From Tannerella sp. (GTDB lineage Bacteria > Bacteroidota > Bacteroidia > Bacteroidales > Tannerellaceae): DNA of 64,000 nt. The notes beneath the pieces are model-generated. The model saw only the letters and a program-made list of their open reading frames with translations. It was not told where the DNA came from and searched no databases. Positions 1-64,000 of this stretch are shown here, one piece after another. Both the position numbers and the translations under genes were made by a program. The stretch's first letter is position 1, and each line of letters starts with the position of its first letter. Where the stretch lies: positions 1 through 64,000 of the forward strand of contig JAITVY010000108.1 of NCBI GenBank assembly GCA_031285565.1, given 5' to 3'.

Positions 1-282
1 AATGGACAACGATTAAATCTAACTGATTTGTCGTCGGGAGAACAACAGGAAGTAGTACTCTTATATGAATTGTTATTCAAGACCAATTCTAATACTTTAA
101 TTTTGATTGATGAACCTGAAATTTCGTTGCATGTTATGTGGCAAAAGGCATTTATTCGAGATTTACAGAGAATTGCTCAGGTGAAACAAATATCCTTCTT
201 AATTTCAACCCACGCACCGCAAATAATTAATGACAGGTGGGATTTAACACGTGATTTGTTTAACCTTGCCAAGGCTAACTGA
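1..282 (+). CDS. ABC/AAA-type ATP-binding protein, C-terminal end (5' end outside window)
   Basis: The reading frame is open from base 1 and ends with TGA, giving 93 visible residues. It shows the order of motifs seen in the C-terminal half of RecF/SMC/OLD-like ATPases: an ABC signature (LSSGEQ, residues 10-15 of the visible part), a Walker B strand ending in LILIDEPE, and a switch histidine in STHAPQI. Such proteins bind and hydrolyse ATP, often in DNA repair, phage defence or as the ATPase partner of an adjacent nuclease or DUF4435 protein. The N-terminal Walker A lies outside the window, so the exact family cannot be set. No intact partner gene follows: the next 220 bases hold only short open frames. 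Confidence 0.8.
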   Translation, partial: NGQRLNLTDLSSGEQQEVVLLYELLFKTNSNTLILIDEPEISLHVMWQKAFIRDLQRIAQVKQISFLISTHAPQIINDRWDLTRDLFNLAKAN

Positions 283-430
283 TATGGGAGAAAATCGAAG
301 TCGAATTATATTCCGGGATTTTTGATTGGCAAACCAAGTACGGTTATACTATCTTGAAAAATGTAGCTTAAAGACATTACTGATGATATGAAGGTCAGTA
401 CTGATGAATAAATTCAACCGGATATGATTT

Positions 431-474
431 TTATGTTCCGAAAAATCAGAATATTTTGATTTTTCGGAACATAA
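431..474. repeat. Perfect 18-bp inverted repeat upstream of the DUF4143 ATPase
   Basis: Arms at 431-448 and 457-474 are exact reverse complements separated by 8 bases. Each arm contains TTATGTTCCGAAAAATCA. It ends 28 bp before the GTG start of the ATPase gene. No T-tract follows on the plus strand, so it is a poor terminator; an operator or a 5' hairpin of the mRNA is more likely. Confidence 0.75.
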
Positions 475-502
475 TTATAATTTTACAGAAAAATCAAGTC
501 CG

Positions 503-1798
503 GTGAAAAGAAGAATAAGCAAATCCCTTTTAGAGTGGAAAAGCAGTCCAAAAAGAATGCCTTTGATCATCAACGGAGCCCGTCAGGTTGGCAAAACATA
601 TATCGTGGAACAGTTTGGTGGAGAATACTATGAAAGCGTATTATATCTGAATATGGAAATAGAGGCTACTCTATGCAAGTTTATTGAAATGGAATTATCC
701 CCTAAAAAAATCATTCAATATCTTGAAGCGACAAAAATGCAGGAAATCGTCCCAGGCAAAACACTTATATTTTTCGACGAAATACAAGCCTGCGAAAGAG
801 CTTTAACTGCATTGAAATATTTTTGCGAGCAAATGCCTGAATATCACATTATAGCAGCCGGATCCTTATTGGGTGTTGCTATTAACAGGGAAAAATATTC
901 TTTCCCTGTGGGTAAAGTCAACGAAATAAATATGTATCCTTTAGACTTTGAAGAATTTTTATGGGCCATGGATATGGAAAATCTGGCGGAAGAGATAAAA
1001 TCTCACTATGCCGGCAATGAAGCCATGCCGGAAGCGTTGCATGAAGTAGCATTGGATATGTACCAGAAATATTTTATTGCAGGAGGAATGCCTGCTGCTG
1101 TGGTAACCTTTATTGAAACAGAAAGTTATCTGAAAATCCAATCCATTCAGAACGAGATTCTGAATGAATACATTGCCGATATGGCAAAATACGCAGACCC
1201 GGCAACAAGTATTAAAATCAGGGCTTGCTATAACTCTATTCCGGCACAGTTAGCTAAAGAAAACGCAAAATTCCAATATAAAGTGGTTCAACGGGGAGGA
1301 ACAGCCACTATTTTCGGCGAAGCTATTGAATGGCTTATCCTCGCCGGAATCGCTCTTAAATGTCAGCGTTTGGAACATGGTTATATTCCTGTAAACGCTT
1401 ATGCCGATTTGATAAATTTCAAATTGTATATGGCAGATATCGGTATTCTTACATTGCGGTCGAAAATACCATTACTAACTGTATTATCTCCGGTGGAAGT
1501 AGATAATACATTCCTTGGAGCGATGACAGAAAATTATGTCGCGCAGGTGTTTACGACAAAAGGATATGATTTGATGTATTGGCAAAGCGATGGTAAAGCC
1601 GAAGTTGATTTTGTTCTCCAGATTGACGATGCGGTTATCCCTGTTGAAGTAAAGAAAGGCAAGCGGAATCGTGCCAGGAGTTTAGGAGTATTTGTAGAAA
1701 AGTATAAATCACCTTATGCTATCCGCATATCCAAAAAGAATTTTGGTTTTGAGAACGGAATAAAATCAGTGCCTCTATATGCAGTTTTTTGTATCTGA
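503..1798 (+). CDS. AAA-family ATPase with C-terminal DUF4143 domain
   Basis: A 431-residue protein of the AAA_14 plus DUF4143 architecture. Walker A is NGARQVGKT (residues 24-32) and Walker B is LIFFDE (about 88-93). The C-terminal third carries a PD-(D/E)xK-like arrangement (EVD followed by PVEVKKGK near residues 370-395), typical of DUF4143. The length is normal for the family. Members are widespread in Bacteroidetes and archaea and mostly uncharacterised; a DNA-related or stress role is only inferred. The start is GTG at 503, the first possible start after the inverted repeat. It stands alone with no co-directional partner within 400 bp downstream. A relative of this family, in ruins, lies near 15 kb. 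Confidence 0.9.
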   Translation: MKRRISKSLLEWKSSPKRMPLIINGARQVGKTYIVEQFGGEYYESVLYLNMEIEATLCKFIEMELSPKKIIQYLEATKMQEIVPGKTLIFFDEIQACERALTALKYFCEQMPEYHIIAAGSLLGVAINREKYSFPVGKVNEINMYPLDFEEFLWAMDMENLAEEIKSHYAGNEAMPEALHEVALDMYQKYFIAGGMPAAVVTFIETESYLKIQSIQNEILNEYIADMAKYADPATSIKIRACYNSIPAQLAKENAKFQYKVVQRGGTATIFGEAIEWLILAGIALKCQRLEHGYIPVNAYADLINFKLYMADIGILTLRSKIPLLTVLSPVEVDNTFLGAMTENYVAQVFTTKGYDLMYWQSDGKAEVDFVLQIDDAVIPVEVKKGKRNRARSLGVFVEKYKSPYAIRISKKNFGFENGIKSVPLYAVFCI

Positions 1799-2239
1799 CA
1801 AAACAGGAATCAACTAATAAATATGTCCTAACCATTCCAGGCATCAGCCGTGGTGTTTCACCAAGCAATAAACGTCCGGGTGCAACACTCATCAACGCGG
1901 GCACTTGCGCGAGGTATACCATAAAATTCATTGTTTATTCCCCTGCAAAGACAAAGTTTATTTTACATATTTCGAGAGTCTCATTTTACATATTTGGGAA
2001 TTTTCGCTTTACATTTTTAATTATCATTTCGTCATCCCGAATGTGAGATTTCCCCATGTATTTTTTATCCGGCGACCGGAGTTTTCTGCTGTAAACAAAA
2101 AAACTACCGGTCTATCCTCACGGACACCGGTAGCCTTCATGAAAAAAAAATTACTAATAAACTAATCATCATAAAGCTATAACTGCTCACACTTTATAAC
2201 AATTGCAGTTTGGCCTTACAGGCCTGGAAGGAATACCTT
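1799..2239. other. 441-bp intergenic region without a supported gene
   Basis: This is the convergent gap between the plus-strand DUF4143 ATPase and the minus-strand surface-protein block. Open frames on both strands are short and look like nothing known. The only clear signals are a minus-strand terminator (2096-2133) and a small hairpin, GGCCT-tac-AGGCC, at 2212-2224, just after the stop codon of the minus-strand gene. Confidence 0.5.
2096..2133 (-). terminator. Rho-independent terminator of the minus-strand surface-protein operon
   Basis: On the minus strand an 8-bp stem CTACCGGT/ACCGGTAG (2133-2126 and 2111-2104) with a 14-base loop is followed at once by seven T residues. It lies about 110 bp after the stop of the 728-residue protein gene. 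Confidence 0.75.
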
Positions 2240-4426
2240 TTACTTCACAATAACCTTATACTTTTTGCCTTCCTGTAATGTAACGATATATACGCCGCGT
2301 TCCATCGGTACAGGATTATCCCCCGCCGACAATTCAAGCCGTTTCACCAGCTGGCCGGCTATTGAGTAGATACTTGCAACATTTTCGTCCGGTACACGGA
2401 TGTTAATCGTATTGTTATACGACCATACCGCCCCGCCATCGATCGAGGCATTATCAACAGATACAAGCTCGGGTCCGAACTTCAGCGTAATGTCGTGGGT
2501 AATCCGGCGGATGATATAGTCATGATCGCCATCCTCTATATTCAGTTCGCCGGTTAGCTCTTCCGGCTCACCGTTAGCATCCAGGCGGTTTGTCTGCACC
2601 ATAAGCAGCTGGTTGGCTGGATGGGACGGATGTTTTACGGAGAACGTAAAGTCGCCCTGCGATTCAACATAATGTGTCCCGGCCTCCGGTACGGTTATTA
2701 CACCTGCAACCTGCGGGATATGTACCGCACGATAGATGGTAGGATAATTCTTAGTTTCAAAAGACAGACGACAGAACGTTTCGCGGCACGGATCGGGATA
2801 TACAACCGCTTCTGCCAATTGTCGACCATATGCCGGCATCCTTGCATGTAGAAAGCTAGGATTGAATGATAAATCATTAATATATTGACTATGCGATGCA
2901 TACCCTACAGGAATTGCCACGGACGATAGAGTTGGTGGTAGAAAAGACATTTCAGCCATCATCACCAACATCACAACAGTCATACCATGAGTAGCACCAG
3001 GTGCCGACATTAACATATTATACACTCCTTCACCCCATAAGAAATATGCAGGATCAGAAGTATTATAGTATCTAGCATCGGCTGTAAGATCTGCAAAAAG
3101 CGGTGCCGCGTATTCAGTCTGCATAATAGTAATTAGTTGAGCTGTGTGCACCGGGTAATTACTGTCAGTTGGACTAAGAAATGCCTCTGACAATAAATAT
3201 TCTTTATACACTTGGGCAAACCCAATTGAATTGTCTATCTCCCTCAGGCAGATACCTACGCCTTCTCCCATATTCGCTTTTTCCCTGTTTGAAAGCGGCG
3301 CATCGGCACGTTGCCAAGGTTGCCCATCGATACTGCGCATCATATACTTAAGCGGTGTGCCGCTTGCATGTTTAATATTGATACGGCCGCCGGTATCTAC
3401 CCGCAGAGGAACTATTTCAGATGTAAATGCAGGCTTGTCGTAGATGTTAAACTTGATCGTAAGTATATTCGTGGAGTCACCCGTTTCAGGATCTGTAAAT
3501 GGGTATTGACCCGGTAACGATGGGGCCAAAAGAGTTGCTAAACAAAAATCACTCATGCTTACAATGTCGTCAGTCCCGGCTTTCGTAAAGTACATTTGCA
3601 GTATAGCTTCCCCGCCGCCTTCCTTAACGGCGTTGAACATAAACGGGTAAGCATTTATCACTGTATCCACGGAAAATAAAGGATCGGCAAGCATATCTGC
3701 CGTTATTTCAATCTTACTCAAGGGCTTCTGCGCTTTTCCACCAACCATACTGTTTTCTTCCAGCACTCCGCCGTATATAATATGCAAATCCATTGGTATC
3801 TTGGGATGCGCTTTCTGTCTACTGAAAGTATAAGCGGAATTTAACGTTATCACGCCGTCAGCCATATAAGAACAACCTGTATAATATACCCGCTCATTAT
3901 ATGCCAGCAAGTCATATCTGCCATCCCAATCCGGAAGGCTCCGGAGGGATACGCCGTCATGCTGCGCCGCTATCTCGGCATTTACCTCTGCCATTATCTT
4001 TTCATAACGTTCCCTGCTTAATATTGGTGGTAGCAGAACACCATTATAATCAGGGATTCCGTCATTGTTTTTATCTACGGCCCATACAGCATAAAGGGTC
4101 GTATCTCCTGCAACCGTAAATGAACTGCCTGCCGGATAGAATGTACCTATTTTTGCCGCCATCGTTTCCAGCACTGCAGCACTTATCACCAAAGGAACCC
4201 GTACTGTATTCCAGCCCAATACTACATAACCCGATCCGCTTAACCCCTTGTCGGTAACTGTAACCGTAGTACCAGCTACAACGGTTTCTTCCAATGCAGG
4301 GCCATCCATGAGATTCCGGTGGTATGTAATCTTTTCGGCGTGCAGGCTGCCGAATACGGCAAACAAAGACAGGATGACTGCCAGTGCCTGCCAACCAAGC
4401 CTTTTTCTAAAACTGTTTTTTTTCAT
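2240..4426 (-). CDS. Secreted InlB-repeat protein with C-terminal sorting-like (DUF6383-type) domain
   Basis: A 728-residue exported protein. The N-terminus (basic FRKR, hydrophobic stretch, cleavage-like SLHA by residue 30) is a signal peptide. One InlB/Listeria-Bacteroides repeat follows (about 32-115), recognisable by a central GYVVLGW and a closing TLYAVWA, then a dyad like DKNNDGIPDY. The large middle part (about 120-640) resembles nothing I can name. The last 60 residues (YSIAGQLVKRL, GVYIVTLQ, KYKVIVK) resemble DUF6383 and type IX secretion C-terminal domains, which suggests surface delivery. It follows the 1504-residue gene by 77 bp on the same strand and shares its signal peptide style, InlB repeat and C-terminal domain, so the two are paralogous at both ends. 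The role is unknown; surface adhesion is a guess. Confidence 0.8.
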   Translation of the reverse strand: MKKNSFRKRLGWQALAVILSLFAVFGSLHAEKITYHRNLMDGPALEETVVAGTTVTVTDKGLSGSGYVVLGWNTVRVPLVISAAVLETMAAKIGTFYPAGSSFTVAGDTTLYAVWAVDKNNDGIPDYNGVLLPPILSRERYEKIMAEVNAEIAAQHDGVSLRSLPDWDGRYDLLAYNERVYYTGCSYMADGVITLNSAYTFSRQKAHPKIPMDLHIIYGGVLEENSMVGGKAQKPLSKIEITADMLADPLFSVDTVINAYPFMFNAVKEGGGEAILQMYFTKAGTDDIVSMSDFCLATLLAPSLPGQYPFTDPETGDSTNILTIKFNIYDKPAFTSEIVPLRVDTGGRINIKHASGTPLKYMMRSIDGQPWQRADAPLSNREKANMGEGVGICLREIDNSIGFAQVYKEYLLSEAFLSPTDSNYPVHTAQLITIMQTEYAAPLFADLTADARYYNTSDPAYFLWGEGVYNMLMSAPGATHGMTVVMLVMMAEMSFLPPTLSSVAIPVGYASHSQYINDLSFNPSFLHARMPAYGRQLAEAVVYPDPCRETFCRLSFETKNYPTIYRAVHIPQVAGVITVPEAGTHYVESQGDFTFSVKHPSHPANQLLMVQTNRLDANGEPEELTGELNIEDGDHDYIIRRITHDITLKFGPELVSVDNASIDGGAVWSYNNTINIRVPDENVASIYSIAGQLVKRLELSAGDNPVPMERGVYIVTLQEGKKYKVIVK

Positions 4427-4467
4427 ATCATTGTATTTTTAAATTGTATTATTATCAATTGTATTTA

Positions 4468-4495
4468 GTAGAGACGCTATGTATGGCGTCTCTAC
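4468..4495. repeat. Intercistronic palindrome (AGACGC family), copy 1
   Basis: Arms GTAGAGACGC (4468-4477) and GCGTCTCTAC (4486-4495) with an 8-base loop lie between two minus-strand genes. The same AGACGC...GCGTCT palindrome recurs at 54641-54660 and 57084-57103, each time between co-directional genes. Confidence 0.75.
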
Positions 4496-4503
4496 TTGTT
4501 TTA

Positions 4504-7500
4504 TTATTTCACCACTGCCTTATACCGTACACCATCCATCTCAACAATGTAGATACCACCCGGCAACGGTTCGCTTACCATTCCTTCCGGGACATCCACC
4601 TGTTTGTACAACATTCCTCCGATCGTATAAATCTTGGCACGAACAGCTTTATCTGACTCGATATACAATGTACTTCCATGCGCCCATACACGTGCGCCGG
4701 TAATAACTCCATTGCCAGTTGCATCGCCCGACAACAGCAAGCCGCGGGTATTCACACCGCCTGAGGCTGGCAGTACTATAGTGCTACCATAATCAGGATA
4801 TCCGTCATTGTTTTTATCGATCGCCCATACGGCATAAAGGGTGACACTTGCGGTAACTGTATACGAACTGCCTACGGCGTAGAATGTTCCGAATGTTCCC
4901 GTTGCTGTCGCCATCGTTTCCATTATCGCATTACTTATCAACATAGGGAACGGCTTTGTAGTCCAGCCTATGATTACATAGCCCGGTCTGTTTAACCCCT
5001 TGTCAGTAAATGTAACCGTTGAACCTCTTTCTACCGTTTCTTTCAACGCAGGACCATCCATGAGATTCTGCTCATACGTAATCTCTATTTCCAGGTAATC
5101 AGGAATTCCATTCCCGTTTTCATCTTTTGCCCAAACAGCATACCAGATTGTATTACCGGCGATCACAAATGTTTCGTCCGCTTTTTTCATCGTATTTAAC
5201 CCGATGAAACTATTATACTCTCCTATCGTCATGAGGTCGGCCTGTACCGCAGGATTCCAGCCCAGGAATACACGTTGTGTTTTCACCAGGGTACCCTTGT
5301 CTTTCAGCGTTACATTCATACCGTTGTTGTAAATACAGTTATCGGCAACAGAGCCACTTGTTTCACCGTTACCGTCGTACGTTACGCCATACTGTAAATA
5401 GTCAGGCACATCATCGCCTTCGTTGTCGGGACCGTTTACATCTGCCGCCCATACGGCATAAAGCGTTGTGTTAGCCGTGATCGTAAAGGTTGCGTTTGGT
5501 TGCGTCAGGTCATTGGGAACATCCGCCAGTACCACTACAAGAGGTGATGCGCTAAAGCTCCAGCCGATAAACAGGGCACCGGTCTTCGTAAGGCTGCTGT
5601 TCGCTTTGACCGTAACACTCGTCCTGGTCAAATAGGTCGTTGCATCCACCGGAGGCGTACCGCTTGCACCGTTGGCATGGTAAGTTACCTTGTAACCGTC
5701 TTCAAAGATATCAGGTATGTCGTTACCGTTCGTGTCGGTGGACCATACAGCATACATCGTTGTATTTCCCGTGATCACAAACGTATTGCCTTCGCGCACG
5801 AAAGCAGTAGTCGTGTCGGATGCCGTCGCAGGGGTCAGTACATTACTTACCTGTGTCGGCGCCCAGCCCGCAAACAGGATCGCAGGGGTGCCGGTTCTCG
5901 CAAGGTCGCCGTGAAACTGGGTCGTAACACTCGCGCCACTTACATACTTCAAAGGATCAACAGGAATTGTTCCCGAAGTATTACCGTTGCCGTCATAAGT
6001 TACACTGTAACCGTCTTCAAAGATATCGGGTACGTCGTTACCGTTGGTATCGGTGGACCATACGGCATACATCGTTGTATTGCCCGTGATCACAAACGTA
6101 TTGCCTTCGCGCACGAAAGCGGTAGTCGTGTCGGCGGCCGTAGTTTTGGTTAACACAGCGGTTACCGGCGTAGGAGTCCAACCGGCAAAGACGATCGGGT
6201 CCGTACCACCTGTACGAGTAAGGTCACCGTGCAATTTTGTCGTAACACTCGCGCCGCTTACATACTTCAAAGGATCAACCGGGGCTGTTCCCGAAGTGTT
6301 GCCGTTGCCATCGTAAGTTACGCTGTAACCGTCTTCAAAGATATCGGGTATATCGTTACCGTTTGCATCGGTGGACCATACGGCATACATCGTTGTGTTG
6401 CCCGTGATTACAAACGTATTGCCTTCACGAACAAAAGCGGTAGTCGTGTCGGCGGCCGTAGTCTTGGTTAATACGTTGGTTACCTGCGTAGGCGTCCAGC
6501 CCGCAAAGACGATCGGGTCTGTTCCCCCGGTTCTCGCAAGGTCACCGTGCAGTTTAGTCGTAACACTCGCGCCGCTTACATACTTCACAGGATCAACCGG
6601 GGCTGTTCCCGAAGTATGACCGTTGCCGTCGTAAGTTACGCCGTAACCGTCTTCAAAGATATCAGGAATGTCGTTACCGTTCGTGTCGGTGGACCATACG
6701 GCGTACATCGTCGTATCACTCGTAATCACGAATGTATTACCCTCACGCACAAAAGCGGTAGTCGTATCGGCGGCCGTAGTTTTGGTTAATACAGCGGTTA
6801 TTTTTGTCGGTGCCCAACCCGCAAATACGATCGGGTCTGTTCCCCCGGTTCTCGCAAGGTCGCCGTGCAATTTTGTCGTAACAGTAGCGCCGCTTGCATA
6901 CTTCAAAGGATCAATCGGAGCTGTTCCGCTTGTATTACCATTGCCGTCGTAAGTAACCTCCTTGCCGACAACTATATTGTATGGCCCGAAGCCGCCATAT
7001 TGGCGTACCGGGTCTGTTACATCCTTGCTGTGCGCCATAAAATAACCGGAAACAACGTACCAGTGTATATAATAGGTACCTGTCGCTTTGTCTTTAAACG
7101 ACACAGTCGTTTCTTTACCAGTCCCCTCAGTTAAAGGAACATCCATATTCGCCCACTGGGTGAGCGGGGTAGCTGTTAATGCGGCTTCGTAATTGGGTTC
7201 GGTGGTGATCAGATATTTGGCCTTTACAGTAATTGGGTCATAATTCGGTTTAAGCCCCATATGATTGATATTAAGCGTCAATTTAACGGTTTTGTCTGTC
7301 TGGAAAATTTCTGTGAAAGACTGCGGATTGGCCGTCACTTTGATGTGGTCGTTCTTATCCGTATCATCCCTCACCACGACCTGGGCGCTGATACGACGCA
7401 GATAGCCGGCCATTACTTCATTGTCATATTTCCCCTTGATAAGGATTACGTCTTCATAGCCACCTATAATCTTGCCGTCTTTCAGCGGAGCGACAATATA

Positions 7501-9018
7501 AAACTTATCGCCTTTGGAGAGTGTCGTCGGAGGAGCAGACATTTTTGTCGTGCTGTCTGAGTCAAGGAATATCAGGTTTTTGAAGTCCGACGTCCCTCCA
7601 TCTTTCACCTTTTGCAGTTCATATGTTAACTGCGAAAGATCCAAGTTGTCTTGGTACTCTATTTTAATGCAGAAAGCGCTTTTTTCAGCCTCAGCCGTTG
7701 AATAGCCTTCTACAAGTGGCATGGACGGATAGTCCGTGAAACTAATGTCGGCCTTAAACAGCGGAAGGATAATCGTTTCAGCACCGGAAGTGGTTTTATT
7801 TACCGGCATATACGGACGCCCGAGCGTTGTAGGCGCTGAACTTGATGCATCCGTAAAGAAAGTAGTTGGATTCTTGAATAATCCATGCACTTTCATCAAT
7901 CCGTCCGACGCTCCCGTTTTTCCAATCCAAACATGTGTAAGGTTGAAAGTAGAATACACTTTATTAAAAACATCCTGTAACCCTTCCGTTTCTGTCAGAT
8001 CAAGATAGATATTCGCGTTTTTTTCATAATCTTCCGCACGAATTGTAAGGAGCGGGTTAGCCGGATCGTTGACGTAGGTGGTGTATTTTGCACCAGCCAA
8101 TGCGAGATCCGGGCGTATGTCAGAGGCATAAGAACCACTTGCCTCAATTTCGGCTGGAGGAAGAACAACTATGGCACTTCCTTCCGCATACGCATCTTCA
8201 ACACCACCTCCCAATGGGCATCCGCTGCCAATACCTGCCGCATGACGCACGGAGCGTGACTGCACCTTTCCGCCGGTAACAATAATGATACCGTCATACC
8301 AAGTTTTAAAACCGCCGCCTATTCCTGCCCCATGTGCTCCACGGGCATCAACGGTACCACTTTTGATAATAATATTACCACCAGCCGTATTTCTGTGCGC
8401 ACTAGGATAGCGAGCGGACGTAGAAGCATTAGTATAAGTCGAATTTATCCCTCCGCCCTTATTGTAAATAGTCGCCCATCCCTGCGGTTCCGGACTGTTG
8501 GGAGCGCCGATACCGGCGCCGGCAGCTTCGACAGCTATAGATTGCCCCGGCGCTACCGTGGTAGCATAGGCTTTCAATGTATTCAGGGGGTCATTCTCAA
8601 GCGAACTGATGTTGATTTGCGCTCCCTGGTTTACCTGCAACGCAGCCGCTGGTGATCCTGTATACTGGATGATGTTGTTTCCTTCCAATTCAATGTCCAC
8701 ATTGGTTACCGGATTGGCATTGCTGCGGCCGTTTTCCCCTTCGACAAGGAACGGAGAATACGATCCTCCAATGTTGATACTCATGCCCCGCAAAGTAATC
8801 TTGCCCACATAGCCGGACTGTACGATTACTCTACTGTTTATTGTACTGCCGGAAATTGTGTGATTGCCGCTTCCTTTGCCAATAACCACATTTACACCGT
8901 TATTACTCAAGACGTAATCCGTAGCGTGCAAACTGCCGCCACAAAACGCCAACATCACTAATAGAGCCGCTAAATACCAGAATCTTTTTCTGAAATAGTT
9001 TAATTGTAACATACACAA
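4504..9018 (-). CDS. Large secreted InlB-repeat surface protein with tandem near-identical repeats
   Basis: A 1504-residue exported protein. A signal peptide (FRKRF, hydrophobic core, GGSLHA near residue 32) is followed by a glycine-rich region (about 35-330: GAGIGGG, AAGIGSG) typical of a right-handed beta-helix. A middle region of unknown fold comes next, then seven InlB-type repeats (about 688-1420), each starting VTYDGNG or similar and closing MYAVW plus a DTNGNDIPD dyad. The first four repeats are nearly identical at DNA level; the last three have drifted. The final 50 residues (IYTIGGMLYKQVDV, GGIYIVEMDGVRYKAVVK) match the DUF6383/type IX sorting-like C-terminus. It starts 22 bp after the thioredoxin-like gene, so the two are probably co-transcribed. 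The size and repeats point to a cell-surface stalk or adhesin; the ligand is unknown. Confidence 0.82.
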   Translation of the reverse strand: MCMLQLNYFRKRFWYLAALLVMLAFCGGSLHATDYVLSNNGVNVVIGKGSGNHTISGSTINSRVIVQSGYVGKITLRGMSINIGGSYSPFLVEGENGRSNANPVTNVDIELEGNNIIQYTGSPAAALQVNQGAQINISSLENDPLNTLKAYATTVAPGQSIAVEAAGAGIGAPNSPEPQGWATIYNKGGGINSTYTNASTSARYPSAHRNTAGGNIIIKSGTVDARGAHGAGIGGGFKTWYDGIIIVTGGKVQSRSVRHAAGIGSGCPLGGGVEDAYAEGSAIVVLPPAEIEASGSYASDIRPDLALAGAKYTTYVNDPANPLLTIRAEDYEKNANIYLDLTETEGLQDVFNKVYSTFNLTHVWIGKTGASDGLMKVHGLFKNPTTFFTDASSSAPTTLGRPYMPVNKTTSGAETIILPLFKADISFTDYPSMPLVEGYSTAEAEKSAFCIKIEYQDNLDLSQLTYELQKVKDGGTSDFKNLIFLDSDSTTKMSAPPTTLSKGDKFYIVAPLKDGKIIGGYEDVILIKGKYDNEVMAGYLRRISAQVVVRDDTDKNDHIKVTANPQSFTEIFQTDKTVKLTLNINHMGLKPNYDPITVKAKYLITTEPNYEAALTATPLTQWANMDVPLTEGTGKETTVSFKDKATGTYYIHWYVVSGYFMAHSKDVTDPVRQYGGFGPYNIVVGKEVTYDGNGNTSGTAPIDPLKYASGATVTTKLHGDLARTGGTDPIVFAGWAPTKITAVLTKTTAADTTTAFVREGNTFVITSDTTMYAVWSTDTNGNDIPDIFEDGYGVTYDGNGHTSGTAPVDPVKYVSGASVTTKLHGDLARTGGTDPIVFAGWTPTQVTNVLTKTTAADTTTAFVREGNTFVITGNTTMYAVWSTDANGNDIPDIFEDGYSVTYDGNGNTSGTAPVDPLKYVSGASVTTKLHGDLTRTGGTDPIVFAGWTPTPVTAVLTKTTAADTTTAFVREGNTFVITGNTTMYAVWSTDTNGNDVPDIFEDGYSVTYDGNGNTSGTIPVDPLKYVSGASVTTQFHGDLARTGTPAILFAGWAPTQVSNVLTPATASDTTTAFVREGNTFVITGNTTMYAVWSTDTNGNDIPDIFEDGYKVTYHANGASGTPPVDATTYLTRTSVTVKANSSLTKTGALFIGWSFSASPLVVVLADVPNDLTQPNATFTITANTTLYAVWAADVNGPDNEGDDVPDYLQYGVTYDGNGETSGSVADNCIYNNGMNVTLKDKGTLVKTQRVFLGWNPAVQADLMTIGEYNSFIGLNTMKKADETFVIAGNTIWYAVWAKDENGNGIPDYLEIEITYEQNLMDGPALKETVERGSTVTFTDKGLNRPGYVIIGWTTKPFPMLISNAIMETMATATGTFGTFYAVGSSYTVTASVTLYAVWAIDKNNDGYPDYGSTIVLPASGGVNTRGLLLSGDATGNGVITGARVWAHGSTLYIESDKAVRAKIYTIGGMLYKQVDVPEGMVSEPLPGGIYIVEMDGVRYKAVVK
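5691..6957 (-). repeat. Four near-identical tandem repeats of 315-318 bp inside the surface protein gene
   Basis: A conserved block (GTAACCGTCTTCAAAGATATC on the plus strand) recurs at about 5691, 6006, 6324 and 6642, spacings of 315, 318 and 318 bp. Each unit encodes one InlB-type repeat of 105-106 residues. Identity is high enough for slippage or unequal crossover to change copy number. Confidence 0.9.
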
Positions 9019-9040
9019 TAATTAGATAAAGTTTATAATC

Positions 9041-9631
9041 TTACATGCCGAACATGCCTTTTAAGTTTTGCAGAAGCTGTGCGCTGTTATTTGCAAAACT
9101 CATTATTTTACCATCGTAATTAATAACGTATACACCCAGAGAAGAAGCGCTGACACCATACTGTGTGGCGAGATTGGTGCTTCCTTTGATGACTGCCATC
9201 CGTAGGGTTTGTCCATCCTTTTGTAAGATTGCCTGCCATTCAGTACTATTTTCATCCATTGAAACACTTAAAAACGCGATATCTGAGTTTTTAAGTGTTT
9301 CTGCAAGTTTTGCAATCTCGTCATTGACTGCGTTGCTTTCGGCCGACACCGACGACCAGAGGTTGAGTACAATAACATACCCCTTAAGTTCTTCCGAAAG
9401 GCTGATGGTTTTGCCGTCGCTGGAGGTTAACGTAAAAACCGGAGCCTGCGTACCGGCTTTCAATATCTGAACGCTTTGCTGGGAAACACTCGATACACTT
9501 GCAGACGCTAAGACGCTGCCCGATCCGCTACTGTTTACCGCATGCAGACTATTGCTGCCTGCTGCAAACAAAGACAATATTGCTACTACCGAGCAATAGA
9601 ATCTTTTTCTAAAATTTAGTTCTTTCTTCAT
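9041..9631 (-). CDS. Exported thioredoxin-fold (AhpC/TSA-like) protein without redox cysteines
   Basis: 196 residues from the chosen start. The open frame extends to 9685, but the internal ATG at 9631 gives MKKELNFRKRF, the same basic signal-peptide start as the two downstream surface proteins, so it is preferred. After the signal peptide (ending near SLHAV), a redoxin domain begins with the family's AGTQAPVFTLTSSDGK, then strand VIVLNLWSS. In active family members the next residues form a CxxC or peroxidatic cysteine site; here they read WSSVSAES and the mature protein has no cysteine. It therefore cannot be a normal thiol oxidoreductase. It lies 22 bp before the 1504-residue surface protein and is probably co-transcribed with it. 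A structural or chaperone role for that protein is an inference. Confidence 0.8.
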   Translation of the reverse strand: MKKELNFRKRFYCSVVAILSLFAAGSNSLHAVNSSGSGSVLASASVSSVSQQSVQILKAGTQAPVFTLTSSDGKTISLSEELKGYVIVLNLWSSVSAESNAVNDEIAKLAETLKNSDIAFLSVSMDENSTEWQAILQKDGQTLRMAVIKGSTNLATQYGVSASSLGVYVINYDGKIMSFANNSAQLLQNLKGMFGM

Positions 9632-9745
9632 TACATATAAAATTAAGTATAAAAAAATAATTATTAAATATTTGGCGATCACCACCCTCCAAAGGGAAAA
9701 AAATCGAATCCCTGAAAGAGACTTTGAAAGTATGCATTCTTTTTA

Positions 9746-9768
9746 AACCTCCCCCTTTCGGGGAGGTT
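9746..9768. terminator. GC-rich hairpin between two minus-strand genes
   Basis: Arms AACCTCCCC (9746-9754) and GGGGAGGTT (9760-9768) are exact complements with a 5-base loop. It lies between the stop of the third metzincin-like gene and the start of the thioredoxin-like gene. No immediate T-tract follows on the minus strand, so it may be an imperfect terminator or an mRNA-processing hairpin that separates the two operons. Confidence 0.5.
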
Positions 9769-9785
9769 GGAAAGGCTTTTATTTA

Positions 9786-11144
9786 TTAATAAACCATCCA
9801 GTTTTTCCCGGTACATAAAGAAAGCTCATTATAAAGATAATAAAGATCTACTCCAACATATAAGGTCCCCGGGCTTTCAGTTGGTCTTTGAGGCAATAAA
9901 TTAATCATATTCGTTAATCTTAAACTGTCTGTGAAAGGCATGACAAGAGGGGTAAAGCGTACATCAATGAACGTTAAAGAAAGAGCATTAGATAAATCCA
10001 AATTTTCTAACCTGTCTGGCGTGTCATACATAAAGTTGTGATGCATGCTTATGTCTAATGATTCTATCAGGCAACCTTCTTCTACGACAAACTCCGTATG
10101 ATCAAAAAGAGAAGACTGAAAATCAGTGATAGCATCCTTTGCACCGTATATCTTCACTTCGTACCCGCCATCTTCTTCATAGTAATGAGTTAAGTAATTG
10201 CCTTCAGGAGTAAAAGTTTCCCTTGTTCCGTCGCCCCAGTCTATAATAATATCACTATGCAGGTTTTCCATTCGTATCGCCTGTAGCACCCCGGCATAGA
10301 ATTCGTGTATATAGGTGTGTGTAAACCGGATAAGCAGATTTTCCTCAACTTCTTCTCCACCTTTCGGATACAGCTGTCCGATAAACTGTTTGTCGGTTTC
10401 AGAAAGTTCGTAGTTTGCATAACGAGCAGTGCTATCCGCATACCGGCGGTGGAACGGCCAGACCATGATGGATTGTTCATCGTATTCCTGTGTCATGACC
10501 ACATCGGATGCGGATAACGGGTCGAAGACGTATTCTTTCAGGTCCGCCCAGGGAACGTCTTCTAGTTCTATTTCCCAATACTCCACAATACGGTTGGTCC
10601 AGCCCGGATCGAAACTTAAATGGCGGTGTTCGAGTTCAAGACCCAATACCTGCCCGAAAGCGCGCAAAGCATCCCCCTGTATTTCTTCTTCCGGCTTGGA
10701 ACCCCAATCGGCAAAACTGAGGGTCGCATCTGATTGATTCGTTACGATCTTACAATCCGTACCGATATACGACCAGGTGATCCAACGGTTATCGTTCCAG
10801 TCAAAACCGATCCGCACATCGGCCTTTCCTTCGGTGATAAACTGGAAGTGGATATCCGCATATTGCTCCCACTCAGCAGCATACGCCATGATTTTTTGGT
10901 GGTAACTGTCCGTACCATTCAGAAAACGAACCTTGATAGTCGTTCCGGTATGCCAAAGATTTCTCCGTTGGGCAATACCACGGAGCTGAACACCATCGTC
11001 AGCAGCGGAGCCGGAACGTTTTACACCATAAAAGTGATCCGCGCTATCTGTTTTAGAAAGAAGGCTGTTTCCTGCTTCTTCCTGTTGGCTGCAGCCGCAT
11101 AAAACGAATAATAAACTAATAAAAAATATACTGAATCGTCCCAT
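9786..11144 (-). CDS. Lipoprotein with inactivated metzincin (M12-like) domain and PKD-like C-terminus, copy 3
   Basis: 452 residues from the internal ATG at 11144 (the frame is open to 11177). This start puts a short lipoprotein signal first (FISLLFVLCGC, acylated Cys near residue 18) followed by QQEE, an acidic tail that favours surface export in Bacteroidetes. Residues about 55-260 align with M12/matrixin-type peptidases: TTIKVRFLNGT, ADVRIGFDWND, WSYIGTD, then the site region. Where active members have HExxHxxGxxH, this protein has RAFGQVLGLEL (161-171), so all three zinc histidines and the glutamate are gone. A Met-turn, SIMVWPF (225-231), survives. The C-terminal part has a PKD-like WGDGT (303-307) and an LRR-like LDLSNALSL region. 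It is the last of three tandem copies. Confidence 0.82.
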   Translation of the reverse strand: MGRFSIFFISLLFVLCGCSQQEEAGNSLLSKTDSADHFYGVKRSGSAADDGVQLRGIAQRRNLWHTGTTIKVRFLNGTDSYHQKIMAYAAEWEQYADIHFQFITEGKADVRIGFDWNDNRWITWSYIGTDCKIVTNQSDATLSFADWGSKPEEEIQGDALRAFGQVLGLELEHRHLSFDPGWTNRIVEYWEIELEDVPWADLKEYVFDPLSASDVVMTQEYDEQSIMVWPFHRRYADSTARYANYELSETDKQFIGQLYPKGGEEVEENLLIRFTHTYIHEFYAGVLQAIRMENLHSDIIIDWGDGTRETFTPEGNYLTHYYEEDGGYEVKIYGAKDAITDFQSSLFDHTEFVVEEGCLIESLDISMHHNFMYDTPDRLENLDLSNALSLTFIDVRFTPLVMPFTDSLRLTNMINLLPQRPTESPGTLYVGVDLYYLYNELSLCTGKNWMVY

Positions 11145-11213
11145 AATAAAATTGTATTTAGTTATGAATATGATCATAAAGTCTATATTGATAAAACTTT
11201 TATATTACATGTT

Positions 11214-12569
11214 TTAATCCCTGACAATCCAGTTTTTTTCGGCACATAAAGGAATATGCCAGGAAAAAAAATCCGTGCCAATAATAAACGTTCCCGGACT
11301 TTCGGCAGGCCTTTGAGGCAAAAGATTAATCATATTCCTTAATTTTATGCTATCTGAAACTGAGATATAAGCAAGACCTGTATTAGCTACATTAACAGAT
11401 GTCAGGGAAAGTGCATTGGACAAATCTATATAGTCCAACCTTTCCGCCAAGCCATATGTAGGAGTTTCATATATCCTTAATGATTCAATCAGGCAACCTT
11501 TTTCTACGATAAAATCCGTAAGATCAAAACCCTTAGAATAAAAATCCGGGATTGCATCCACTGCGCCATATATCTTAACTTCATATCTGCCGTCTCCATT
11601 CTCATAGTAATGAGTGAAACTACCGTTTTCCGGAGTAATCGTTTCCCTTGTACCATCGCCCCAGTCTATAACAATATCACTACGCAGATTATCTAAAAGG
11701 ATTTCATAATTCCATAATGTACTCATTCCTATCCTGTAGATATTAGTAAAAGAAATAAGCAGATTATCTTCCACCTCTTCTTCTCCTTTCGGATACAACT
11801 GTCCGATAAACTGTTTGTCGGTTTCAGAAAGTTCATAGTTCGCATAACGGGCAGTGTTGTCGGCATAGCGGCGGTGGAACGGCCAAACCATAATGGATTG
11901 TTCGTCGTATTCCTGGGTCATGAGCACATCGGATGCGGATAATGGGTCGAAGACGTATTCTTTCAGGTCCGCCCAGGGAACGTCTTCTACTTCCATTTCC
12001 CAATACTCCGCAATACGGTTAGTCCAGCCCGGATCGAAACTTAAATGGCGGTGTTCGAGTTCAAGACCCAATACCTGCCCGAAAGCACGCAAAGCGTCCC
12101 CCTGTATTTCTTCTTCCGGCTTGGAACCCCAATCGGCAAAACTAAGGGTTGCGTCTGACTGATTGGTTACGATCTTGCAATCCGTACCAATGTACGACCA
12201 GGTAATCCAACGGTTATCGTTCCAGTCAAAACCAATCCGTACATCGGCCTTTCCTTCGGTGACAAACTGGAAGTGAATGTCCGCATACTTTTCCCATTCT
12301 GCCGCATACGTCATTACTTTTTGTTTGTGATCTTCCGTACCGTTCAAAAAACGGACCTTGATGGTCGTTCCGGTATGCCACAGGTTTCTCCGCTGGGCAA
12401 CACCCCGGAGCTGGACTCCATCGTCCACAACGGCGCCCGAACGTTTTACCCCATAAAAGTGTTCCGCGCTTTCCGTTTTGAAAAGAAGGCTGTTTCCTGC
12501 TTCTTCCTGTTGGCTACAGCCGCATAAAACGAATAATAAACTAATAAAAAATATACTGAATCGTCCCAT
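11214..12569 (-). CDS. Lipoprotein with inactivated metzincin domain and PKD-like C-terminus, copy 2
   Basis: 451 residues from the internal ATG at 12569 (open to 12602). The signal peptide and first ~270 residues are almost identical to the copy downstream, including the same ruined site RAFGQVLGLELEH and the Met-turn SIMVWPF, so the loss predates the duplication. After the conserved QFIGQLYPKG segment the sequence changes: the WGDGT PKD-like motif is kept but the flanking loops and the LRR-like end (YIDLSNALSL, LINLLPQRP-type tail) differ strongly. The gap to the next copy is 69 bp and the 5' flanks of the two genes are also nearly identical, so the duplication included the upstream region. 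A binding rather than proteolytic role is inferred. Confidence 0.82.
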   Translation of the reverse strand: MGRFSIFFISLLFVLCGCSQQEEAGNSLLFKTESAEHFYGVKRSGAVVDDGVQLRGVAQRRNLWHTGTTIKVRFLNGTEDHKQKVMTYAAEWEKYADIHFQFVTEGKADVRIGFDWNDNRWITWSYIGTDCKIVTNQSDATLSFADWGSKPEEEIQGDALRAFGQVLGLELEHRHLSFDPGWTNRIAEYWEMEVEDVPWADLKEYVFDPLSASDVLMTQEYDEQSIMVWPFHRRYADNTARYANYELSETDKQFIGQLYPKGEEEVEDNLLISFTNIYRIGMSTLWNYEILLDNLRSDIVIDWGDGTRETITPENGSFTHYYENGDGRYEVKIYGAVDAIPDFYSKGFDLTDFIVEKGCLIESLRIYETPTYGLAERLDYIDLSNALSLTSVNVANTGLAYISVSDSIKLRNMINLLPQRPAESPGTFIIGTDFFSWHIPLCAEKNWIVRD

Positions 12570-12641
12570 AATAAAATTGTATTTAGTTATGAATATGATC
12601 ATAGAATCTATATTGATAAAACTATTATATTACTACATGTT

Positions 12642-13964
12642 TTAATCCCTGACAATCCAGTTTTTTTCGGCACATAAAGGGATAAGCCAGGTAAAATTTG
12701 TCCAGCGAAAAGAAGAACCAATAGATAATGCCCCCGGGCTTTCAGCAGGTCTTTGAGGTAATAAATCAATCATATTTTTCACTGATATACTGTCTGTAAC
12801 AAAGCCACCATGAATTACTCCTACAGACATCAAAGTGAGCGCATTGGATAAATCGAGATTCATAAACCCATTTCCTTCAGGAGTCCAAAAGTCTAATGAT
12901 TCAATCAAACAACCTTTCCCAACAAAAAACTCTGTATATTTATAAAGCGTAGAAGAAAAATTGGGGATAGCATCTGCCGCTCCATATATTTTAACTGTAT
13001 ATTCGCCAAAATCATCATAATAACGAGCAAATTCTACAGGAGAAGAAATGGTTTCTCTTATCCCGTCACCCCAGTCTACAACAACATCACTATGCAGATC
13101 AGGAAAATACATTAAAAAATCCGATCCTCTCATATCTTTGTCATAGATATGGGTAAATTGAATAAGCAGATTTTCTTCTCCACCTTTCGGATACAGCTGT
13201 CCGATAAACTGTTTGTCGGTTTCGGAGAGTTCGTAGTTGGCGTAGCGGGCAGTGTTATCCGCATACCGGCGGTGGAATGGCCAGACCATGATGGATTGTT
13301 CATCGTATTCCTGGGTCATGACTACATCGGATGCGGATAGCGGGTCGAAGACATATTCTTTCAGGTCCGCCCAGGGTACGTCTTCTATTTCTATTTCCCA
13401 ATACTCCGCAATACGGTTGGTCCAGCCCGGATCGAAACTTAAATGGCGGTGTTCCAGTTCAAGACCCAATACCTGCCCGAAAGCGCGCAAAGCATCCCCC
13501 TGTATTTCTTCTTCCGGCTTGGAACCCCAATCGGCAAAACTGAGTGTCGGTTGGGATTGATCCGTAACGATCTTACAATCCGTACCAATGTACGACCAGG
13601 TGATCCAACGGTTGTCGTTCCAGTCAAAACCGATCCGTACATCGGCCTTTCCTTCGGTGACAAACTGGAAGTGAATGTCCGCATATTTTTCCCATTCTGC
13701 CGCATGCGTCATTACTTTTTGCTTGTGATCTTCCGTACCATTCAAAAAACGGACCTTGATGGTCGTTCCGGTATGCCACAGGTTTCTTCGCTGGGCAATG
13801 CCGCGCAGTTGGACACCATCGCCGGCAGCGACGCCAGCACGTTTCACGCCGTAAAAATGATCCGCGCTTTCCGCTTTGGAAAAAGAGCTGTTTACGATCT
13901 CTTCCTGTTGATTACAGGCGCATAAAATGAATAATAAACTGATAAATAAATTTAATTTATTCAT
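12642..13964 (-). CDS. Lipoprotein with inactivated metzincin domain and PKD-like C-terminus, copy 1
   Basis: 440 residues from the internal ATG at 13964; the frame is open to 14030, but only the internal start puts the lipoprotein signal (MNKLNLFISLLFILCAC) at the N-terminus. The metzincin-like domain is nearly the same as in the two downstream copies, with RAFGQVLGLELEHRH replacing HExxHxxGxxH and the Met-turn SIMVWPF kept. The C-terminal PKD-like (WGDGI) and LRR-like part is the most divergent of the three. As the first gene of the tandem set it should carry the promoter; about 230 bp upstream lies a structured region that could be its leader. Signal peptide and 5' flank differ from the other two copies. 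Confidence 0.82.
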   Translation of the reverse strand: MNKLNLFISLLFILCACNQQEEIVNSSFSKAESADHFYGVKRAGVAAGDGVQLRGIAQRRNLWHTGTTIKVRFLNGTEDHKQKVMTHAAEWEKYADIHFQFVTEGKADVRIGFDWNDNRWITWSYIGTDCKIVTDQSQPTLSFADWGSKPEEEIQGDALRAFGQVLGLELEHRHLSFDPGWTNRIAEYWEIEIEDVPWADLKEYVFDPLSASDVVMTQEYDEQSIMVWPFHRRYADNTARYANYELSETDKQFIGQLYPKGGEENLLIQFTHIYDKDMRGSDFLMYFPDLHSDVVVDWGDGIRETISSPVEFARYYDDFGEYTVKIYGAADAIPNFSSTLYKYTEFFVGKGCLIESLDFWTPEGNGFMNLDLSNALTLMSVGVIHGGFVTDSISVKNMIDLLPQRPAESPGALSIGSSFRWTNFTWLIPLCAEKNWIVRD

Positions 13965-14196
13965 AGCAAATGTTTTAGTTTTTAAATATGAGTCCGTAGC
14001 CGGTTCCTGGTTTATAAAACGTCGATACAACTATAAAAAACCGGCTTTTACTTGTTTTTTCTATCCTTTGAGAAAACAAAAGATATTATCCCTTATAATT
14101 AAGGGATAGATTAAAAGACAGTAATACCTAATATTACTGAAAAATCAGAAACTGTTTCTGGAAAATAAAATGCAATCCGGATTCAGGGTATAAAAC

Positions 14197-14372
14197 GGCA
14201 GGCCTGCCCGAAAGCCTCCACCCTTTCAATTGATATCACCCGGAGGACGGGCTGAATGAACAACTGCTTGTCGTACAAGACAACAATAGTACGGTTTTGT
14301 AACTGTGTCTTTACAGGTTAGTTTTCCAAAAGCCACCCGGACTTTTGGTTTCAGACCTGCCTGTGCAAGTCT
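14197..14372 (-). ncRNA. Candidate structured leader RNA upstream of the triplicated lipoproteins
   Basis: Read on the minus strand there are four stems in a row: an 8-bp stem AGACTTGC/GCAGGTCT (14372-14353, tetraloop ACAG, one G-U pair); CCAAAAG/CTTTTGG (14348-14326); CTTGT/ACAAG (14279-14267); and a two-step stem GCCCG+CCTCC/GGAGG+CGGGC (14252-14206). They are followed by a 12-bp palindrome, GGCAGGCCTGCC (14208-14197). The density of stems is unusual for this AT-rich region. GTCAGAAGACTTGC at the 5' side recalls the B12 box, but the rest of a cobalamin riboswitch is absent. The class is unknown and covariation is untested; the strand is inferred from the neighbours. Confidence 0.4.
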
Positions 14373-14507
14373 TCTGACGTGGGGAGTGGGGTATAACATA
14401 ATTAAAAATATAATAATCTGTTACGGTTATTTACATTAGATGTTGCAAATATGATAAAAAAAATGTATATAGCAATAGATAAAATTGATATTTAACATTT
14501 ATTACTA

Positions 14508-14522
14508 GGGGGGGGGGGGGGG
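14508..14522. repeat. Homopolymer of 15 G
   Basis: Fifteen consecutive G lie 20 bp after the stop of the decayed DUF4143 gene and about 540 bp upstream of the first lipoprotein start. Such tracts slip readily and can switch expression; they are also prone to sequencing error. Confidence 0.9.
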
Positions 14523-14541
14523 ATTTAGTGGTAGTTCACAA

Positions 14542-15109
14542 TTATATATGAAATAAATCAGCTGGATTCATACCAAGAAACTGCCCGAGAGGAATGCCAC
14601 CTGTCCCGACCGTATAAAGTCCACGAGGGTGAAACTCATTATCAAACAAAGACATTCCCAGGTTTGTACTATCTTTCCCACTTTTCACTTCAAGCGCTAC
14701 TATATCATTCCCTTTTCCAATGACATAATCAACTTCATAACCCCCTTGATTCCAATAGTAAACATTAAACCGGTATTTCAATCCACTATTGATAAGGTGC
14801 GCTCCAACTGCTGATTCGACAAAACGTCCCCATTCTTTCGGGTTGTTACGTACCATTTCGAAAGAATCATGCCTGCCGGCTGCAAGCAAAGCGTTGTTGT
14901 GCACTTGAAATTTGGGTTTTGAAGCCCGCTTACGGATAATGTCTGCAGCATATTTTTCAAGTCCGGAAAGCAACCCTGCATCGTTCAGCAGGAAGGTAGC
15001 TTGAAAGGGTGGTTTTACCTACTTGACGAGGCCCCACCAATACTTGTATAAACTTCCTATCCTCAGAGATCCGACTTTTAACATCCTGTAATATAGAGCG
15101 TTTAAACAC
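14542..15109 (-). pseudogene. DUF4143 AAA ATPase, internally deleted and frameshifted
   Basis: The minus strand first encodes an N-terminal ATPase segment from GTG at 15109: VFKRSILQDVKSRIS and a Walker A, VGPRQVGKTT. Right after Walker A the sequence jumps to another frame that reads FLLNDAGLLSGLEKYAADII and continues to the end as a typical DUF4143 C-terminus (RFVESAVGAHLI, YYWNQGGYEVDYVIGK, IVALEVKSG). About 250 residues expected between these parts, including Walker B, are missing. The junction lies near 15000. A downstream ATG at 14973 could make a 143-residue C-terminal fragment, but without the ATPase core this is unlikely to be functional. Confidence 0.85.
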
Positions 15110-15190
15110 GATTTGAAATTTATCAGGTTATCATAAATAAATTATTACACAAAGATAATAAAAGATTTATTTTCATGGCTGTTTTTTAAT

Positions 15191-16081
15191 TTATAGATTT
15201 GTATTCCGCATTACACGTTCGATTGCATCATCCATTTGTGCGACCGACTCCAATCCAAGCGTCATGCAATGGATATTCCCTTCCGTCAAAGCAAAACGAA
15301 TCGACTGCTCACGTTCATCATCTGCCACATGCCTGCCTTCGCCAAAGATCTTCATACCTATCACACCTTTCCCGTTAGCTTTAGCTGTCGCCAGGATTTT
15401 CTTTATCTCTTCAGGAGTTCCGTCCATAACCGCACCAAACGGATTGATACGCGCCATAATCACATCCACCCACGGATTTACAGCGGCCTCGGCTAACGCA
15501 TCTATATTATGGCACGATACGCCTACCGCTTTCACCAAGCCATCCTGTTTGGCTTTCGAAAAACCATCCATATAATGCTTCCGCGTTTCCGCCCAATTTC
15601 CCTCCATCATACAGTGCATCAAAAGGATATCAATATAATCCGAACCGAGTTCTTTACGGTAACGGTCAATATTTGCCGAAACAGGCTCTATCTTATCCGA
15701 CCCATCCTCATGTGTCCACATCTTGGTTAGTAACGTTACATTCTCACGTGGAAGTGTTTTAACGGCTTTCCCGACAAAAGGCATCGATCCGTATCCGTCA
15801 GCCATATCATAAAACCGGATACCCCGCTCGTAAGCATGATGGGCCAGCTTCACAAAGCCATCCATTCCCAGGCGCGTCTGGTTAGAAGCCTTATTATAGC
15901 CCGTAGTCCCGGTACCCATTGCAATACGAGAAACGGTTAATCCGGTTTTTCCCAGTTTTACCCGGTCAACCAACATATTCATTGGGAGCGAAAAATTAAC
16001 ATTCGCTACACCCGGTTGAAGAACGGATAAACCAGCTAAGCCAAGTACACCGGTTCTAATAAATTTACGACGATTCATCAT
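15191..16081 (-). CDS. Exported aldo/keto reductase
   Basis: 296 residues. The N-terminus (NRRKFIRTGVLGLAGLS) is a Tat-type signal, so the enzyme probably folds with its nicotinamide cofactor before export. The reductase domain starts near residue 37 (VKLGKTGLTVSRIAMGTG) and shows the catalytic Asp and Tyr (DMADGYG), the Lys (LLTKMW) and the His (LLMHCM) of the AKR family. It follows the SMP-30-like gene by 22 bp on the same strand, so the two are probably one operon for periplasmic sugar or lactone chemistry. The substrate cannot be told from sequence. Two ATG codons stand side by side; the second may be the true start. Confidence 0.9.
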   Translation of the reverse strand: MMNRRKFIRTGVLGLAGLSVLQPGVANVNFSLPMNMLVDRVKLGKTGLTVSRIAMGTGTTGYNKASNQTRLGMDGFVKLAHHAYERGIRFYDMADGYGSMPFVGKAVKTLPRENVTLLTKMWTHEDGSDKIEPVSANIDRYRKELGSDYIDILLMHCMMEGNWAETRKHYMDGFSKAKQDGLVKAVGVSCHNIDALAEAAVNPWVDVIMARINPFGAVMDGTPEEIKKILATAKANGKGVIGMKIFGEGRHVADDEREQSIRFALTEGNIHCMTLGLESVAQMDDAIERVMRNTNL

Positions 16082-16103
16082 GATTGTTTATTTGTTAATG
16101 TGT

Positions 16104-17024
16104 TTATTTCGTTGAAGCGTTAAAGGAAACTCCTTCCACATTCATACGTATGCTATATAAATATTCGGAAGCTGTAATGAATAAAGTCTTCCTATCTTTT
16201 CCCCCAAAACATACATTCGCAGTCCAGCCTGCTTCTACCGGAATATACGCTATCTGCTCTCCCCTGGGATTGAATACTGTCACCCCTTTTCCGGTCAAAT
16301 AGATATTTCCATCCTTGTCAATCGTCATACCATCAGAGCCCATTGGCACAAAAAGACTTTTATTCGCCGGTATTCCATCCGGTTGAATATCATAAACGTA
16401 TGTTTTCCCAGCCCTGATATCAGCCACATAAAGCTTTTTTCCATCCGGAGTCCCGATAATACCATTTGGCTGTTCCAGGTCATTTGCAACCCTGACCGGT
16501 TCCCCACGATCCGGAGATAAATAATAAACATGTTGGCCATCCTGCTGCATCTCCGGATCACGTGTCCAATAATCACGTTTATACAATGGATCCGTAAAGT
16601 AAATCCCCCCATCCGGACACACCCATAAATCATTGGGGCCATTTAGTTTCTTCCCTTGGAAACCGGCAACCAGAACAATATGATTTCCATCCATATCTAT
16701 CTGCCAGATCTCATTATCCATATCCGAACAGGAAAGCAGGTTTCCTGACCGGTCAAAATACAAGCCATTTGCACGACCTGCAGGTTCAAGGAAAGCAGAC
16801 AGTTCTCCTGTCTCGGCAGACCACTTCCAGATCCGGTCATCCGGTTGATCGGTAAAATAAACATTGCCATCCTTATCAACAGCCGGGCCTTCTGTAAACT
16901 TAAAACCTCCGGCCAGTTTCTTGACAGTTGCACCAGGTAATACAACATTATTGAGGTCTTGCCCATTTACCAGACTCATCCCTGTACACAAAAAAAGGTT
17001 CAATAATACAAATAGTTGTTTCAT
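16104..17024 (-). CDS. SMP-30/gluconolactonase/LRE-family secreted protein
   Basis: 306 residues with a Sec signal peptide (MKQLFVLLNLFLCTGMSLVNG) and a six-bladed beta-propeller of the SMP-30 family. Typical blade motifs are FTEGPAVDKDGNVYFTD, NGLYFDRSGNLL, KLNGPNDLWVCPDGGIYFTDP, QPNGIIGTPDGKKLYV and GSDGMTIDKDGNIYLT. Family members hydrolyse sugar lactones with a bound divalent metal; the acidic and asparagine residues of the GPNDL and SDGMT motifs are present. It is the first gene of the pair with the aldo/keto reductase. A role as periplasmic lactonase acting with that enzyme is an inference. Confidence 0.9.
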   Translation of the reverse strand: MKQLFVLLNLFLCTGMSLVNGQDLNNVVLPGATVKKLAGGFKFTEGPAVDKDGNVYFTDQPDDRIWKWSAETGELSAFLEPAGRANGLYFDRSGNLLSCSDMDNEIWQIDMDGNHIVLVAGFQGKKLNGPNDLWVCPDGGIYFTDPLYKRDYWTRDPEMQQDGQHVYYLSPDRGEPVRVANDLEQPNGIIGTPDGKKLYVADIRAGKTYVYDIQPDGIPANKSLFVPMGSDGMTIDKDGNIYLTGKGVTVFNPRGEQIAYIPVEAGWTANVCFGGKDRKTLFITASEYLYSIRMNVEGVSFNASTK

Positions 17025-17213
17025 TTTTCACTTATAAGAGTTATATTAGACTTCATGCCGTGAAAATACGGATTGTTCCGGTCAAATAATAATTTAATCG
17101 ATAAAAAATGCGAGTAATAACCGGGGAATACAATACTCAATTCAATCAAACTTCCGGGTAAAGCGGTGAATTCCTGGCTTCTTTGAAGACTCCCGGTTGT
17201 TTTCCGGCTGATT

Positions 17214-17245
17214 TTCAATTTAATTCCCAAATATTGCTATCTTTG
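17214..17245 (+). promoter_or_regulatory. Bacteroidetes-type promoter of pnp
   Basis: A -7 box TATCTTTG lies at 17238-17245, matching TAnnTTTG, with a T-rich element (TTTTC) about 20 bp upstream in place of the -33 TTTG. The start codon is 41 bp downstream. Confidence 0.6.
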
Positions 17246-17286
17246 TAAGATTTTAAGATGTAGTAGATACAAGAAACCAGACAAAT

Positions 17287-19458
17287 ATGAATGTAATTAA
17301 CAAGACGATTGATTTAGGTGATGGAAGGACAATCACCATTGAAACCGGGAAATTGGCAAAGCAAGCTGACGGTTCGGTTACCGTACGGATGGGCAACACT
17401 GTATTACTGGCAACTGTTTGCGCCGCAAAAGATGCAAACCCCGGTGTTGATTTTATGCCGTTACAAGTTGACTATAAAGAAAAATTCTCGGCATTTGGCC
17501 GTTTTCCAGGAGGTTTTACCCGCAGGGAAGGAAAAGCCTCCGACTACGAAATATTAACTTCACGTTTGGTAGACCGTGTGCTCCGTCCGCTTTTCCCGGA
17601 CGATTATCATGCAGAAGTTTTTGTAAATATTATTTTGTTTTCTGCAGACGGCGAAGATATGCCGGATGCATTAGCCGGCCTGGCTGCATCCGCCGCAATC
17701 GCGGTATCAGATATACCATTCAATGGCCCGATTTCGGAAGTACGTGTTGCACGTATCAACGGACAATACGTTGTTAATCCTACTTACAGCCAATTGGAAA
17801 AGGCGGATATGGATATTATGGTAGGAGCAACTGCCGATAATATTATGATGGTAGAAGGAGAAATGAATGAAGTTCAGGAATACGAAATGCTGGAAGCCAT
17901 AAAGGTTGCCCATGAAGCTATCAAAGATCATTGCCGCATTCAGCTTGAACTGACGGATGCGTGCGGCAAAACCGTAAAACGCGAATATTGCCACGAAGAA
18001 AATGACGAATATCTACGGAAAACAGTATATGATAAATGCTATGACAAGGCATACCAGGTAGCCATTTCAGGAACCGATAAACATGCACGGGGCAAAGCTT
18101 TTAAAGCTATTATTGCAGGATTCAAAACGGCTTATCCCGAAGAAGAACTTGAAGCCAAAGAAGCCATGATTGACCGTTATTACCATGATGTAGAAAAAGA
18201 AGCCATGCGCCGTGCCATCCTGGATGAAGGCAAACGACTGGATGGCCGCAAAACGACTGAAATCCGCCCGATCTGGATTGAAACGGATTATATACCGGGT
18301 CCTCACGGCTCAGCCGTATTCACACGTGGAGAGACACAATCGCTGACTACTGTGACTTTAGGAACCAAAAATGACGAAAAAATCATTGATGACGTATTGG
18401 TTCATGGTAAAGAACGTTTCATGTTGCATTATAACTTCCCGCCGTTTTCAACAGGAGAAGCACGCCCGCAACGTGGCGTCGGCCGTCGGGAAATCGGACA
18501 CGGGAATCTAGCCCATCGTGCATTAAAAGGAATGATTCCGGAAAATTATCCATATGTAATCCGGGTTATTTCCGATATTTTAGAATCAAACGGTTCTTCC
18601 TCAATGGCCACAGTTTGTGCCGGAACATTATCCTTAATGGATGCCGGAGTACAAATCAAAAAACCGGTTTCCGGTATTGCCATGGGATTAATCTCCGAGA
18701 ATAAAGGAACTAATTATGCCGTACTATCCGACATCCTGGGCGATGAAGATCATCTTGGTGATATGGACTTCAAAGTAACAGGGACAAAAGACGGAATTAC
18801 TGCTACGCAAATGGATATAAAAGTAGATGGACTTTCATATGAAATTCTTGAAAAAGCATTGGCTCAGGCAAAAGACGGTCGTCTGCATATCTTAGATAAA
18901 ATTACCGAAGCGATGCCGGAACCGCGTCCGGATCTGAAACCGCATGCACCACGTATCGAAACAATTACTATTGGTAAAGAATTTATTGGTGCAATCATCG
19001 GCCCAGGAGGAAAAATTATCCAGGGTATTCAGGAGAAAACAGGAGCTACTATCTCTATCGAAGAAATTGACGGAGTAGGTATTGTTGAAGTTTCAGGAAC
19101 AAACAAAGATACTATTGACGCTGCTATGCGCGCAATAAAAGGAATCGTTGCCGTGCCTGAAGTTGGTGAAGTATATGAAGGTAAAATATCGTCAGTCATG
19201 CCTTATGGTGCATTTGTAGAGTTCATGCCTGGTAAAGACGGACTATTGCATATTTCGGAAATCGATTGGAAACGATTGGAAACAGTTGAAGAATCAGGGT
19301 TAAAAGAAGGAGATCCGGTAACTGTGAAATTAGTGGATATTGATCCGAAAACCGGCAAATTTAAATTATCCCGGAAAGCCCTTCTTCCAAAACCGGAAGG
19401 TTATCAGGAGCCTCAACGTCCACAACGCCCACAGCGCGATAATAACCGAAGACCGTAA
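17287..19458 (+). CDS. pnp: Polyribonucleotide nucleotidyltransferase (PNPase)
   Basis: 723 residues, full length. Two RNase PH domains (about 6-140 and 315-460, with the RGETQSL and [17 protein letters not shown] motifs of the second) flank the all-alpha domain. A KH domain ([15 protein letters not shown], about 560-615) and an S1 domain ([15 protein letters not shown], about 630-695) follow, then a basic proline-rich tail ([15 protein letters not shown]). The enzyme degrades RNA 3' to 5' by phosphorolysis, yielding nucleoside diphosphates. It is monocistronic, with its own -7 box upstream and a strong terminator downstream. Confidence 0.98.
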
Positions 19459-19502
19459 TGGTTATGTGGAGATAAGAAAGAAATATAAGATACTTACTTC
19501 AG

Positions 19503-19537
19503 AGAGTTGCAGCATAAACCTGCAACTCTTTGTTTTA
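19503..19537 (+). terminator. Terminator of pnp
   Basis: A perfect 10-bp stem AGAGTTGCAG/CTGCAACTCT (19503-19512 and 19520-19529) with a 7-base loop is followed by TTGTTTTAT. Confidence 0.85.
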
Positions 19538-19545
19538 TATGGAAG

Positions 19546-20442
19546 CTATATGTACCCCTCCAAAAATTTTAACAGGGGTTCCTTTTCTTCCGGATGAAAC
19601 CAATGGATTTCTTTATCGCGTTTGAACCAAGTCATTTGCTTACGGGCATACACACGCGAATTACGTTTGATTTTCTCAATAGCATATTCCAACGACCATT
19701 CTCCATCGAAATAATTAAACAGTTCTTTATATCCTACTGTATTAAGCGAATTAAGATGCCGGTAGGGGTATACTTTACGGGCCTCTTCAATTAACCCATC
19801 CTTTACCATTTCATCAACACGCTGATTAATCCGTTCGCACAATTCTTCACGCGGACGGGTCAGACCGATTTTGATGATACGGAATGGGCGTTCTTTTTTT
19901 GAACTGGTACGGAACGAAGAATACAGTTGATTGGTCATCCGGCACATTTCTACCGCATGAATAACACGTTTATAATTACTTCGGTCTACCTCCTTATAAT
20001 GAACCGGATCTTTTTCTTTTAATTCTCCCAGGATAGGCTCCAGACCTTCTTTCTCATATTGAAGCCATAAGGCATCCCGTACCTCAGGGGTAACAGTCGG
20101 CATTTCATCAATACCCTTACAGATAGCATCGATATACATCATAGAACCTCCGGTTAAAACTACACTAGGATGAACCTTATATAGTTCGTCCAGTAATAAA
20201 AGGGCATCTTCTTCGTATTGGCTGGCGCTATAATAATCAGTCAAAGCTAATGTCCCTACCATGTAATGTTTAACTGCTGCTAATTGCTGCGGATCAGGAG
20301 CGGCTGTACCAATTACCAGATCTTTATACAATTGACGGGAATCAGCCGATATGATCGGTGCGCCTGCTCTTTGTGCTAACTGTATGCTTAATGCTGTTTT
20401 TCCAACTCCCGTCGGGCCAAGCAAGACGAGTAACGTTTTCAT
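19546..20442 (-). CDS. miaA: tRNA dimethylallyltransferase
   Basis: 298 residues, normal for the family. It transfers the dimethylallyl group to A37 of tRNAs that read codons starting with U. The N-terminal P-loop is GPTGVGKT (9-16), followed by the substrate-contacting [11 protein letters not shown] and, in the middle, the family motif [10 protein letters not shown]. The C-terminal half has [15 protein letters not shown] and [17 protein letters not shown]. It converges on the pnp terminator and lies 101 bp after a PF07929-like gene on the same strand. Confidence 0.97.
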
Positions 20443-20543
20443 TCAAAATGTTCAAATTCTTTAGGCGTTTTTGAGTCGCCTCCGCTCCTCGATTATCAAT
20501 TCGTGACTCGGCATAATCCAAACAAGTTTGTCTTCTGCGCTCG

Positions 20544-21086
20544 CTACTCAAAACGTTCATCATCGAAAATTATCCCTTCGCCATTGGGATCGAACTCATC
20601 TTCATTGAAATCGGAGTCACCATAAAAGTCCTCTCCTATTTCCGTATTATCGACCATCCTTTTTTCCATTTCATCGATTGAAATCGATTGTGCCGGAGGA
20701 TTACCAATCACCAACGAACAAACGGCTTTATCTAAATGCTGTCCGGTAATTATTTCACTTAACTCCATGAAAAGAGCCCGCTCGGTCATATAATCGAAAA
20801 CATACAATATTTTCTGCTCTTCATCTTCAAGCAATTCATCCAAGGATGTTTTTTCCATCAGATATGTATCCACTTCAGATGAAGCATCCATATCAAACAG
20901 CGTAATCTCAGTCTTTTTGCTCCAGTCATCGTCACAAATGAAAAAAGAATACATTTCGTCCGGTTTGAAATCAGTAGTTTCAAGAATTGTTTTATGCAAA
21001 TCAAGAAATGTCGCATCCGAACTTATTTTTATTTCTCGTTTGAAGTTATCTACTTCGTCAGATAGGATAAGGAAACGGTATATCAT
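20544..21086 (-). CDS. PF07929-like (plasmid pRiA4b ORF-3 family) acidic protein
   Basis: 180 residues, very acidic at the C-terminus (DFNEDEFDPNGEG). The N-terminal part (YRFLILSDEV, ISSDATFLDLHKTILETTDF, YSFFICDDDW) fits the pRiA4b ORF-3 family, whose members are often labelled IS1096 passenger TnpR-like although no transposon function has been shown. It has no signal peptide and is probably cytoplasmic. It lies upstream of miaA with a 101-bp gap that contains an imperfect inverted repeat (20466-20476 with 20546-20555). The function is unknown. Confidence 0.75.
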   Translation of the reverse strand: MIYRFLILSDEVDNFKREIKISSDATFLDLHKTILETTDFKPDEMYSFFICDDDWSKKTEITLFDMDASSEVDTYLMEKTSLDELLEDEEQKILYVFDYMTERALFMELSEIITGQHLDKAVCSLVIGNPPAQSISIDEMEKRMVDNTEIGEDFYGDSDFNEDEFDPNGEGIIFDDERFE

Positions 21087-21157
21087 AATGATTTCTGTTT
21101 TACAGGTTCAAAAATAAAAAATTAATCATCAATAGTCAATGTTTTATCACTAATTTT

Positions 21158-21940
21158 TTATTCATCAATCGAACCTCTTACAATACCGCGTTTTGAAGAC
21201 TTGATAAAATTCAGGATCAGGTCACGTTCAACGCTGGGCGCGTATTCCGTTTCAATACAATTTATAGCGTCTGTATTATTCAGTCCACGCGTATAAAGTG
21301 TGCGGTAAATATCCTGAATCAGAAATACCTGTTCGTTTGTGAATCCGCGCCGGCGTAGTCCGACAATATTAATTCCACAATAGACAATGGGATCGCGCCC
21401 GATTAACGTATAAGGCGGGATATCTTTCCCGATACGTGATCCTCCCTGTACCATCACATGTTGTGATATACGTACAAACTGATGAATCAACGAGCCCCCA
21501 CTGATAATTGCATGGTCGGCAATTTCCACCTCGCCGGCAATCTGGCATGAATTTCCGATTATTACAAAATCTTTGATAACGCAATCATGCGCAATATGTG
21601 CATAAGCCATAACCAGGCAGTCATTACCGACTACGGTTCTGCCTTTAGATTTAGTCCCCCGGTTAATGGTAACACATTCCCGGATAGTGGTATTATTACC
21701 TATTTCGACAGTTGTTTTTTCTCCTGCAAATTTTAAATCCTGGGGAATACCCGAAATAACGGCTCCCGGAAAAATCTGGCAGCCGGAGCCAATCCGGGCT
21801 CCGTCGAGGATTACAGCATGAGAAAAAATCCGGCAGTTATCGCCTATTACAACATCTTCTTCTATTACGACAAAAGGGTCAATGGTTACGTTTTTTCCAA
21901 TTATAGCATTGGGATGTACAACGGCTAATGGAGATTGCAT
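21158..21940 (-). CDS. lpxA: UDP-N-acetylglucosamine acyltransferase
   Basis: 260 residues from ATG at 21940. The frame opens further to 22015, but that would overlap lpxC/fabZ and add a tail foreign to the family. It catalyses the first step of lipid A synthesis, O-acylation of UDP-GlcNAc. The left-handed beta-helix of hexapeptide repeats is clear (AIIGKNVTIDPFVVI, VVIGDNCRIFSHAVI), as are the family motifs around the catalytic His (HDCVIKDFVIIGN) and the C-terminal helical part. It is the last gene of the lpxD-lpxC/fabZ-lpxA operon, 13 bp after its neighbour. Confidence 0.96.
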   Translation of the reverse strand: MQSPLAVVHPNAIIGKNVTIDPFVVIEEDVVIGDNCRIFSHAVILDGARIGSGCQIFPGAVISGIPQDLKFAGEKTTVEIGNNTTIRECVTINRGTKSKGRTVVGNDCLVMAYAHIAHDCVIKDFVIIGNSCQIAGEVEIADHAIISGGSLIHQFVRISQHVMVQGGSRIGKDIPPYTLIGRDPIVYCGINIVGLRRRGFTNEQVFLIQDIYRTLYTRGLNNTDAINCIETEYAPSVERDLILNFIKSSKRGIVRGSIDE

Positions 21941-21953
21941 GGTTATATATATA

Positions 21954-23342
21954 CTATTTATTTTTAATAATCTGGGCCATAAATTCGGCTTCACAAACGA
22001 CTTTCTCGCCGACAAACGTATATCCTTTCATCGTAGAAATACCCCGGCGCATCGGCGCTAATAATTCCAAACGGAAAATCAATGTATCTCCCGGGACAAC
22101 TTTCTGGCGGAACTTGACACCGTCTATTTTCATAAAATATGTAGAATAACGTTCCGGTTCATCAACCGAATTTAAGACAAGCAGTCCTCCTGTCTGTGCC
22201 ATTGCTTCGACTAACAATACACCCGGCATAACAGGCTCCTGCGGAAAATGTCCCTGAAAAAAAGGCTCATTGACCGTCACATTCTTTATGCCTACAATAT
22301 GCGTTCCGCCGACTTCGATGATTTTATCTACCAGTAAAAACGGATACCGGTGCGGCAGAAGCTCCCGGATACGATTAATATCCATGACAGGGCCAATTCC
22401 CGGCCGGTAAATCGGCGCTTGTATCTCATTTAATTTAATATCTTTCCGGATCATCCGCGCCAACTGGTTATTAATTTTATGACCCGGACGTGTCGCAATA
22501 ATGTGTCCCCGGATAGGTCGGCCAATTAATGCAATGTCACCGATTACATCTATTAATTTATGACGCGCCGGCTCATTCACATACACTAAAGGTTTGTCAT
22601 TTATATATCCTAACTCTGTCACATTTTGGTGCGGAAGCCCTATTTCGTCAGCTAACCGGTCCAATTCGGCCTGTTCCATCTTCTGATCATAGATAACAAT
22701 GGCATTATCCAAATTACCTCCTTTGATCAGGTTGTTTTTCAGGAGCATTTCAATTTCACGAACAAATACAAATGTACGTGAAGCTGCCAATTCATCATGA
22801 AAATCACTTATATCTGTCATAGCAGCGTATTGATTGGAAAGAACTGGAGAATCAAACGATATCAATACATTCATACTAAATTTATCATCCGGAAGAATAA
22901 TTAAAGATGCTCCTGATTCTTCATCTTTTACTTCTAATTTATGACGGACAATATAAAAATCTTTAGGTGTATCCTGTTCTACTACGCCTACTTTTTGAAT
23001 TTCTTCCGAGAAGAACCGGGAACTTCCATCCAGGATCGGGAATTCAGGGGCATCAACTTCTATCAGGCAATTATCTATACCCCAGGCATATAACGCAGCC
23101 ATTGCATGTTCAATCGTACCTATCTGTACCCCATTTTTGGCAACTACCGTACCTCGTTGGGTATTAATAACATTCTCTGCTAAAGCATCAATTACCGGCT
23201 GATCTTCCAGATCAATACGTTTTATTTTATAACCATGGTTATCAAGAGCCGGACGGAATGTAATATGTATATTTAAACCACCAGTATGTAAGCCTTTACC
23301 TTTCAATGAAAATTCAGAGGCAAGCGTTCGTTGTTTCTGCAT
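21954..23342 (-). CDS. lpxC/fabZ: Bifunctional UDP-3-O-acyl-GlcNAc deacetylase / 3-hydroxyacyl-ACP dehydratase
   Basis: 462 residues, a fusion known from Bacteroidetes. Residues 1-300 are LpxC, the zinc deacetylase that commits to lipid A: IEHAMAALYAWG with zinc ligand His79, then RHKLIDVIGD with the other His and Asp. Residues about 318-462 are FabZ, the fatty acid dehydratase: LLPHRYPFLLVDKI and GHFPQEPVMPGVLLVEAMAQ with the catalytic His and Glu. The fusion fixes the ratio of the two activities that compete for hydroxyacyl-ACP. It sits 7 bp after lpxD and 13 bp before lpxA. Confidence 0.98.
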   Translation of the reverse strand: MQKQRTLASEFSLKGKGLHTGGLNIHITFRPALDNHGYKIKRIDLEDQPVIDALAENVINTQRGTVVAKNGVQIGTIEHAMAALYAWGIDNCLIEVDAPEFPILDGSSRFFSEEIQKVGVVEQDTPKDFYIVRHKLEVKDEESGASLIILPDDKFSMNVLISFDSPVLSNQYAAMTDISDFHDELAASRTFVFVREIEMLLKNNLIKGGNLDNAIVIYDQKMEQAELDRLADEIGLPHQNVTELGYINDKPLVYVNEPARHKLIDVIGDIALIGRPIRGHIIATRPGHKINNQLARMIRKDIKLNEIQAPIYRPGIGPVMDINRIRELLPHRYPFLLVDKIIEVGGTHIVGIKNVTVNEPFFQGHFPQEPVMPGVLLVEAMAQTGGLLVLNSVDEPERYSTYFMKIDGVKFRQKVVPGDTLIFRLELLAPMRRGISTMKGYTFVGEKVVCEAEFMAQIIKNK

Positions 23343-23349
23343 GCTGATA

Positions 23350-24393
23350 TTATTTGTTTATTTTCTTTTTTAATTCTTCTACTTCTTTCTGAAGCTGATA
23401 CAATGATTTGTAAATCTCAGGTAATTTAACAAATACAGCATTAGACTTCATTTGATCTTTTGCAGGATTTGCCGGGCTACCCAACAGTTTATTTCCGGCA
23501 TCGGTTATATCACGCATTACACCGGATTGAGCGCCCAATTGCACCTTATCTGCTATATGAAGATGTCCCGCAATACCTACCTGTCCACCGAAGCTACAAT
23601 TTTTACCTACTTTTGTCGAACCAGCCAATCCTACCTGTGCGGCCATTACCGTATGTTCACCTATTTCAACATTATGAGCTACCTGGATCAGGTTATCAAG
23701 CTTTACTCCCTGATGAATAATCGTAGAACCCATTACGGCACGGTCGATAGTTGTGTTTGCTCCGACCTCTACATCATCTTCTAATATAACATTACCTATC
23801 TGTGGTATCTTTTTATAAGCCTCTCCTTCCGGAGCAAATCCAAAACCGTCTGATCCAATCACTACTCCGGCATGGATTATACAATTTTGCCCGATGATGC
23901 AATCATCATATATGGTTACATTCGGATAAATGATCGAATTATCCCCTATCTTTACATAATTACCCACATATGCATGCGGAAAAATCATACAATTCCGTCC
24001 GATGGTAGTTCCTTCCCCAATATAAGTCATCGTACCGATATAACAGTCATCTCCGATTATAGCAGAAGAAGCAATACTGGCTGTAGAATCAATACCTTTT
24101 TTCTTTACCTTGGATTGCTCCACCATGTTCATCAGCATCGCCAATGCCGTATATGCATTCGGAACCCTGACTAAAGTCGCCCTGACCGGGGAAGCCGGAA
24201 CAAAATCATTATTTACCAGCACAACGCTGGCTTGTGTATCATATATATAATGTTCGTATTTAGGATTAGCCAAAAACGTTAGCGTGCCGGAATAGCCTTC
24301 TTCAATTTTTGAGAAATTTCCTACTTTAACATTTGGATCGCCATCAATTGTCCCATGTAAGAAATCTGCGATCTGCTGAGCTGTAAACTCCAT
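23350..24393 (-). CDS. lpxD: UDP-3-O-(3-hydroxyacyl)glucosamine N-acyltransferase
   Basis: 347 residues. The N-terminal uridine-binding domain ([29 protein letters not shown]) is followed by the hexapeptide beta-helix ([20 protein letters not shown]) and the active-site region with His in [26 protein letters not shown]-terminal helix ([14 protein letters not shown]) ends the protein. It adds the N-linked hydroxyacyl chain to the LpxC product. It is the first gene of the lipid A operon; the 148 bp upstream should hold the promoter, but no clear -7 box was found there. Confidence 0.97.
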
Positions 24394-24541
24394 CTATAAT
24401 TTATCTATTTCATTAATAGTAGAAACGAACGAAAAAATGCACTCGTTTGGTTTTCTTTTTTTGCCTTCTCTCCCTAATTTGAGAAAGAAAGCGCACAAAT
24501 TTGGTAATAATTTTCGGATATGCCTATTTTTTAGGATTATT

Positions 24542-25363
24542 TTAGCATATTCTTTCTAAATATTTAGCCATTTCCTTCTGAATCGTCTCCGCCTCATCAT
24601 GTGCAACAGCAGCAAAGGCTTCCGTTTTATCTGCATAAATGATAGCCCGCGAAGAATTTACCAACAACCCGCACTGTGCATTCATGCCATATTTACAAAC
24701 CTCTTCCAATGAGCCTCCCTGCGCTCCTACACCAGGTACTAATAAAAAATGGTTCGGAGCATATTTCCGCACATCCTGAAACATCTTACCTTGCGTAGCG
24801 CCAACTACATACATCATCTGTTCATCCGATGCCCATGTTTGCGATTGGATTAACACTTTCTCAAATAAACGCTCGCCTTTCGCATCCTCAATCATTTGAA
24901 AATCCTGCGACCCTTTGTTAGATGTTAATGCCAATAAAATCACCCAACCATTATAGTTCAAAAATGGCTTAACACTATCTTCCCCCATATAAGGCGCAAC
25001 AGTTACAGCATCAACTTTCGTATGTTCAAAAAAGGAACGTGCATATAGTTCGGATGTATTGCCTATATCACCTCGTTTTGCATCGGCAATAATAAACTGA
25101 TCCGGATAGTGTTCATGTAAATAAGCCACTGTTTTCTCAAATGCCATGATACCTTTTACCCCTAGACTCTCATAAAAGGCCAGATTTGGTTTGTAAGCAA
25201 CACTGAATTCAGCAGTTGCATCTATGATTTGTTTATTAAATGAGAAAACAGGATCATCCTCTTGCAATAAATGCTCCGGAATACGTTTAATATCCGTATC
25301 CAGACCTACACATAAAAAAGACCGTTTCCGTTTAATGTTCTCAAAAAGTTCTTGTTTGGTCAT
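24542..25363 (-). CDS. pyrF: Orotidine 5'-phosphate decarboxylase
   Basis: 273 residues, the longer (type 2) form of OMP decarboxylase, last step of UMP synthesis. The signature [11 protein letters not shown] carries the catalytic Lys-Asp pair. FLCVGLDTD at the N-terminus and [22 protein letters not shown] at the phosphate-binding end agree. It lies 52 bp after prfA on the same strand and is probably co-transcribed with it and the purM-like gene. Confidence 0.97.
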
Positions 25364-25415
25364 TACGTCTTGGTTATTCTATAATTTTCAACTTTCAATT
25401 GTCCTTTTTCAATTG

Positions 25416-26507
25416 TTAAAGTTCACTCTCTTTTAGTCGTTCTGCATTCTCTGCGACAATCAAATGGTCTATACAATCCTGGATATCCCCATCCATAAAC
25501 GCAGATAAATTGTAAATAGTATAATTAATGCGATGATCGGTAATTCGTCCCTGAGGATAATTATAGGTACGTATTTTGGCAGACCGGTCACCTGTCGAAA
25601 CCATCGTTTTCCGTTTTGAAGCTATTTCATCCAGGTATTTCTGGTATTCCAGATTATAAAGCCGGGTACGAAGTTCAGCCAATGCTTTATCGTAATTCTT
25701 AAGCTTGGAACGCTCATCCTGGCATTGAACCACAATTCCGGATGGAATGTGCGTCAGGCGAATTGCCGAATATGTGGTATTAACAGATTGCCCTCCGGCT
25801 CCTGAAGAGCAGAACTCATCCCTGCGGATATCCCGTTTTTCATTTAGTTCAATATCAAACTCATCAGCTTCAGGTAATACTGCGACAGTTGCCGCTGATG
25901 TATGTACCCTCCCCTGCGTTTCGGTTTGCGGAACACGTTGTACACGGTGAACGCCTGATTCATATTTCAAAATGCCATAGACACCTTCTCCGGTTACAGA
26001 AAAAACTATTTCTTTATACCCTCCTATCGTTCCTTCATTCAGATTGGTGACTTGTATTTTCCATCCTTTAGATTCGCAATATTTGGTATACATTTTAAAT
26101 AAGTCGCCTGCAAAAATAGCTGCTTCATCTCCGCCTGTTCCTCCCCGGATTTCTACAATCGCATTTTTACTGTCTTGCGGATCGGCCGGGACAAGTAGCA
26201 ATTTAATTTCCTCTTCCAATTGCGGTAAACGCGCCTGGCTAGCATCCAGCTCTTCACGCGCCATATCTTTCATTTCAGGGTCAGTTTCATTGGAAAGGAG
26301 TTCTTTTGCCTCTCCAATATTATTTAGTGTCTGAAAATAGACTTTTCGCACTTTCATCAGATCTTCCAATTCCTTATATTCTTTTGAAAGACGAACAAAG
26401 CGCTTTTGGTCGGCAATAACTGCCGGGTCTGTAATTAATGTCGAGATTTCATCAAAACGGCTAACAAGGCCATCCAATTTAGATAATATCGAGTTGTTAT
26501 CTGCCAT
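25416..26507 (-). CDS. prfA: Peptide chain release factor 1
   Basis: 363 residues. The GGQ loop (SGAGGQSVNTTYSAIRLTH) that triggers peptidyl-tRNA hydrolysis is intact, as are the PCRF domain (EIRGGTGGDEAAIFAGDLFKMY) and the basic C-terminus. RF1 rather than RF2 is indicated by the overall length and the lack of the RF2 programmed frameshift. It is 9 bp downstream of the purM-like gene. Confidence 0.97.
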   Translation of the reverse strand: MADNNSILSKLDGLVSRFDEISTLITDPAVIADQKRFVRLSKEYKELEDLMKVRKVYFQTLNNIGEAKELLSNETDPEMKDMAREELDASQARLPQLEEEIKLLLVPADPQDSKNAIVEIRGGTGGDEAAIFAGDLFKMYTKYCESKGWKIQVTNLNEGTIGGYKEIVFSVTGEGVYGILKYESGVHRVQRVPQTETQGRVHTSAATVAVLPEADEFDIELNEKRDIRRDEFCSSGAGGQSVNTTYSAIRLTHIPSGIVVQCQDERSKLKNYDKALAELRTRLYNLEYQKYLDEIASKRKTMVSTGDRSAKIRTYNYPQGRITDHRINYTIYNLSAFMDGDIQDCIDHLIVAENAERLKESEL

Positions 26508-26516
26508 TCTTATTAA

Positions 26517-27683
26517 TTAGTAACGGAATTCTCCAAATTCTGACTGAATAATTAATTCTTTCTGACTGCTGGCCTCCACATGTCCGACAATCTTTGCATC
26601 AATATGATACGATTTTGATATTGAAATAATGTCATCTGCAAATTCTTCCGGGATATATATTTCGAAGCGGTGCCCCATATTGAACACTTTATACATCTCT
26701 GCCCAATCCGTTCCGCTTTGCTTCTGTATTGCATGGAATAACGGAGGAACTTCAAAAAGATTGTCTTTTATTACACGTAAATTATCTATGAAATGTAAAA
26801 TCTTTGTTTGTGCTCCTCCCGAACAATGTACCATACCGTGAATATGCGGTCGAATATTATCAAGCACTTTCTTTATCACCGGAGCGTAAGTACGGGTAGG
26901 AGAAAGTACAAGTTTGCCTGCATCAATAGGCGCTCCCTCCACTTTATCCGTCAGATGAAATTGTCCGGAATAAACCAAATCAGCAGGAACAGCAGCATCA
27001 TAACTTTCGGGATATTTTTCCGCCAGATATTTTGAAAACATATCGTGGCGGGCCGAAGTCAGCCCGTTACTTCCCATTCCACCATTGTAACTTTTCTCAT
27101 AGGTTGCTTGTCCGAATGAAGCCAAACCTACAATTACATCGCCCGGACAAATACGTGCATTATCAATTACATCCTTCCTGTTCATCCGGCAGGTAACTGT
27201 ACTATCAACAATGATCGTACGAACCAGATCTCCCACATCGGCCGTTTCTCCTCCGGTAGCATAAACTCCTACACCCATTTCACGAAGTTCAGCCAGAAGT
27301 TCATCCGTACCATTGATTATTGCGGAGATTACTTCACCCGGAATCAGTAATTTATTCCGCCCAATCGTACTTGAGACAAGAATGTTATCTATAGCTCCGA
27401 CACAAAGCAAATCGTCTATATTCATAATCAGAGCATCCTGTGCAATACCCTTCCAAACGTTCAGGTCGCCGGTCTCACGCCAATACATATAGGCTAATGA
27501 TGACTTGGTACCCGCCCCATCTGCATGCATGATATTACAATAATCAGGATCTCCTCCTAAAATATCAGGGATAATTTTGCAAAAGGCTTTAGGATAAAGT
27601 CCCTTATCTATATTCTTAATCGCGTTATGCACTTCCTCTTTAGAAGCGCTGACTCCTCGTAAATTATATCGTTGATCACTCAT
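26517..27683 (-). CDS. AIR synthase (PurM)-family protein
   Basis: 388 residues, longer than E. coli PurM (~345) but with the PurM/SelD ATP-binding fold: an N-terminal DGAGTKSSLAYMY, DALIMNIDDLLCVGA with the Asp pair that binds ATP, and GGETADVGDLV in the middle. The C-terminal half has HGMVHCSGGAQTKILHF and FNMGHRFEIYIPEE. This is the usual Bacteroidetes enzyme for the fifth step of purine synthesis, ATP-dependent ring closure of FGAM to AIR. The gene name purM fits but I cannot exclude a related paralogue. First gene of a run with prfA and pyrF. Confidence 0.88.
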   Translation of the reverse strand: MSDQRYNLRGVSASKEEVHNAIKNIDKGLYPKAFCKIIPDILGGDPDYCNIMHADGAGTKSSLAYMYWRETGDLNVWKGIAQDALIMNIDDLLCVGAIDNILVSSTIGRNKLLIPGEVISAIINGTDELLAELREMGVGVYATGGETADVGDLVRTIIVDSTVTCRMNRKDVIDNARICPGDVIVGLASFGQATYEKSYNGGMGSNGLTSARHDMFSKYLAEKYPESYDAAVPADLVYSGQFHLTDKVEGAPIDAGKLVLSPTRTYAPVIKKVLDNIRPHIHGMVHCSGGAQTKILHFIDNLRVIKDNLFEVPPLFHAIQKQSGTDWAEMYKVFNMGHRFEIYIPEEFADDIISISKSYHIDAKIVGHVEASSQKELIIQSEFGEFRY

Positions 27684-27735
27684 TATCTCTATCTTTCTTT
27701 TACTTATGTAAAACTTTATCCGACCCTGGCTTTGC

Positions 27736-28428
27736 CTATTTTTTTGAAGAAGCGGAAGTTTTCCCTTTTGTTGTGTTTTTTTTCACAGGTTGTGCTTTCT
27801 TTTGTGTTGCTGACGATGTCTTTGTAGCTGTAGAAACAACTTTCATAGGAGGATCAGTCTCCTTTGCCGTATCATAATAGTACAACTGATAAGACTCGAT
27901 GAGCTTAATTAGCTTCGTTGCATAATTAGGATCCGAAGCATATCCATATCGTTTCAGACCTTGTGCCCATCCTTTATAATCAGTCACTTTTAATTTAAAA
28001 AGAGGCTTATAATGCGGGCGGGCAATTAGAAACCGGGAATGATCTTCGAACGAATCACTCACTTCTAAATATTTACGAAAACAGGAATATACTCCATCAT
28101 CATTTTTATATATACATAATCCTCTCCAATCCGTACATTTCAATCCGAAATGATTATTAGCAGCTAACGCCAGATAACTTTGTCCGGCAGCTGACTCCAA
28201 AAGCCCCTGTGCTAAAATGATGCTGGCCGGAATTTTATGTTCTTTTTGCTGCCGGATAGCTGTCTTGTAATGTGTTCCGATATACTCCTGATATGCACTA
28301 TTATTGCTTACAGCATCTTTCACTTCCGGAGTAGATGCCCTTATTGAAAATTTAAAAGCTACCAGGAAAAGTATAAGAATAAATCTTGTTAAGAACAATT
28401 CATATTTATTGTAGACAGTCTCTTCCAT
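27736..28428 (-). CDS. Exported GH73-type N-acetylglucosaminidase
   Basis: About 230 residues from ATG at 28428; a GTG at 28446 overlaps the upstream stop (GTGA) and is the alternative start. A membrane or signal segment (FILILFLVAFKFSIRA) leads into a glucosaminidase domain: IPASIILAQGLLESAAGQS with the likely catalytic Glu, NNHFGLKC, and a closing GYASDPNYATKLIKLIESY. The tail is Lys/Ser/Thr-rich (KKNTTKGKTSASSKK). Such enzymes cut the glycan strand of peptidoglycan. It is translationally coupled to a paralogue immediately upstream, which carries LysM domains that this one lacks. Confidence 0.88.
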   Translation of the reverse strand: MEETVYNKYELFLTRFILILFLVAFKFSIRASTPEVKDAVSNNSAYQEYIGTHYKTAIRQQKEHKIPASIILAQGLLESAAGQSYLALAANNHFGLKCTDWRGLCIYKNDDGVYSCFRKYLEVSDSFEDHSRFLIARPHYKPLFKLKVTDYKGWAQGLKRYGYASDPNYATKLIKLIESYQLYYYDTAKETDPPMKVVSTATKTSSATQKKAQPVKKNTTKGKTSASSKK

Positions 28429-28442
28429 CTTTACACATTTAA

Positions 28443-29396
28443 TCACCTTAGCTTAAGCATATCTCCTTCTTCAGGAACATAATCTGCATCTTTATTGTTC
28501 ATTTTATACAGTTGCTTCACCAGTATTCCATAGCGTTGTGAGATACTATGCATAGATTCTCCAACCTGAACTTTATGGTTATAATAAGGCTTATTCGCCC
28601 TCTTCATTTTCTTTTCCAAATAAATTATATCACCTTTTTGTAAAGGGAAATTAACCGGGATTTCATTATATTTTGCCAGTTTTCCGGAACTAAAATCCAA
28701 ATCTTTGGCAATGTCTTCAAGCGAATCGTTGGATTGCGCAATAACATATATCAATCCGTGTGTTTTATAAATATCACGTGATAATTTTACAGAGGTGGAT
28801 TTTTCGCCGGAACTTTTTGATGAAGACGTATTCTTTTCGGATGTAGAACCTGTCTTTTTCCCGCTTTTTCCATCCTGGTCATATTGATAAAGCTGATATG
28901 TTTCAATGATACTGATCAGTTTATTGGCATATCCGCGATCTGTAGCATATCCGCAATCCTGCAACCCTTTCGCCCAGCCCCTATAATCTTTTTTATCTAA
29001 TTTAAAAAGTTTGGAATATCTCGAACGTGAAACAAGAAAATCAGAATGATCTTCATATGAATCTGATACATTTTTATACTTACGGAAACATTCGTTTCTT
29101 TTATCATCATCGTGATAAACTCGTCCTCCTTTCCAATCAGCATGACATTTGATTCCAAAATGGTTATTCGCTTCTTTAGCCAATCTAGCCTGTCCGGCCC
29201 CCGACTCTAAAATAGCCTGAGCTAATGTAATACTCGCAGGTATATTGTATTTTTTCTCATGCTGAACAGCCAGGCTACTGTATTGCTTGACATATTTCTC
29301 ATACGATGCAATTTTCCGTTGTTGCCCCCTGGCTACGGAAAGGCTTACTAACACAAATAATATGATTGCTGATATATACCGCAAATTAAAACTCAT
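28443..29396 (-). CDS. Exported glucosaminidase with two LysM domains
   Basis: 317 residues. A signal peptide (YISAIILFVLVSLSVARG) is followed by a GH73-type domain (about 45-180) with IPASITLAQAILESGAGQA, NNHFGIKC and GYATDRGYANKLISIIETY, very like the gene downstream. A Ser/Lys-rich linker (about 185-205) leads to two LysM modules (about 212-260, YVIAQSNDSLEDIA; and about 270-317, HKVQVGESMHSIS) that bind peptidoglycan. It probably acts in cell-wall turnover or division. It is the first gene of the pair, with a clear -7 box just upstream, and overlaps the next gene by a few bases. Confidence 0.92.
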   Translation of the reverse strand: MSFNLRYISAIILFVLVSLSVARGQQRKIASYEKYVKQYSSLAVQHEKKYNIPASITLAQAILESGAGQARLAKEANNHFGIKCHADWKGGRVYHDDDKRNECFRKYKNVSDSYEDHSDFLVSRSRYSKLFKLDKKDYRGWAKGLQDCGYATDRGYANKLISIIETYQLYQYDQDGKSGKKTGSTSEKNTSSSKSSGEKSTSVKLSRDIYKTHGLIYVIAQSNDSLEDIAKDLDFSSGKLAKYNEIPVNFPLQKGDIIYLEKKMKRANKPYYNHKVQVGESMHSISQRYGILVKQLYKMNNKDADYVPEEGDMLKLR

Positions 29397-29419
29397 CGCA
29401 TATTCATTATTATTGCTTA

Positions 29420-29427
29420 CAAAGATA
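29420..29427 (-). promoter_or_regulatory. -7 box of the glucosaminidase pair
   Basis: TATCTTTG on the minus strand (CAAAGATA on plus), a match to TAnnTTTG, lies 24 bp before the start codon at 29396. Confidence 0.6.
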
Positions 29428-29526
29428 GAAAAAAATGCTAATATACTATACGAATTGATTTATCAGTAAATATTTTACAAAAAAACAAAGCATCAAATCC
29501 TTCGTACAACTTACTTATGAATATCA

Positions 29527-29534
29527 TATCTTTG
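29527..29534 (+). promoter_or_regulatory. -7 box of cdd
   Basis: TATCTTTG, an exact TAnnTTTG match, lies 15 bp before the ATG of the cytidine deaminase gene. No good -33 TTTG is visible at the usual distance. Confidence 0.6.
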
Positions 29535-29549
29535 TAAGAAAATTATCGC

Positions 29550-30023
29550 ATGAAAGAATATAAAATCGAGATTCCGGTTCTGCAAAAACGGATAGATGAA
29601 TTAACCGGAAAAGAAAAAAAATGGCGAGATGCTGCTATTGTTGCAGCAAAACAAGCTTATGCGCCTTATTCGAATTTTCAGGTCGGAGCAGTCGTTATAT
29701 TGGAAGATGATACAATTGTTACCGGCAATAATCAGGAGAACGCCGCCTATCCATCCGGCTTATGTGCCGAACGTGTAGCTTTGTTTTCTGCAGGGGCGCA
29801 TTTCCCCGACAAAGCCATCAAAACGATTGTAATAGTTGCCCTAAAAGATGGGGTTATCCAAGATAAAATATCTCCTTGCGGTGCTTGCCGGCAGGTTTTG
29901 CTCGAGTCGGAAATGCGGTATAATTGCCCTATTCAGATTCTATTATGCGATAAGGAAGAAGTTCGTTTCATTCATTCGGCCAAAGCCCTATTACCGCTTT
30001 CTTTTAACGCTGATAACCTTTAA
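29550..30023 (+). CDS. cdd: Cytidine deaminase
   Basis: 157 residues, the homotetrameric class. It turns cytidine and deoxycytidine into uridine in pyrimidine salvage. The zinc site is complete: CAERVALF with the Cys ligand and catalytic Glu, and PCGACRQVL with the other two Cys. YAPYSNFQVGAV is the substrate-binding N-terminal motif. It is monocistronic and its stop codon overlaps the end of the convergent nfeD gene by 4 bp. Confidence 0.96.
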   Translation: MKEYKIEIPVLQKRIDELTGKEKKWRDAAIVAAKQAYAPYSNFQVGAVVILEDDTIVTGNNQENAAYPSGLCAERVALFSAGAHFPDKAIKTIVIVALKDGVIQDKISPCGACRQVLLESEMRYNCPIQILLCDKEEVRFIHSAKALLPLSFNADNL

Positions 30024-31426
30024 TTGATTATTTCGACATAGACTTGTGCATTTTCAAAACGCACAATACGTACCGCTGTGCCTTTTTCGATATATCCCGA
30101 CTCCGAAACAGCATCATACAATTCACCTTCAATAGTCACTTTTCCCGAAGGGCGCAAAACTGTATACGCAACTCCTTCTTTCCCGATCAAATCTGTCAGT
30201 ACGGGTGACGATGTTGTATTTTCAAGATCAGCGACCAATGCCACACGGCGAAATAAGCCTGTTGTCCCAATTTTACTTGACAACCAGACCACAGACACTG
30301 TTCCCAGCACAAAACCAATTAATACAGTTAATGTAGCTCGCCCGGTATCGGTTGTAGAGACTCCCTCAAAATTAAAATTCACATTATCCAGCAAACTCAG
30401 AAAAAAACCTGCTACAACTAATATAATGCCACTGACCCCTGCGATTCCGAACCCGGGAATTACAAATATTTCGAGTGCAATTAAAATCAGTCCTACGACA
30501 AACAGGAGTATTTCCCAGTTTTGAGCCAATCCTTCGATATAAAGAGGAGAAAAATAAAGAATAGCAGCTACGATCGCAGCAGCCAGTGGAAACCCAACAC
30601 CGGGAGTTTGCAATTCGAAGTATATCCCTCCGATAATAATTAAAATAAGGATAGATTGAAATATAGGATTCATCAAAAAACCTTTCAGATTATCACTCCA
30701 TGATGGAGAATAGCTGGTTAATTCATATTCCTTATATCCTATATATTTAGTAAGGATTTCATCCTCAGATTCGGCGATTCCATCGCAAAATCCCCATTTA
30801 ACAGCTTCTTCGGCTGTAAATGTCAATGTCTTTCCCGAATCAATCAGGTTAGGGATAACTACACGATCATCGACCATTGCTTCAGCTATCTGGGGATCAC
30901 GTATCCAACGATAAGTTGTATCTTTTCCATTTATAATCGTATCTTTTCCATGTGCCTCGGCAGTAGAACGCATCATCGAACGCATATACGACTGATATTT
31001 ATCCGGCATCGATCCACCCGTCTGGTCTACAACCGTGGCTGCTCCTATACTGGCTCCTTTACGCATATAGATTTTACGACAGGCTAGCGAAATAAGCGCA
31101 CCTGCAGAAGCTGCATTATTATCGATAAAAACGTAGACGGGAATCGGACTGTATAAAATAGCAGTTCTCATAGAATCGGCCGCTTCCAATAGCCCTCCAT
31201 ATGTATTCAAATGAATCAGAATAGCATCAGCCCCTAATTGCCGTGCCTCATTTAATCCGCGGCTAAGATAAATTTGTGATGTATGGTCGATTTCCTTTTT
31301 TATATCAATCCGATAGACAAGCGAAGTATCTTTTTTCACTTGTGCATCAGACAACTGGACTAAAAACAGCCCTGCAAAGGAAAGTAATACTATATATATC
31401 AGATGAAGGGTGGAATATTTATTCAT
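30020..31426 (-). CDS. NfeD-family membrane serine protease (ClpP class)
   Basis: 468 residues, the long NfeD form. A signal peptide precedes a ClpP-like domain (about 35-230) whose nucleophile lies in NNAASAGALISLACR, with ADAILIHLNTYGG before it. Four or more membrane segments follow (about 255-385: ILILIIIGGIYF, AAAIVAAILYF, ILLFVVGLILIAL, GIILVVAGFFLSL). The C-terminal OB-like domain (about 400-468: GKEGVAYTVLRPSGKVTIEGELYDAVS) is the NfeD domain. The family usually works with stomatin/flotillin-like proteins in membrane quality control; no such partner is adjacent here. Confidence 0.92.
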   Translation of the reverse strand: MNKYSTLHLIYIVLLSFAGLFLVQLSDAQVKKDTSLVYRIDIKKEIDHTSQIYLSRGLNEARQLGADAILIHLNTYGGLLEAADSMRTAILYSPIPVYVFIDNNAASAGALISLACRKIYMRKGASIGAATVVDQTGGSMPDKYQSYMRSMMRSTAEAHGKDTIINGKDTTYRWIRDPQIAEAMVDDRVVIPNLIDSGKTLTFTAEEAVKWGFCDGIAESEDEILTKYIGYKEYELTSYSPSWSDNLKGFLMNPIFQSILILIIIGGIYFELQTPGVGFPLAAAIVAAILYFSPLYIEGLAQNWEILLFVVGLILIALEIFVIPGFGIAGVSGIILVVAGFFLSLLDNVNFNFEGVSTTDTGRATLTVLIGFVLGTVSVVWLSSKIGTTGLFRRVALVADLENTTSSPVLTDLIGKEGVAYTVLRPSGKVTIEGELYDAVSESGYIEKGTAVRIVRFENAQVYVEIIN

Positions 31427-31552
31427 ACCTTGTAGGAGTTGATTGTTTTATACTATATTTTGCCTCTTATACAGCAATAATTATTTATGCGACCACTGAT
31501 GCGTTAAATTTTATTAAATACCAAAACTTGCATTCTAATTATAAAACATTTT

Positions 31553-31568
31553 TGGCACCTTTATTGTT
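31553..31568 (+). promoter_or_regulatory. Sigma-54-like -24/-12 promoter upstream of an ECF sigma gene
   Basis: TGGCAC (31553-31558), five bases, then TTGTT (31564-31568). This matches the RpoN consensus TGGCAC-N5-TTGCW except for one base. The start codon of the sigma gene is 50 bp downstream. Chance occurrence in AT-rich DNA cannot be excluded. Confidence 0.5.
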
Positions 31569-31617
31569 GTAATAGCGTAAGGAGATAATTTATAAACTAA
31601 CAAAATTTAACCGAGCT

Positions 31618-32121
31618 ATGAATGCGTCGCAATTTCAGAAAAAATTACTGAGTATGCAAGAAAATATGATGAATTTTGCATTGACGCTCACGACCAATCG
31701 TGAAGACGCACAAGATTTATTGCAGGAAACATCTTTGAAAGTTTTAGATAATCGCGAAAAATACGCTGACAATCGAAACTTTAAAGGTTGGGTCCTCACC
31801 GTTATGCGGAATATTTTCATTAACAATTATCATAAAGTTGTTAGAACTCAGAGCATCGTTGATCAAAATGCAGATTTGTACAATCTGGAAATGTTAAATG
31901 ATTCGGGGTTTGACACTCCGGATGGATCCTATCAGATTCAGGAAATATCACATGCTATTAATAACCTGAACGAGAAATTGAAAGTACCGTTCTCAATGTA
32001 TGTAAGTGGTTATCAGTATAACGAAATCGCTGAAACATTAAACGTACCTTTAGGAACCATTAAGAGCCGTATATTTTTTGCTCGTCAGGAATTAAAGAAG
32101 CAATTAAAAGATTTTGTATAA
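31618..32121 (+). CDS. ECF (sigma-70 family) RNA polymerase sigma factor
   Basis: 167 residues. Region 2 is LTLTTNREDAQDLLQETSLKVL with FKGWVLTVMRNIFINNYHK; region 4 is NLNEKLKVPFSMYVSGYQYNEIAETLNVPLGTIKSRIFFARQEL. No anti-sigma gene is next to it, unlike the FecR-linked sigma genes elsewhere in the window, so it is one of the orphan ECF sigma factors common in Bacteroidales. A sigma-54-like element lies upstream. The downstream neighbour is convergent. Confidence 0.93.
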   Translation: MNASQFQKKLLSMQENMMNFALTLTTNREDAQDLLQETSLKVLDNREKYADNRNFKGWVLTVMRNIFINNYHKVVRTQSIVDQNADLYNLEMLNDSGFDTPDGSYQIQEISHAINNLNEKLKVPFSMYVSGYQYNEIAETLNVPLGTIKSRIFFARQELKKQLKDFV

Positions 32122-32135
32122 AAAATCAAGGTTTT

Positions 32136-32651
32136 TTAGTCTGATAAAGAACACAGTTTTGTAAATTCATATTGAAAATTAGGGGTGAAAGCCCCTGATT
32201 TCATTTTAGCCTCAATCTCGTTTACTGACCAGAAACGTCCAGTTTCCACTTCATTAAGATCCGGTTGAATCTGTCCGGCATAGATCGTTTTGAACGAATA
32301 AACCAATTCCCGCTCAATCTCCGACTCAAAGATATAACGATACAGAAAAACAGGAGTAAACTTTTCTACACCAAGTTCTTCTTTTGATTCCCTGCAAAGC
32401 GCATCCATCACCGATTCATCATAATCCACATGTCCGCCTACAGCCGTATCCCATTTTCCCGGTTGAATATCTTTATGTTCGGAACGTTTTTGCAAATAGA
32501 GATCACCATCTTCATTAAAAATATGCAGGTGAACAACCGGATGAAGCAGTTTGCTACCTGAATGGCATTCGCGCCGGGTTGATTTACCTATTACTTCTCC
32601 TTCTTCATTAACCAAAGGAAACCATTCATCAGGAATTATATGTCTATTCAT
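32136..32651 (-). CDS. Nudix hydrolase, isopentenyl-diphosphate isomerase-like subgroup
   Basis: 171 residues. The Nudix box is complete: GGHVDYDESVMDALCRESKE with REs..EELG following. The N-terminal DEWFPLVNEEGEVIGKSTR and HLHIFNEDGDLYLQKRSEHKD resemble the YfcD/IDI-like group. It hydrolyses a nucleoside diphosphate linked to another group; the substrate is unknown. The start overlaps the 3' end of topB by 8 bp, so it is translated from the same transcript. Confidence 0.9.
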   Translation of the reverse strand: MNRHIIPDEWFPLVNEEGEVIGKSTRRECHSGSKLLHPVVHLHIFNEDGDLYLQKRSEHKDIQPGKWDTAVGGHVDYDESVMDALCRESKEELGVEKFTPVFLYRYIFESEIERELVYSFKTIYAGQIQPDLNEVETGRFWSVNEIEAKMKSGAFTPNFQYEFTKLCSLSD

Positions 32652-34728
32652 TGTGAGTTGCAGGTTTATTGCTTAAATCGTTAAGAATTTTAAGAAGTGC
32701 CTCATCCGTCAAATCCGTACCATATGTTTCATAAGCTAAGCGGAAATCACATCCGTTTTTATATTCCGAACATCCATAAGCTGTTTTTCCACGTAGGATA
32801 GTACCTTTATTACATACAGGACATAATGGATCTGTAGTTTTAACAGATTTAGGAGTGCTTTTTTTCTTACTTTTCTTCTTTTCAGCAGGATTCTTTTTTC
32901 CATCCGGCTTTACCTGTGCAACAGACTCTTCTATCGTAATTTGCCTTGCTGACCTATCCGAACGGACATCTTGCACTATTTGAGAAACCATTTGTTTTAA
33001 TTCATCCAAGAAGACTCCGGGTTCATATTTCCCTTGTTCAATCTGACGCAGTTTCTTCTCCCATAATCCGGTCAGCTCAGCACTTTTCAATAATTCTTCC
33101 TGAATTGTATCAATCAATTCGACTCCTGTAGACGTGGCTAAAAGATTTTTACGTTCTTTACGAATATAATTCCGCTTAAAGAGTGTTTCAATAATAGCAG
33201 CACGCGTAGATGGACGCCCGATACCATTTTCTTTCAATGCATCACGCAATTCTTCGTTTTCAACCAGCTTTCCGGCCGTTTCCATAGCACGAAGCAATGT
33301 TGCTTCCGTATATGGTTTAGGAGGAGTAGTCCACTTTTCCATAAAATCAGGCTGATGAGGTCCGCTCTCACCTTTTACGAAATCCGGCAATACCATTATC
33401 TCTTCCTGTGGTTCATTGTCTGCCTCTTCTTTTTCTTTAGATTGTTTTTCAAAAACAACACGCCAACCTGGTTTTAAGATTTGCTTTCCGGTTGCTTTAA
33501 AAGGCACTTCTTCCACCTCTCCCAGAACCGTTGTTGTAGATATTTCGCAATCGGGATAAAAAACAGCGATAAACCTCCGCGCGATTAAATCATAGACTTT
33601 CCGTTCGTTTTCTGTTAACCCCCGTGCCGGAACGCCTGTAGGAATAATAGCATGGTGATCGGTCACTTTGGTGTTATCAAAGACTTTCTTACTTTTAGGA
33701 ATCTTAGCACCAAGCAAAGGCGTTGTTAACGTAACATAATCCGTTAACCCTTTCAATGTTTGCGGGACTTTCGGGTAAATATCTTCACTCAGGAAAGTAG
33801 TATCTACACGCGGATAAGTCGTCACTTTCTTCTCATAAAGCGTTTGAATTAATTTTAAGGTATCTTCTGCCGAAAAAGCGAACTTTTTATTACACTCTAC
33901 CTGCAAAGACGTCAAATCAAAAAGACGGGGAGGCGCTTCTTTACCTTTCTTTTTAGACACATCGGTGATCGTAAAATCTTTTCCGATTACTTTTTGCAAT
34001 AACTCTTCGCCCTCTTCCTTTTTGGAGAATCGTCCTTTTGTCGCAGAAAATGTTGTTTGCCGGTATATGGTTTTTAATTCCCAATAAGGCTCCGGCTTAA
34101 AATTCTCAATTTCTTTCTGGCGGTTTACAATCAATGCAAGCGTAGGCGTCTGCACACGCCCAATTGAAAGCACTTGCTTGTTTTGGCCATAGCGAAGTGT
34201 ATACAACCGGGTGGCATTCATTCCCAATAACCAATCACCGATAGCGCGAGAGAGTCCGGCTTCGTAAAGAGGGTTAAACTCCGAAGCATCATGTAGCTTT
34301 TGGAATCCTTCTTTGATAGCTTCTTCTGTTAATGAAGAAATCCACAAACGATACACCGGACATTTACATCCGGCTTTTTGCATTACCCAACGCTGGATTA
34401 ACTCACCCTCCTGCCCGGCATCACCGCAATTGATAACAGCTTCTGCATGCTGGATTAAATTTTCAAGTACCTGGAATTGCTTTCGGTAAGAATCACTATC
34501 AATTAATTTAATACCGAAGCGGGGAGGTATCATCGGGAGTGAATAAATACTCCATTTCTTCCAGTCCGGAGTATAATCATGCGGCTCTTTGAGTGTACAA
34601 AGATGTCCGAAAGTCCACGAAACCTGATAACCATTCCCTTCGATATAACCGTCTTTCCTTGTTTTCGCGCCAAGAATATCGGCTATTTCACGCGCCACAC
34701 TGGGCTTTTCGGCAATACAAACTTTCAT
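32644..34728 (-). CDS. topB: DNA topoisomerase III (type IA)
   Basis: 694 residues. The toprim domain opens with MKVCIAEKPSVAREIADILG and has the acidic GDAGQEGELIQRW. The active-site tyrosine is in TTYPRVDTTFL. GIGRPSTRAAIIETLFKRNYI is the conserved segment of the gate domain. A Lys-rich linker leads to a C-terminal zinc-binding finger (CPVCNKGTILRG, YGCSEYKNGC). It decatenates and unlinks single strands. The chromosomal copy carries no mobile-element genes nearby. Confidence 0.95.
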   Translation of the reverse strand: MKVCIAEKPSVAREIADILGAKTRKDGYIEGNGYQVSWTFGHLCTLKEPHDYTPDWKKWSIYSLPMIPPRFGIKLIDSDSYRKQFQVLENLIQHAEAVINCGDAGQEGELIQRWVMQKAGCKCPVYRLWISSLTEEAIKEGFQKLHDASEFNPLYEAGLSRAIGDWLLGMNATRLYTLRYGQNKQVLSIGRVQTPTLALIVNRQKEIENFKPEPYWELKTIYRQTTFSATKGRFSKKEEGEELLQKVIGKDFTITDVSKKKGKEAPPRLFDLTSLQVECNKKFAFSAEDTLKLIQTLYEKKVTTYPRVDTTFLSEDIYPKVPQTLKGLTDYVTLTTPLLGAKIPKSKKVFDNTKVTDHHAIIPTGVPARGLTENERKVYDLIARRFIAVFYPDCEISTTTVLGEVEEVPFKATGKQILKPGWRVVFEKQSKEKEEADNEPQEEIMVLPDFVKGESGPHQPDFMEKWTTPPKPYTEATLLRAMETAGKLVENEELRDALKENGIGRPSTRAAIIETLFKRNYIRKERKNLLATSTGVELIDTIQEELLKSAELTGLWEKKLRQIEQGKYEPGVFLDELKQMVSQIVQDVRSDRSARQITIEESVAQVKPDGKKNPAEKKKSKKKSTPKSVKTTDPLCPVCNKGTILRGKTAYGCSEYKNGCDFRLAYETYGTDLTDEALLKILNDLSNKPATHNE

Positions 34729-34855
34729 TTATTCATATTTCGAACGGCAAATTTCGTAAAAATTGAATTGGAAAACAAATCAGACTGTGCAAACTATGAA
34801 ATGTCTTGTTAAACAACACAAAACTTTTCATGTATTGAAAGAATATGTTTTTTAT

Positions 34856-34886
34856 CTTGTAGTTAAAAAAACTGTTTGTATATTTG
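34856..34886 (+). promoter_or_regulatory. Promoter of metK
   Basis: -33 element CTTG (34856-34859) and -7 box TATATTTG (34879-34886) are 19 bp apart, the spacing usual for Bacteroidetes. A transcript starting near 34893 would carry a leader of about 127 nt that contains the riboswitch. Confidence 0.65.
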
Positions 34887-34897
34887 TTGCCGAATTG

Positions 34898-34950
34898 AAG
34901 TGGATAGATTTGTACTGATTGCAACCACGGGAAAAAATGCTAAAAAATTC
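34898..34950 (+). promoter_or_regulatory. SAM-II-like riboswitch in the metK leader
   Basis: The leader has the conserved SAM-II features in order: a P1 strand GTGG (34900-34903), AGATTTG, the invariant GATTGCA-type segment (TGATTGCAA), the P1 return strand CCAC (34925-34928), and an A-rich stretch ending in AAATGCTAAAA that closes the pseudoknot. SAM-II (metA motif) binds S-adenosylmethionine and lowers expression, usually by hiding the ribosome binding site. It sits before the gene that makes SAM. The assignment is from memory of the consensus, not a covariance search. Confidence 0.75.
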
Positions 34951-35019
34951 CTTTCTGCCATTTGGCATTTATTCTTCACTATCAATTCATTATGTTTCAT
35001 TAATAAACTTATAGACGTA

Positions 35020-36309
35020 ATGAGTTATTTATTTACATCAGAATCGGTGTCTGAAGGACACCCAGACAAAGTAGCTGATCAGATATCAGATGCTTTATTG
35101 GATGAGTTTCTAGCTTACGACAGAAATTCAAAAGTTGCGTGTGAAACACTGGTTACCACCGGTCAGGTTATATTGGCTGGTGAAGTAAAATCCAAAGCAT
35201 ATGTAGATATGCAGGAAGTAGCGCGCAGAGTTATCAGGCAAATTGGTTACACAAAGAGTGAATACCAATTTGAAGCAGAATCATGTGGTGTATTATCGGC
35301 CATTCATGAACAAAGCGGAGATATAAACCGTGGCGTTGAACGTGCCGATCCATACGAGCAGGGAGCCGGGGACCAGGGTATGATGTTCGGTTATGCAACG
35401 AACGAAACAGCTAATTATATGCCACTAGCGTTAGATTTATCGCATTCTCTATTAGAAGAATTAGCTAAGATCCGGAAGAATGAATTGCATTTGATGCCAT
35501 ACCTGCGCCCGGATGCAAAGAGTCAGGTAACAATAGAATATGCTGACAATGGAACTCCCTTACGTATTGATACGATTGTTATTTCTACCCAACACGATGA
35601 ATTTATTACTACAGCTGATGGTTTCTCACAAGAAGAGGCAGATGCTAAGATGGCTGCTAAAATCAAAGAAGATGTGATCAGTGTATTAATTCCGCGTGTA
35701 AAAGCCATTTATCCTGTAAATGTCCAGGCATTATTTAATGACCAGATCACCTATCATGTGAATCCAACCGGAAAGTTTGTAATCGGAGGTCCACATGGAG
35801 ATACCGGATTGACAGGTCGTAAGATTATTGTAGACACCTATGGAGGTAAAGGAGCACATGGTGGTGGTGCATTTTCAGGCAAAGACCCTTCAAAGGTAGA
35901 CCGTTCAGCTGCTTATGCAGCCCGTCATATCGCTAAAAATTTAGTAGCGGCAGGTATTGCTGACGAGGTACTTGTTCAGCTTTCGTATGCAATCGGTGTA
36001 GCGCGTCCTACAAGTATATTCGTAAATACTTTCGGCCGTTCGAATGTGCAGCTTCATGACGGTGAAATTGCAGAGAAAATAGAGAATCTGTTTGATCTTC
36101 GTCCGAAAGCGATTGAAGAACGCCTGAAACTCCGTAACCCTATTTACCTTGAAACAGCATCATACGGTCATTTCGGTCGTAAACCAGAAACTTTAAAGAA
36201 AATGTTCAGATCACGTTATCTGGATAAACCTGTAGAATGCGAAGTTGAACTGTTTACATGGGAAAAGTTAGATTATGTAGATAAAATAAAAGAAGCTTTC
36301 GGCTTATAA
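35020..36309 (+). CDS. metK: S-adenosylmethionine synthetase
   Basis: 430 residues from ATG at 35020. An open frame reaches back to 34876, but it would run through the riboswitch, and the family N-terminus ([19 protein letters not shown]) begins right after the chosen start. It makes SAM from methionine and ATP. Other signatures are [12 protein letters not shown], the metal- and phosphate-binding [20 protein letters not shown] and [16 protein letters not shown]. The length is typical of the Bacteroidetes form. It has its own promoter and terminator and is likely controlled by SAM through the leader RNA. Confidence 0.97.
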
Positions 36310-36311
36310 AT

Positions 36312-36353
36312 AAGAAAAGAGCGTCAGTGCGACGCTCTTTTCTTATTTTTTTT
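36312..36353. terminator. Bidirectional terminator between metK and the Mla-type ABC genes
   Basis: A perfect 14-bp stem AAGAAAAGAGCGTC/GACGCTCTTTTCTT (36312-36325 and 36331-36344) with a 5-base loop is followed by nine T on the plus strand. The minus-strand gene stops at 36343, inside the right arm, so the hairpin serves both convergent genes. Confidence 0.9.
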
Positions 36354-37101
36354 CCAATTCACTGGCTTTACGTAAAAGATCAGATGCAAAAATAAAATCA
36401 TTTAATGCAGCATTATTTGAAGATATTACTTGTTCTTTTGTCCCCTGCCATTCTTTTACACCTTCCTTAATAAATATAATATTTTCTCCTATATTCATCA
36501 CCGAATTCATATCATGGGTATTGATAACAGTAGTCATATTATACTCTTTGGTAATACCATGTATCAGTTCATCAATTACTAATGCCGTTTTCGGATCCAA
36601 TCCGGAGTTTGGTTCATCGCAAAGCAAATATTTAGGCTGAAGAGCTATTGCACGGGCTATTGCCGCACGTTTCATCATTCCTCCACTGATTTCAGATGGA
36701 TACAAATTATGTGCATCAGCCAAGTTTACACGCTCCAAACAGGAATATGCACGTTTTCTACGTTCCCTTGAAGAATCTTTAGAAAACATATTTAAAGGGA
36801 ACATCACATTTTCCAGAACGGTCATACTATCAAACAAAGCCGACCCTTGGAAAAGCATACCCATTTCACGGCGTAAATGATTTAGTTCATGTTTCTTCAT
36901 TTCCAGAATATTCCGGGTATCATATAAAATTTCACCTTTATCAGGTATAATTAATCCGATAATGCACTTCATCATAACTGTTTTCCCGGAACCGCTTCGC
37001 CCAATAATCAAATTAGTTTGCCCATCCTCAAACGTAGCCTGAATATTATCCAGCACTTTACGATCCTCAAATGATTTGGTTAAGTTTTTGACTTCAATCA
37101 T
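36343..37101 (-). CDS. ABC transporter ATPase, MlaF/Mkl-like
   Basis: 252 residues. Walker A is IGRSGSGKT (33-41), the signature is EISGGMMKRAAIARA, Walker B is YLLCDEPNSGLDP and the switch His is in NTHDMN. The SGGMMKR form of the signature is typical of MlaF-like ATPases, which drive phospholipid movement between the two membranes and help keep the outer membrane asymmetric. It follows its permease by a single base, so the pair is one operon. The usual MCE-domain and lipoprotein partners are not adjacent. Confidence 0.93.
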   Translation of the reverse strand: MIEVKNLTKSFEDRKVLDNIQATFEDGQTNLIIGRSGSGKTVMMKCIIGLIIPDKGEILYDTRNILEMKKHELNHLRREMGMLFQGSALFDSMTVLENVMFPLNMFSKDSSRERRKRAYSCLERVNLADAHNLYPSEISGGMMKRAAIARAIALQPKYLLCDEPNSGLDPKTALVIDELIHGITKEYNMTTVINTHDMNSVMNIGENIIFIKEGVKEWQGTKEQVISSNNAALNDFIFASDLLRKASELEKK

Positions 37102-37102
37102 T

Positions 37103-37846
37103 TTACATCAACATAATATTGGTTAAAATAACATCGGCCATTAATATCATTACACTACTGATTACCACAGCATTTGTACTGGCCTTACCGACTTCCAGCG
37201 AACCTCCTTTTACATTATATCCGAAATAAGACGCAATAGACGCGATAATAAAAGCATAAATTACTGCTTTGATGATAGAATAACTAACATAAAACACGTT
37301 AAAATAATATTGCAGTCCGAACTCAAATGAAGAAAAGGTCATTCCATTACCGAAATGACTGGCTGCTACACCTCCCAAAATACCTGTGAACATACTAAAG
37401 ATAACCAGTACGGGTATAAATAACATTAACCCGATAATTTTAGGCATAATCAGAAAATTAGCAGAATTCACTCCCATAATTTCCATAGCATCAATTTGCT
37501 CCGTTACACGCATCGTTCCTATTTCCGAAGAAATACTACTACCGACTTTACCTGCCAGAATCAAACACATAATCGACGATGAAAATTCCAGCAAAATAAT
37601 TTCACGAGTGGTATAGCCAATTGTAAACTTAGGAATTAACGGTGATGTGACATTCAACGAGATTTGCAATGCAATTACCGTTCCAATAAAAACAGAAATG
37701 ATAATAACAATCCATATCGAATCCACTCCTAATTTATATATTTCTCTTATGAGTTGTTTAAAAAACATATTCCAACGCGTTGGTAAAGAAAGGCTCTTTT
37801 TCATTAACAACGTATATTCTCCCAACTGATGTAAAGCATTATGCAT
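37103..37846 (-). CDS. ABC transporter permease, MlaE family
   Basis: 247 residues from ATG at 37846. A longer frame to 37903 exists, but a -7 promoter box lies inside that extension, which supports the shorter start. The MlaE fold shows in about five membrane segments (SIWIVIIISVFIGTVIALQ, MCLILAGKVGSSISSEIG, FLIMPKIIGLMLFIPVLVIF, AVIYAFIIASIASYFGY, VVISSVMILMADVIL) with the family motif EIGTMRVTEQIDAMEIMG. It is the membrane part of the lipid transporter whose ATPase is encoded by the next gene. Confidence 0.93.
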   Translation of the reverse strand: MHNALHQLGEYTLLMKKSLSLPTRWNMFFKQLIREIYKLGVDSIWIVIIISVFIGTVIALQISLNVTSPLIPKFTIGYTTREIILLEFSSSIMCLILAGKVGSSISSEIGTMRVTEQIDAMEIMGVNSANFLIMPKIIGLMLFIPVLVIFSMFTGILGGVAASHFGNGMTFSSFEFGLQYYFNVFYVSYSIIKAVIYAFIIASIASYFGYNVKGGSLEVGKASTNAVVISSVMILMADVILTNIMLM

Positions 37847-37873
37847 GTATATATTCGAATTATTATTTTCAGG

Positions 37874-37881
37874 CAAAGATA
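37874..37881 (-). promoter_or_regulatory. -7 box of the Mla-type operon
   Basis: TATCTTTG on the minus strand (CAAAGATA on plus), an exact TAnnTTTG match, lies 28 bp before the ATG at 37846 and within the longer open frame, so it decides the start. Confidence 0.65.
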
Positions 37882-38027
37882 GTGCAAGCCGAGAGAAGAA
37901 CAAAAGAGTGCAACCTCATAAATGTTAATATACATCAAATAAACGATCGCCACCCATAGATAGGGTAACTTAATGTGTACTCTCTTTATAAACAGACTTA
38001 AATGAAAGTCATTCCATACAAGGATAT

Positions 38028-39047
38028 ATGCAAGATACAACGATCATATTGATACTGCAACGATACATAAAGAATCAGTGTTCGGAACAGGAGTTGCGAA
38101 CATTGCTTCATCAGTTGAAGTTATCCGACAATCGCATTGACCTTGATTGGATTGTCCGGCCGCTTTGGGAGGCCATTGATAAGGAAAGCGCGCTGCCAAA
38201 TAAAGAAAGAAAAAGCGAATTGCGTAGAGAGGTATCTTCTTTATTGCTTGAAATCAAGCAGAAGAACAATACTGTTCCTTATTCCGACACAAGAGACAAA
38301 CTCCATTTAAACGGCTTTTACAAGATAGCAGCCATATTGATTCTTGTTTTCGGCGTGACATTCGGATTACTGAACATATTCGACCGTTCGCAATCAACCA
38401 TTACATATATAGAGAGTACATCCGCAAAAGGCGAAAAGAAAAGCTTACTTCTAACCGATGGTACAAATGTTATTCTTAATTCTGATACCAAACTTATCAT
38501 TCCCAGCGATTTTAACAATAAGGAGCGTATAATAGAAATAGAAGGAGAGGCATTCTTTGATGTAACCCTCAATCCCGATAAGCCTTTTATTCTAAAAAGC
38601 GGAGAGACCCGGATAAAAGTATTGGGTACTTCATTCGATTTTAAATTGTACAAGGAGGATGAATTCATCAAACTAACTGTTTCAACAGGTAAAGTCCAGA
38701 TCAATGTTGCCGACCAAGAGCTACAACTGTCCGTTTCATCCAATGAACATCTTTCAATCAATAAAAAAGACGGAAATATCCGCAAAGAAACAATTGAGGA
38801 GAATAACTATATCAAATGGATACACAGCTCCCTCTATTTTAACAGAGAACCCATCCGTGAAGTGATCAAAACAATCAATCGAACCTATAATCGAACAGTG
38901 ATTTTACAAAGTGAGGAAGCTGATTATCGCATAACAGGTATCCATCATAATAAGAGTATTGATGCGGTAATTGAAGCCATCTGTTTTACAACCGGACTTC
39001 AATATCGACACGAGGATGAGAATATAATATTATATGAAACACAGTAA
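38028..39047 (+). CDS. FecR-family anti-sigma factor
   Basis: 339 residues. An N-terminal cytoplasmic part (about 1-100) is followed by one membrane segment (KIAAILILVFGVTFGLLNIF, about 104-123). The periplasmic FecR domain shows LLTDGTNVILNSDTKLIIP and IIEIEGEAFFDVTLNPDKPFILKSG, and the C-terminal DUF4974-like part has REVIKTINRTYNRTVIL. It would hold an ECF sigma factor until a SusC-type receptor signals. No intact sigma gene is next to it: the downstream receptor is broken and the nearest sigma gene lies 9 kb away on the other strand, itself truncated. It may therefore be an orphan. Confidence 0.92.
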   Translation: MQDTTIILILQRYIKNQCSEQELRTLLHQLKLSDNRIDLDWIVRPLWEAIDKESALPNKERKSELRREVSSLLLEIKQKNNTVPYSDTRDKLHLNGFYKIAAILILVFGVTFGLLNIFDRSQSTITYIESTSAKGEKKSLLLTDGTNVILNSDTKLIIPSDFNNKERIIEIEGEAFFDVTLNPDKPFILKSGETRIKVLGTSFDFKLYKEDEFIKLTVSTGKVQINVADQELQLSVSSNEHLSINKKDGNIRKETIEENNYIKWIHSSLYFNREPIREVIKTINRTYNRTVILQSEEADYRITGIHHNKSIDAVIEAICFTTGLQYRHEDENIILYETQ

Positions 39048-39336
39048 TCAACCATTAAATAGAATGCCTATGATAAATCAGTAATCGTAAAATATAAAAA
39101 ACAGTAGCGCTGCCGCACTACTGCCTTTACTAAATTCCGGCAGGGACTTTTAAAACAGTATTGAGCCACTGAGTTGCAAAGAACCTCTGCCCGTTTTAAC
39201 AAATATCATTTATTTAAAACATTGAGCCCACTTTAAAAAGTCGAATTTGCAGAAAATTAACGTCCTACAGTTGCTTCTGAAAGGGAAAAAAAATGAAAAA
39301 GTAAACTTTTTCAAGTGGACTCAACATTACAAATGT
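39048..39336. other. 289-bp gap between FecR and the receptor remnant
   Basis: It contains a hairpin CAGTAG/CTACTG (39102-39107 and 39118-39123) with a 10-base loop. No gene is supported. A frame opens at 39247, but the receptor signal peptide begins only at 39337. Confidence 0.4.
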
Positions 39337-39730
39337 ATGAATAATAATCTAATCTATACCAAGTTTCTTATGCGAACTTCGTTAGCCGTTTGCGCTATCG
39401 CCTTATCGACTCAACTACTTTGTGCCGAAAGCGTTTTAGGACAAAACCTAAAAGAGAACAATATCCGTGGTAAAACAAATGTCGGTCAGCGACGCTTTTG
39501 AGCAGTTGACTAAAGCCACCGAATTTAATTTCTCCTATGAAGAATCCGTTATAAAAGGATTGAAAAATGTAAGCATACAAGTAGAAGAAGGTTCGATCGA
39601 TGTCATTTTGAAGGAGCTGTCCCGACACAAACCATTTAAGAATGGAACGATTCGTCCCGTCAAACTTGGGTTGAACAAAAAGTGTGAAACTTCTGCCGGA
39701 GCATACCATATCGGAAAAATTTCATTATAA
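39337..39730 (+). pseudogene. SusC/TonB-dependent receptor, 5' remnant (signal peptide and STN domain, frameshifted and truncated)
   Basis: The first frame gives a receptor signal peptide (LMRTSLAVCAIALSTQLLCAESVLGQ) and LKENNI, then leaves frame near 39470-39485. The STN domain continues in the next frame: MSVSDAFEQLTKATEFNFSYEE, VSIQVEEGSIDVILKELSR. After ELSR the similarity to receptors ends abruptly; the roughly 1000-residue plug and barrel are missing. STN domains occur in receptors that signal to a FecR/ECF sigma pair, so this was the receptor of the FecR gene upstream. It is dead by both a frameshift and a truncation. Confidence 0.88.
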
Positions 39731-39803
39731 AAACTACTCTCCGGGGTACACGCATAGTAAGAGTCTGTTATATTTTCTGTGGAATATGTAAACAGGCTCT
39801 ACG

Positions 39804-39865
39804 TTATTTATATAACACAAAAACCGTTAACAACAGATTAATGGAGATATCCACATTTTTGTTGA
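39804..39865. repeat. 62-bp direct repeat, left copy (3' end of an ECF sigma gene)
   Basis: This matches 48260-48321 at 61 of 62 positions. Read on the minus strand it encodes the end of the sigma factor (NKNVDISINLLLTVFVLYK and stop). Beyond 39865 the similarity ends. The two copies are in the same orientation and bracket the peptide cluster. Confidence 0.9.
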
Positions 39866-40103
39866 TAAATATTACATAACGAAGTAAAAACAAGCAAAGT
39901 GTACTATTCAGGACAGTATGTTGTAAAACATGGAACTTTTCTTGGGATTTTTATATGACATATATCATATATATCTATATTTACACTAAATATAATTATA
40001 CGCATTTCATATAACAACAACGTAACGAAATATAAATCAAACAGATTAATCACATTAACGCTGCGCAAAGCAGCATATTGTCCAACATTTAAAATTTTAT
40101 CTT
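39866..40103. other. Upstream region of the peptide precursor gene
   Basis: A very AT-rich stretch. An inverted repeat ATATGA/TCATAT (39953-39958 and 39965-39970) lies about 7 bp before a TATATTTA sequence that misses the -7 consensus by one base; together they look like a promoter with an operator, unproven. A 5-bp hairpin GCTGC/GCAGC (40060-40074) lies in the leader, 30 bp before the start codon. Confidence 0.4.
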
Positions 40104-40304
40104 ATGAACGAAATGAAAAAATTGAAGCTTACCCGGTTAAGCAAAGCGGAATTAGACAAAAAAGACATGAACAAACTTCGTGGAGGTGGTTGTTGTATTT
40201 GTGGGTGCTACGGACCAAGTGGAACTGGTGACAATGCCGGATATAACAACAGTGGAAGCCTATCTTCTCCATGGGGTGGCTATGGTAACGGAAGTTTTGG
40301 ATGA
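40104..40304 (+). CDS. Ribosomal peptide precursor of the GG-Bacteroidales family
   Basis: 66 residues. The leader (1-28) is charged and ends KKDMNKLRGG, a double-glycine cleavage site preceded by LSKAELDKKDM as in the TIGR04149-type precursors. The predicted core (29-66) starts GCCICGCYGPSG and ends with a Gly/Ser/Asn-rich tail closing GYGNGSFG. Four cysteines (30, 31, 33, 35) crowd at the start; Ser and Thr are spread over the rest. It is followed by the radical SAM gene after a 214-bp gap with a long palindrome. Thioether or other crosslinks at the Cys cluster and sugars on Ser/Thr are possible but unproven. An internal ATG at residue 4 is an alternative start. Confidence 0.88.
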   Translation: MNEMKKLKLTRLSKAELDKKDMNKLRGGGCCICGCYGPSGTGDNAGYNNSGSLSSPWGGYGNGSFG

Positions 40305-40311
40305 AAAAAGA

Positions 40312-40453
40312 AGAGGGTGTGTCAAAAGTCCGCATCGTCATTGCGAGAAGGCTTTAGCCGACGAAGCAATCCAGCCTACAAGCTATATACACTGGATTGC
40401 TTCACCTACGGTTCGCAATAACGGGACAATATCCGATTTTCGACACACCCTCT
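40312..40453. repeat. 142-bp long palindrome (MITE/REP-like) between precursor and maturase
   Basis: Outer arms AGAGGGTGTGTC (40312-40323) and GACACACCCTCT (40442-40453) are perfect. Inside, GTCATTGCGAG and GAAGCAATCCAG on the left face CTGGATTGCTTC and CGCAATAAC on the right, so the whole element folds into one long hairpin. The CATTGCGAG and GAAGCAATCC core is widespread in intergenic repeats. It begins 8 bp after the precursor stop codon. Confidence 0.85.
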
Positions 40454-40518
40454 TTAAACAACGATTGATGGCGTTTTTGAGTTGACGGCAACGATGTTAC
40501 ACTTCTTGATTTGATAAT

Positions 40519-41952
40519 ATGAAGGATCTTATTTATGCAAAATCCGGGCATGGCTATCTCTATTCCGAAAGTAAGAACAGCTTTCTTTTTATACCTCCCG
40601 GTTTTATTTCAGACACAAACGATTCGGAGTCCGATACCGATTATTACAAACGAAAACAGGCTTTTTGGGAAGAAAAAGGTGTGTTTACACCTGAAAAGCG
40701 GAACTTGGATACGGCTTACGATACCGCATATATCGAATCGAACTTGGCAAACCTGAGGCAATTACTGATTGAAGTGACGGATGATTGCAACTTGTCGTGT
40801 ACATACTGCGGGTATGGGGAATTATATGGTAATTACGATAAACGAAAAGGGAAAAATCAAACGTTTGAGAACGTAAAAGCATTGATTGATTACCTTGCCG
40901 GATTATGGCTATCCGATAAAAATATTTCTTTTGATACGATTATCTATATCGGTTTTTATGGCGGCGAACCTTTACTGAATTTTCCGCTGATCAAACAAAC
41001 CATTGACTACCTTGAAACCATACCCATCGAAGGATTGAAGTTTGAGTATAACATGACGACTAACGGCGTGTTGTTGTCCCGTTATATGGATTATCTGGCG
41101 GAAAAAGAGTTTCATTTACTCATCAGTTTAGACGGAACACGGGAAAACAACAGTTACCGGGTGACCAAATCCGGGAAGGAATCGTTTGATACGATCATCT
41201 CCAACGTACAAAAATTACAGGAAACATATCCCGATTATTTCGAAGCTTTTGTGGGGTTTAATAGCGTATTGCATAACCGTAATTCTGTTGCAAGTAGTTA
41301 TGAATTTATAAAACAGCTGTTTAATAAAAAAACATCTATCGGAGAGTTAAGTTACAGCGGCATTGTAGAAGAACAGCGGGAAGCATTTGCCACCATGTTT
41401 ACGGAGAAATCCGCCAGCATGAAGCAGGCGATGAATTGCGAAGCGGTAGTAGAAGATTTATTCGGTATTGATCCTCAAACCATGCAACTAAGTAATTTCT
41501 TTGAAGCGTATACGGATCATACGTATCGCAGTTTGCCGGATCTGTTTTTCAAAAAAGACACGATTACCTATTTACCGACCAGTACATGCCCTCCTTTTTA
41601 TAAGAAAATATTCCTGACCGTAAACGGTAAAATTCTGCCATGTGAAAAAATCGGTCAGCGAACGCCGTTGGGTTCGGTTACGAACGGAGTAGTGGAACTG
41701 CATAGCGAGGAGATTAAAAAGATCTATATGAAGTTGTACGGTGATATCATCCGGCAATGTGAGAAATGTTATGCATGGAAAAATTGTGGCTGTTGCATTT
41801 ATCTGTTTAACGCCAATAAAGAAGGTAAAATCGTTTGTGACCGGTTTTTCGGCAAGAAAGAAATCATCGCTTACTTTGCCGACGCGCTTTCGACACTCGA
41901 AGAAAAGCCCGAATACTATGAAAAGATCAGTAAAGAATTAACCATTGATTAA
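40519..41952 (+). CDS. Radical SAM peptide maturase, GG-Bacteroidales type
   Basis: 477 residues. The radical SAM cluster motif is CNLSCTYC (Cys 90, 94, 97), followed by the SAM-binding GFYGGEPLLNF. The N-terminal 80 residues may hold a precursor-recognition fold. The C-terminal part is SPASM-like: a cysteine at CPPFYKKIFLTVNGKILPC and a CEKCYAWKNCGCC cluster, consistent with auxiliary iron-sulfur clusters, then a final CDRFF. The domain order fits TIGR04148-type maturases that act on the adjacent precursor. The stop codon overlaps the start of the next gene by one base (TAATG). The product chemistry (thioether, C-C link or epimer) cannot be told from sequence. Confidence 0.92.
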   Translation: MKDLIYAKSGHGYLYSESKNSFLFIPPGFISDTNDSESDTDYYKRKQAFWEEKGVFTPEKRNLDTAYDTAYIESNLANLRQLLIEVTDDCNLSCTYCGYGELYGNYDKRKGKNQTFENVKALIDYLAGLWLSDKNISFDTIIYIGFYGGEPLLNFPLIKQTIDYLETIPIEGLKFEYNMTTNGVLLSRYMDYLAEKEFHLLISLDGTRENNSYRVTKSGKESFDTIISNVQKLQETYPDYFEAFVGFNSVLHNRNSVASSYEFIKQLFNKKTSIGELSYSGIVEEQREAFATMFTEKSASMKQAMNCEAVVEDLFGIDPQTMQLSNFFEAYTDHTYRSLPDLFFKKDTITYLPTSTCPPFYKKIFLTVNGKILPCEKIGQRTPLGSVTNGVVELHSEEIKKIYMKLYGDIIRQCEKCYAWKNCGCCIYLFNANKEGKIVCDRFFGKKEIIAYFADALSTLEEKPEYYEKISKELTID

Positions 41953-43211
41953 TGATGAACAGAAACGATCCGGACTATTGGTTTTATTTGGAACCTTATA
42001 CTTTTCTCTTTCATGAAGGTGACGCTTTTGTAGTGTACAACACATTGAACGGGGCGTATATTGACTGTTCGTTATATCCGGGCATACAGGATATCTTACA
42101 GGAATTATATGTTTCCGATACAAATTATTGTGTAGGATTACATGAAGAGCAGCTTAGACAGGAAACGTTGCGCTCTTTTATCCGGGAAATCCGGAACACT
42201 TTCTCCGGCGATATGGTGAAAAATACGCACGGGACAGCTCCTTTTATCTTTAAACCGATACTGAGGCTTTATAGTCATCCCGGCGATTTAAAAGCGAAGC
42301 AGGAGAATTTGCTCGGATTAAGCAGTTTGCTGTATCTGCATGAAGTGGCCTTTTATTTGGGAAATCCATGTCGGCGGAATTGCCCGGATTGCAAGCGTTA
42401 TTACAAACAGTTCTATCATTGCACCTGTCCGGAGGAAGAACAGGTCATGACATTTGACGATTATGAGAAGATCATCGCTCAATTGGAATTGTGTCAATTG
42501 GATAAATTGTGCCTGATTCCGGGAGAGAATGCCGATAAGGAATTGGTACAAAAACTACTGTTTCAGTTGCAGAGGTCGCCGTTAAAGAAAGAGGTAATAC
42601 TTCATGATACCTCTTCGCCGGACGTAACGAATGATTTTCTACAAGCCGGTTTTGCCGTGAAAATAATGACACACTTAACCGGAGAAGTGTCGGATTTACA
42701 AACGAAGTTGAATGCTGTAACGGATAAGAAGCTGACCCGGGTGTTTATTATTACGGATGAGTCGGATTTGAAACAGTTGGATCTGCTGAAAATACCGGAT
42801 GACGTACCTTATGAGGTTATTCCTTATTTCAATGGTTTTAATCTGCCGTTTTTTGAAAAATTCGTATACAACGAGTTAGATGACATTCTCCGGGAGCCTG
42901 TCGAAAAGCAGGCGATTTTCAGGAGGCAGGTGCTGAATGAAAACTTCTTCGGGGAACTGTCTGTTTTTCCATCGGGGCAAGTCTATGCAAATCCGAACGA
43001 TCCTTCGATCGGTCATGTATTGCATCAAAAACTGACGGAGATTGTTTACCGGGAAATAAGCGATTCCAAGGCATGGCTCAAAACACGGGAAGAAGGTGCA
43101 TGTGGGAAATGCGTTAACAAATACCTGTGTCCTTCGCCAAGCAATTACGAAGTCGTCATAAATAAATCCGATTTATGCCATATAAGAAGCTGTTTTGAAT
43201 TTTACAACTAA
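41952..43211 (+). CDS. Radical-SAM-like partner protein ('pseudo-rSAM' of the GG-Bacteroidales system)
   Basis: 419 residues. An N-terminal part (YWFYLEPYTFLFHEGDAFVVYNT) recalls peptide-binding RRE-like domains. It then has GNPCRRNCPDCKRYY, a CxxxCxxC triplet (Cys 140, 144, 147), although families of this type are usually called pseudo-radical SAM. Further cysteines occur at YHCTCP and at the C-terminus (GACGKCVNKYLCP, LCHIRSC), which could bind another cluster. The glycine motif that normally binds SAM is not obvious. It is coupled to the maturase by overlapping start and stop codons. It may help present the precursor or perform a second modification. Confidence 0.85.
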   Translation: MMNRNDPDYWFYLEPYTFLFHEGDAFVVYNTLNGAYIDCSLYPGIQDILQELYVSDTNYCVGLHEEQLRQETLRSFIREIRNTFSGDMVKNTHGTAPFIFKPILRLYSHPGDLKAKQENLLGLSSLLYLHEVAFYLGNPCRRNCPDCKRYYKQFYHCTCPEEEQVMTFDDYEKIIAQLELCQLDKLCLIPGENADKELVQKLLFQLQRSPLKKEVILHDTSSPDVTNDFLQAGFAVKIMTHLTGEVSDLQTKLNAVTDKKLTRVFIITDESDLKQLDLLKIPDDVPYEVIPYFNGFNLPFFEKFVYNELDDILREPVEKQAIFRRQVLNENFFGELSVFPSGQVYANPNDPSIGHVLHQKLTEIVYREISDSKAWLKTREEGACGKCVNKYLCPSPSNYEVVINKSDLCHIRSCFEFYN

Positions 43212-43257
43212 TGATATGATGAATAAATTCAAAGCAACTTCTAAAAAAATAATGATT

Positions 43258-44436
43258 ATGAAAAAGAGCACTTTATCATTGATACTTGTTATCGCTCTGC
43301 TTCTTTCGTCCTGCGGCGGCGAACAAAAGAAGCGGTTGACGTTAGCAGACTGTCCTGTGATTGCATCCAAGACAGGGGATTTAATTACGCTGGATTATTC
43401 GGCCGTTAAGGATACATTTAACGTCCCCCTCGGTATTTTCCTGTCCGATTATGAACTCATCCGGCTGGAAAATTCGGAAGAAGCGCTGTTAGGAGAAACC
43501 GGCTCTATTGCTGTCAGTGAAAATTATATCGGTATTTATAATTCAAATCCAAAAGGTTACAAACTGTTTAATCGCAAAGGAGAATATCTTCGAACCATAT
43601 CATCTGTTGGTCAAGGCCCCGATGAATATTTTATGACAATTTATGACAGTTATATTGACGAAAAAAACGGGATGATTTATTTACTGCCAGGCATGACGAA
43701 AAAATTGTTGGTATTCGATTTGGAAGGGAATCCGCAGCAACGTATCCCTTTTCCTTTTATGGTTCATAAGGGGCGTTTCCGGATTGATGCGGAGAAGAAG
43801 GAGTTAATTATGACGGCGCTGCCTTTTTTAGACACACCGTTCGTTACCTGGCGGCAGGATTTTGAAGGGAATATCCTGCAACATATTGACGCCGGACATT
43901 TCGTTATTGATCCGGGCGATTACGGCAATGAAGTGAATCAATCACAAAATACAACTGCGATGGATTTTTCCCTGTTTCATTGGGGACCAACTGTCGATTC
44001 GCTCTACCATTACAATGAACAGCAGAATGTCTTGGAACCTGTTTTTACCGTCAAGTGGAAAGGCGATGATATCATACGTCACGGATACACTGAATTGCCG
44101 ACCCACTATTTTATTGATTTAGACTTTCAGTTCACTGATCATGTGCCCCGTCATCTACGGATTCTATTGGATAAAACCACTTTGCGCGGTTGCTATGCAA
44201 ACCTGAGATTTAATATGTTGGGAAACATTGCCGGCCCTCCCTGGTTAACTTTTAACAGGGGATATTGTATTGCCAATATGTTTCCGTATGAGCTGAAAGA
44301 GCAGTTGAAAAAAGCGCTTTTAAAGCCTGAAAGAATGACCTTGGAGATGAAAGAAAAGCTGATAAAATTAGATAACAGCCTTACGGAAGATGATAACAAT
44401 GTGTTGTTTATCGGGAAATTGAAAGGGGTGGAATGA
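43258..44436 (+). CDS. Six-bladed beta-propeller lipoprotein
   Basis: 392 residues from ATG at 43258. The frame opens at 43195, inside the previous gene, but only the internal start puts the lipoprotein signal first (MKKSTLSLILVIALLLSSC, lipobox LSSC). The rest resembles the DUF5128/DUF4934 six-bladed beta-propeller group: DYELIRLENSEEALLGETG, YIGIYNSNPKGYKLFNRKG, RTISSVGQGPDEYF and MIYLLPGMTKKLLVFDLEG. These lipoproteins often accompany GG-Bacteroidales peptide genes; their role is unknown, perhaps immunity, transport or sensing at the cell surface. Its 3' end overlaps the LanC-like gene by 4 bp. Confidence 0.88.
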   Translation: MKKSTLSLILVIALLLSSCGGEQKKRLTLADCPVIASKTGDLITLDYSAVKDTFNVPLGIFLSDYELIRLENSEEALLGETGSIAVSENYIGIYNSNPKGYKLFNRKGEYLRTISSVGQGPDEYFMTIYDSYIDEKNGMIYLLPGMTKKLLVFDLEGNPQQRIPFPFMVHKGRFRIDAEKKELIMTALPFLDTPFVTWRQDFEGNILQHIDAGHFVIDPGDYGNEVNQSQNTTAMDFSLFHWGPTVDSLYHYNEQQNVLEPVFTVKWKGDDIIRHGYTELPTHYFIDLDFQFTDHVPRHLRILLDKTTLRGCYANLRFNMLGNIAGPPWLTFNRGYCIANMFPYELKEQLKKALLKPERMTLEMKEKLIKLDNSLTEDDNNVLFIGKLKGVE

Positions 44437-45068
44437 AAAGGATGGAAAATGTAAGGCGCATTGCTAATTACCTGATTGTAAACAGCTCTTCCCTGCATGA
44501 TATCGGTCTGTTTAACGGTAAAATGGGAATAAGCGTCTTCTTTTTTCATTATGCAAGGTTTGTAAAAGAGGAAATCTATGCCGGATTTGCGAAGCTCTTA
44601 TTGGAGCAGGTTATGGACGATATCACTACGTATACACCGGTTAATTTGCAGGATGGTTTATGTGGAATCGGATGGGGGATAGAGTATTTGGTTCAGGAGG
44701 GTTTTATCAAAGCGGATACGGATGAACTATTCGCCGAGTTGGATATGCAGGTCATGAGCGTGGATGTTAGCCGGATATCCGATTACAGCCTTGCTACCGG
44801 ATTGAAGGGAATAGTGCACTATTGGTTAAGCCGATGCAGGAATCAAAAGGATAACGGCTATCCTTTTGACCGGCAATACCGGAGTCATTTGGAAGATACA
44901 CTGAAGGAGTATAAGGCCGGTTTAACTGATCCTTTCCGGCAGTCACATGTATTGCATATACCGGACATCATCCGGAATAATACGCCTTTTACCGGCATAT
45001 CCGAAGATGTTTCTTTAGGATTGAATAATGGATTGGCCGGAATAGGATTAAAAGAAATAACAGGATGA
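44433..45068 (+). CDS. Short LanC-like protein
   Basis: 211 residues, about half the size of a LanC cyclase. It shows glycine-rich helix-hairpin repeats of the LanC toroid: GLFNGKMGISVFFFHYAR, NLQDGLCGIGWGIEYLV, ATGLKGIVHYWL and, at the end, GLNNGLAGIG. The zinc ligands of LanC (a Cys in WCYG and a Cys-His pair) are not found. It may be a dedicated subfamily that binds peptide without cyclising it, or a shortened relic. The reading frame is intact and it overlaps both neighbours by 4 bp, which argues that it is expressed and used. Confidence 0.75.
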   Translation: MKRMENVRRIANYLIVNSSSLHDIGLFNGKMGISVFFFHYARFVKEEIYAGFAKLLLEQVMDDITTYTPVNLQDGLCGIGWGIEYLVQEGFIKADTDELFAELDMQVMSVDVSRISDYSLATGLKGIVHYWLSRCRNQKDNGYPFDRQYRSHLEDTLKEYKAGLTDPFRQSHVLHIPDIIRNNTPFTGISEDVSLGLNNGLAGIGLKEITG

Positions 45069-46213
45069 AACATCTGTATCTGTTTGAAGAAGCAACCGGT
45101 AATGCGGCCGTTTTTGGAGTAGGTACCTACATAAAAAACCTTTTATCCGTATTAAAAGAAGAAGATATAAAAATAACCGTCTGCCGAACGATCGGAAGCC
45201 ACACAGAATTAGACATAACATACGATCAAACGATCCGGTATATTCATATACCTGCTCCCGCAGATCGATATGCAGATAAGCGGGACTATTATACGAATGT
45301 CTTTTTTGTCGTTTATCCTTTCATTGATAAGGATGAAAAGAATGTATTCCATTTTAATTATTTGAACTGTTCGAAAATAGCCGGGTTATTAAAACAGCAC
45401 ACCCATGCCAAAATTCTGCTTACGATTCATTACAGGCAATTATCAACGTCTGAGAATAAGGATGCCGAGAGAGAATTTGTAAACGAATATTGTGACAAAA
45501 TAATCGTACTAAGCAGACATGCTTATGTTTCGTTACTGAACGATTTTTCCGTGAATCCGGAAAAGATCATGATAATCCCCAATGGCATTGAAGATCGTTT
45601 CGAATGGATGCATAAAGATGAATTGCAAAACATCAGGGAATATTTCAACATATCTCCAAATGAAAAGGTCATTACGTTTGCAGGAAGATTGGATGCAAAT
45701 AAAAATATATCCGTATTGATTCGTGCTTTCCTGCAAGTAGAAAAAACAGATAAATCGATTCGATTAGTTATTGCCGGAACAGGAGATTTTTCATCTGCAT
45801 TTAGTGCGATCAGTCACTCATGGGGGAAAATAACCTTTACCGGTTTTTTAAATAAACAGGATCTGTATAAACTCTATCAAATAACCGATTTGGGAGTCAT
45901 CCCATCCGTTTATGAAGAATTCGGATATGTAGCGGTTGAAATGATGATGCATCAGATCCCAGTTATCGCAAATGATACTTCCGGTCTGGCAGAAATAATC
46001 GAAAATAATATTTCCGGAAAACTGGTTAATATATTTTCTAAGAAAACAGAGCGACAAGCAGTAATAACCCTATCTGATTCTATCGAAAAAATGCTTACCA
46101 ATAAGCATGTATGCCTTCAGATGGGAATAAATGGTAGAAAATGTTTTCTGGAAAATTATGAAATCTCTTTATTTAAGAAAGAAATGATCAAATTATACAA
46201 CACTCTATTTTAG
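45065..46213 (+). CDS. GT4-family glycosyltransferase of the GG-Bacteroidales peptide system
   Basis: 382 residues, GT-B fold. The N-terminus (KHLYLFEEATGNAAVFGVGTYIKNLL) matches the glycosyltransferases found with GG-Bacteroidales peptides (TIGR04157-type). The donor-binding domain has FAGRLDANKNISVLIRAF, VIAGTGDF and the GT4 signature EEFGYVAVEMMMHQIPVIANDTSGLAEII. It overlaps the LanC-like gene by 4 bp, so it belongs to the same transcript. The acceptor may be the peptide or a surface sugar; the gene order favours the peptide. Confidence 0.9.
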   Translation: MKHLYLFEEATGNAAVFGVGTYIKNLLSVLKEEDIKITVCRTIGSHTELDITYDQTIRYIHIPAPADRYADKRDYYTNVFFVVYPFIDKDEKNVFHFNYLNCSKIAGLLKQHTHAKILLTIHYRQLSTSENKDAEREFVNEYCDKIIVLSRHAYVSLLNDFSVNPEKIMIIPNGIEDRFEWMHKDELQNIREYFNISPNEKVITFAGRLDANKNISVLIRAFLQVEKTDKSIRLVIAGTGDFSSAFSAISHSWGKITFTGFLNKQDLYKLYQITDLGVIPSVYEEFGYVAVEMMMHQIPVIANDTSGLAEIIENNISGKLVNIFSKKTERQAVITLSDSIEKMLTNKHVCLQMGINGRKCFLENYEISLFKKEMIKLYNTLF

Positions 46214-46269
46214 TCATATCTTTGCTTATCAGATAAATATGGACTGAAAGAATGATAATCTGAAAGAAC

Positions 46270-47169
46270 ATGAAAAAGAAAATCATATTGTTTTACAACA
46301 ATCCGGAATGGAATAAGGATGCATTTCAGGAGTTACAGGAGGCTCCAACAAATTATATAATAACATGCGACCGGAGTCTTTTTGGTAAAGCGCATGTTGT
46401 TATTTTTCACTTATTTGACCTGTATCAGCACATGAAGGATGATATAGAAAAAACAGAGAACCAGTTATGGGTAGCTTGGAATATGGAATGTGAGGAGCAT
46501 TTCTCATGGATGAAGGATAAGGAAGTCCGTGAATTGTTCGATATCAGAATGGATTACTTCCAAGATGCGGATATTGTATGTCCGTATTACCGGAATATAA
46601 AGGAAAACAATATGCCCAAAGTTACAGGTTTAGAAATAAGAGAGGATAAGACATGCATGATGATATCAAGCCCATTCAATCAGAGCAGGCGAAAAGAATA
46701 TCTTGAAAAACTGATGAAGTACACCATTATTGATTCATATAGCAGGCTATACAATAACAAGCTCTTGGAAAATGACCGGGGGAGAGAATCCAAAATGGAA
46801 CTTTACACCAAATACAAGTTTGTTATCGCCTTTGAGAACGCAATCGGGAAAGACTATGTTACCGAGAAGTTCTACGACCCGTTGCTGGCAGGTTCGGTTC
46901 CGGTCTATTTGGGTGCGCCCAACATAGATAAATTTGTCCCGGGAGATAATTGTTTCGTAGATGTAAGGAATTACAAATCACCGGAGGAATTGGCCAAATA
47001 CCTGAATCGGTGTATGACGGATGAAAAGGAATATATGAAATATCACAAATGGCGTGAACTTCCGTTTCGTAAAAGTTTTACCGATATGGAGAAAGAGCAG
47101 GATACGAACCCGTTTATCCGCTTGTGTGAATTGCTGGATAAAAAGTATTTCGGAAATGTACAGTATTAA
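46270..47169 (+). CDS. GT10-like (fucosyltransferase-fold) glycosyltransferase
   Basis: 299 residues. The C-terminal half has the GT10 motif: YKFVIAFENAIGKDYVTEKFYDPLLAGSVPVYLG, then NIDKFVPGDNCF. Family members transfer fucose from GDP-fucose, usually alpha-1,3 to GlcNAc; related ones use other donors. The N-terminal acceptor-binding part (KIILFYNNPEWNKDAFQEL) is unlike known examples. It starts 56 bp after the GT4 gene and 9 bp before the GT2 gene on the same strand. Confidence 0.85.
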   Translation: MKKKIILFYNNPEWNKDAFQELQEAPTNYIITCDRSLFGKAHVVIFHLFDLYQHMKDDIEKTENQLWVAWNMECEEHFSWMKDKEVRELFDIRMDYFQDADIVCPYYRNIKENNMPKVTGLEIREDKTCMMISSPFNQSRRKEYLEKLMKYTIIDSYSRLYNNKLLENDRGRESKMELYTKYKFVIAFENAIGKDYVTEKFYDPLLAGSVPVYLGAPNIDKFVPGDNCFVDVRNYKSPEELAKYLNRCMTDEKEYMKYHKWRELPFRKSFTDMEKEQDTNPFIRLCELLDKKYFGNVQY

Positions 47170-47178
47170 TATATAATT

Positions 47179-48048
47179 ATGAAACCCGCCATCAGTATCG
47201 TTATGCCTGCCTATAATGCAGGAAATTATATCTCCGAATCGATAGAAAGCATTCTGAGCCAAATATTCGATGATTTTGAACTGATCATAATTGATGACGG
47301 ATCTACCGACAATAGTGTAGAAATTGTGAATTCATATCATGACAGCCGTATCGTTCTGTTGGAAAATCCCCATGATTTTATCCTTTCATTGAACACGGGC
47401 ATAGAAATATCAAAAGGAAAATACATTGCCCGGATGGATGCGGATGATATCATGATGCCCAATCGACTGCAACTCCAATACGAATTTATGGAATCTCATC
47501 CGGATGTTGATATTTCTGGCGGCTGGATGGAAACATTTGGAAACGGAAAGGAGATCATACAACAACCATTATCCCATAACGATATTTTGTCAATCATGTT
47601 GATGCACTGTCCGCTTTACCATCCCACTGTTATACTGCGCCGAGATTCAATATCCAAACTTCCGTCTTTTCCGTATATCTACAAGCAGAAGTTTATCTAC
47701 GCTGAGGATTATAAACTATGGACGGAGTTAGCTATGGCTGGCTTACATTTTGCAAACATACCGGAAATCTTGCTTAAGTACCGCCTCTCGGAAACACAGA
47801 ACACATCAAGATTTGTTTCTCAAATGCATGATGGCAGCAAGCATATTCAAGCAGAATACCTTGAGTATATATCCGAAAAATTAGTCGAAAATGATGAGAA
47901 ACTATTCGGATTTATAAACCGGACAATAGAACTTTTCAATGAAAGCATCCTGACATTTAGTACTCTAAAACAAGTGATATGTGATATTTATAGGAACCAA
48001 CTAAAAGAATTACGGCGGAAAGACAAAGTTAAAGTCTTGTTCTCTTAA
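47179..48048 (+). CDS. GT2-family glycosyltransferase
   Basis: 289 residues, GT-A fold. The nucleotide-sugar site is ISIVMPAYNAGNYISESIESIL, LIIIDDGSTDNS and ARMDADDIMMP, with the DxD-type metal motif. LYHPTVILRRD and AEDYKLWTELA are the family's acceptor-side motifs. It adds one sugar from an activated donor. The stop lies right where a remnant of a fourth glycosyltransferase begins, so its last residues may have been altered by that junction. Confidence 0.9.
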   Translation: MKPAISIVMPAYNAGNYISESIESILSQIFDDFELIIIDDGSTDNSVEIVNSYHDSRIVLLENPHDFILSLNTGIEISKGKYIARMDADDIMMPNRLQLQYEFMESHPDVDISGGWMETFGNGKEIIQQPLSHNDILSIMLMHCPLYHPTVILRRDSISKLPSFPYIYKQKFIYAEDYKLWTELAMAGLHFANIPEILLKYRLSETQNTSRFVSQMHDGSKHIQAEYLEYISEKLVENDEKLFGFINRTIELFNESILTFSTLKQVICDIYRNQLKELRRKDKVKVLFS

Positions 48049-48259
48049 AAGGTTTCCGGAAGAATCCCTATCCTTATATAAAGGCTTCGGATATATTTGT
48101 ATTATCCTATTACAGTGATGGATACCCATTGATTATCTGTGAAGCGCTCTGCTTAGGGAAGACTATTGTAGCCAAAATGTATCAGGGCTAAAAGAAGTGC
48201 TGGGATATGGGGAATACGGTATGCTGGTGAAAAATGATGCAAGACCTGAAATATTGAGC
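48033..48259 (+). pseudogene. C-terminal remnant of a GT4-family glycosyltransferase
   Basis: In one frame the DNA reads GFRKNPYPYIKASDIFVLSYYSDGYPLIICEALCLGKTIVAKM, the donor-binding end of a GT4 enzyme. After a frameshift near 48180 the next frame continues KEVLGYGEYGMLVKNDARPEIL. There is no N-terminal two-thirds. The remnant ends exactly at 48259, one base before the 62-bp repeat that is the end of the sigma gene, so it was cut by the recombination that placed the repeat. Confidence 0.85.
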
Positions 48260-48321
48260 TTATTTATATAACACAAAAACCGTTAACAACAGATTAATGG
48301 AGATATCCGCATTTTTGTTGA
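48260..48321. repeat. 62-bp direct repeat, right copy
   Basis: This is the 3' end of the ECF sigma gene including its stop codon (48260-48262). It differs from 39804-39865 at one base. Same orientation as the left copy. Confidence 0.9.
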
Positions 48322-48820
48322 AATAAGCCTTTATAAATTTGATCGCTTCTGAAATATGCTCTTGCACGGTGTTAACCGAAATATTTAATTCGGCTGCAAT
48401 CCCCTTATGAGGCATACATTCAATCCGGCTCATCGTAAATACTCTTTGACGTTGCGGAGGGAGTTGACCGATTGCATTTTGAAGAATCTTTTGATATTCG
48501 GCATAGATTAGGTGGGAATCGACCGCTTCTACTTCCGTAATGGCTTGTGCGGACAATATTTGTTTCACCTTCTCGTCTATATCAATGTCACGAAAATAAT
48601 TGAATATGCGGTTTCGCGCCATCGTGTAGAAAAAAGAAGATAAGGATAAATCCGGATTGATAAAAGAACGCAATTCCCATAAACGGATAAATATTTCCTG
48701 GAAAATGTCGCCCACTTCTTCTTTGGATTTAAGCAAGTGAAAACAAAAACAATACAGTTTGTCTTTGTAGCGTACATAAATATGTCTACTTTGGCAAGTT
48801 ATTCGCCTGACAGCTGTCAA
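48260..48820 (-). pseudogene. ECF sigma factor, probably 5'-truncated
   Basis: The frame encodes sigma region 2 (YVRYKDKLYCFCFHLLKSKEE, DIFQEIFIRLWELRSF, FFYTMARNRIFNYFRD) and region 4 (AIGQLPPQRQRVFTMSRIECMPHKGIAAELNISVNTVQEHISEAIKFI). The family's first 15-20 residues, which lead into YVRYKDKL, are missing: only TTG at 48820 is available as start, the residues before YVRY look random, and a stop lies just upstream. The lost 5' end is replaced by a set of 22-bp repeats. It was probably paired with a FecR gene. Weak expression from TTG cannot be excluded. Confidence 0.7.
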
Positions 48821-48892
48821 ACGATCACCTGATATTTGTCAAATGCTCGCTTGATGGCTGTCAGACGAACACTTCACAAATATCAGGCGAAT
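48792..48892. repeat. Iteron-like array of imperfect 22-bp repeats
   Basis: TGTCAAACG, TGTCAAATG, TGTCAGACG and TATCAGGCG begin at 48815, 48837, 48859 and 48881, exactly 22 bp apart. A weaker copy (TGGCAAG) begins at 48792. Between them run CACCTGAT, CGCTTGAT and similar. Inverted repeats are superimposed: ATTCGCCTGA/TCAGGCGAAT (48801 and 48883) and CCTGATATTTGT/ACAAATATCAGG (48828 and 48876). Confidence 0.75.
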
Positions 48893-48974
48893 AATTAAAT
48901 CGGATAAAACGACCAGTTAAACCCAGTAAGATACATTGCTACGTAAAGAAGAATCGACAGACAGATTCGCATCC

Positions 48975-51710
48975 CTACTCTTGCGACTGCAACGTATACG
49001 TTCCCGAACCTAATTCGATGATAACCGAACCGTCTGTTTCATTCACAGTATGTATACCCGGCAGCGTTGTATCCGGTTTAATACCAAACCGCGAAGGAAG
49101 TTTTACGGTCGCCGTCGTATTGGCAGGAATCGTTATGTTCCACGTCAGTTGATCTCCGTTCCGCTGCCAGTGACTGGCTATCGTACCGTATGGCGAATTA
49201 TACGAAGCTTTTACATAGTCCAGTTTTTCCGGGAATACGGGTTCCATCCATATTTTCTTGAATCCAACCGATGAGGGATCGTTCTTGATCCCGGCCAGGT
49301 TTTCGTAATACCATATCAGTAAATCACCAAGTAACATTACATGGTTCCGCGAATTCATTGCCGGGTTGGCTGTGTCACCATTCCATAATTCCCAAATCGT
49401 GGTAGCACCATTCCGTATCATATATCCCCACGATGGATACGTTTCATTCGTCACAATTTTATATGCCAGTTCAAGGTTTCCATGCTGTGTTAATCCACGC
49501 ATCAGATGCTGGATTCCCAGTACCCCGGCGCTTACATGGCTTTTGCAATCGCCTTCTGTCTTTTCCACGATATTGGCAAATACTTTTTCTTCATATCCTA
49601 CAGGTACAAGCCCTAATTGCAATGAAAGCAAATTAGCCGTTACCGTATTATTATCATACTGGGCTGTTTCTGTATTAAAGAACTTTTTATTATAGGCTTC
49701 TTTTATTTTCCCGGCTAATTCCGCATATTGCGCTGCATCTTCCGGTAATTGATTCATGCCGGCAAATTTCTCCATCAATTGCAGGATGCTATAAAAGACA
49801 GTAGTACTTAAGACTTGCCCGCTTGTCTTACGTGAGGGATCCTGGGAATGGATCAGTTCGGGTGATTCGGGAGGCATACACCAATCGCCATAGGTATCTT
49901 TCATCAGGATATAGTCCTGCATATTGTTGTTTGCCATATGATTTACCCAACGTTTCATAGAGGGATAGCGCGTTCTGATGGAATAGTCGTCACCAAATTG
50001 GGTGTAAAGCATATCGGCTACATAGAAATAGGCAGCAGGCCAGGTAACATCATCGTTATAGATAGTCCAGTAACGTGGGGATACAACGGAAATACTGCCA
50101 TTTTCATTCATGGATTCTTCAATATCTACCAGCCATTTCTTATACATCAACGCATTATCGAAAATAAAGCTTTCCCCATAGGCGCCGGTCGTGCGGTCGC
50201 CCAACCAGCCCAGGCGTTCATCGCGCTGCGGACAATCAGTCGGCATACCCCGGTAATTCCCGCGTATGCCCCAGTAGGAGTTAGCATGTAATTTGTTGAC
50301 CAGTTCGTTGGAGGTCTCAAATGTTCCGATTGTCTCCATTTGATCGTAAACTACTTTCCCGGTAAAATCGGCAACAGTAGGTTCATAATCGAGTCCGGAG
50401 ATTTCAGTAAATTGGAATCCATGGTATACAAACAGGGGTTCCCAGGTGAATGCGCCATCTGCAGCAGGGGTATAGATATCGGTCACCAATGCACCACGCA
50501 AATTATCCATATATAGTTCGGTACCGTCCGGCTTTAATACTTCTGCAAAGCGCATGGTTATGGGTTGATCTTTTTTACCTTTTAACCGTACCTGTAACAG
50601 GCCCACCATATTCTGCCCCATATCGACAATGTATTTCCCGCCACCTACAGCTTTGACAGACACAGGACGGATTTCTTCCATGACTTTCAGGCTGGGCGAG
50701 AGTTGAGCTACCAACTTTCCTTTGGGGGCCTCCATTGGTTCTGACTGTTGCCATGCGGAAGCATCATATCCGCTCTTCGTCCATTCGCCTAACTCAAGGC
50801 AGGCGTCATATTTCTCACCATCGAATTCGTTATTTTCAACAATAGGACCTTTGTTAGTAGCCTGCCATGTTTCATCAGTGATAAGGGTTATTTGTTCGCC
50901 ATTTTCATATTCAACCTGTAGTTGGGCTGACAAACGGGGCAACCCAAAACCTAACATCCCCCGTTCACGCATCGTCAGGTAGCGGCCGTTACCAAGGGCT
51001 ACCCCAAGTGTATTTCCTCCCTGATGTAACAGTTCCGTCACATCATAAGTCAGGTAGGGTACAGAGGCGTCATACCAGGTTGGCAGGGGACCGAAGACAT
51101 CATTCCCGACCTGCTTACCATTAAGGTAACAGACAGAGGATCCGACACCGGATACATACAGGACAGCACGTTTAGGTTTGGAAGCGGCTTCGAATTCTTT
51201 ACGGAGATAACGGGCAGACAGGATCGTACGGTTGTCTACGACTTTCAGGTTTACTGTGTCATTGATACCGATCCATTGGGCTTTCCAGTCGGAATTGTTT
51301 AGTAATGCCATTGACCAATGCTGGATTTGGCTTTCACTTTTCCCTCCTTTATTACTCCATACCGTCAGTTGCCAGTAATAGCGTTTACCGGATTCAAGGG
51401 GTTTACCTTCATAAGTTACAAACAGGGATTGATCGGATTCGATCTTGCCGGTTGACCACAACAGGTTGGTTTCTTCCTGTAATTCTTTTTCGGATGCTGC
51501 AACTTTAATCTGATAGGCAGCTTGCATTACATCCTGCTTATCACTGGTCAGTTTCCAGGAGAAGCGAGGGGTTTTCTCACTTATCCCTTCGGGATTTTCA
51601 AGCTGCTCGGTTTGTATGGAGGTGATCTTAATGTCTCCTGTACCGCCTTCGGAGGTACAACCTACTATACAGAATAGCAGTAGTGTGAATGAAAAAATCT
51701 TCTTTAGCAT
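48975..51710 (-). CDS. Alpha-L-rhamnosidase (GH78) lipoprotein
   Basis: 911 residues. The lipoprotein signal (FSFTLLLFCIVGC) places it on the cell surface or in the periplasm. Fibronectin- and carbohydrate-binding-like modules occupy the first half (FSWKLTSDKQDVMQAAYQI, YLNGKQVGNDVFGP). The GH78 (alpha/alpha)6 barrel (about 480-800) shows PTDCPQRDERLGWLGD with catalytic carboxylates, TYGDWCMPPE, GVLGIQHLMRGL and TTIWELWNGD. A C-terminal beta domain ends the protein. It releases L-rhamnose from plant glycosides, pectin side chains or microbial glycans. It has its own -7 box and lies downstream of the bicupin gene with a 388-bp gap. Confidence 0.95.
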   Translation of the reverse strand: MLKKIFSFTLLLFCIVGCTSEGGTGDIKITSIQTEQLENPEGISEKTPRFSWKLTSDKQDVMQAAYQIKVAASEKELQEETNLLWSTGKIESDQSLFVTYEGKPLESGKRYYWQLTVWSNKGGKSESQIQHWSMALLNNSDWKAQWIGINDTVNLKVVDNRTILSARYLRKEFEAASKPKRAVLYVSGVGSSVCYLNGKQVGNDVFGPLPTWYDASVPYLTYDVTELLHQGGNTLGVALGNGRYLTMRERGMLGFGLPRLSAQLQVEYENGEQITLITDETWQATNKGPIVENNEFDGEKYDACLELGEWTKSGYDASAWQQSEPMEAPKGKLVAQLSPSLKVMEEIRPVSVKAVGGGKYIVDMGQNMVGLLQVRLKGKKDQPITMRFAEVLKPDGTELYMDNLRGALVTDIYTPAADGAFTWEPLFVYHGFQFTEISGLDYEPTVADFTGKVVYDQMETIGTFETSNELVNKLHANSYWGIRGNYRGMPTDCPQRDERLGWLGDRTTGAYGESFIFDNALMYKKWLVDIEESMNENGSISVVSPRYWTIYNDDVTWPAAYFYVADMLYTQFGDDYSIRTRYPSMKRWVNHMANNNMQDYILMKDTYGDWCMPPESPELIHSQDPSRKTSGQVLSTTVFYSILQLMEKFAGMNQLPEDAAQYAELAGKIKEAYNKKFFNTETAQYDNNTVTANLLSLQLGLVPVGYEEKVFANIVEKTEGDCKSHVSAGVLGIQHLMRGLTQHGNLELAYKIVTNETYPSWGYMIRNGATTIWELWNGDTANPAMNSRNHVMLLGDLLIWYYENLAGIKNDPSSVGFKKIWMEPVFPEKLDYVKASYNSPYGTIASHWQRNGDQLTWNITIPANTTATVKLPSRFGIKPDTTLPGIHTVNETDGSVIIELGSGTYTLQSQE

Positions 51711-51749
51711 AGATTTAGAGTCTTAAAATATTACTATTATGATACTTCC

Positions 51750-51780
51750 CAAAAGTAATCATTTTTTGTCCATTTAACAA
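51750..51780 (-). promoter_or_regulatory. Promoter of the rhamnosidase gene
   Basis: On the minus strand a -33 TTG (51780-51778) and a -7 box TACTTTTG (51757-51750) lie 20 bp apart. The start codon is 40 bp downstream. Confidence 0.6.
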
Positions 51781-51919
51781 TAAGGTAATCTTGTTTTTTT
51801 TTAATTTATTTTGCGAACAATATTTAGACTGATTCTTAATGTAAATGGATCAGCCATTCACTAACATATGTTAAATATAGGTTTATTTTAGCTCAATTTC
51901 CCCCTTTTTTAGCCAAGTG

Positions 51920-51974
51920 ATCCTATAAGGATCTAGTAAGGATCCTATAAGCATCTTATATGCATCCTACAAAC
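51920..51974. repeat. Five 11-bp tandem repeats
   Basis: GATCCTATAAG, GATCTAGTAAG, GATCCTATAAG, CATCTTATATG and CATCCTACAAA follow each other without gaps. Eleven base pairs is close to one helical turn, so a regulator could bind the same DNA face repeatedly. The array lies about 160 bp upstream of the rhamnosidase -7 box. Confidence 0.75.
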
Positions 51975-52098
51975 CTCTATTTTTATTATAACAATGTATT
52001 TATTTGCATTTTTTCATAAAATACAAATATATCAAAAAGGAAAGATGGTTTACTGGTTAGTTAGTTTCTGGTAATATATTTAGTGGAGTCAACGATGA

Positions 52099-52896
52099 TT
52101 AATAGGTTGAAATAGCAACAAAAATCAACGGCTCATCACTTGTTTTCTTTAATAAATAGGACTCGCCTTTCGGACAATAAAACGTATTGTCTGTATTTAG
52201 TATGGCATGCTGTCCGCCAAAGCTAACTTCCGCATCTCCGGATATGATATAGACAGCAGTCTGTTTATCTTTTTCAAAGTCATTCGCCGGGAAATTCTCT
52301 GTCTTGTCTATAGCACGCTCCAATATGATTTCAAAACCATCTGCAAATGTTTTATCAAGTGCAATAATATGCGAAGCAGTGCCTTTTATCCACTCCGGAT
52401 CTTTTGATATATAATAACAGCAGTCTTCAAACGTATAATCAGATTTTCCTACTTTGTAAGGTTTTGATACCGATTGGATCGTTTCGCGTTTGAGTACCAG
52501 ATATTTTATGGTATCATTCCCCACCCGTTGAATATTATGAAATGATCCGCTGGGGGTATAAACAAAATCACCGGTATCCAGAATCCGTTCTTCTCCGTTG
52601 ATATGGAAATTAACCGGCCCTTTTATGATGTAAAAAGCCTCATCTTCATGATGGGTATGTGGCGAGTGTGTTTGAGTACCCTCATATACGCACGACATTT
52701 TAACGGTAAGGGTGTCTGCCATACCTCTAGGTATATAATAGTGAGCCCAGCCATTTTTGTTTTTATCAACTTTGTTTTCGTCAAAACGGTCAATATAAGA
52801 TTCAATATCTCCCGAGATAGCACACTGCTTATTCTGAGCAAAGGATATAAATGGGATCGTAAAAATGTAGATCAGGAAGTAAATTGTTGTTTTCAT
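52099..52896 (-). CDS. Secreted bicupin protein
   Basis: 265 residues from ATG at 52896 (the frame opens at 52905). A signal peptide (TIYFLIYIFTIPFISFAQ) is followed by two cupin barrels. The first (about 55-140) has HTHHEDEAFYIIKGPVNF, with a His/Glu metal-binding set, and the return motif GDFVYTPSGSFHNIQ. The second (about 170-265) has TAVYIISGDAEVSFGG and NTFYCPKGESYLLKK but lacks the histidines. Cupins of this kind bind sugars or act as isomerases or dioxygenases; the function here is unknown. It lies between the oxidoreductase and rhamnosidase genes, all on the minus strand. Confidence 0.82.
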   Translation of the reverse strand: MKTTIYFLIYIFTIPFISFAQNKQCAISGDIESYIDRFDENKVDKNKNGWAHYYIPRGMADTLTVKMSCVYEGTQTHSPHTHHEDEAFYIIKGPVNFHINGEERILDTGDFVYTPSGSFHNIQRVGNDTIKYLVLKRETIQSVSKPYKVGKSDYTFEDCCYYISKDPEWIKGTASHIIALDKTFADGFEIILERAIDKTENFPANDFEKDKQTAVYIISGDAEVSFGGQHAILNTDNTFYCPKGESYLLKKTSDEPLIFVAISTY

Positions 52897-52965
52897 AATG
52901 AGCAATGTTATTATGTGCTTATCTTTTATAATGCGAATAAACTTGCATTATCTCTCTTTTATATT

Positions 52966-53125
52966 CTTTGCCTTGATGCAAAGAACCAAAAATCAGGGCT
53001 TAGTACGCTTCACACTGAAAAGTGACGTTTGCCGGCTAAAATCCATAGAACTCGTTCTTCGAACTCAAACAACATGGATTTCTAACGCCGTCTTCACTAC
53101 TTTTCAGGCTCATCGTACAAGGCCA
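52966..53125. repeat. Long imperfect palindrome (MITE-like) in a 380-bp gap
   Basis: The gap 52906-53285 has no supported gene. Nested inverted repeats are CTGAAAAGT/ACTTTTCAG (53015-53023 and 53099-53107) and AAATCCAT/ATGGATTT (53039-53046 and 53074-53081); the outer arms AGTACG and CGTAC extend them. A separate hairpin, CTTTGC/GCAAAG (52966-52971 and 52978-52983), precedes it. The pattern is that of a non-coding mobile repeat. Confidence 0.65.
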
Positions 53126-53285
53126 ATAAAAAGTGATTTGGAATAATTGCTGTTTTTTTATAATGTCTTATGTTACTTATCTCTATTGAGAAGAGTTGGG
53201 CTGACTTGAGAGCGACTTTTACCTAAAAAAATCAAACCTAATTCACCTATATGCCTTTAGCCAGCCCAACATATTTCATGAGATT

Positions 53286-54620
53286 CTATACTATTAATTC
53301 CCAACCCGGTTCGTAGGTACGCGACCATAAAGCCTGTCCTTCCGGACTGTTCAGTATATGTCCGTTAGACGGATCAATCATTAACCGTTGACCTGTCCGC
53401 CAGGCGATATTTCCTAACTGGACAAGCGTAGTACTCTTATGTAGTTTGCCAATATCACCATTTGGAAGACGGTTATCTTTAATTGCATCCAGGAAATCCT
53501 GTATGTGTCCCATATCCAGATTAGCACTGGGGCTTGAAGGATCGCGTCCGTCAATTACCTCTTTAGAATCTACTTCCTTCACTAACTTATTATCCAAATC
53601 ATATACACGATATCCATTGTGTCCGGTATGCATGGCGCCTGTTTCACCATAAAATATAACACCACGATCGCCACCTTCGGAATCACGTGAATTACAACTA
53701 CGTCCTTCCCAGGTAACCAGACAATCGTCTCCAAATTGCAAATTGATAATTTGCGTATCGGGTGTTTCCCAATCATCTTTAAAGACAAAACGGGCGCCTT
53801 CGGAACTTACATAAGTCGGGAAATCGACTCCCAGTCCCCAACGTATCACATCGATTTCATGTGTTCCGTTGTTCAAGGCTTCGCCTGTTCCCCAATGCCA
53901 GAACCAGTGCCAGTTATAATGAATCAGATTATCACGGTAGGCACGCCGGGGAGCCGGTCCCTGCCATAAATCGAAATCCAGGTTAGACGGAACATCAACC
54001 TGTTTCCCAAACCCGATAGATTTACGCTTATTCGTATACCAACCTCTTGCGAAATAGACACGGCCTATAATTCCTTCGTGCAGTTCTTTAATCCCCTGCA
54101 TTAAATATGGCCATGAACGACGCTGTGCACCAACCTGTACAATACGATTGTATTTCCGGGCGGCAGCAATACTCAATTCACCTTCACGTGGGTTATGGCT
54201 GCATGGTTTTTCCACATATACATGTTTGCCTGCCTGACATGCCATAATCGTAGCAGGTGCATGCCAATGATCGGGGGATGTAACCAATAATGCATCCAGG
54301 TCTTTATCTTCTAATACCTTACGGATATCACGCTCAACTTTGGGATTGCCTCCGGCTTTTTTAACGGCATTGACACCTTTCTCCAGCGCTTTATCCTCCA
54401 CATCACAAACATAGATCATCTCTACATTTTTAATACTCTGGAAATTGCGAGCCATTCCGGCTCCTCTTCCATTGGTTCCCATAACAGCTATATTGAACCG
54501 TTCATTGGCTCCTACGATGTTTGCATAGCTTTTGGCACTAAACGTCAGGCCACCCAATGTCATGCCCAAGCCTGTAGCTCCGACTTGTTTAATAAAAGTT
54601 CTTCTTGATGTATTTTTCAT
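53286..54620 (-). CDS. Gfo/Idh/MocA-family oxidoreductase, Tat-exported
   Basis: 444 residues from ATG at 54620; the open frame reaches 54674, but the Tat signal (NTSRRTFIKQVGATGLGMTLGG) starts there. The Rossmann fold has NIAVMGTNGRGAGMARNF, VCDVEDK, SPDHWHAPATIMACQAGKHV and the EKPCSHN motif with the family's catalytic Lys. The C-terminal part has WHWFWHWGTGEALNNGTHEID. It oxidises or reduces a sugar with tightly bound NAD(P), typical of periplasmic enzymes that open glycosides through 3-keto intermediates. It follows the DUF1080 gene by 60 bp, with a perfect palindrome between them. Confidence 0.93.
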   Translation of the reverse strand: MKNTSRRTFIKQVGATGLGMTLGGLTFSAKSYANIVGANERFNIAVMGTNGRGAGMARNFQSIKNVEMIYVCDVEDKALEKGVNAVKKAGGNPKVERDIRKVLEDKDLDALLVTSPDHWHAPATIMACQAGKHVYVEKPCSHNPREGELSIAAARKYNRIVQVGAQRRSWPYLMQGIKELHEGIIGRVYFARGWYTNKRKSIGFGKQVDVPSNLDFDLWQGPAPRRAYRDNLIHYNWHWFWHWGTGEALNNGTHEIDVIRWGLGVDFPTYVSSEGARFVFKDDWETPDTQIINLQFGDDCLVTWEGRSCNSRDSEGGDRGVIFYGETGAMHTGHNGYRVYDLDNKLVKEVDSKEVIDGRDPSSPSANLDMGHIQDFLDAIKDNRLPNGDIGKLHKSTTLVQLGNIAWRTGQRLMIDPSNGHILNSPEGQALWSRTYEPGWELIV

Positions 54621-54640
54621 ATGTAAATAAAATTCGTTAG

Positions 54641-54660
54641 AGACGCAATGCATTGCGTCT
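54641..54660. repeat. Intercistronic palindrome (AGACGC family), copy 2
   Basis: AGACGCAATG followed by its exact complement CATTGCGTCT, a perfect 20-bp palindrome, 20 bp before the oxidoreductase start. Confidence 0.85.
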
Positions 54661-54680
54661 GTACAGTATATCATTAATTT

Positions 54681-55391
54681 TCATTTCAATTCTCTGATCT
54701 TCACATTCCTAAATGATACCACATCGCCATGATCCTGTAACAAGATATGCCCTTGCTTTACGTCACCAAACATCGGCACCGACTTATTATATTTACTAAG
54801 CTCCCATGCCTTTCGATAAGCCTCACTTTTACGATCAAAGGAAAGAACTTCTTTTCCGTTGAGGTAATGCGTAACTTTTGAACCTTTGGCTACAATACGA
54901 GCCTGGTTCCATTCTCCGGGAGGATTTTCTTTCTTTTTTCCAGGAGGAAACATATCATATAATCCCGCCTGTAAACGATTTCCATCACGTCCCATTTTAG
55001 CATCAGGATGTTTTTCATCATCCAGAATCTGGTATTCAAGTCCCAGCCATCCGCCTTGTTCATATTTGGTAAAGAAATATTTAATACCACTATTGGCTCC
55101 TCCTGTTATCCTGAAATCTACCAATAATTCAAAATCAGAGAATTGTTCTTCCGTAATAATATCACCACCCCGTTTATCTCCTTCTTTCATTACGGTCAGT
55201 ATACCGTCTTTTATTTCCCATCCCAAAGAGGGAGGAGCATCTTTTCCTACGGATGTCCAGCCATCCAGGTTTTTTCCATTAAAGAGCAATTTCCAACCTT
55301 GCTTTTGCTCTTTATCTGTCAATGTATTTATTTGTGCAAAAGAGATTTGCACAAGGAAAATACTAACCAATACAAATATACTTTTTTTCAT
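54681..55391 (-). CDS. DUF1080-family secreted protein (3-keto-disaccharide hydrolase type)
   Basis: 236 residues. A signal peptide (SIFVLVSIFLVQISFAQ) is followed by one concanavalin-like domain with GWKLLFNGKNLDGW, FELLVDFRITGGANSGIKYF and WLGLEYQILDDEKHPD, then AGLYDMFPP and GEWNQARIVAKGSKVTHYLNGKEV. These motifs define DUF1080. Some members cleave 3-keto glycosides made by Gfo/Idh/MocA oxidoreductases, which fits the next gene. It follows SusD by 100 bp with an inverted repeat between. Confidence 0.92.
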   Translation of the reverse strand: MKKSIFVLVSIFLVQISFAQINTLTDKEQKQGWKLLFNGKNLDGWTSVGKDAPPSLGWEIKDGILTVMKEGDKRGGDIITEEQFSDFELLVDFRITGGANSGIKYFFTKYEQGGWLGLEYQILDDEKHPDAKMGRDGNRLQAGLYDMFPPGKKKENPPGEWNQARIVAKGSKVTHYLNGKEVLSFDRKSEAYRKAWELSKYNKSVPMFGDVKQGHILLQDHGDVVSFRNVKIRELK

Positions 55392-55413
55392 ACGATAAAT
55401 TATTTAATTAATG

Positions 55414-55483
55414 GAAAGTTGAAAATTGAAAGTGGAAAGTTAAACAAACCTGAAACATTTTCAACTTTTAATTTTCAACTTTC
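55414..55483. repeat. 14-bp inverted repeat between the SusD and DUF1080 genes
   Basis: GAAAGTTGAAAATT (55414-55427) and AATTTTCAACTTTC (55470-55483) are exact complements with a 42-base spacer. As RNA they would fold into an intercistronic hairpin. Confidence 0.7.
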
Positions 55484-55491
55484 AACTGAAT

Positions 55492-57060
55492 TTACATTTG
55501 CGTATATCCCTTATTCTGTATAATCTTTCCGGGATTCGATTGCATAACCGTCATCGGAATCGGATAGGCAAGGGCATCATCACTCCATGTAAAATCAGGA
55601 AATCCGTTATATTTTTGTGAAGCGGTCATTACATCTTTCGCTCTTCCTGTACGAACCAGATCATACCACCGGTGATTTTCAAAAGCCAACTCTACTCTTC
55701 TTTCATTTTCGATTGCAAGTAAGAGCGCATCGTTGGTTGAGAAATCGCTAACGTTATAACTTTTCAACAGGCCTTCGGGTTTTTCTACTTCAGGATCTCC
55801 TGGTGTATTTCGTGCCCTTTCGCGAACTTTATTTACATAGTTTATGGCTTCCTGCTTATCTCCACCTACCCTTACCAACGCTTCTGCGTAGAGCAAATAT
55901 ATATCAGCCAATCTTAAATCGATCCAGTTATTTCCATTATCGGAACCACTGCTCGAAACATCATAGTATTTACAAACATACTTGTCGCTTTCCCATGCGT
56001 TGGTCTTGGCATTCACCCAACCGTCACGCATAGACACATATTTGCGCGGATCGCCTGTTTCATAAGCTTCCGACATACTTTGCGTTGGTGAATTTTCTCC
56101 ACCTTTATCGCCTACTAATACAACTTCCTTATCTGAAAAACGGGGTGCAAAATTATTATTCCACGGACTACCGGTAGCTCCACCCTGGGTTCCTTTTTTA
56201 TACTGAACCTCAAACAATGACTCAGCCGTATTTTTATTTGATACATCAAAAAGTGCACGATAGGTAGGTTCTAAAGTATGTTTCGGGTTGTTTATCACTT
56301 TCCTTAATTGTTCTATGGCTTTATTATAGTAATCATTTCCTTTATTTAGGGGGTAACCTGCCATAGTCATATACACCTTGCCTAACAAACCTACAGCTCC
56401 GCCTTTTACAACTCGTCCGACATCTGTAGCGCCATATGATTCAGGTAAATTTGCTTCAGCAAAAACCAGGTCTTCAACAATGAAATCATAACTTTCCTGA
56501 AGCGAAACACGTCCTAATTCATATGATTCTGCCTGCGTGATTTCTTTGTCTACTTTGACAACACCGAGCAACTCACCGTTCAGCCCGTAACCTCCGAAAA
56601 TACGGTTCAGGTAAAAGTAATAAAGCGCCCGCAAAAACCGGGCTTCCGCCTTATACTGCGCCTTCACCTTCTCATCCGTAAACGGGATGTCATCAATCCG
56701 GCCGATCACCAAGTTACACCGCAATATCGCATTATAACTATCGTTCCACGCACTTGTAGTAAAACTGTTTTCCGGCAACAAGGGCGATGCAAATTCGTCA
56801 ATCCCTTTTTCGTTGGCCGGGTTGCCGCTTAGCCAGGAATACGTTGTGTTATCCGACCGTATTTCGCCCAACCGTATATACTGCTGATTATACAGATCCC
56901 TCATTCGGGTATAGGCCGACAGAACGGCTTGGTTCATATCCGTTTCCGTCTGATAAAACCCATCCGCATTCAAATTGGACGGCGGATTCAGATCAATAAA
57001 ATCTTCACTGCAAGACAGGCAACAGAACAACGGAAGTATATATAAAAATATTTTTTTCAT
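55492..57060 (-). CDS. SusD/RagB-family outer membrane lipoprotein
   Basis: 522 residues from ATG at 57060 (the frame opens at 57096; only the chosen start puts the lipoprotein signal KIFLYILPLFCCLSC first). The TPR-rich SusD fold shows in LNPPSNLNADGFYQTETDMNQAVLSAYTRMRDLY, AEARFLRALYYFYLNRIFGGY and the C-terminal WIDLRLADIYLLYAEALVRVGGDKQEAINYVNKVRERA and ERRVELAFENHRWYDLVRTG. It caps the SusC channel and binds the glycan. It follows SusC by 65 bp with a palindrome between. Confidence 0.95.
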   Translation of the reverse strand: MKKIFLYILPLFCCLSCSEDFIDLNPPSNLNADGFYQTETDMNQAVLSAYTRMRDLYNQQYIRLGEIRSDNTTYSWLSGNPANEKGIDEFASPLLPENSFTTSAWNDSYNAILRCNLVIGRIDDIPFTDEKVKAQYKAEARFLRALYYFYLNRIFGGYGLNGELLGVVKVDKEITQAESYELGRVSLQESYDFIVEDLVFAEANLPESYGATDVGRVVKGGAVGLLGKVYMTMAGYPLNKGNDYYNKAIEQLRKVINNPKHTLEPTYRALFDVSNKNTAESLFEVQYKKGTQGGATGSPWNNNFAPRFSDKEVVLVGDKGGENSPTQSMSEAYETGDPRKYVSMRDGWVNAKTNAWESDKYVCKYYDVSSSGSDNGNNWIDLRLADIYLLYAEALVRVGGDKQEAINYVNKVRERARNTPGDPEVEKPEGLLKSYNVSDFSTNDALLLAIENERRVELAFENHRWYDLVRTGRAKDVMTASQKYNGFPDFTWSDDALAYPIPMTVMQSNPGKIIQNKGYTQM

Positions 57061-57083
57061 ATGTGAATAAGTTAGTTGGTTAG

Positions 57084-57103
57084 AGACGCAGTGCACTGCG
57101 TCT
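57084..57103. repeat. Intercistronic palindrome (AGACGC family), copy 3
   Basis: AGACGCAGTG followed by CACTGCGTCT, a perfect 20-bp palindrome between SusC and SusD. Confidence 0.85.
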
Positions 57104-57125
57104 GTACTCTTAATTGATTCATGAT

Positions 57126-60100
57126 TTAAAACACAATGTTTGCGCCAAAAATAAACGACCGTGCTGCCGGATATCCTAAATAATCACCGCCGACAGACAA
57201 TCCCATATTACTATCTACATTTATACCCTCACTACTCGTTTCCGGGTCATAACCGATATAGTCGGTTAGCGTAAAGAGATTCGTTCCCGTCACATAAAAA
57301 CGCAGCCCGTTCAATCCTAACCGGTTCGCCTGCTTCGTATCGAAATCATATCCTAACGTCACATTACGCAAACGGATAAAGGATGCATCTTGTACCCAGG
57401 CCGAAGAAGGATCGCGCTGCCAGCCGGAAGGCGTTCTTGTCGGACGGAAATGAATGCCGTCGCCGGGTTCTTCCGGTGAACGCCAACGATTCGTTTGTTG
57501 GATAATACCGTTCCGGTCTCCATGATAGATACCGCACATACGCTGCCAGAAACTGAATGTTTCAGCTCCGTACGATCCCGTAAACTGAAGACCCAGTGTG
57601 AAATTCTTATATTCGAAGTTATTGCTGAATCCGGCTGTAAAAATCGGCTGGTTATTTCCGACAATGGTTTTGTCGTTTTGATCCAATTTCCCATCTTCAT
57701 TTACATCGCGATAGCGTCCGTCACCTACTTTATCACCGGCCAAATGCGGATACTTATCCAATTCTTCCTGACTCATAAATACGCCCTGGTAGTCATAGCC
57801 GTAAAAACTGGCAATCGGTTGGCCGGGCATGGTTATAAATGCATTATTGGCATTCGCCGCACTTCCGTAGATCGGCCGGTCGTCTACTCCCACTTCTATG
57901 ACCTTGTTTTTATTAAACGAGATATTAAAGTTACTGGACCATTTAAACTCACCAACCAAGTTGCGAGTATTAATCATATATTCCATCCCTCTGTTTTGCA
58001 CTTTACCTACGTTCTGCATTTGGTTGGAATAACCGGTAATGGTCGGAACCGGAACATTCAGTAATAAATCTAACGACTGACTGTCATAAAAATCGGCTTC
58101 CAACCGGATACGGTTATCAATTATACCAATTTCAAACCCTACATTGTATTGGCTGGTCTTTTCCCATCCCAAATCATAGTTCGGCATGGTACTTGGATTT
58201 ACGGTATTTTGTAAGGCATCTCCGGTTGCATAAAATCCGGTTCCCAACAGGGCAATAGACGAATAGTTACCGATCCGGTTATTTCCGGAAATACCGAAGC
58301 TGGCGCGTAGTTTCAAGTCGCTAATCTTCTCCACATTTTCCATAAAACCTTCTTCTGAGATTCGCCATCCTATTGATGCGGAAGGGAACGTACCCCATTT
58401 CCGGTTTTTCCCGAAACGGGAAGAACCGTCCCGGCGAAGCGTCGCCGTAAACAGGTAACGATCGTCATACACATAATTCAAACGTCCCAAATAGGAAATC
58501 ATGGAGTATTCCGACTCTTCACTGGTCAATGAATACATGGTCCCTGCATTTAAGGTATAAATATTATCGTTGGCAAATGTCCGAGCCTCACCACGCATAC
58601 GTTCCCAATAATGAGCCTGTGTCGTATAACCAAGCAACGCGGATAGGCTATGTTTGTCTGCCAATACCGTATTGTAGCTCAATGTATTTTCAATTACCCA
58701 ATCGCTGTCGTTCCATCGTTCGTTACTTCCTTCGGCCGGACGCGGCGCTTTGGATGCGTCAAAGTCGATATAAGACCCCCGGTAGTTTTTACGCGTATTA
58801 TCGGTAATACCACCGTTGACACTGATCCGGTATTTAAGGTTTTTGATAAACTCGATTTCGGCATACACCGTACCCAACCATCCGTAGCGTCTTCTTTTGT
58901 CATATACTTCCTTGGCAATTCCGATCGGGCTGGCTACGTCACCGGCCAATATTTCCGGATTGCGAACCATGGATCCATACGAACCGTCCGGATTCATTTC
59001 CGGATAAATAGGCGGTAAGTTCAACGCATACATAATCGGCGCGTCTTTTCCATTGGCCTGTTCTCTGCCGTTAGACGTATAAGCGATCAAGCTCATTCCT
59101 ACGTTGATCCGTTCTTTAATTTTCGAATTGACACTCGTGCGGAAATTGAAACGTTCAAAATCCGTATTAATCACGATCCCTTGACGTCCCGTATAGCTAC
59201 CGGAGAAGGTATATTGTGTGTTTTCCGAACCGCCCATAACCGATAATTCATATTGATGCATAAAGGCGTCTCTAAACAACAGGTCTTGCCAGTTATTGTC
59301 TTCCATCTGTGCAACGGAAGCCGGATCATAGAAATTATATTTGTAACCGTCGGTACCATCCGGTATCATATACTGCGTAGTGGCAGAAGGATACAGCGCA
59401 CGGCGGTCGTTGGAATCATTAATCGTATGCGGCGACTGATTCGGATCGGAAGCAATCACAGCAGCATCCAACCACGCCTCGTTTCTTCCGTCCATAAACC
59501 ATTCTACATATTGATCGCGGTTCATCATCTCTACTTCTTTTTCGCGCGACTGAACACCGACAAACGCATTCATGCGTACTACCGGTTTACCGCTTTTCCC
59601 TTTTTTCGTGGTAATGATCACAACCCCGTTCGCTCCGCGCGAACCGTAGATAGCCGTCGAAGAAGCGTCTTTCAATATCTGAAGACTCTCTATGTCCGAA
59701 GGATTCAGCAAACTGAGTGCATTGCCTTCCATCGGATAACCGTCTATAACATACAACGGATCATTGGACTGTGTGATGGATCCGGTACCGCGTATCTTGA
59801 TTTTCAACCCTTCGTCGCCCGGGGCACCGTTTACTTGCTGTATGAAAACGCCGGGTACTTGTCCTGCAATCGCTTCACCGAAATTGGCAGCTGCCCTGTC
59901 TTTCATATTTTCAGCCGATACGGTAGCTACGGCCGTCGTAACGTCCGATCTTTTTTGTGTACCATAACCCACAACGACTACTTCCTCCAATGCTTGCGTA
60001 TCTTCCGCTATTGAGATGGTTAAGGTTCGCTGGTTGCCTACCGCCACTTCTTTCGTGGTATATCCGATATACGAAACCTGCAATATGGCGCCGGGAGAAA

Positions 60101-60578
60101 CCTCTAACGAGAACTTTCCGTCAATATCGGTGATATTCCCATTGGCAGTTCCCTTTTCGATCACATTAGCGCCAATTATAGGTTCACCGGTTCCATCGAT
60201 AACAATACCGGTTATTGTCACTTTACTCTGGCTTATTCCGTCTACACTTCCTATTGTCAAAATAATATCTTTGTCAACAACCTGATAAGCCACATTCTGT
60301 CCGTCAAATAATTGATTTAGGACAGCAAACACATCTTTGTTTTTTACATCAACAGATACCGACCGGTTTGTATTTACCAATTTACTGTTGTAGAAAAAAT
60401 GTAAATCTGTTTCTTCTTCAATTGTTTTAAGCACTTCTGCTACTGTTTTGCCGGAAATTTTAAGTGATAAAAATGTATTCTGAGCATACGATTCAGAAGC
60501 AAATACTATGCTAACCGACAAAAATAAAAGAATACAGGTTAATCTCATAATTCTTACGATTTTCTGTTTATTTTTCAT
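57126..60578 (-). CDS. SusC/RagA-family TonB-dependent receptor with STN domain
   Basis: 1150 residues. A signal peptide (ILLFLSVSIVFASESYAQ) is followed by an STN domain (about 38-110: LKISGKTVAEVLKTIEEETDLHFFY), which signals to the FecR factor encoded upstream. A carboxypeptidase-like repeat comes next (about 122-195: VTITGIVIDGTGEPIIGANV), then a plug with VVVVGYGTQKRSDVTTAVATV and the SusC-type ANGVVIITTKKGK. The rest is a 22-strand barrel, ending with the aromatic AARSFIFGANIVF. It imports an oligosaccharide captured by SusD using TonB energy. It is the first structural gene after FecR. Confidence 0.97.
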   Translation of the reverse strand: MKNKQKIVRIMRLTCILLFLSVSIVFASESYAQNTFLSLKISGKTVAEVLKTIEEETDLHFFYNSKLVNTNRSVSVDVKNKDVFAVLNQLFDGQNVAYQVVDKDIILTIGSVDGISQSKVTITGIVIDGTGEPIIGANVIEKGTANGNITDIDGKFSLEVSPGAILQVSYIGYTTKEVAVGNQRTLTISIAEDTQALEEVVVVGYGTQKRSDVTTAVATVSAENMKDRAAANFGEAIAGQVPGVFIQQVNGAPGDEGLKIKIRGTGSITQSNDPLYVIDGYPMEGNALSLLNPSDIESLQILKDASSTAIYGSRGANGVVIITTKKGKSGKPVVRMNAFVGVQSREKEVEMMNRDQYVEWFMDGRNEAWLDAAVIASDPNQSPHTINDSNDRRALYPSATTQYMIPDGTDGYKYNFYDPASVAQMEDNNWQDLLFRDAFMHQYELSVMGGSENTQYTFSGSYTGRQGIVINTDFERFNFRTSVNSKIKERINVGMSLIAYTSNGREQANGKDAPIMYALNLPPIYPEMNPDGSYGSMVRNPEILAGDVASPIGIAKEVYDKRRRYGWLGTVYAEIEFIKNLKYRISVNGGITDNTRKNYRGSYIDFDASKAPRPAEGSNERWNDSDWVIENTLSYNTVLADKHSLSALLGYTTQAHYWERMRGEARTFANDNIYTLNAGTMYSLTSEESEYSMISYLGRLNYVYDDRYLFTATLRRDGSSRFGKNRKWGTFPSASIGWRISEEGFMENVEKISDLKLRASFGISGNNRIGNYSSIALLGTGFYATGDALQNTVNPSTMPNYDLGWEKTSQYNVGFEIGIIDNRIRLEADFYDSQSLDLLLNVPVPTITGYSNQMQNVGKVQNRGMEYMINTRNLVGEFKWSSNFNISFNKNKVIEVGVDDRPIYGSAANANNAFITMPGQPIASFYGYDYQGVFMSQEELDKYPHLAGDKVGDGRYRDVNEDGKLDQNDKTIVGNNQPIFTAGFSNNFEYKNFTLGLQFTGSYGAETFSFWQRMCGIYHGDRNGIIQQTNRWRSPEEPGDGIHFRPTRTPSGWQRDPSSAWVQDASFIRLRNVTLGYDFDTKQANRLGLNGLRFYVTGTNLFTLTDYIGYDPETSSEGINVDSNMGLSVGGDYLGYPAARSFIFGANIVF

Positions 60579-60727
60579 ACTTTTGTTAAATGGTTCATTA
60601 TTAAAAAATAAGTTGTTTTCATACGGAGGTTATGCTGGGAACATGCTTCCGTATGTTTTTGTGTTTTACATGATCAGTTCTTACATTCTGTTTTTTTCAT
60701 AGGCGTTGATTTTTTAGTTAAAACATC

Positions 60728-61792
60728 TTATCTCTTGGTTAGAAGAATTACTTGTGTTTGTTTTTTTGCTGCACTATCATCTTCCTGTGAAGCCATAATC
60801 TTGTATTTAATCTGGGATGAAATACTTAAATAGTCCAGGATTTGTACCAGTTGCCGGCTCTCAAATGTTCCGGTAAAGGTGTAATTGTTAATCGCCGGAT
60901 CATTGACTATAAAACGTACATTATAAAAATGTGATAACCGGTTCAGCACTTCCGGCAGAGGCATCTCCTTAAACATCAGTTTCCCAGACATCCATGCCGT
61001 ATCATATACTGTATTTACATGTTCTACATGCAGGTTTTTGTTCTTTACGTCATACATTGCTTTTTCTGAAGGACGCAGGATTACATATTTCTTTATTCCC
61101 GGTGCGGTTTCCATACCCAGGCGGACAGAACCTTCAATCAATGTAGTCCTTAATATTTCATCCGAAGCATATGCCTGTATATTAAATACAGTTCCTAAAA
61201 CTTCTACATCAAAAGGTTGATCTGTAATATTTACAACAAAAGGATGCTCTGAATCATGGACAACTTTAAAATAACCTTCACCATCTAATTCGACTCTCCG
61301 CTCTTTTTTATCGAAAGGCACCGGATAGCTCAGTTTACTGGCTGAATTAAGGAATACTTCCGTACAATCCGGCAATGTAAAATGAGACCGCATGCCGGCA
61401 TTTGTCTGCATTGTAATATATTGTATTTCCGGGTCTTCAGGTCTCATATGGACGAAATTGTAATAATTTAAAACAACAGAGGTAAAGAATGCAATGCATC
61501 CTGCAATTGTTCCGAAACGGCGTAAAAACAACCTGCGTGTTTTTTTATGCAGTTGTCGTTGAACCTGTGCAAATGCAACTCCTGAATCACGCATCTGTAT
61601 CCGTTGTTTCGTTCGTTGCGCATAATAGATTTGTGCTGTCTGTAGTAATATCCTCTCATTTTCGTTTTCTTTTTTCAGCCATTCAGTTACATACTGAATT
61701 TCTTCTTCTGAGGAAAAACCTTGAATATATTTGATTAACAAAGATGTTTCAGGTTCTTCATGATTAATAGATATATGTTTTTCTTTTTCCAC
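60728..61792 (-). CDS. FecR-family anti-sigma factor
   Basis: 354 residues. An N-terminal cytoplasmic region of about 90 residues (LIKYIQGFSSEEEIQYVTEWL) binds the sigma factor. A membrane segment follows (FGTIAGCIAFFTSVVLNYY, about 92-112), then the FecR domain (TLPDCTEVFLNSASKLSYPVPF, VELDGEGYFKVVHDSEHPFVV, VEVLGTVFNIQAY) and a DUF4974-like C-terminus (LPEVLNRLSHFYNVRFIV). It is transcribed divergently from its ECF sigma gene and lies 149 bp upstream of SusC on the same strand. Confidence 0.95.
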   Translation of the reverse strand: MEKEKHISINHEEPETSLLIKYIQGFSSEEEIQYVTEWLKKENENERILLQTAQIYYAQRTKQRIQMRDSGVAFAQVQRQLHKKTRRLFLRRFGTIAGCIAFFTSVVLNYYNFVHMRPEDPEIQYITMQTNAGMRSHFTLPDCTEVFLNSASKLSYPVPFDKKERRVELDGEGYFKVVHDSEHPFVVNITDQPFDVEVLGTVFNIQAYASDEILRTTLIEGSVRLGMETAPGIKKYVILRPSEKAMYDVKNKNLHVEHVNTVYDTAWMSGKLMFKEMPLPEVLNRLSHFYNVRFIVNDPAINNYTFTGTFESRQLVQILDYLSISSQIKYKIMASQEDDSAAKKQTQVILLTKR

Positions 61793-61845
61793 TTCAATAA
61801 CTCCCCTTATATAAGAACGACAATCGCAAGGCAGGATACCCTAAA

Positions 61846-61877
61846 CAAAACTATAAAAAAATTACTTTCTGCTACAA
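61846..61877 (-). promoter_or_regulatory. Promoter of the FecR gene
   Basis: On the minus strand a -33 TTG (61877-61875) and a -7 box TAGTTTTG (61853-61846) are 21 bp apart. The start codon at 61792 is 53 bp downstream. Confidence 0.55.
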
Positions 61878-61894
61878 GATTTATTACCTTTGTA

Positions 61895-62040
61895 GAAGAT
61901 AGGAGACGTCTCAGATAAGTTCAAACAAGCTTGACTTATCGCCCGGCTTTCACTATCTTTGTTTCCATTAATCGAAGATAGGAGACGCCTCAGCATAATC
62001 AAACAAGGTTGCCTCTACATTCGGCTTTGACTATCTTTGT
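61895..62040 (+). promoter_or_regulatory. Tandemly duplicated promoter region of the ECF sigma gene
   Basis: A unit starting GAAGATAGGAGACG and ending CTATCTTTG occurs at 61895-61961 and again at 61974-62040, 79 bp apart. Each ends in a -7 box TATCTTTG (61954-61961 and 62032-62039) with a TTG-containing element about 20 bp before it. A third box, TACCTTTG (61885-61892), lies just upstream. The last box is 20 bp before the sigma start codon. Confidence 0.75.
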
Positions 62041-62059
62041 CCAAAAGGCACACATAAAT

Positions 62060-62611
62060 ATGGAGGACGAACTTCTGTTTCTGCAACTACAGAAAAGTGA
62101 CCCGAAAGCATATAAGGCGCTTTTCATGAAATACTATTCACCATTAAGCGAATATGCCTCCCAGTACATTCGCAATGATGAAGCTGAAGAGTTAGTTCAG
62201 GATTTAATGGTATACCTTTGGGAATCGCGTGAAGATTTGATTATTCAGGAATCCCTGAAATCGTATTTATTTATCGCAACCAAACACCGTTGTTTAAACG
62301 CCATCAAGAAAAAGTTATACCATGAACAAGTACATTCGATCCTTTATGATAAACTGAAAGACCAGTTTGAAGATCCTGATTATTACATGATAAACGAATT
62401 GTCTGATAATATACAAAAAGCGATACAGGAGCTCCCTGACAGATACCGTGAGACGTTTGAACTTAGCCGCTTTGGTGAAATGACAAATGCGCAAATCGCC
62501 TCTTATCAGGACATTTCAATCAAAACAGTCGAATACCGGATTACACAATCACTCAAGATACTTCGAATCAAATTAAAAGATTATTTGTTTTTATTGGGCT
62601 TTCTGTTGTAA
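62060..62611 (+). CDS. ECF sigma factor, FecR-linked
   Basis: 183 residues from ATG at 62060. The open frame reaches 62009, but the last -7 box lies at 62032-62039, inside that extension. Region 2 is DPKAYKALFMKYYSPLSEYASQYIRNDEAEELVQDLMVYLWESRE; region 4 is AIQELPDRYRETFELSRFGEMTNAQIASYQDISIKTVEYRITQSLKIL. It should switch on the SusC/SusD locus when the receptor's STN domain signals through FecR. Its 3' end overlaps the convergent AraC-type gene by 21 bp. Confidence 0.95.
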   Translation: MEDELLFLQLQKSDPKAYKALFMKYYSPLSEYASQYIRNDEAEELVQDLMVYLWESREDLIIQESLKSYLFIATKHRCLNAIKKKLYHEQVHSILYDKLKDQFEDPDYYMINELSDNIQKAIQELPDRYRETFELSRFGEMTNAQIASYQDISIKTVEYRITQSLKILRIKLKDYLFLLGFLL

Positions 62612-63688
62612 TTGACTTTTGTCTATCAGCGGAATATACACTTCCGACAGCAGTTCACTTTCCTGAATCACAGATGCATGGTTCAAATATTTTATATAAG
62701 GAAAACCTGAAGATAATACATATTTACTGGTTGGGAGCCAATAATGGATAATGGCATCATAAAGTTCAGGGAGTCTGTCAGTATTACCTATATGCGTAAA
62801 GATGGCATAAGTACCCTCTGATAACTGTACAGAATCTACATGATCATCAGAAGTCAAAAAAGTTGTTGTGGTCAGAGCCGGATAAAAGATCCCATCTTTT
62901 ATAATTTCTAATGATTCACTTGATTCCGACAACAATCGATTGACCATAGCATACATATATAACTTTTGCCAGTTTCTTTGTTCAATTGCATCAGTTATTT
63001 TGCTCCCGCGACTTAAAATGTCCGGTTCTGTTTCCCGAAGCATTATGATATTCTTTTCGGCAACCCTGCATATTCGCGGAATCAATTCTTTATTAAATTT
63101 TTCTTCTAAAAAAGAAGCTTTAAAGACACTAGGCGGTAGATTAAAATACTTTTTAAATGCCCTTGATAATGCCTGCTCACTACTGTAGCCAGCACGTTCT
63201 GCAAGTTCATTCAAGCTGAAGTGTGATGTTTTGAGCTGTTCTGCAACATACTCCAGTCGTAATCGTTGTACATATTCTGCTAAAGATTCCCCGATTGTTG
63301 ATTTAAAAATACGATGAAAATGATATGGTGATATATGTACAATATCAGCAAGTGTTTTCAGGTTGGTCGGTTCATTCAGGTGTTCCTGAATATATAATAG
63401 TACCTGATTGATCGATTTATGATATGCATGCTGCGTTTCTTCTTTTCGTGCCCAGCGTTTTAACCGGGGATATTGTATTTTCATGTTTGCAATCGCGTAA
63501 TTCTGTGAATTGCCTTTTACATATTGTGCACACAAACGAATCATTTCTTCCATAGTAACATCGTTCGTAAATGCTCCATCCTTATAGCAATAGATACAAT
63601 AATCTTCTATTTGGAAACCGTTTTTATCAGTCCCACATATAGAAGTTTCAAGAGGCATGCCGCAACTCTGACAAATACAATCTTTCAT
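62591..63688 (-). CDS. AraC-type regulator with N-terminal zinc ribbon and C-terminal GyrI-like domain
   Basis: 365 residues. An N-terminal zinc ribbon (CICQSCGMPLETSICG, YCIYCYKDGAF, Cys at 4, 6/9, 18 and 30/33) is followed by DVTMEEMIRLCAQYV. An AraC helix-turn-helix pair comes next (about 88-185: INQVLLYIQEHLNEPTNLKTLADIVHISPYHFHRIFKSTIG and LNELAERAGYSSEQALSRAFKKYF). The C-terminal GyrI-like part (about 205-360) usually binds small molecules. It probably regulates a drug- or metabolite-response operon. The zinc ribbon makes it unlike standard Rob/SoxS-type proteins. Confidence 0.92.
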   Translation of the reverse strand: MKDCICQSCGMPLETSICGTDKNGFQIEDYCIYCYKDGAFTNDVTMEEMIRLCAQYVKGNSQNYAIANMKIQYPRLKRWARKEETQHAYHKSINQVLLYIQEHLNEPTNLKTLADIVHISPYHFHRIFKSTIGESLAEYVQRLRLEYVAEQLKTSHFSLNELAERAGYSSEQALSRAFKKYFNLPPSVFKASFLEEKFNKELIPRICRVAEKNIIMLRETEPDILSRGSKITDAIEQRNWQKLYMYAMVNRLLSESSESLEIIKDGIFYPALTTTTFLTSDDHVDSVQLSEGTYAIFTHIGNTDRLPELYDAIIHYWLPTSKYVLSSGFPYIKYLNHASVIQESELLSEVYIPLIDKSQLQQKAQ

Positions 63689-63838
63689 TATTAAGTAACA
63701 AGTAATAAGTAGCTGGTAGTTAGTCGAATGATTAAATCATTGATAATATTCTCTATCCGCTAACTACCGTCTACTCTTTTTAAATTCTTGAGTTATCTCT
63801 TTCGGTTCATAATTTATAACTCATAATTCATAATTATT

Positions 63839-64000
63839 TTACGCTTTCCAGCGTTTCAGCATTGGGAAGAATTGTCTCATTTGTTCACGGGCTTCTTCTT
63901 TGGTAAGCTGCTTTTCTGCATCTTTATTGAATTCATCAATGTAAGCTAAACATTGTTCAATCATTTCATCCATAGAAATATCGGATGTAAAAGACCCGTC
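63839..64000 (-). CDS. Zinc-ribbon-linked protein, C-terminal part (5' end outside window)
   Basis: The minus frame is open to the window edge and ends with TAA at 63839, giving 54 residues. DGSFTSDISMDEMIEQCLAYIDEF parallels the segment right after the zinc ribbon of the neighbouring AraC-type regulator (DGAFTNDVTMEEMIRLCAQYV), so the missing N-terminus is probably a zinc ribbon of the same putative family (zf-ribbon_2 type). It stops at LPMLKRWKA-like FFPMLKRWKA, so it lacks the DNA-binding part. It may be an independent small partner of the regulator. Confidence 0.75.
   Translation of the reverse strand, partial: DGSFTSDISMDEMIEQCLAYIDEFNKDAEKQLTKEEAREQMRQFFPMLKRWKA

Follow-up and report, generated by a model that had tools for sequence, protein, structure and literature searches.

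To our knowledge, and according to the available part of PMC10352776, few RiPP products of the Bacteroidales are known. A plus-strand cluster of eight genes at positions 40104 to 48048 in a relative of Tannerella, an oral bacterium, raises the question of whether a single ribosomal peptide may be both crosslinked by a radical SAM enzyme and decorated with sugars. The window, which is the whole stretch of DNA analyzed, comprised 64,000 nucleotides.

Gene layout and family assignments

Eight plus-strand open reading frames had been described in the first-pass annotation, and all of them were present at the positions listed in Table 1; they are unbroken, and the catalytic motifs examined are present. 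The proteins were scored with NCBIfam and Pfam profiles against curated cut-offs. As had been expected, the precursor, the radical SAM maturase, and its partner were above the cut-offs of TIGR04149, TIGR04148, and TIGR04150, respectively. The GT4 protein reached 330.9 bits with TIGR04157 at a cut-off of 400, so that it is a relative and not a member of this family. The name of the LanC-like protein was upheld by the predicted structure, a short toroid with a LanC fold, but not by PF05147 (18.1 bits, cut-off 23.2). Gene layout and family matches are not due to chance.

Overlaps of 1 to 4 bp had been noticed in the core of the cluster and were found between the radical SAM and TIGR04150 genes (1 bp), the propeller and LanC-like genes (4 bp), and the LanC-like and GT4 genes (4 bp). 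The TIGR04150 and propeller genes overlap by 17 bp only if the TTG at 43195 is the start; the ATG at 43258, which opens a lipoprotein-like signal sequence with an LSSC-type lipobox (identified by eye), leaves a gap of 46 bp. The distances between precursor and radical SAM gene, GT4 and GT10, and GT10 and GT2 are 214 bp, 56 bp, and 9 bp, respectively.

Table 1. Positions and family scores of the cluster genes and the elements around them.
Feature	Position	Strand	Score or remark
62-bp direct repeat, left copy	39804..39865	.	98% identical to 48260-48321
Precursor peptide, 66 aa	40104..40304	+	TIGR04149 52 bits, cut-off 25
MITE-like repeat, precursor-rSAM gap	40305..40470	.	inverted ends 40311-40330 / 40435-40454, 90% complementary
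Radical SAM/SPASM peptide maturase	40519..41952	+	TIGR04148 521.5 bits, cut-off 300
TIGR04150 "pseudo-rSAM"	41952..43211	+	371.2 bits, cut-off 250
Lipoprotein, 6-bladed beta-propeller	43258..44436 (alternative TTG start 43195)	+	DUF5128 69.2 bits (cut-off 22.9), DUF4934 32.1
LanC-like half-size protein, 211 aa, without zinc site	44433..45068	+	
GT4 glycosyltransferase	45065..46213	+	PF00534 103.9 bits, cut-off 26.4
GT10, alpha-1,3/4-fucosyltransferase type	46270..47169	+	PF00852 129.8 bits, cut-off 23.9
GT2 glycosyltransferase, DAD at 87	47179..48048	+	PF00535 116.9 bits, cut-off 23.3
Frame-broken remnant of another GT1/GT4-type glycosyltransferase	48060..48259	+	ends at right repeat
62-bp direct repeat, right copy	48260..48321	.	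3' end of ECF sigma factor gene
ECF sigma factor gene	48260-48820	-	TIGR02985 144 bits

Comparison with other loci and known systems

Related loci were sampled by a contig scan of the best 80 of 534, which leans to close relatives; alignment A3 contained 61 of the 80 listed references. Six of 111 loci (L039, L040, L043, L045, L046, and L049) were dropped as duplicates by their radical SAM protein. The six core families were found in 23 of the 105 distinct loci, at least one of them was absent from the available DNA of 82, and all eight families occurred only here; the available DNA reached 4 kb to either side in just 50 of the loci. One of the loci with a related cluster is L075 of Parabacteroides distasonis NM39_I3. 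The objection that homologous clusters may lack the precursor does not hold, with a precursor in 80 of the 105 distinct loci at a loose threshold. The neighborhood comparison supported the claimed combination, in which a TIGR04149 system includes genes for a radical SAM enzyme, a LanC-like protein, and several glycosyltransferases. GT10 is also carried by three other TIGR04148 loci (L077, L118, and L128), and GT2 adjoins it in L077 and L118; the objection that the two genes may belong to an unrelated capsule locus in other genomes does not apply to these loci.

The system had been called undescribed, and this part of the claim had to be given up, because its core has been known since 2015 and 2023. 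According to the available parts of the two papers, TIGR04149/04148/04150 clusters were reported in Bacteroides (PMC4573289), and a survey described radical SAM, pseudo-rSAM, and zinc-less LanC proteins in Bacteroidales, with a glycosyltransferase in BGC3; its Table 1, which covers 1,136 genomes, lists 263 areas with rSAM+LanC and 41 with rSAM+LanC+S-glycosyltransferase (PMC10352776). BGC3, BGC4, and BGC5 share the radical SAM, pseudo-rSAM, and zinc-less LanC-like proteins with the cluster here, and BGC3 and BGC5 are likewise without PCAT; GT10 is not mentioned for the three in the available text (PMC10352776). Leader, maturase, and paralogue here were above the cut-offs of the NCBIfam system GG_samocin_CFB (TIGR04149/04148/04150), the families of which do not include GT10 and GT2, whereas the cluster here has both. 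Genome surveys had already revealed the general plan of such clusters; the mix of sugar-adding genes is unusual.

Precursor and core motif

The double-glycine precursor was recovered as claimed, with a leader (residues 1 to 28) ending in GG at residues 27 and 28 and a core of residues 29 to 66. The core contains C31-x-C33-x-C35, then S39...D43-N44-x-x-Y47-N48, and this motif falls outside the TIGR04149 model, whose 43 positions stop shortly after the GG. Candidates with an E value above 0.05 or without GG were dropped, so that 93 of 102 distinct candidates were kept, 92 of them with GG. The pattern CxCxC...S(S/T)xxDNxxAN, which was chosen after the sequences had been read, followed the GG in 49 of the 92 distinct precursors and was missing in 43, compared to a mean of 0.07 and a largest value of 1 in 200 shuffles. 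CxCxC alone was present in 72 of the 92 distinct cores, whereas shuffles gave 2.1 on average and 6 at most. The S/N part occurred in 29 of 53 cores when the locus has LanC-like/GT4 genes and in 26 of 39 when it does not, a distribution that agrees with a link to the radical step rather than to the sugars. The core motif is independent of the sugar genes, and it provides a concrete set of target residues for the radical step. The C terminus of the precursor resembles the ends of L039 and L036, which indicates that the MITE-like repeat did not cut the precursor.

Radical SAM maturase and its paralogue

The maturase possesses CX3CX2C at residues 90 to 97, and Cys 357, 375, 414, 417, 423, and 426 were invariant in eight aligned relatives. 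Its closest NCBIfam models outside TIGR04148 were the thioether-type maturases CcpM, lachnocin, RumMC, and PapB, and a PDB search led to CteB (5wgg, E 2.5e-25). RumMC, CcpM, PapB, and CteB share the radical SAM and SPASM architecture with the maturase, which nevertheless was far below the cut-offs of sactipeptide/ranthipeptide families (RumMC, 133.8 of 720 bits); their precursors differ from the one here, for which the crosslink is predicted.

The TIGR04150 protein keeps CX3CX2C (residues 140 to 147) and four C-terminal Cys residues, unlike what the "pseudo" of the family name implies, and the intact motif ruled out that this copy is a dead enzyme. After proteins shorter than 350 aa had been left out, 47 of 91 TIGR04150 proteins kept CX3CX2C; within this set, its loss showed no association with absence of the core motif (18/12 versus 20/14, p 1.0) or with the sugar genes (p 0.83). 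The secondary structure of the model shows an N-terminal b-b-b/a arrangement that resembles an RRE. In the structure comparison of this N terminus, only matches to CteB (5wgg, 5why) and TigE reached residues 8-16 onwards, with an rmsd of 6.7-7.3.

LanC-like protein, sugar genes, and propeller lipoprotein

Closure of lanthionine rings by the LanC-like protein, which would make the product a lanthipeptide, is very improbable. The zinc ligands of class I LanC proteins (Cys, Cys-His) were not recovered, as no Cys/His column was conserved in 30 LanC-like sequences. NisC, LicM2, LanCL1, and GCR2 have about 350 to 400 aa, nearly twice the length of the protein here, which differs from them also in having glycosyltransferases as partners. 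None of the eight genes matched a dehydratase of the LanB, LanM, or kinase type. In the available part of the 2023 survey, the LanC sequences were likewise without a zinc motif, and LanB was not found in the genomes studied (PMC10352776).

In six other loci, the LanC-like protein is fused to a glycosyltransferase, as LanC-GT4 in L090, GT2 followed by LanC in L128, L077, L047, and L050, and LanC followed by GT2 in L052; among these fusions, Pfam LANC_like was above its cut-off only in L090 and L077. In 29 of 45 LanC-positive loci, the LanC-like gene either immediately precedes GT4 or is joined to a glycosyltransferase gene. GT4 was present in 19 of 28 LanC-positive versus 2 of 22 LanC-negative loci (Fisher p 3e-5; the 50 of 105 loci with 4 kb on both sides). 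Because it has no conserved Cys/His residues and is fused to glycosyltransferases in six loci, the LanC-like protein is likely a glycosylation partner and not a cyclase. The survey suggests an endoglucanase-like LanC in its available text (PMC10352776), whereas the fusions here point to a glycosyltransferase partner. We did not find, in the literature searched, a zinc-less half-size LanC described as a glycosyltransferase subunit; if true, this would give a well-studied protein a new function. A LanC-like/GT4 block without a radical SAM gene on a 31.8-kb contig of a same-genus genome (L163, L178) indicates that the pair can serve something else.

A PDB search with GT10 led to FUT9 (E 7e-33), and the features looked for in a GT10 fucosyltransferase, the PF00852 domain and, for the supply of GDP-fucose, the pathway gene gmd (582 bits, cut-off 415), are present. 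Neither a further PF00852 match nor fucose salvage (PF07959) was found in the genome, which is 83% complete. A TAnnTTTG motif of the Bacteroidetes -7 type at position 46217, in the gap before GT10, has a chance of about 4% by window density, and its position means that GT10-GT2 could form a separate transcription unit. The glycosyltransferase sets differ between loci.

When LanC-like/GT4 genes are present, a propeller gene was located within 700 bp after the precursor gene in 31 of 56 cases, compared to 7 of 38 when they are absent (p 5e-4), and propellers multiply with precursors in L037, L040, L053, and L079. The cluster itself contains neither an exporter nor a recognized immunity gene; a PCAT+HlyD pair is on contig C81 of the genome.

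Repeats and borders

The 62-bp repeats bracket the whole unit, including GT10 and GT2, so that direct repeats at both ends, as looked for in a mobile element, are present (62 bp, 98%). The first 49 bases of the left repeat occur only twice in the genome at up to 3 mismatches. No recombinase was identified by NCBIfam/Pfam among the eight genes between the repeats. A DNA search for the insertion site in 41 same-genus genomes yielded short weak matches only, and in 15 mlaE regions compared by synteny FecR was not beside mlaE; an empty site could not be read. That such clusters are generally flanked by repeats was not borne out among the 105+6 loci scanned. In loci of at least 9 kb, most repeats belonged to duplicated genes for the precursor, propeller, GT4, or exporter or, in T. 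forsythia, were beside a transposase piece.

The MITE-like repeat has matches elsewhere in the genome (contigs C50, C117, C75, and C59), and pieces of broken SusC and glycosyltransferase genes are located at the two edges. A 46-aa piece of the glycosyltransferase remnant reached 26.7 bits with Glyco_trans_1_4 (cut-off 27); the remnant does not match the profile of the GT4 in the cluster, and the idea that it is a copy of this gene was rejected. The MITE and the broken edge genes may indicate partial decay. A sigma-70 promoter scan before the precursor was uninformative (8 found versus 6.2 expected).

Proposed product and alternatives

A ribosomal peptide that is crosslinked by the radical SAM enzyme and also glycosylated is modestly favored as the product, taking the mechanism as a whole, with the kind of bond, the residues that accept sugars, the sugars themselves, the sequence of the steps, and all biological roles as we infer them. 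The leader would be bound by the RRE-like N-terminal parts of the maturase and the TIGR04150 paralogue. The maturase may link the CxCxC cysteines to residues of the downstream S-x-x-x-D-N-x-x-x-N block, which should result in a hairpin like those of sactipeptides/ranthipeptides. The TIGR04150 protein would help to deliver the substrate and, because CX3CX2C is kept here, may catalyze a second radical reaction. GT4, assisted by the LanC-like toroid as a non-catalytic partner, would put the first sugar on Ser, Thr, Tyr, or Asn of the Gly/Ser/Asn-rich tail, and the fucose-type GT10 and GT2 would extend or cap the glycan. The C39-peptidase exporter encoded elsewhere in the genome may cut after GG and export the product, and the propeller lipoprotein may be its envelope partner, perhaps conferring immunity. 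A single product that is both crosslinked and sugar-decorated, as suggested by the first-pass annotation, is what we infer from this gene set.

Alternatively, the peptide may be crosslinked only, and GT10 and GT2, perhaps also GT4 and the LanC-like protein, may be accidental neighbors that glycosylate surface proteins or a polysaccharide. The TAnnTTTG motif before GT10, the LanC-like/GT4 block without a radical SAM gene, and the S/N motif in cores from loci without LanC-like/GT4 would agree with this, as would the role of fucosyltransferase in general protein O-glycosylation in T. forsythia and Bacteroides (PMC8698959, available part). It is rather unlikely, given that GT10 and GT2 share the repeat-bracketed unit, that GT10 recurs in three other TIGR04148 loci, twice with GT2 adjoining, that no second GT10 was found in the genome, and that GT4 with LanC-like and propeller genes is associated with precursor loci. 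A decaying remnant that makes nothing now is improbable: the MITE between precursor and maturase and the broken edge genes suggest decay, but the reading frames and the catalytic motifs examined are intact and the precursor end was not cut.

The modified peptide could also be a surface or signaling molecule held by the propeller lipoprotein instead of an antibacterial, which is quite possible, if less than probable. Multiplication of propellers with precursors and variation of the glycosyltransferase sets point in this direction, but diversifying antibacterials with cognate immunity proteins would account for them just as well.

A broader reading, in which these loci encode one family of crosslinked and glycosylated peptides throughout the phylum, with a shared core, exchangeable sugars, LanC as a dedicated glycosyltransferase subunit, and, in the cluster here, a mobile 8.5-kb cassette, is tentative and as a whole somewhat unlikely. 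Exchangeable glycosyltransferases acting on a fixed core, if true, would be a natural system of glycopeptide variation usable for design. The shared core of such a family would read CxCxC-(GP or YxxxGG)-S(S/T)xxDNxxAN, and the cassette here would be the whole set, GT10 included, moving between the 62-bp repeats.

Genes of the cluster and their distribution

The cluster is a real, intact, and unusual member of a known but uncharacterized kind of RiPP system. An open reading frame check of the window found the eight genes of the cluster (40104 to 48048) at the positions given by the first-pass annotation. That annotation had also pointed to four TIGR families, three of which scored above cut-off, TIGR04149 on the precursor (52 bits), TIGR04148 on the radical SAM protein (rSAM; 521.5 bits), and TIGR04150 on the second radical-SAM-like protein (371.2 bits), while the GT4 protein stayed under the cut-off of the fourth, TIGR04157. 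The original description of these families is reportedly that of Haft and Basu in 2011. The glycosyltransferases exceeded the cut-offs of PF00534 (GT4, 103.9 bits), PF00852 (GT10, 129.8 bits), and PF00535 (GT2, 116.9 bits); the LanC-like protein was under that of PF05147. Small corrections to the first-pass annotation are the probable start of the propeller gene at 43258 and a 214-bp gap that separates the precursor from the rSAM gene; the MITE-like repeat in this gap may function as a hairpin dividing the precursor from the enzymes.

An rSAM match at E ≤1e-30 occurred in 17 of 119 related genomes, and a scan of the named genomes yielded at least 79 loci. With profiles built in this analysis, 111 loci from the named genomes and from stretches of related genomes were mapped, of which 105 were distinct by rSAM among the matches listed; the rSAM of L049, for instance, in the same-genus genome G026, the contigs of which match T. 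forsythia ATCC 43037, is the same as that of L152 from this strain. Among the matches listed, the distinct loci contained TIGR04150-like (100), precursor (80), propeller (54), LanC-like (45), GT4 (36), GT2 (21), and GT10 (4) matches. All six core families were together in 23 of the 105 and all eight families in the window only (1 of 105), with many loci ending at contig breaks and 4 kb present on both sides in 50.

The closest rSAM relative among the matches listed (56%) was that of L036 (G033:C65, 0.1 to 1.4 kb), the TIGR04150 gene of which is split into several pieces and probably broken or misassembled. In L037 (G042:C5, 10 to 17.8 kb), precursor, propeller, and short fragments resembling rSAM occur in an array of about three repeats upstream of a single full rSAM gene. 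Near-identical stretches of about 280 bp flank the TIGR04148 locus L152 at 7568 and 14366, one adjoining a transposase-like piece.

Conserved motif in the precursor core

The TIGR04149 model spans the leader only (43 positions). Behind GG, CxCxC was present in 72 of 92 distinct cores among the matches listed (200 shuffles per core: mean, 2.1; maximum, 6), and CxCxC followed by S...N..xN in 49 of 92 (200 shuffles per core: mean, 0.07; maximum, 1). This pattern was composed after inspection of the precursor sequences, not beforehand, so that the shuffles exclude composition as the cause but do not show prediction. Alignment by eye gave the consensus CxC[GSA]C, followed by xGP or x(Y)xxxGG and next by S[SGT][ST]xDNxxAN, and 40 of 73 precursor-bearing loci among the matches listed had the core motif. 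The S/N part occurred in 29 of 53 cores with LanC-like/GT4 genes in the locus and in 26 of 39 without them (among the matches listed), which indicates that it belongs to the rSAM step.

GT10, GT2, and the sugar block

GT10 was found outside the window in L077, L118, and L128 among the matches listed, next to GT2 in L077 and L118. Besides precursor, rSAM, and TIGR04150, L118 has additional glycosyltransferases and an outer-membrane protein as well as, judged by sequence, a C39 exporter accompanied by a fusion protein. The GT10 of the cluster is the sole PF00852 match in its genome (83% complete). A TAnnTTTG motif at 46217, ahead of GT10, counts against the cluster and GT10 being one unit. In L163 and L178 (contig G016:C129), about 8 to 20 kb from mlaE, two LanC-like/GT4 pairs are accompanied by a GT2 protein that includes a LanC-like portion and by an outer-membrane barrel gene; this contig has no rSAM match, so the sugar block can exist alone.

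Boundaries of the cluster

The cluster resembles a cassette integrated at the end of a sigma gene. The right copy of a flanking repeat makes up the 3' terminus of an ECF sigma gene, and a broken glycosyltransferase piece to the left of this copy reaches the repeat. On the left side of the cluster, FecR is followed by a broken SusC-type start, whereas behind a same-genus FecR relative (51% identity) a long SusC match comes next. However, an NCBIfam/Pfam search of the eight genes found no recombinase between the repeats, and DNA comparison with 41 same-genus genomes, which gave only short weak matches, found no empty site.

Features within and beside the cluster
Feature	Position	Remark
FecR gene, intact	38028-39047	left of left repeat copy
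SusC-type start with STN piece, broken after STN	39247-39730	behind FecR; STN 24.7 bits, cut-off 28.4
62-bp direct repeat, one mismatch	39804-39865 and 48260-48321	both sides of cluster
MITE-like element	40305-40470	also present on four further contigs of this genome

Related systems, export, and sugar supply

In the literature covered, including PMC10352776, PMC4573289, PMC8939145, and PMC8698959, with subscription papers and preprints thinly represented, neither an isolated TIGR04149-cluster product nor a description of the core motif nor a claim of a LanC-GT partnership was found.

The genome of the window (5.0 Mb, 118 contigs) contains gmd, and a fucose pyrophosphorylase was not found in its 83% complete sequence. 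None of the eight cluster genes encodes an exporter; the genome encodes two C39-peptidase ABC exporters at other sites, one of them adjoining an HlyD gene. A second TIGR04148/TIGR04149 cluster with LanC-like, propeller, and three GT4 matches is on contig C48 (L060, 15000 to 27613); it also contains rSAM and TIGR04150, and its precursor has CxC pairs and lacks the S/N motif. At L177 (C45, 37000 to 52000), a C39 exporter adjoins an acyl-carrier-like protein of 99 aa and a protein of 434 aa, possibly another peptide system.
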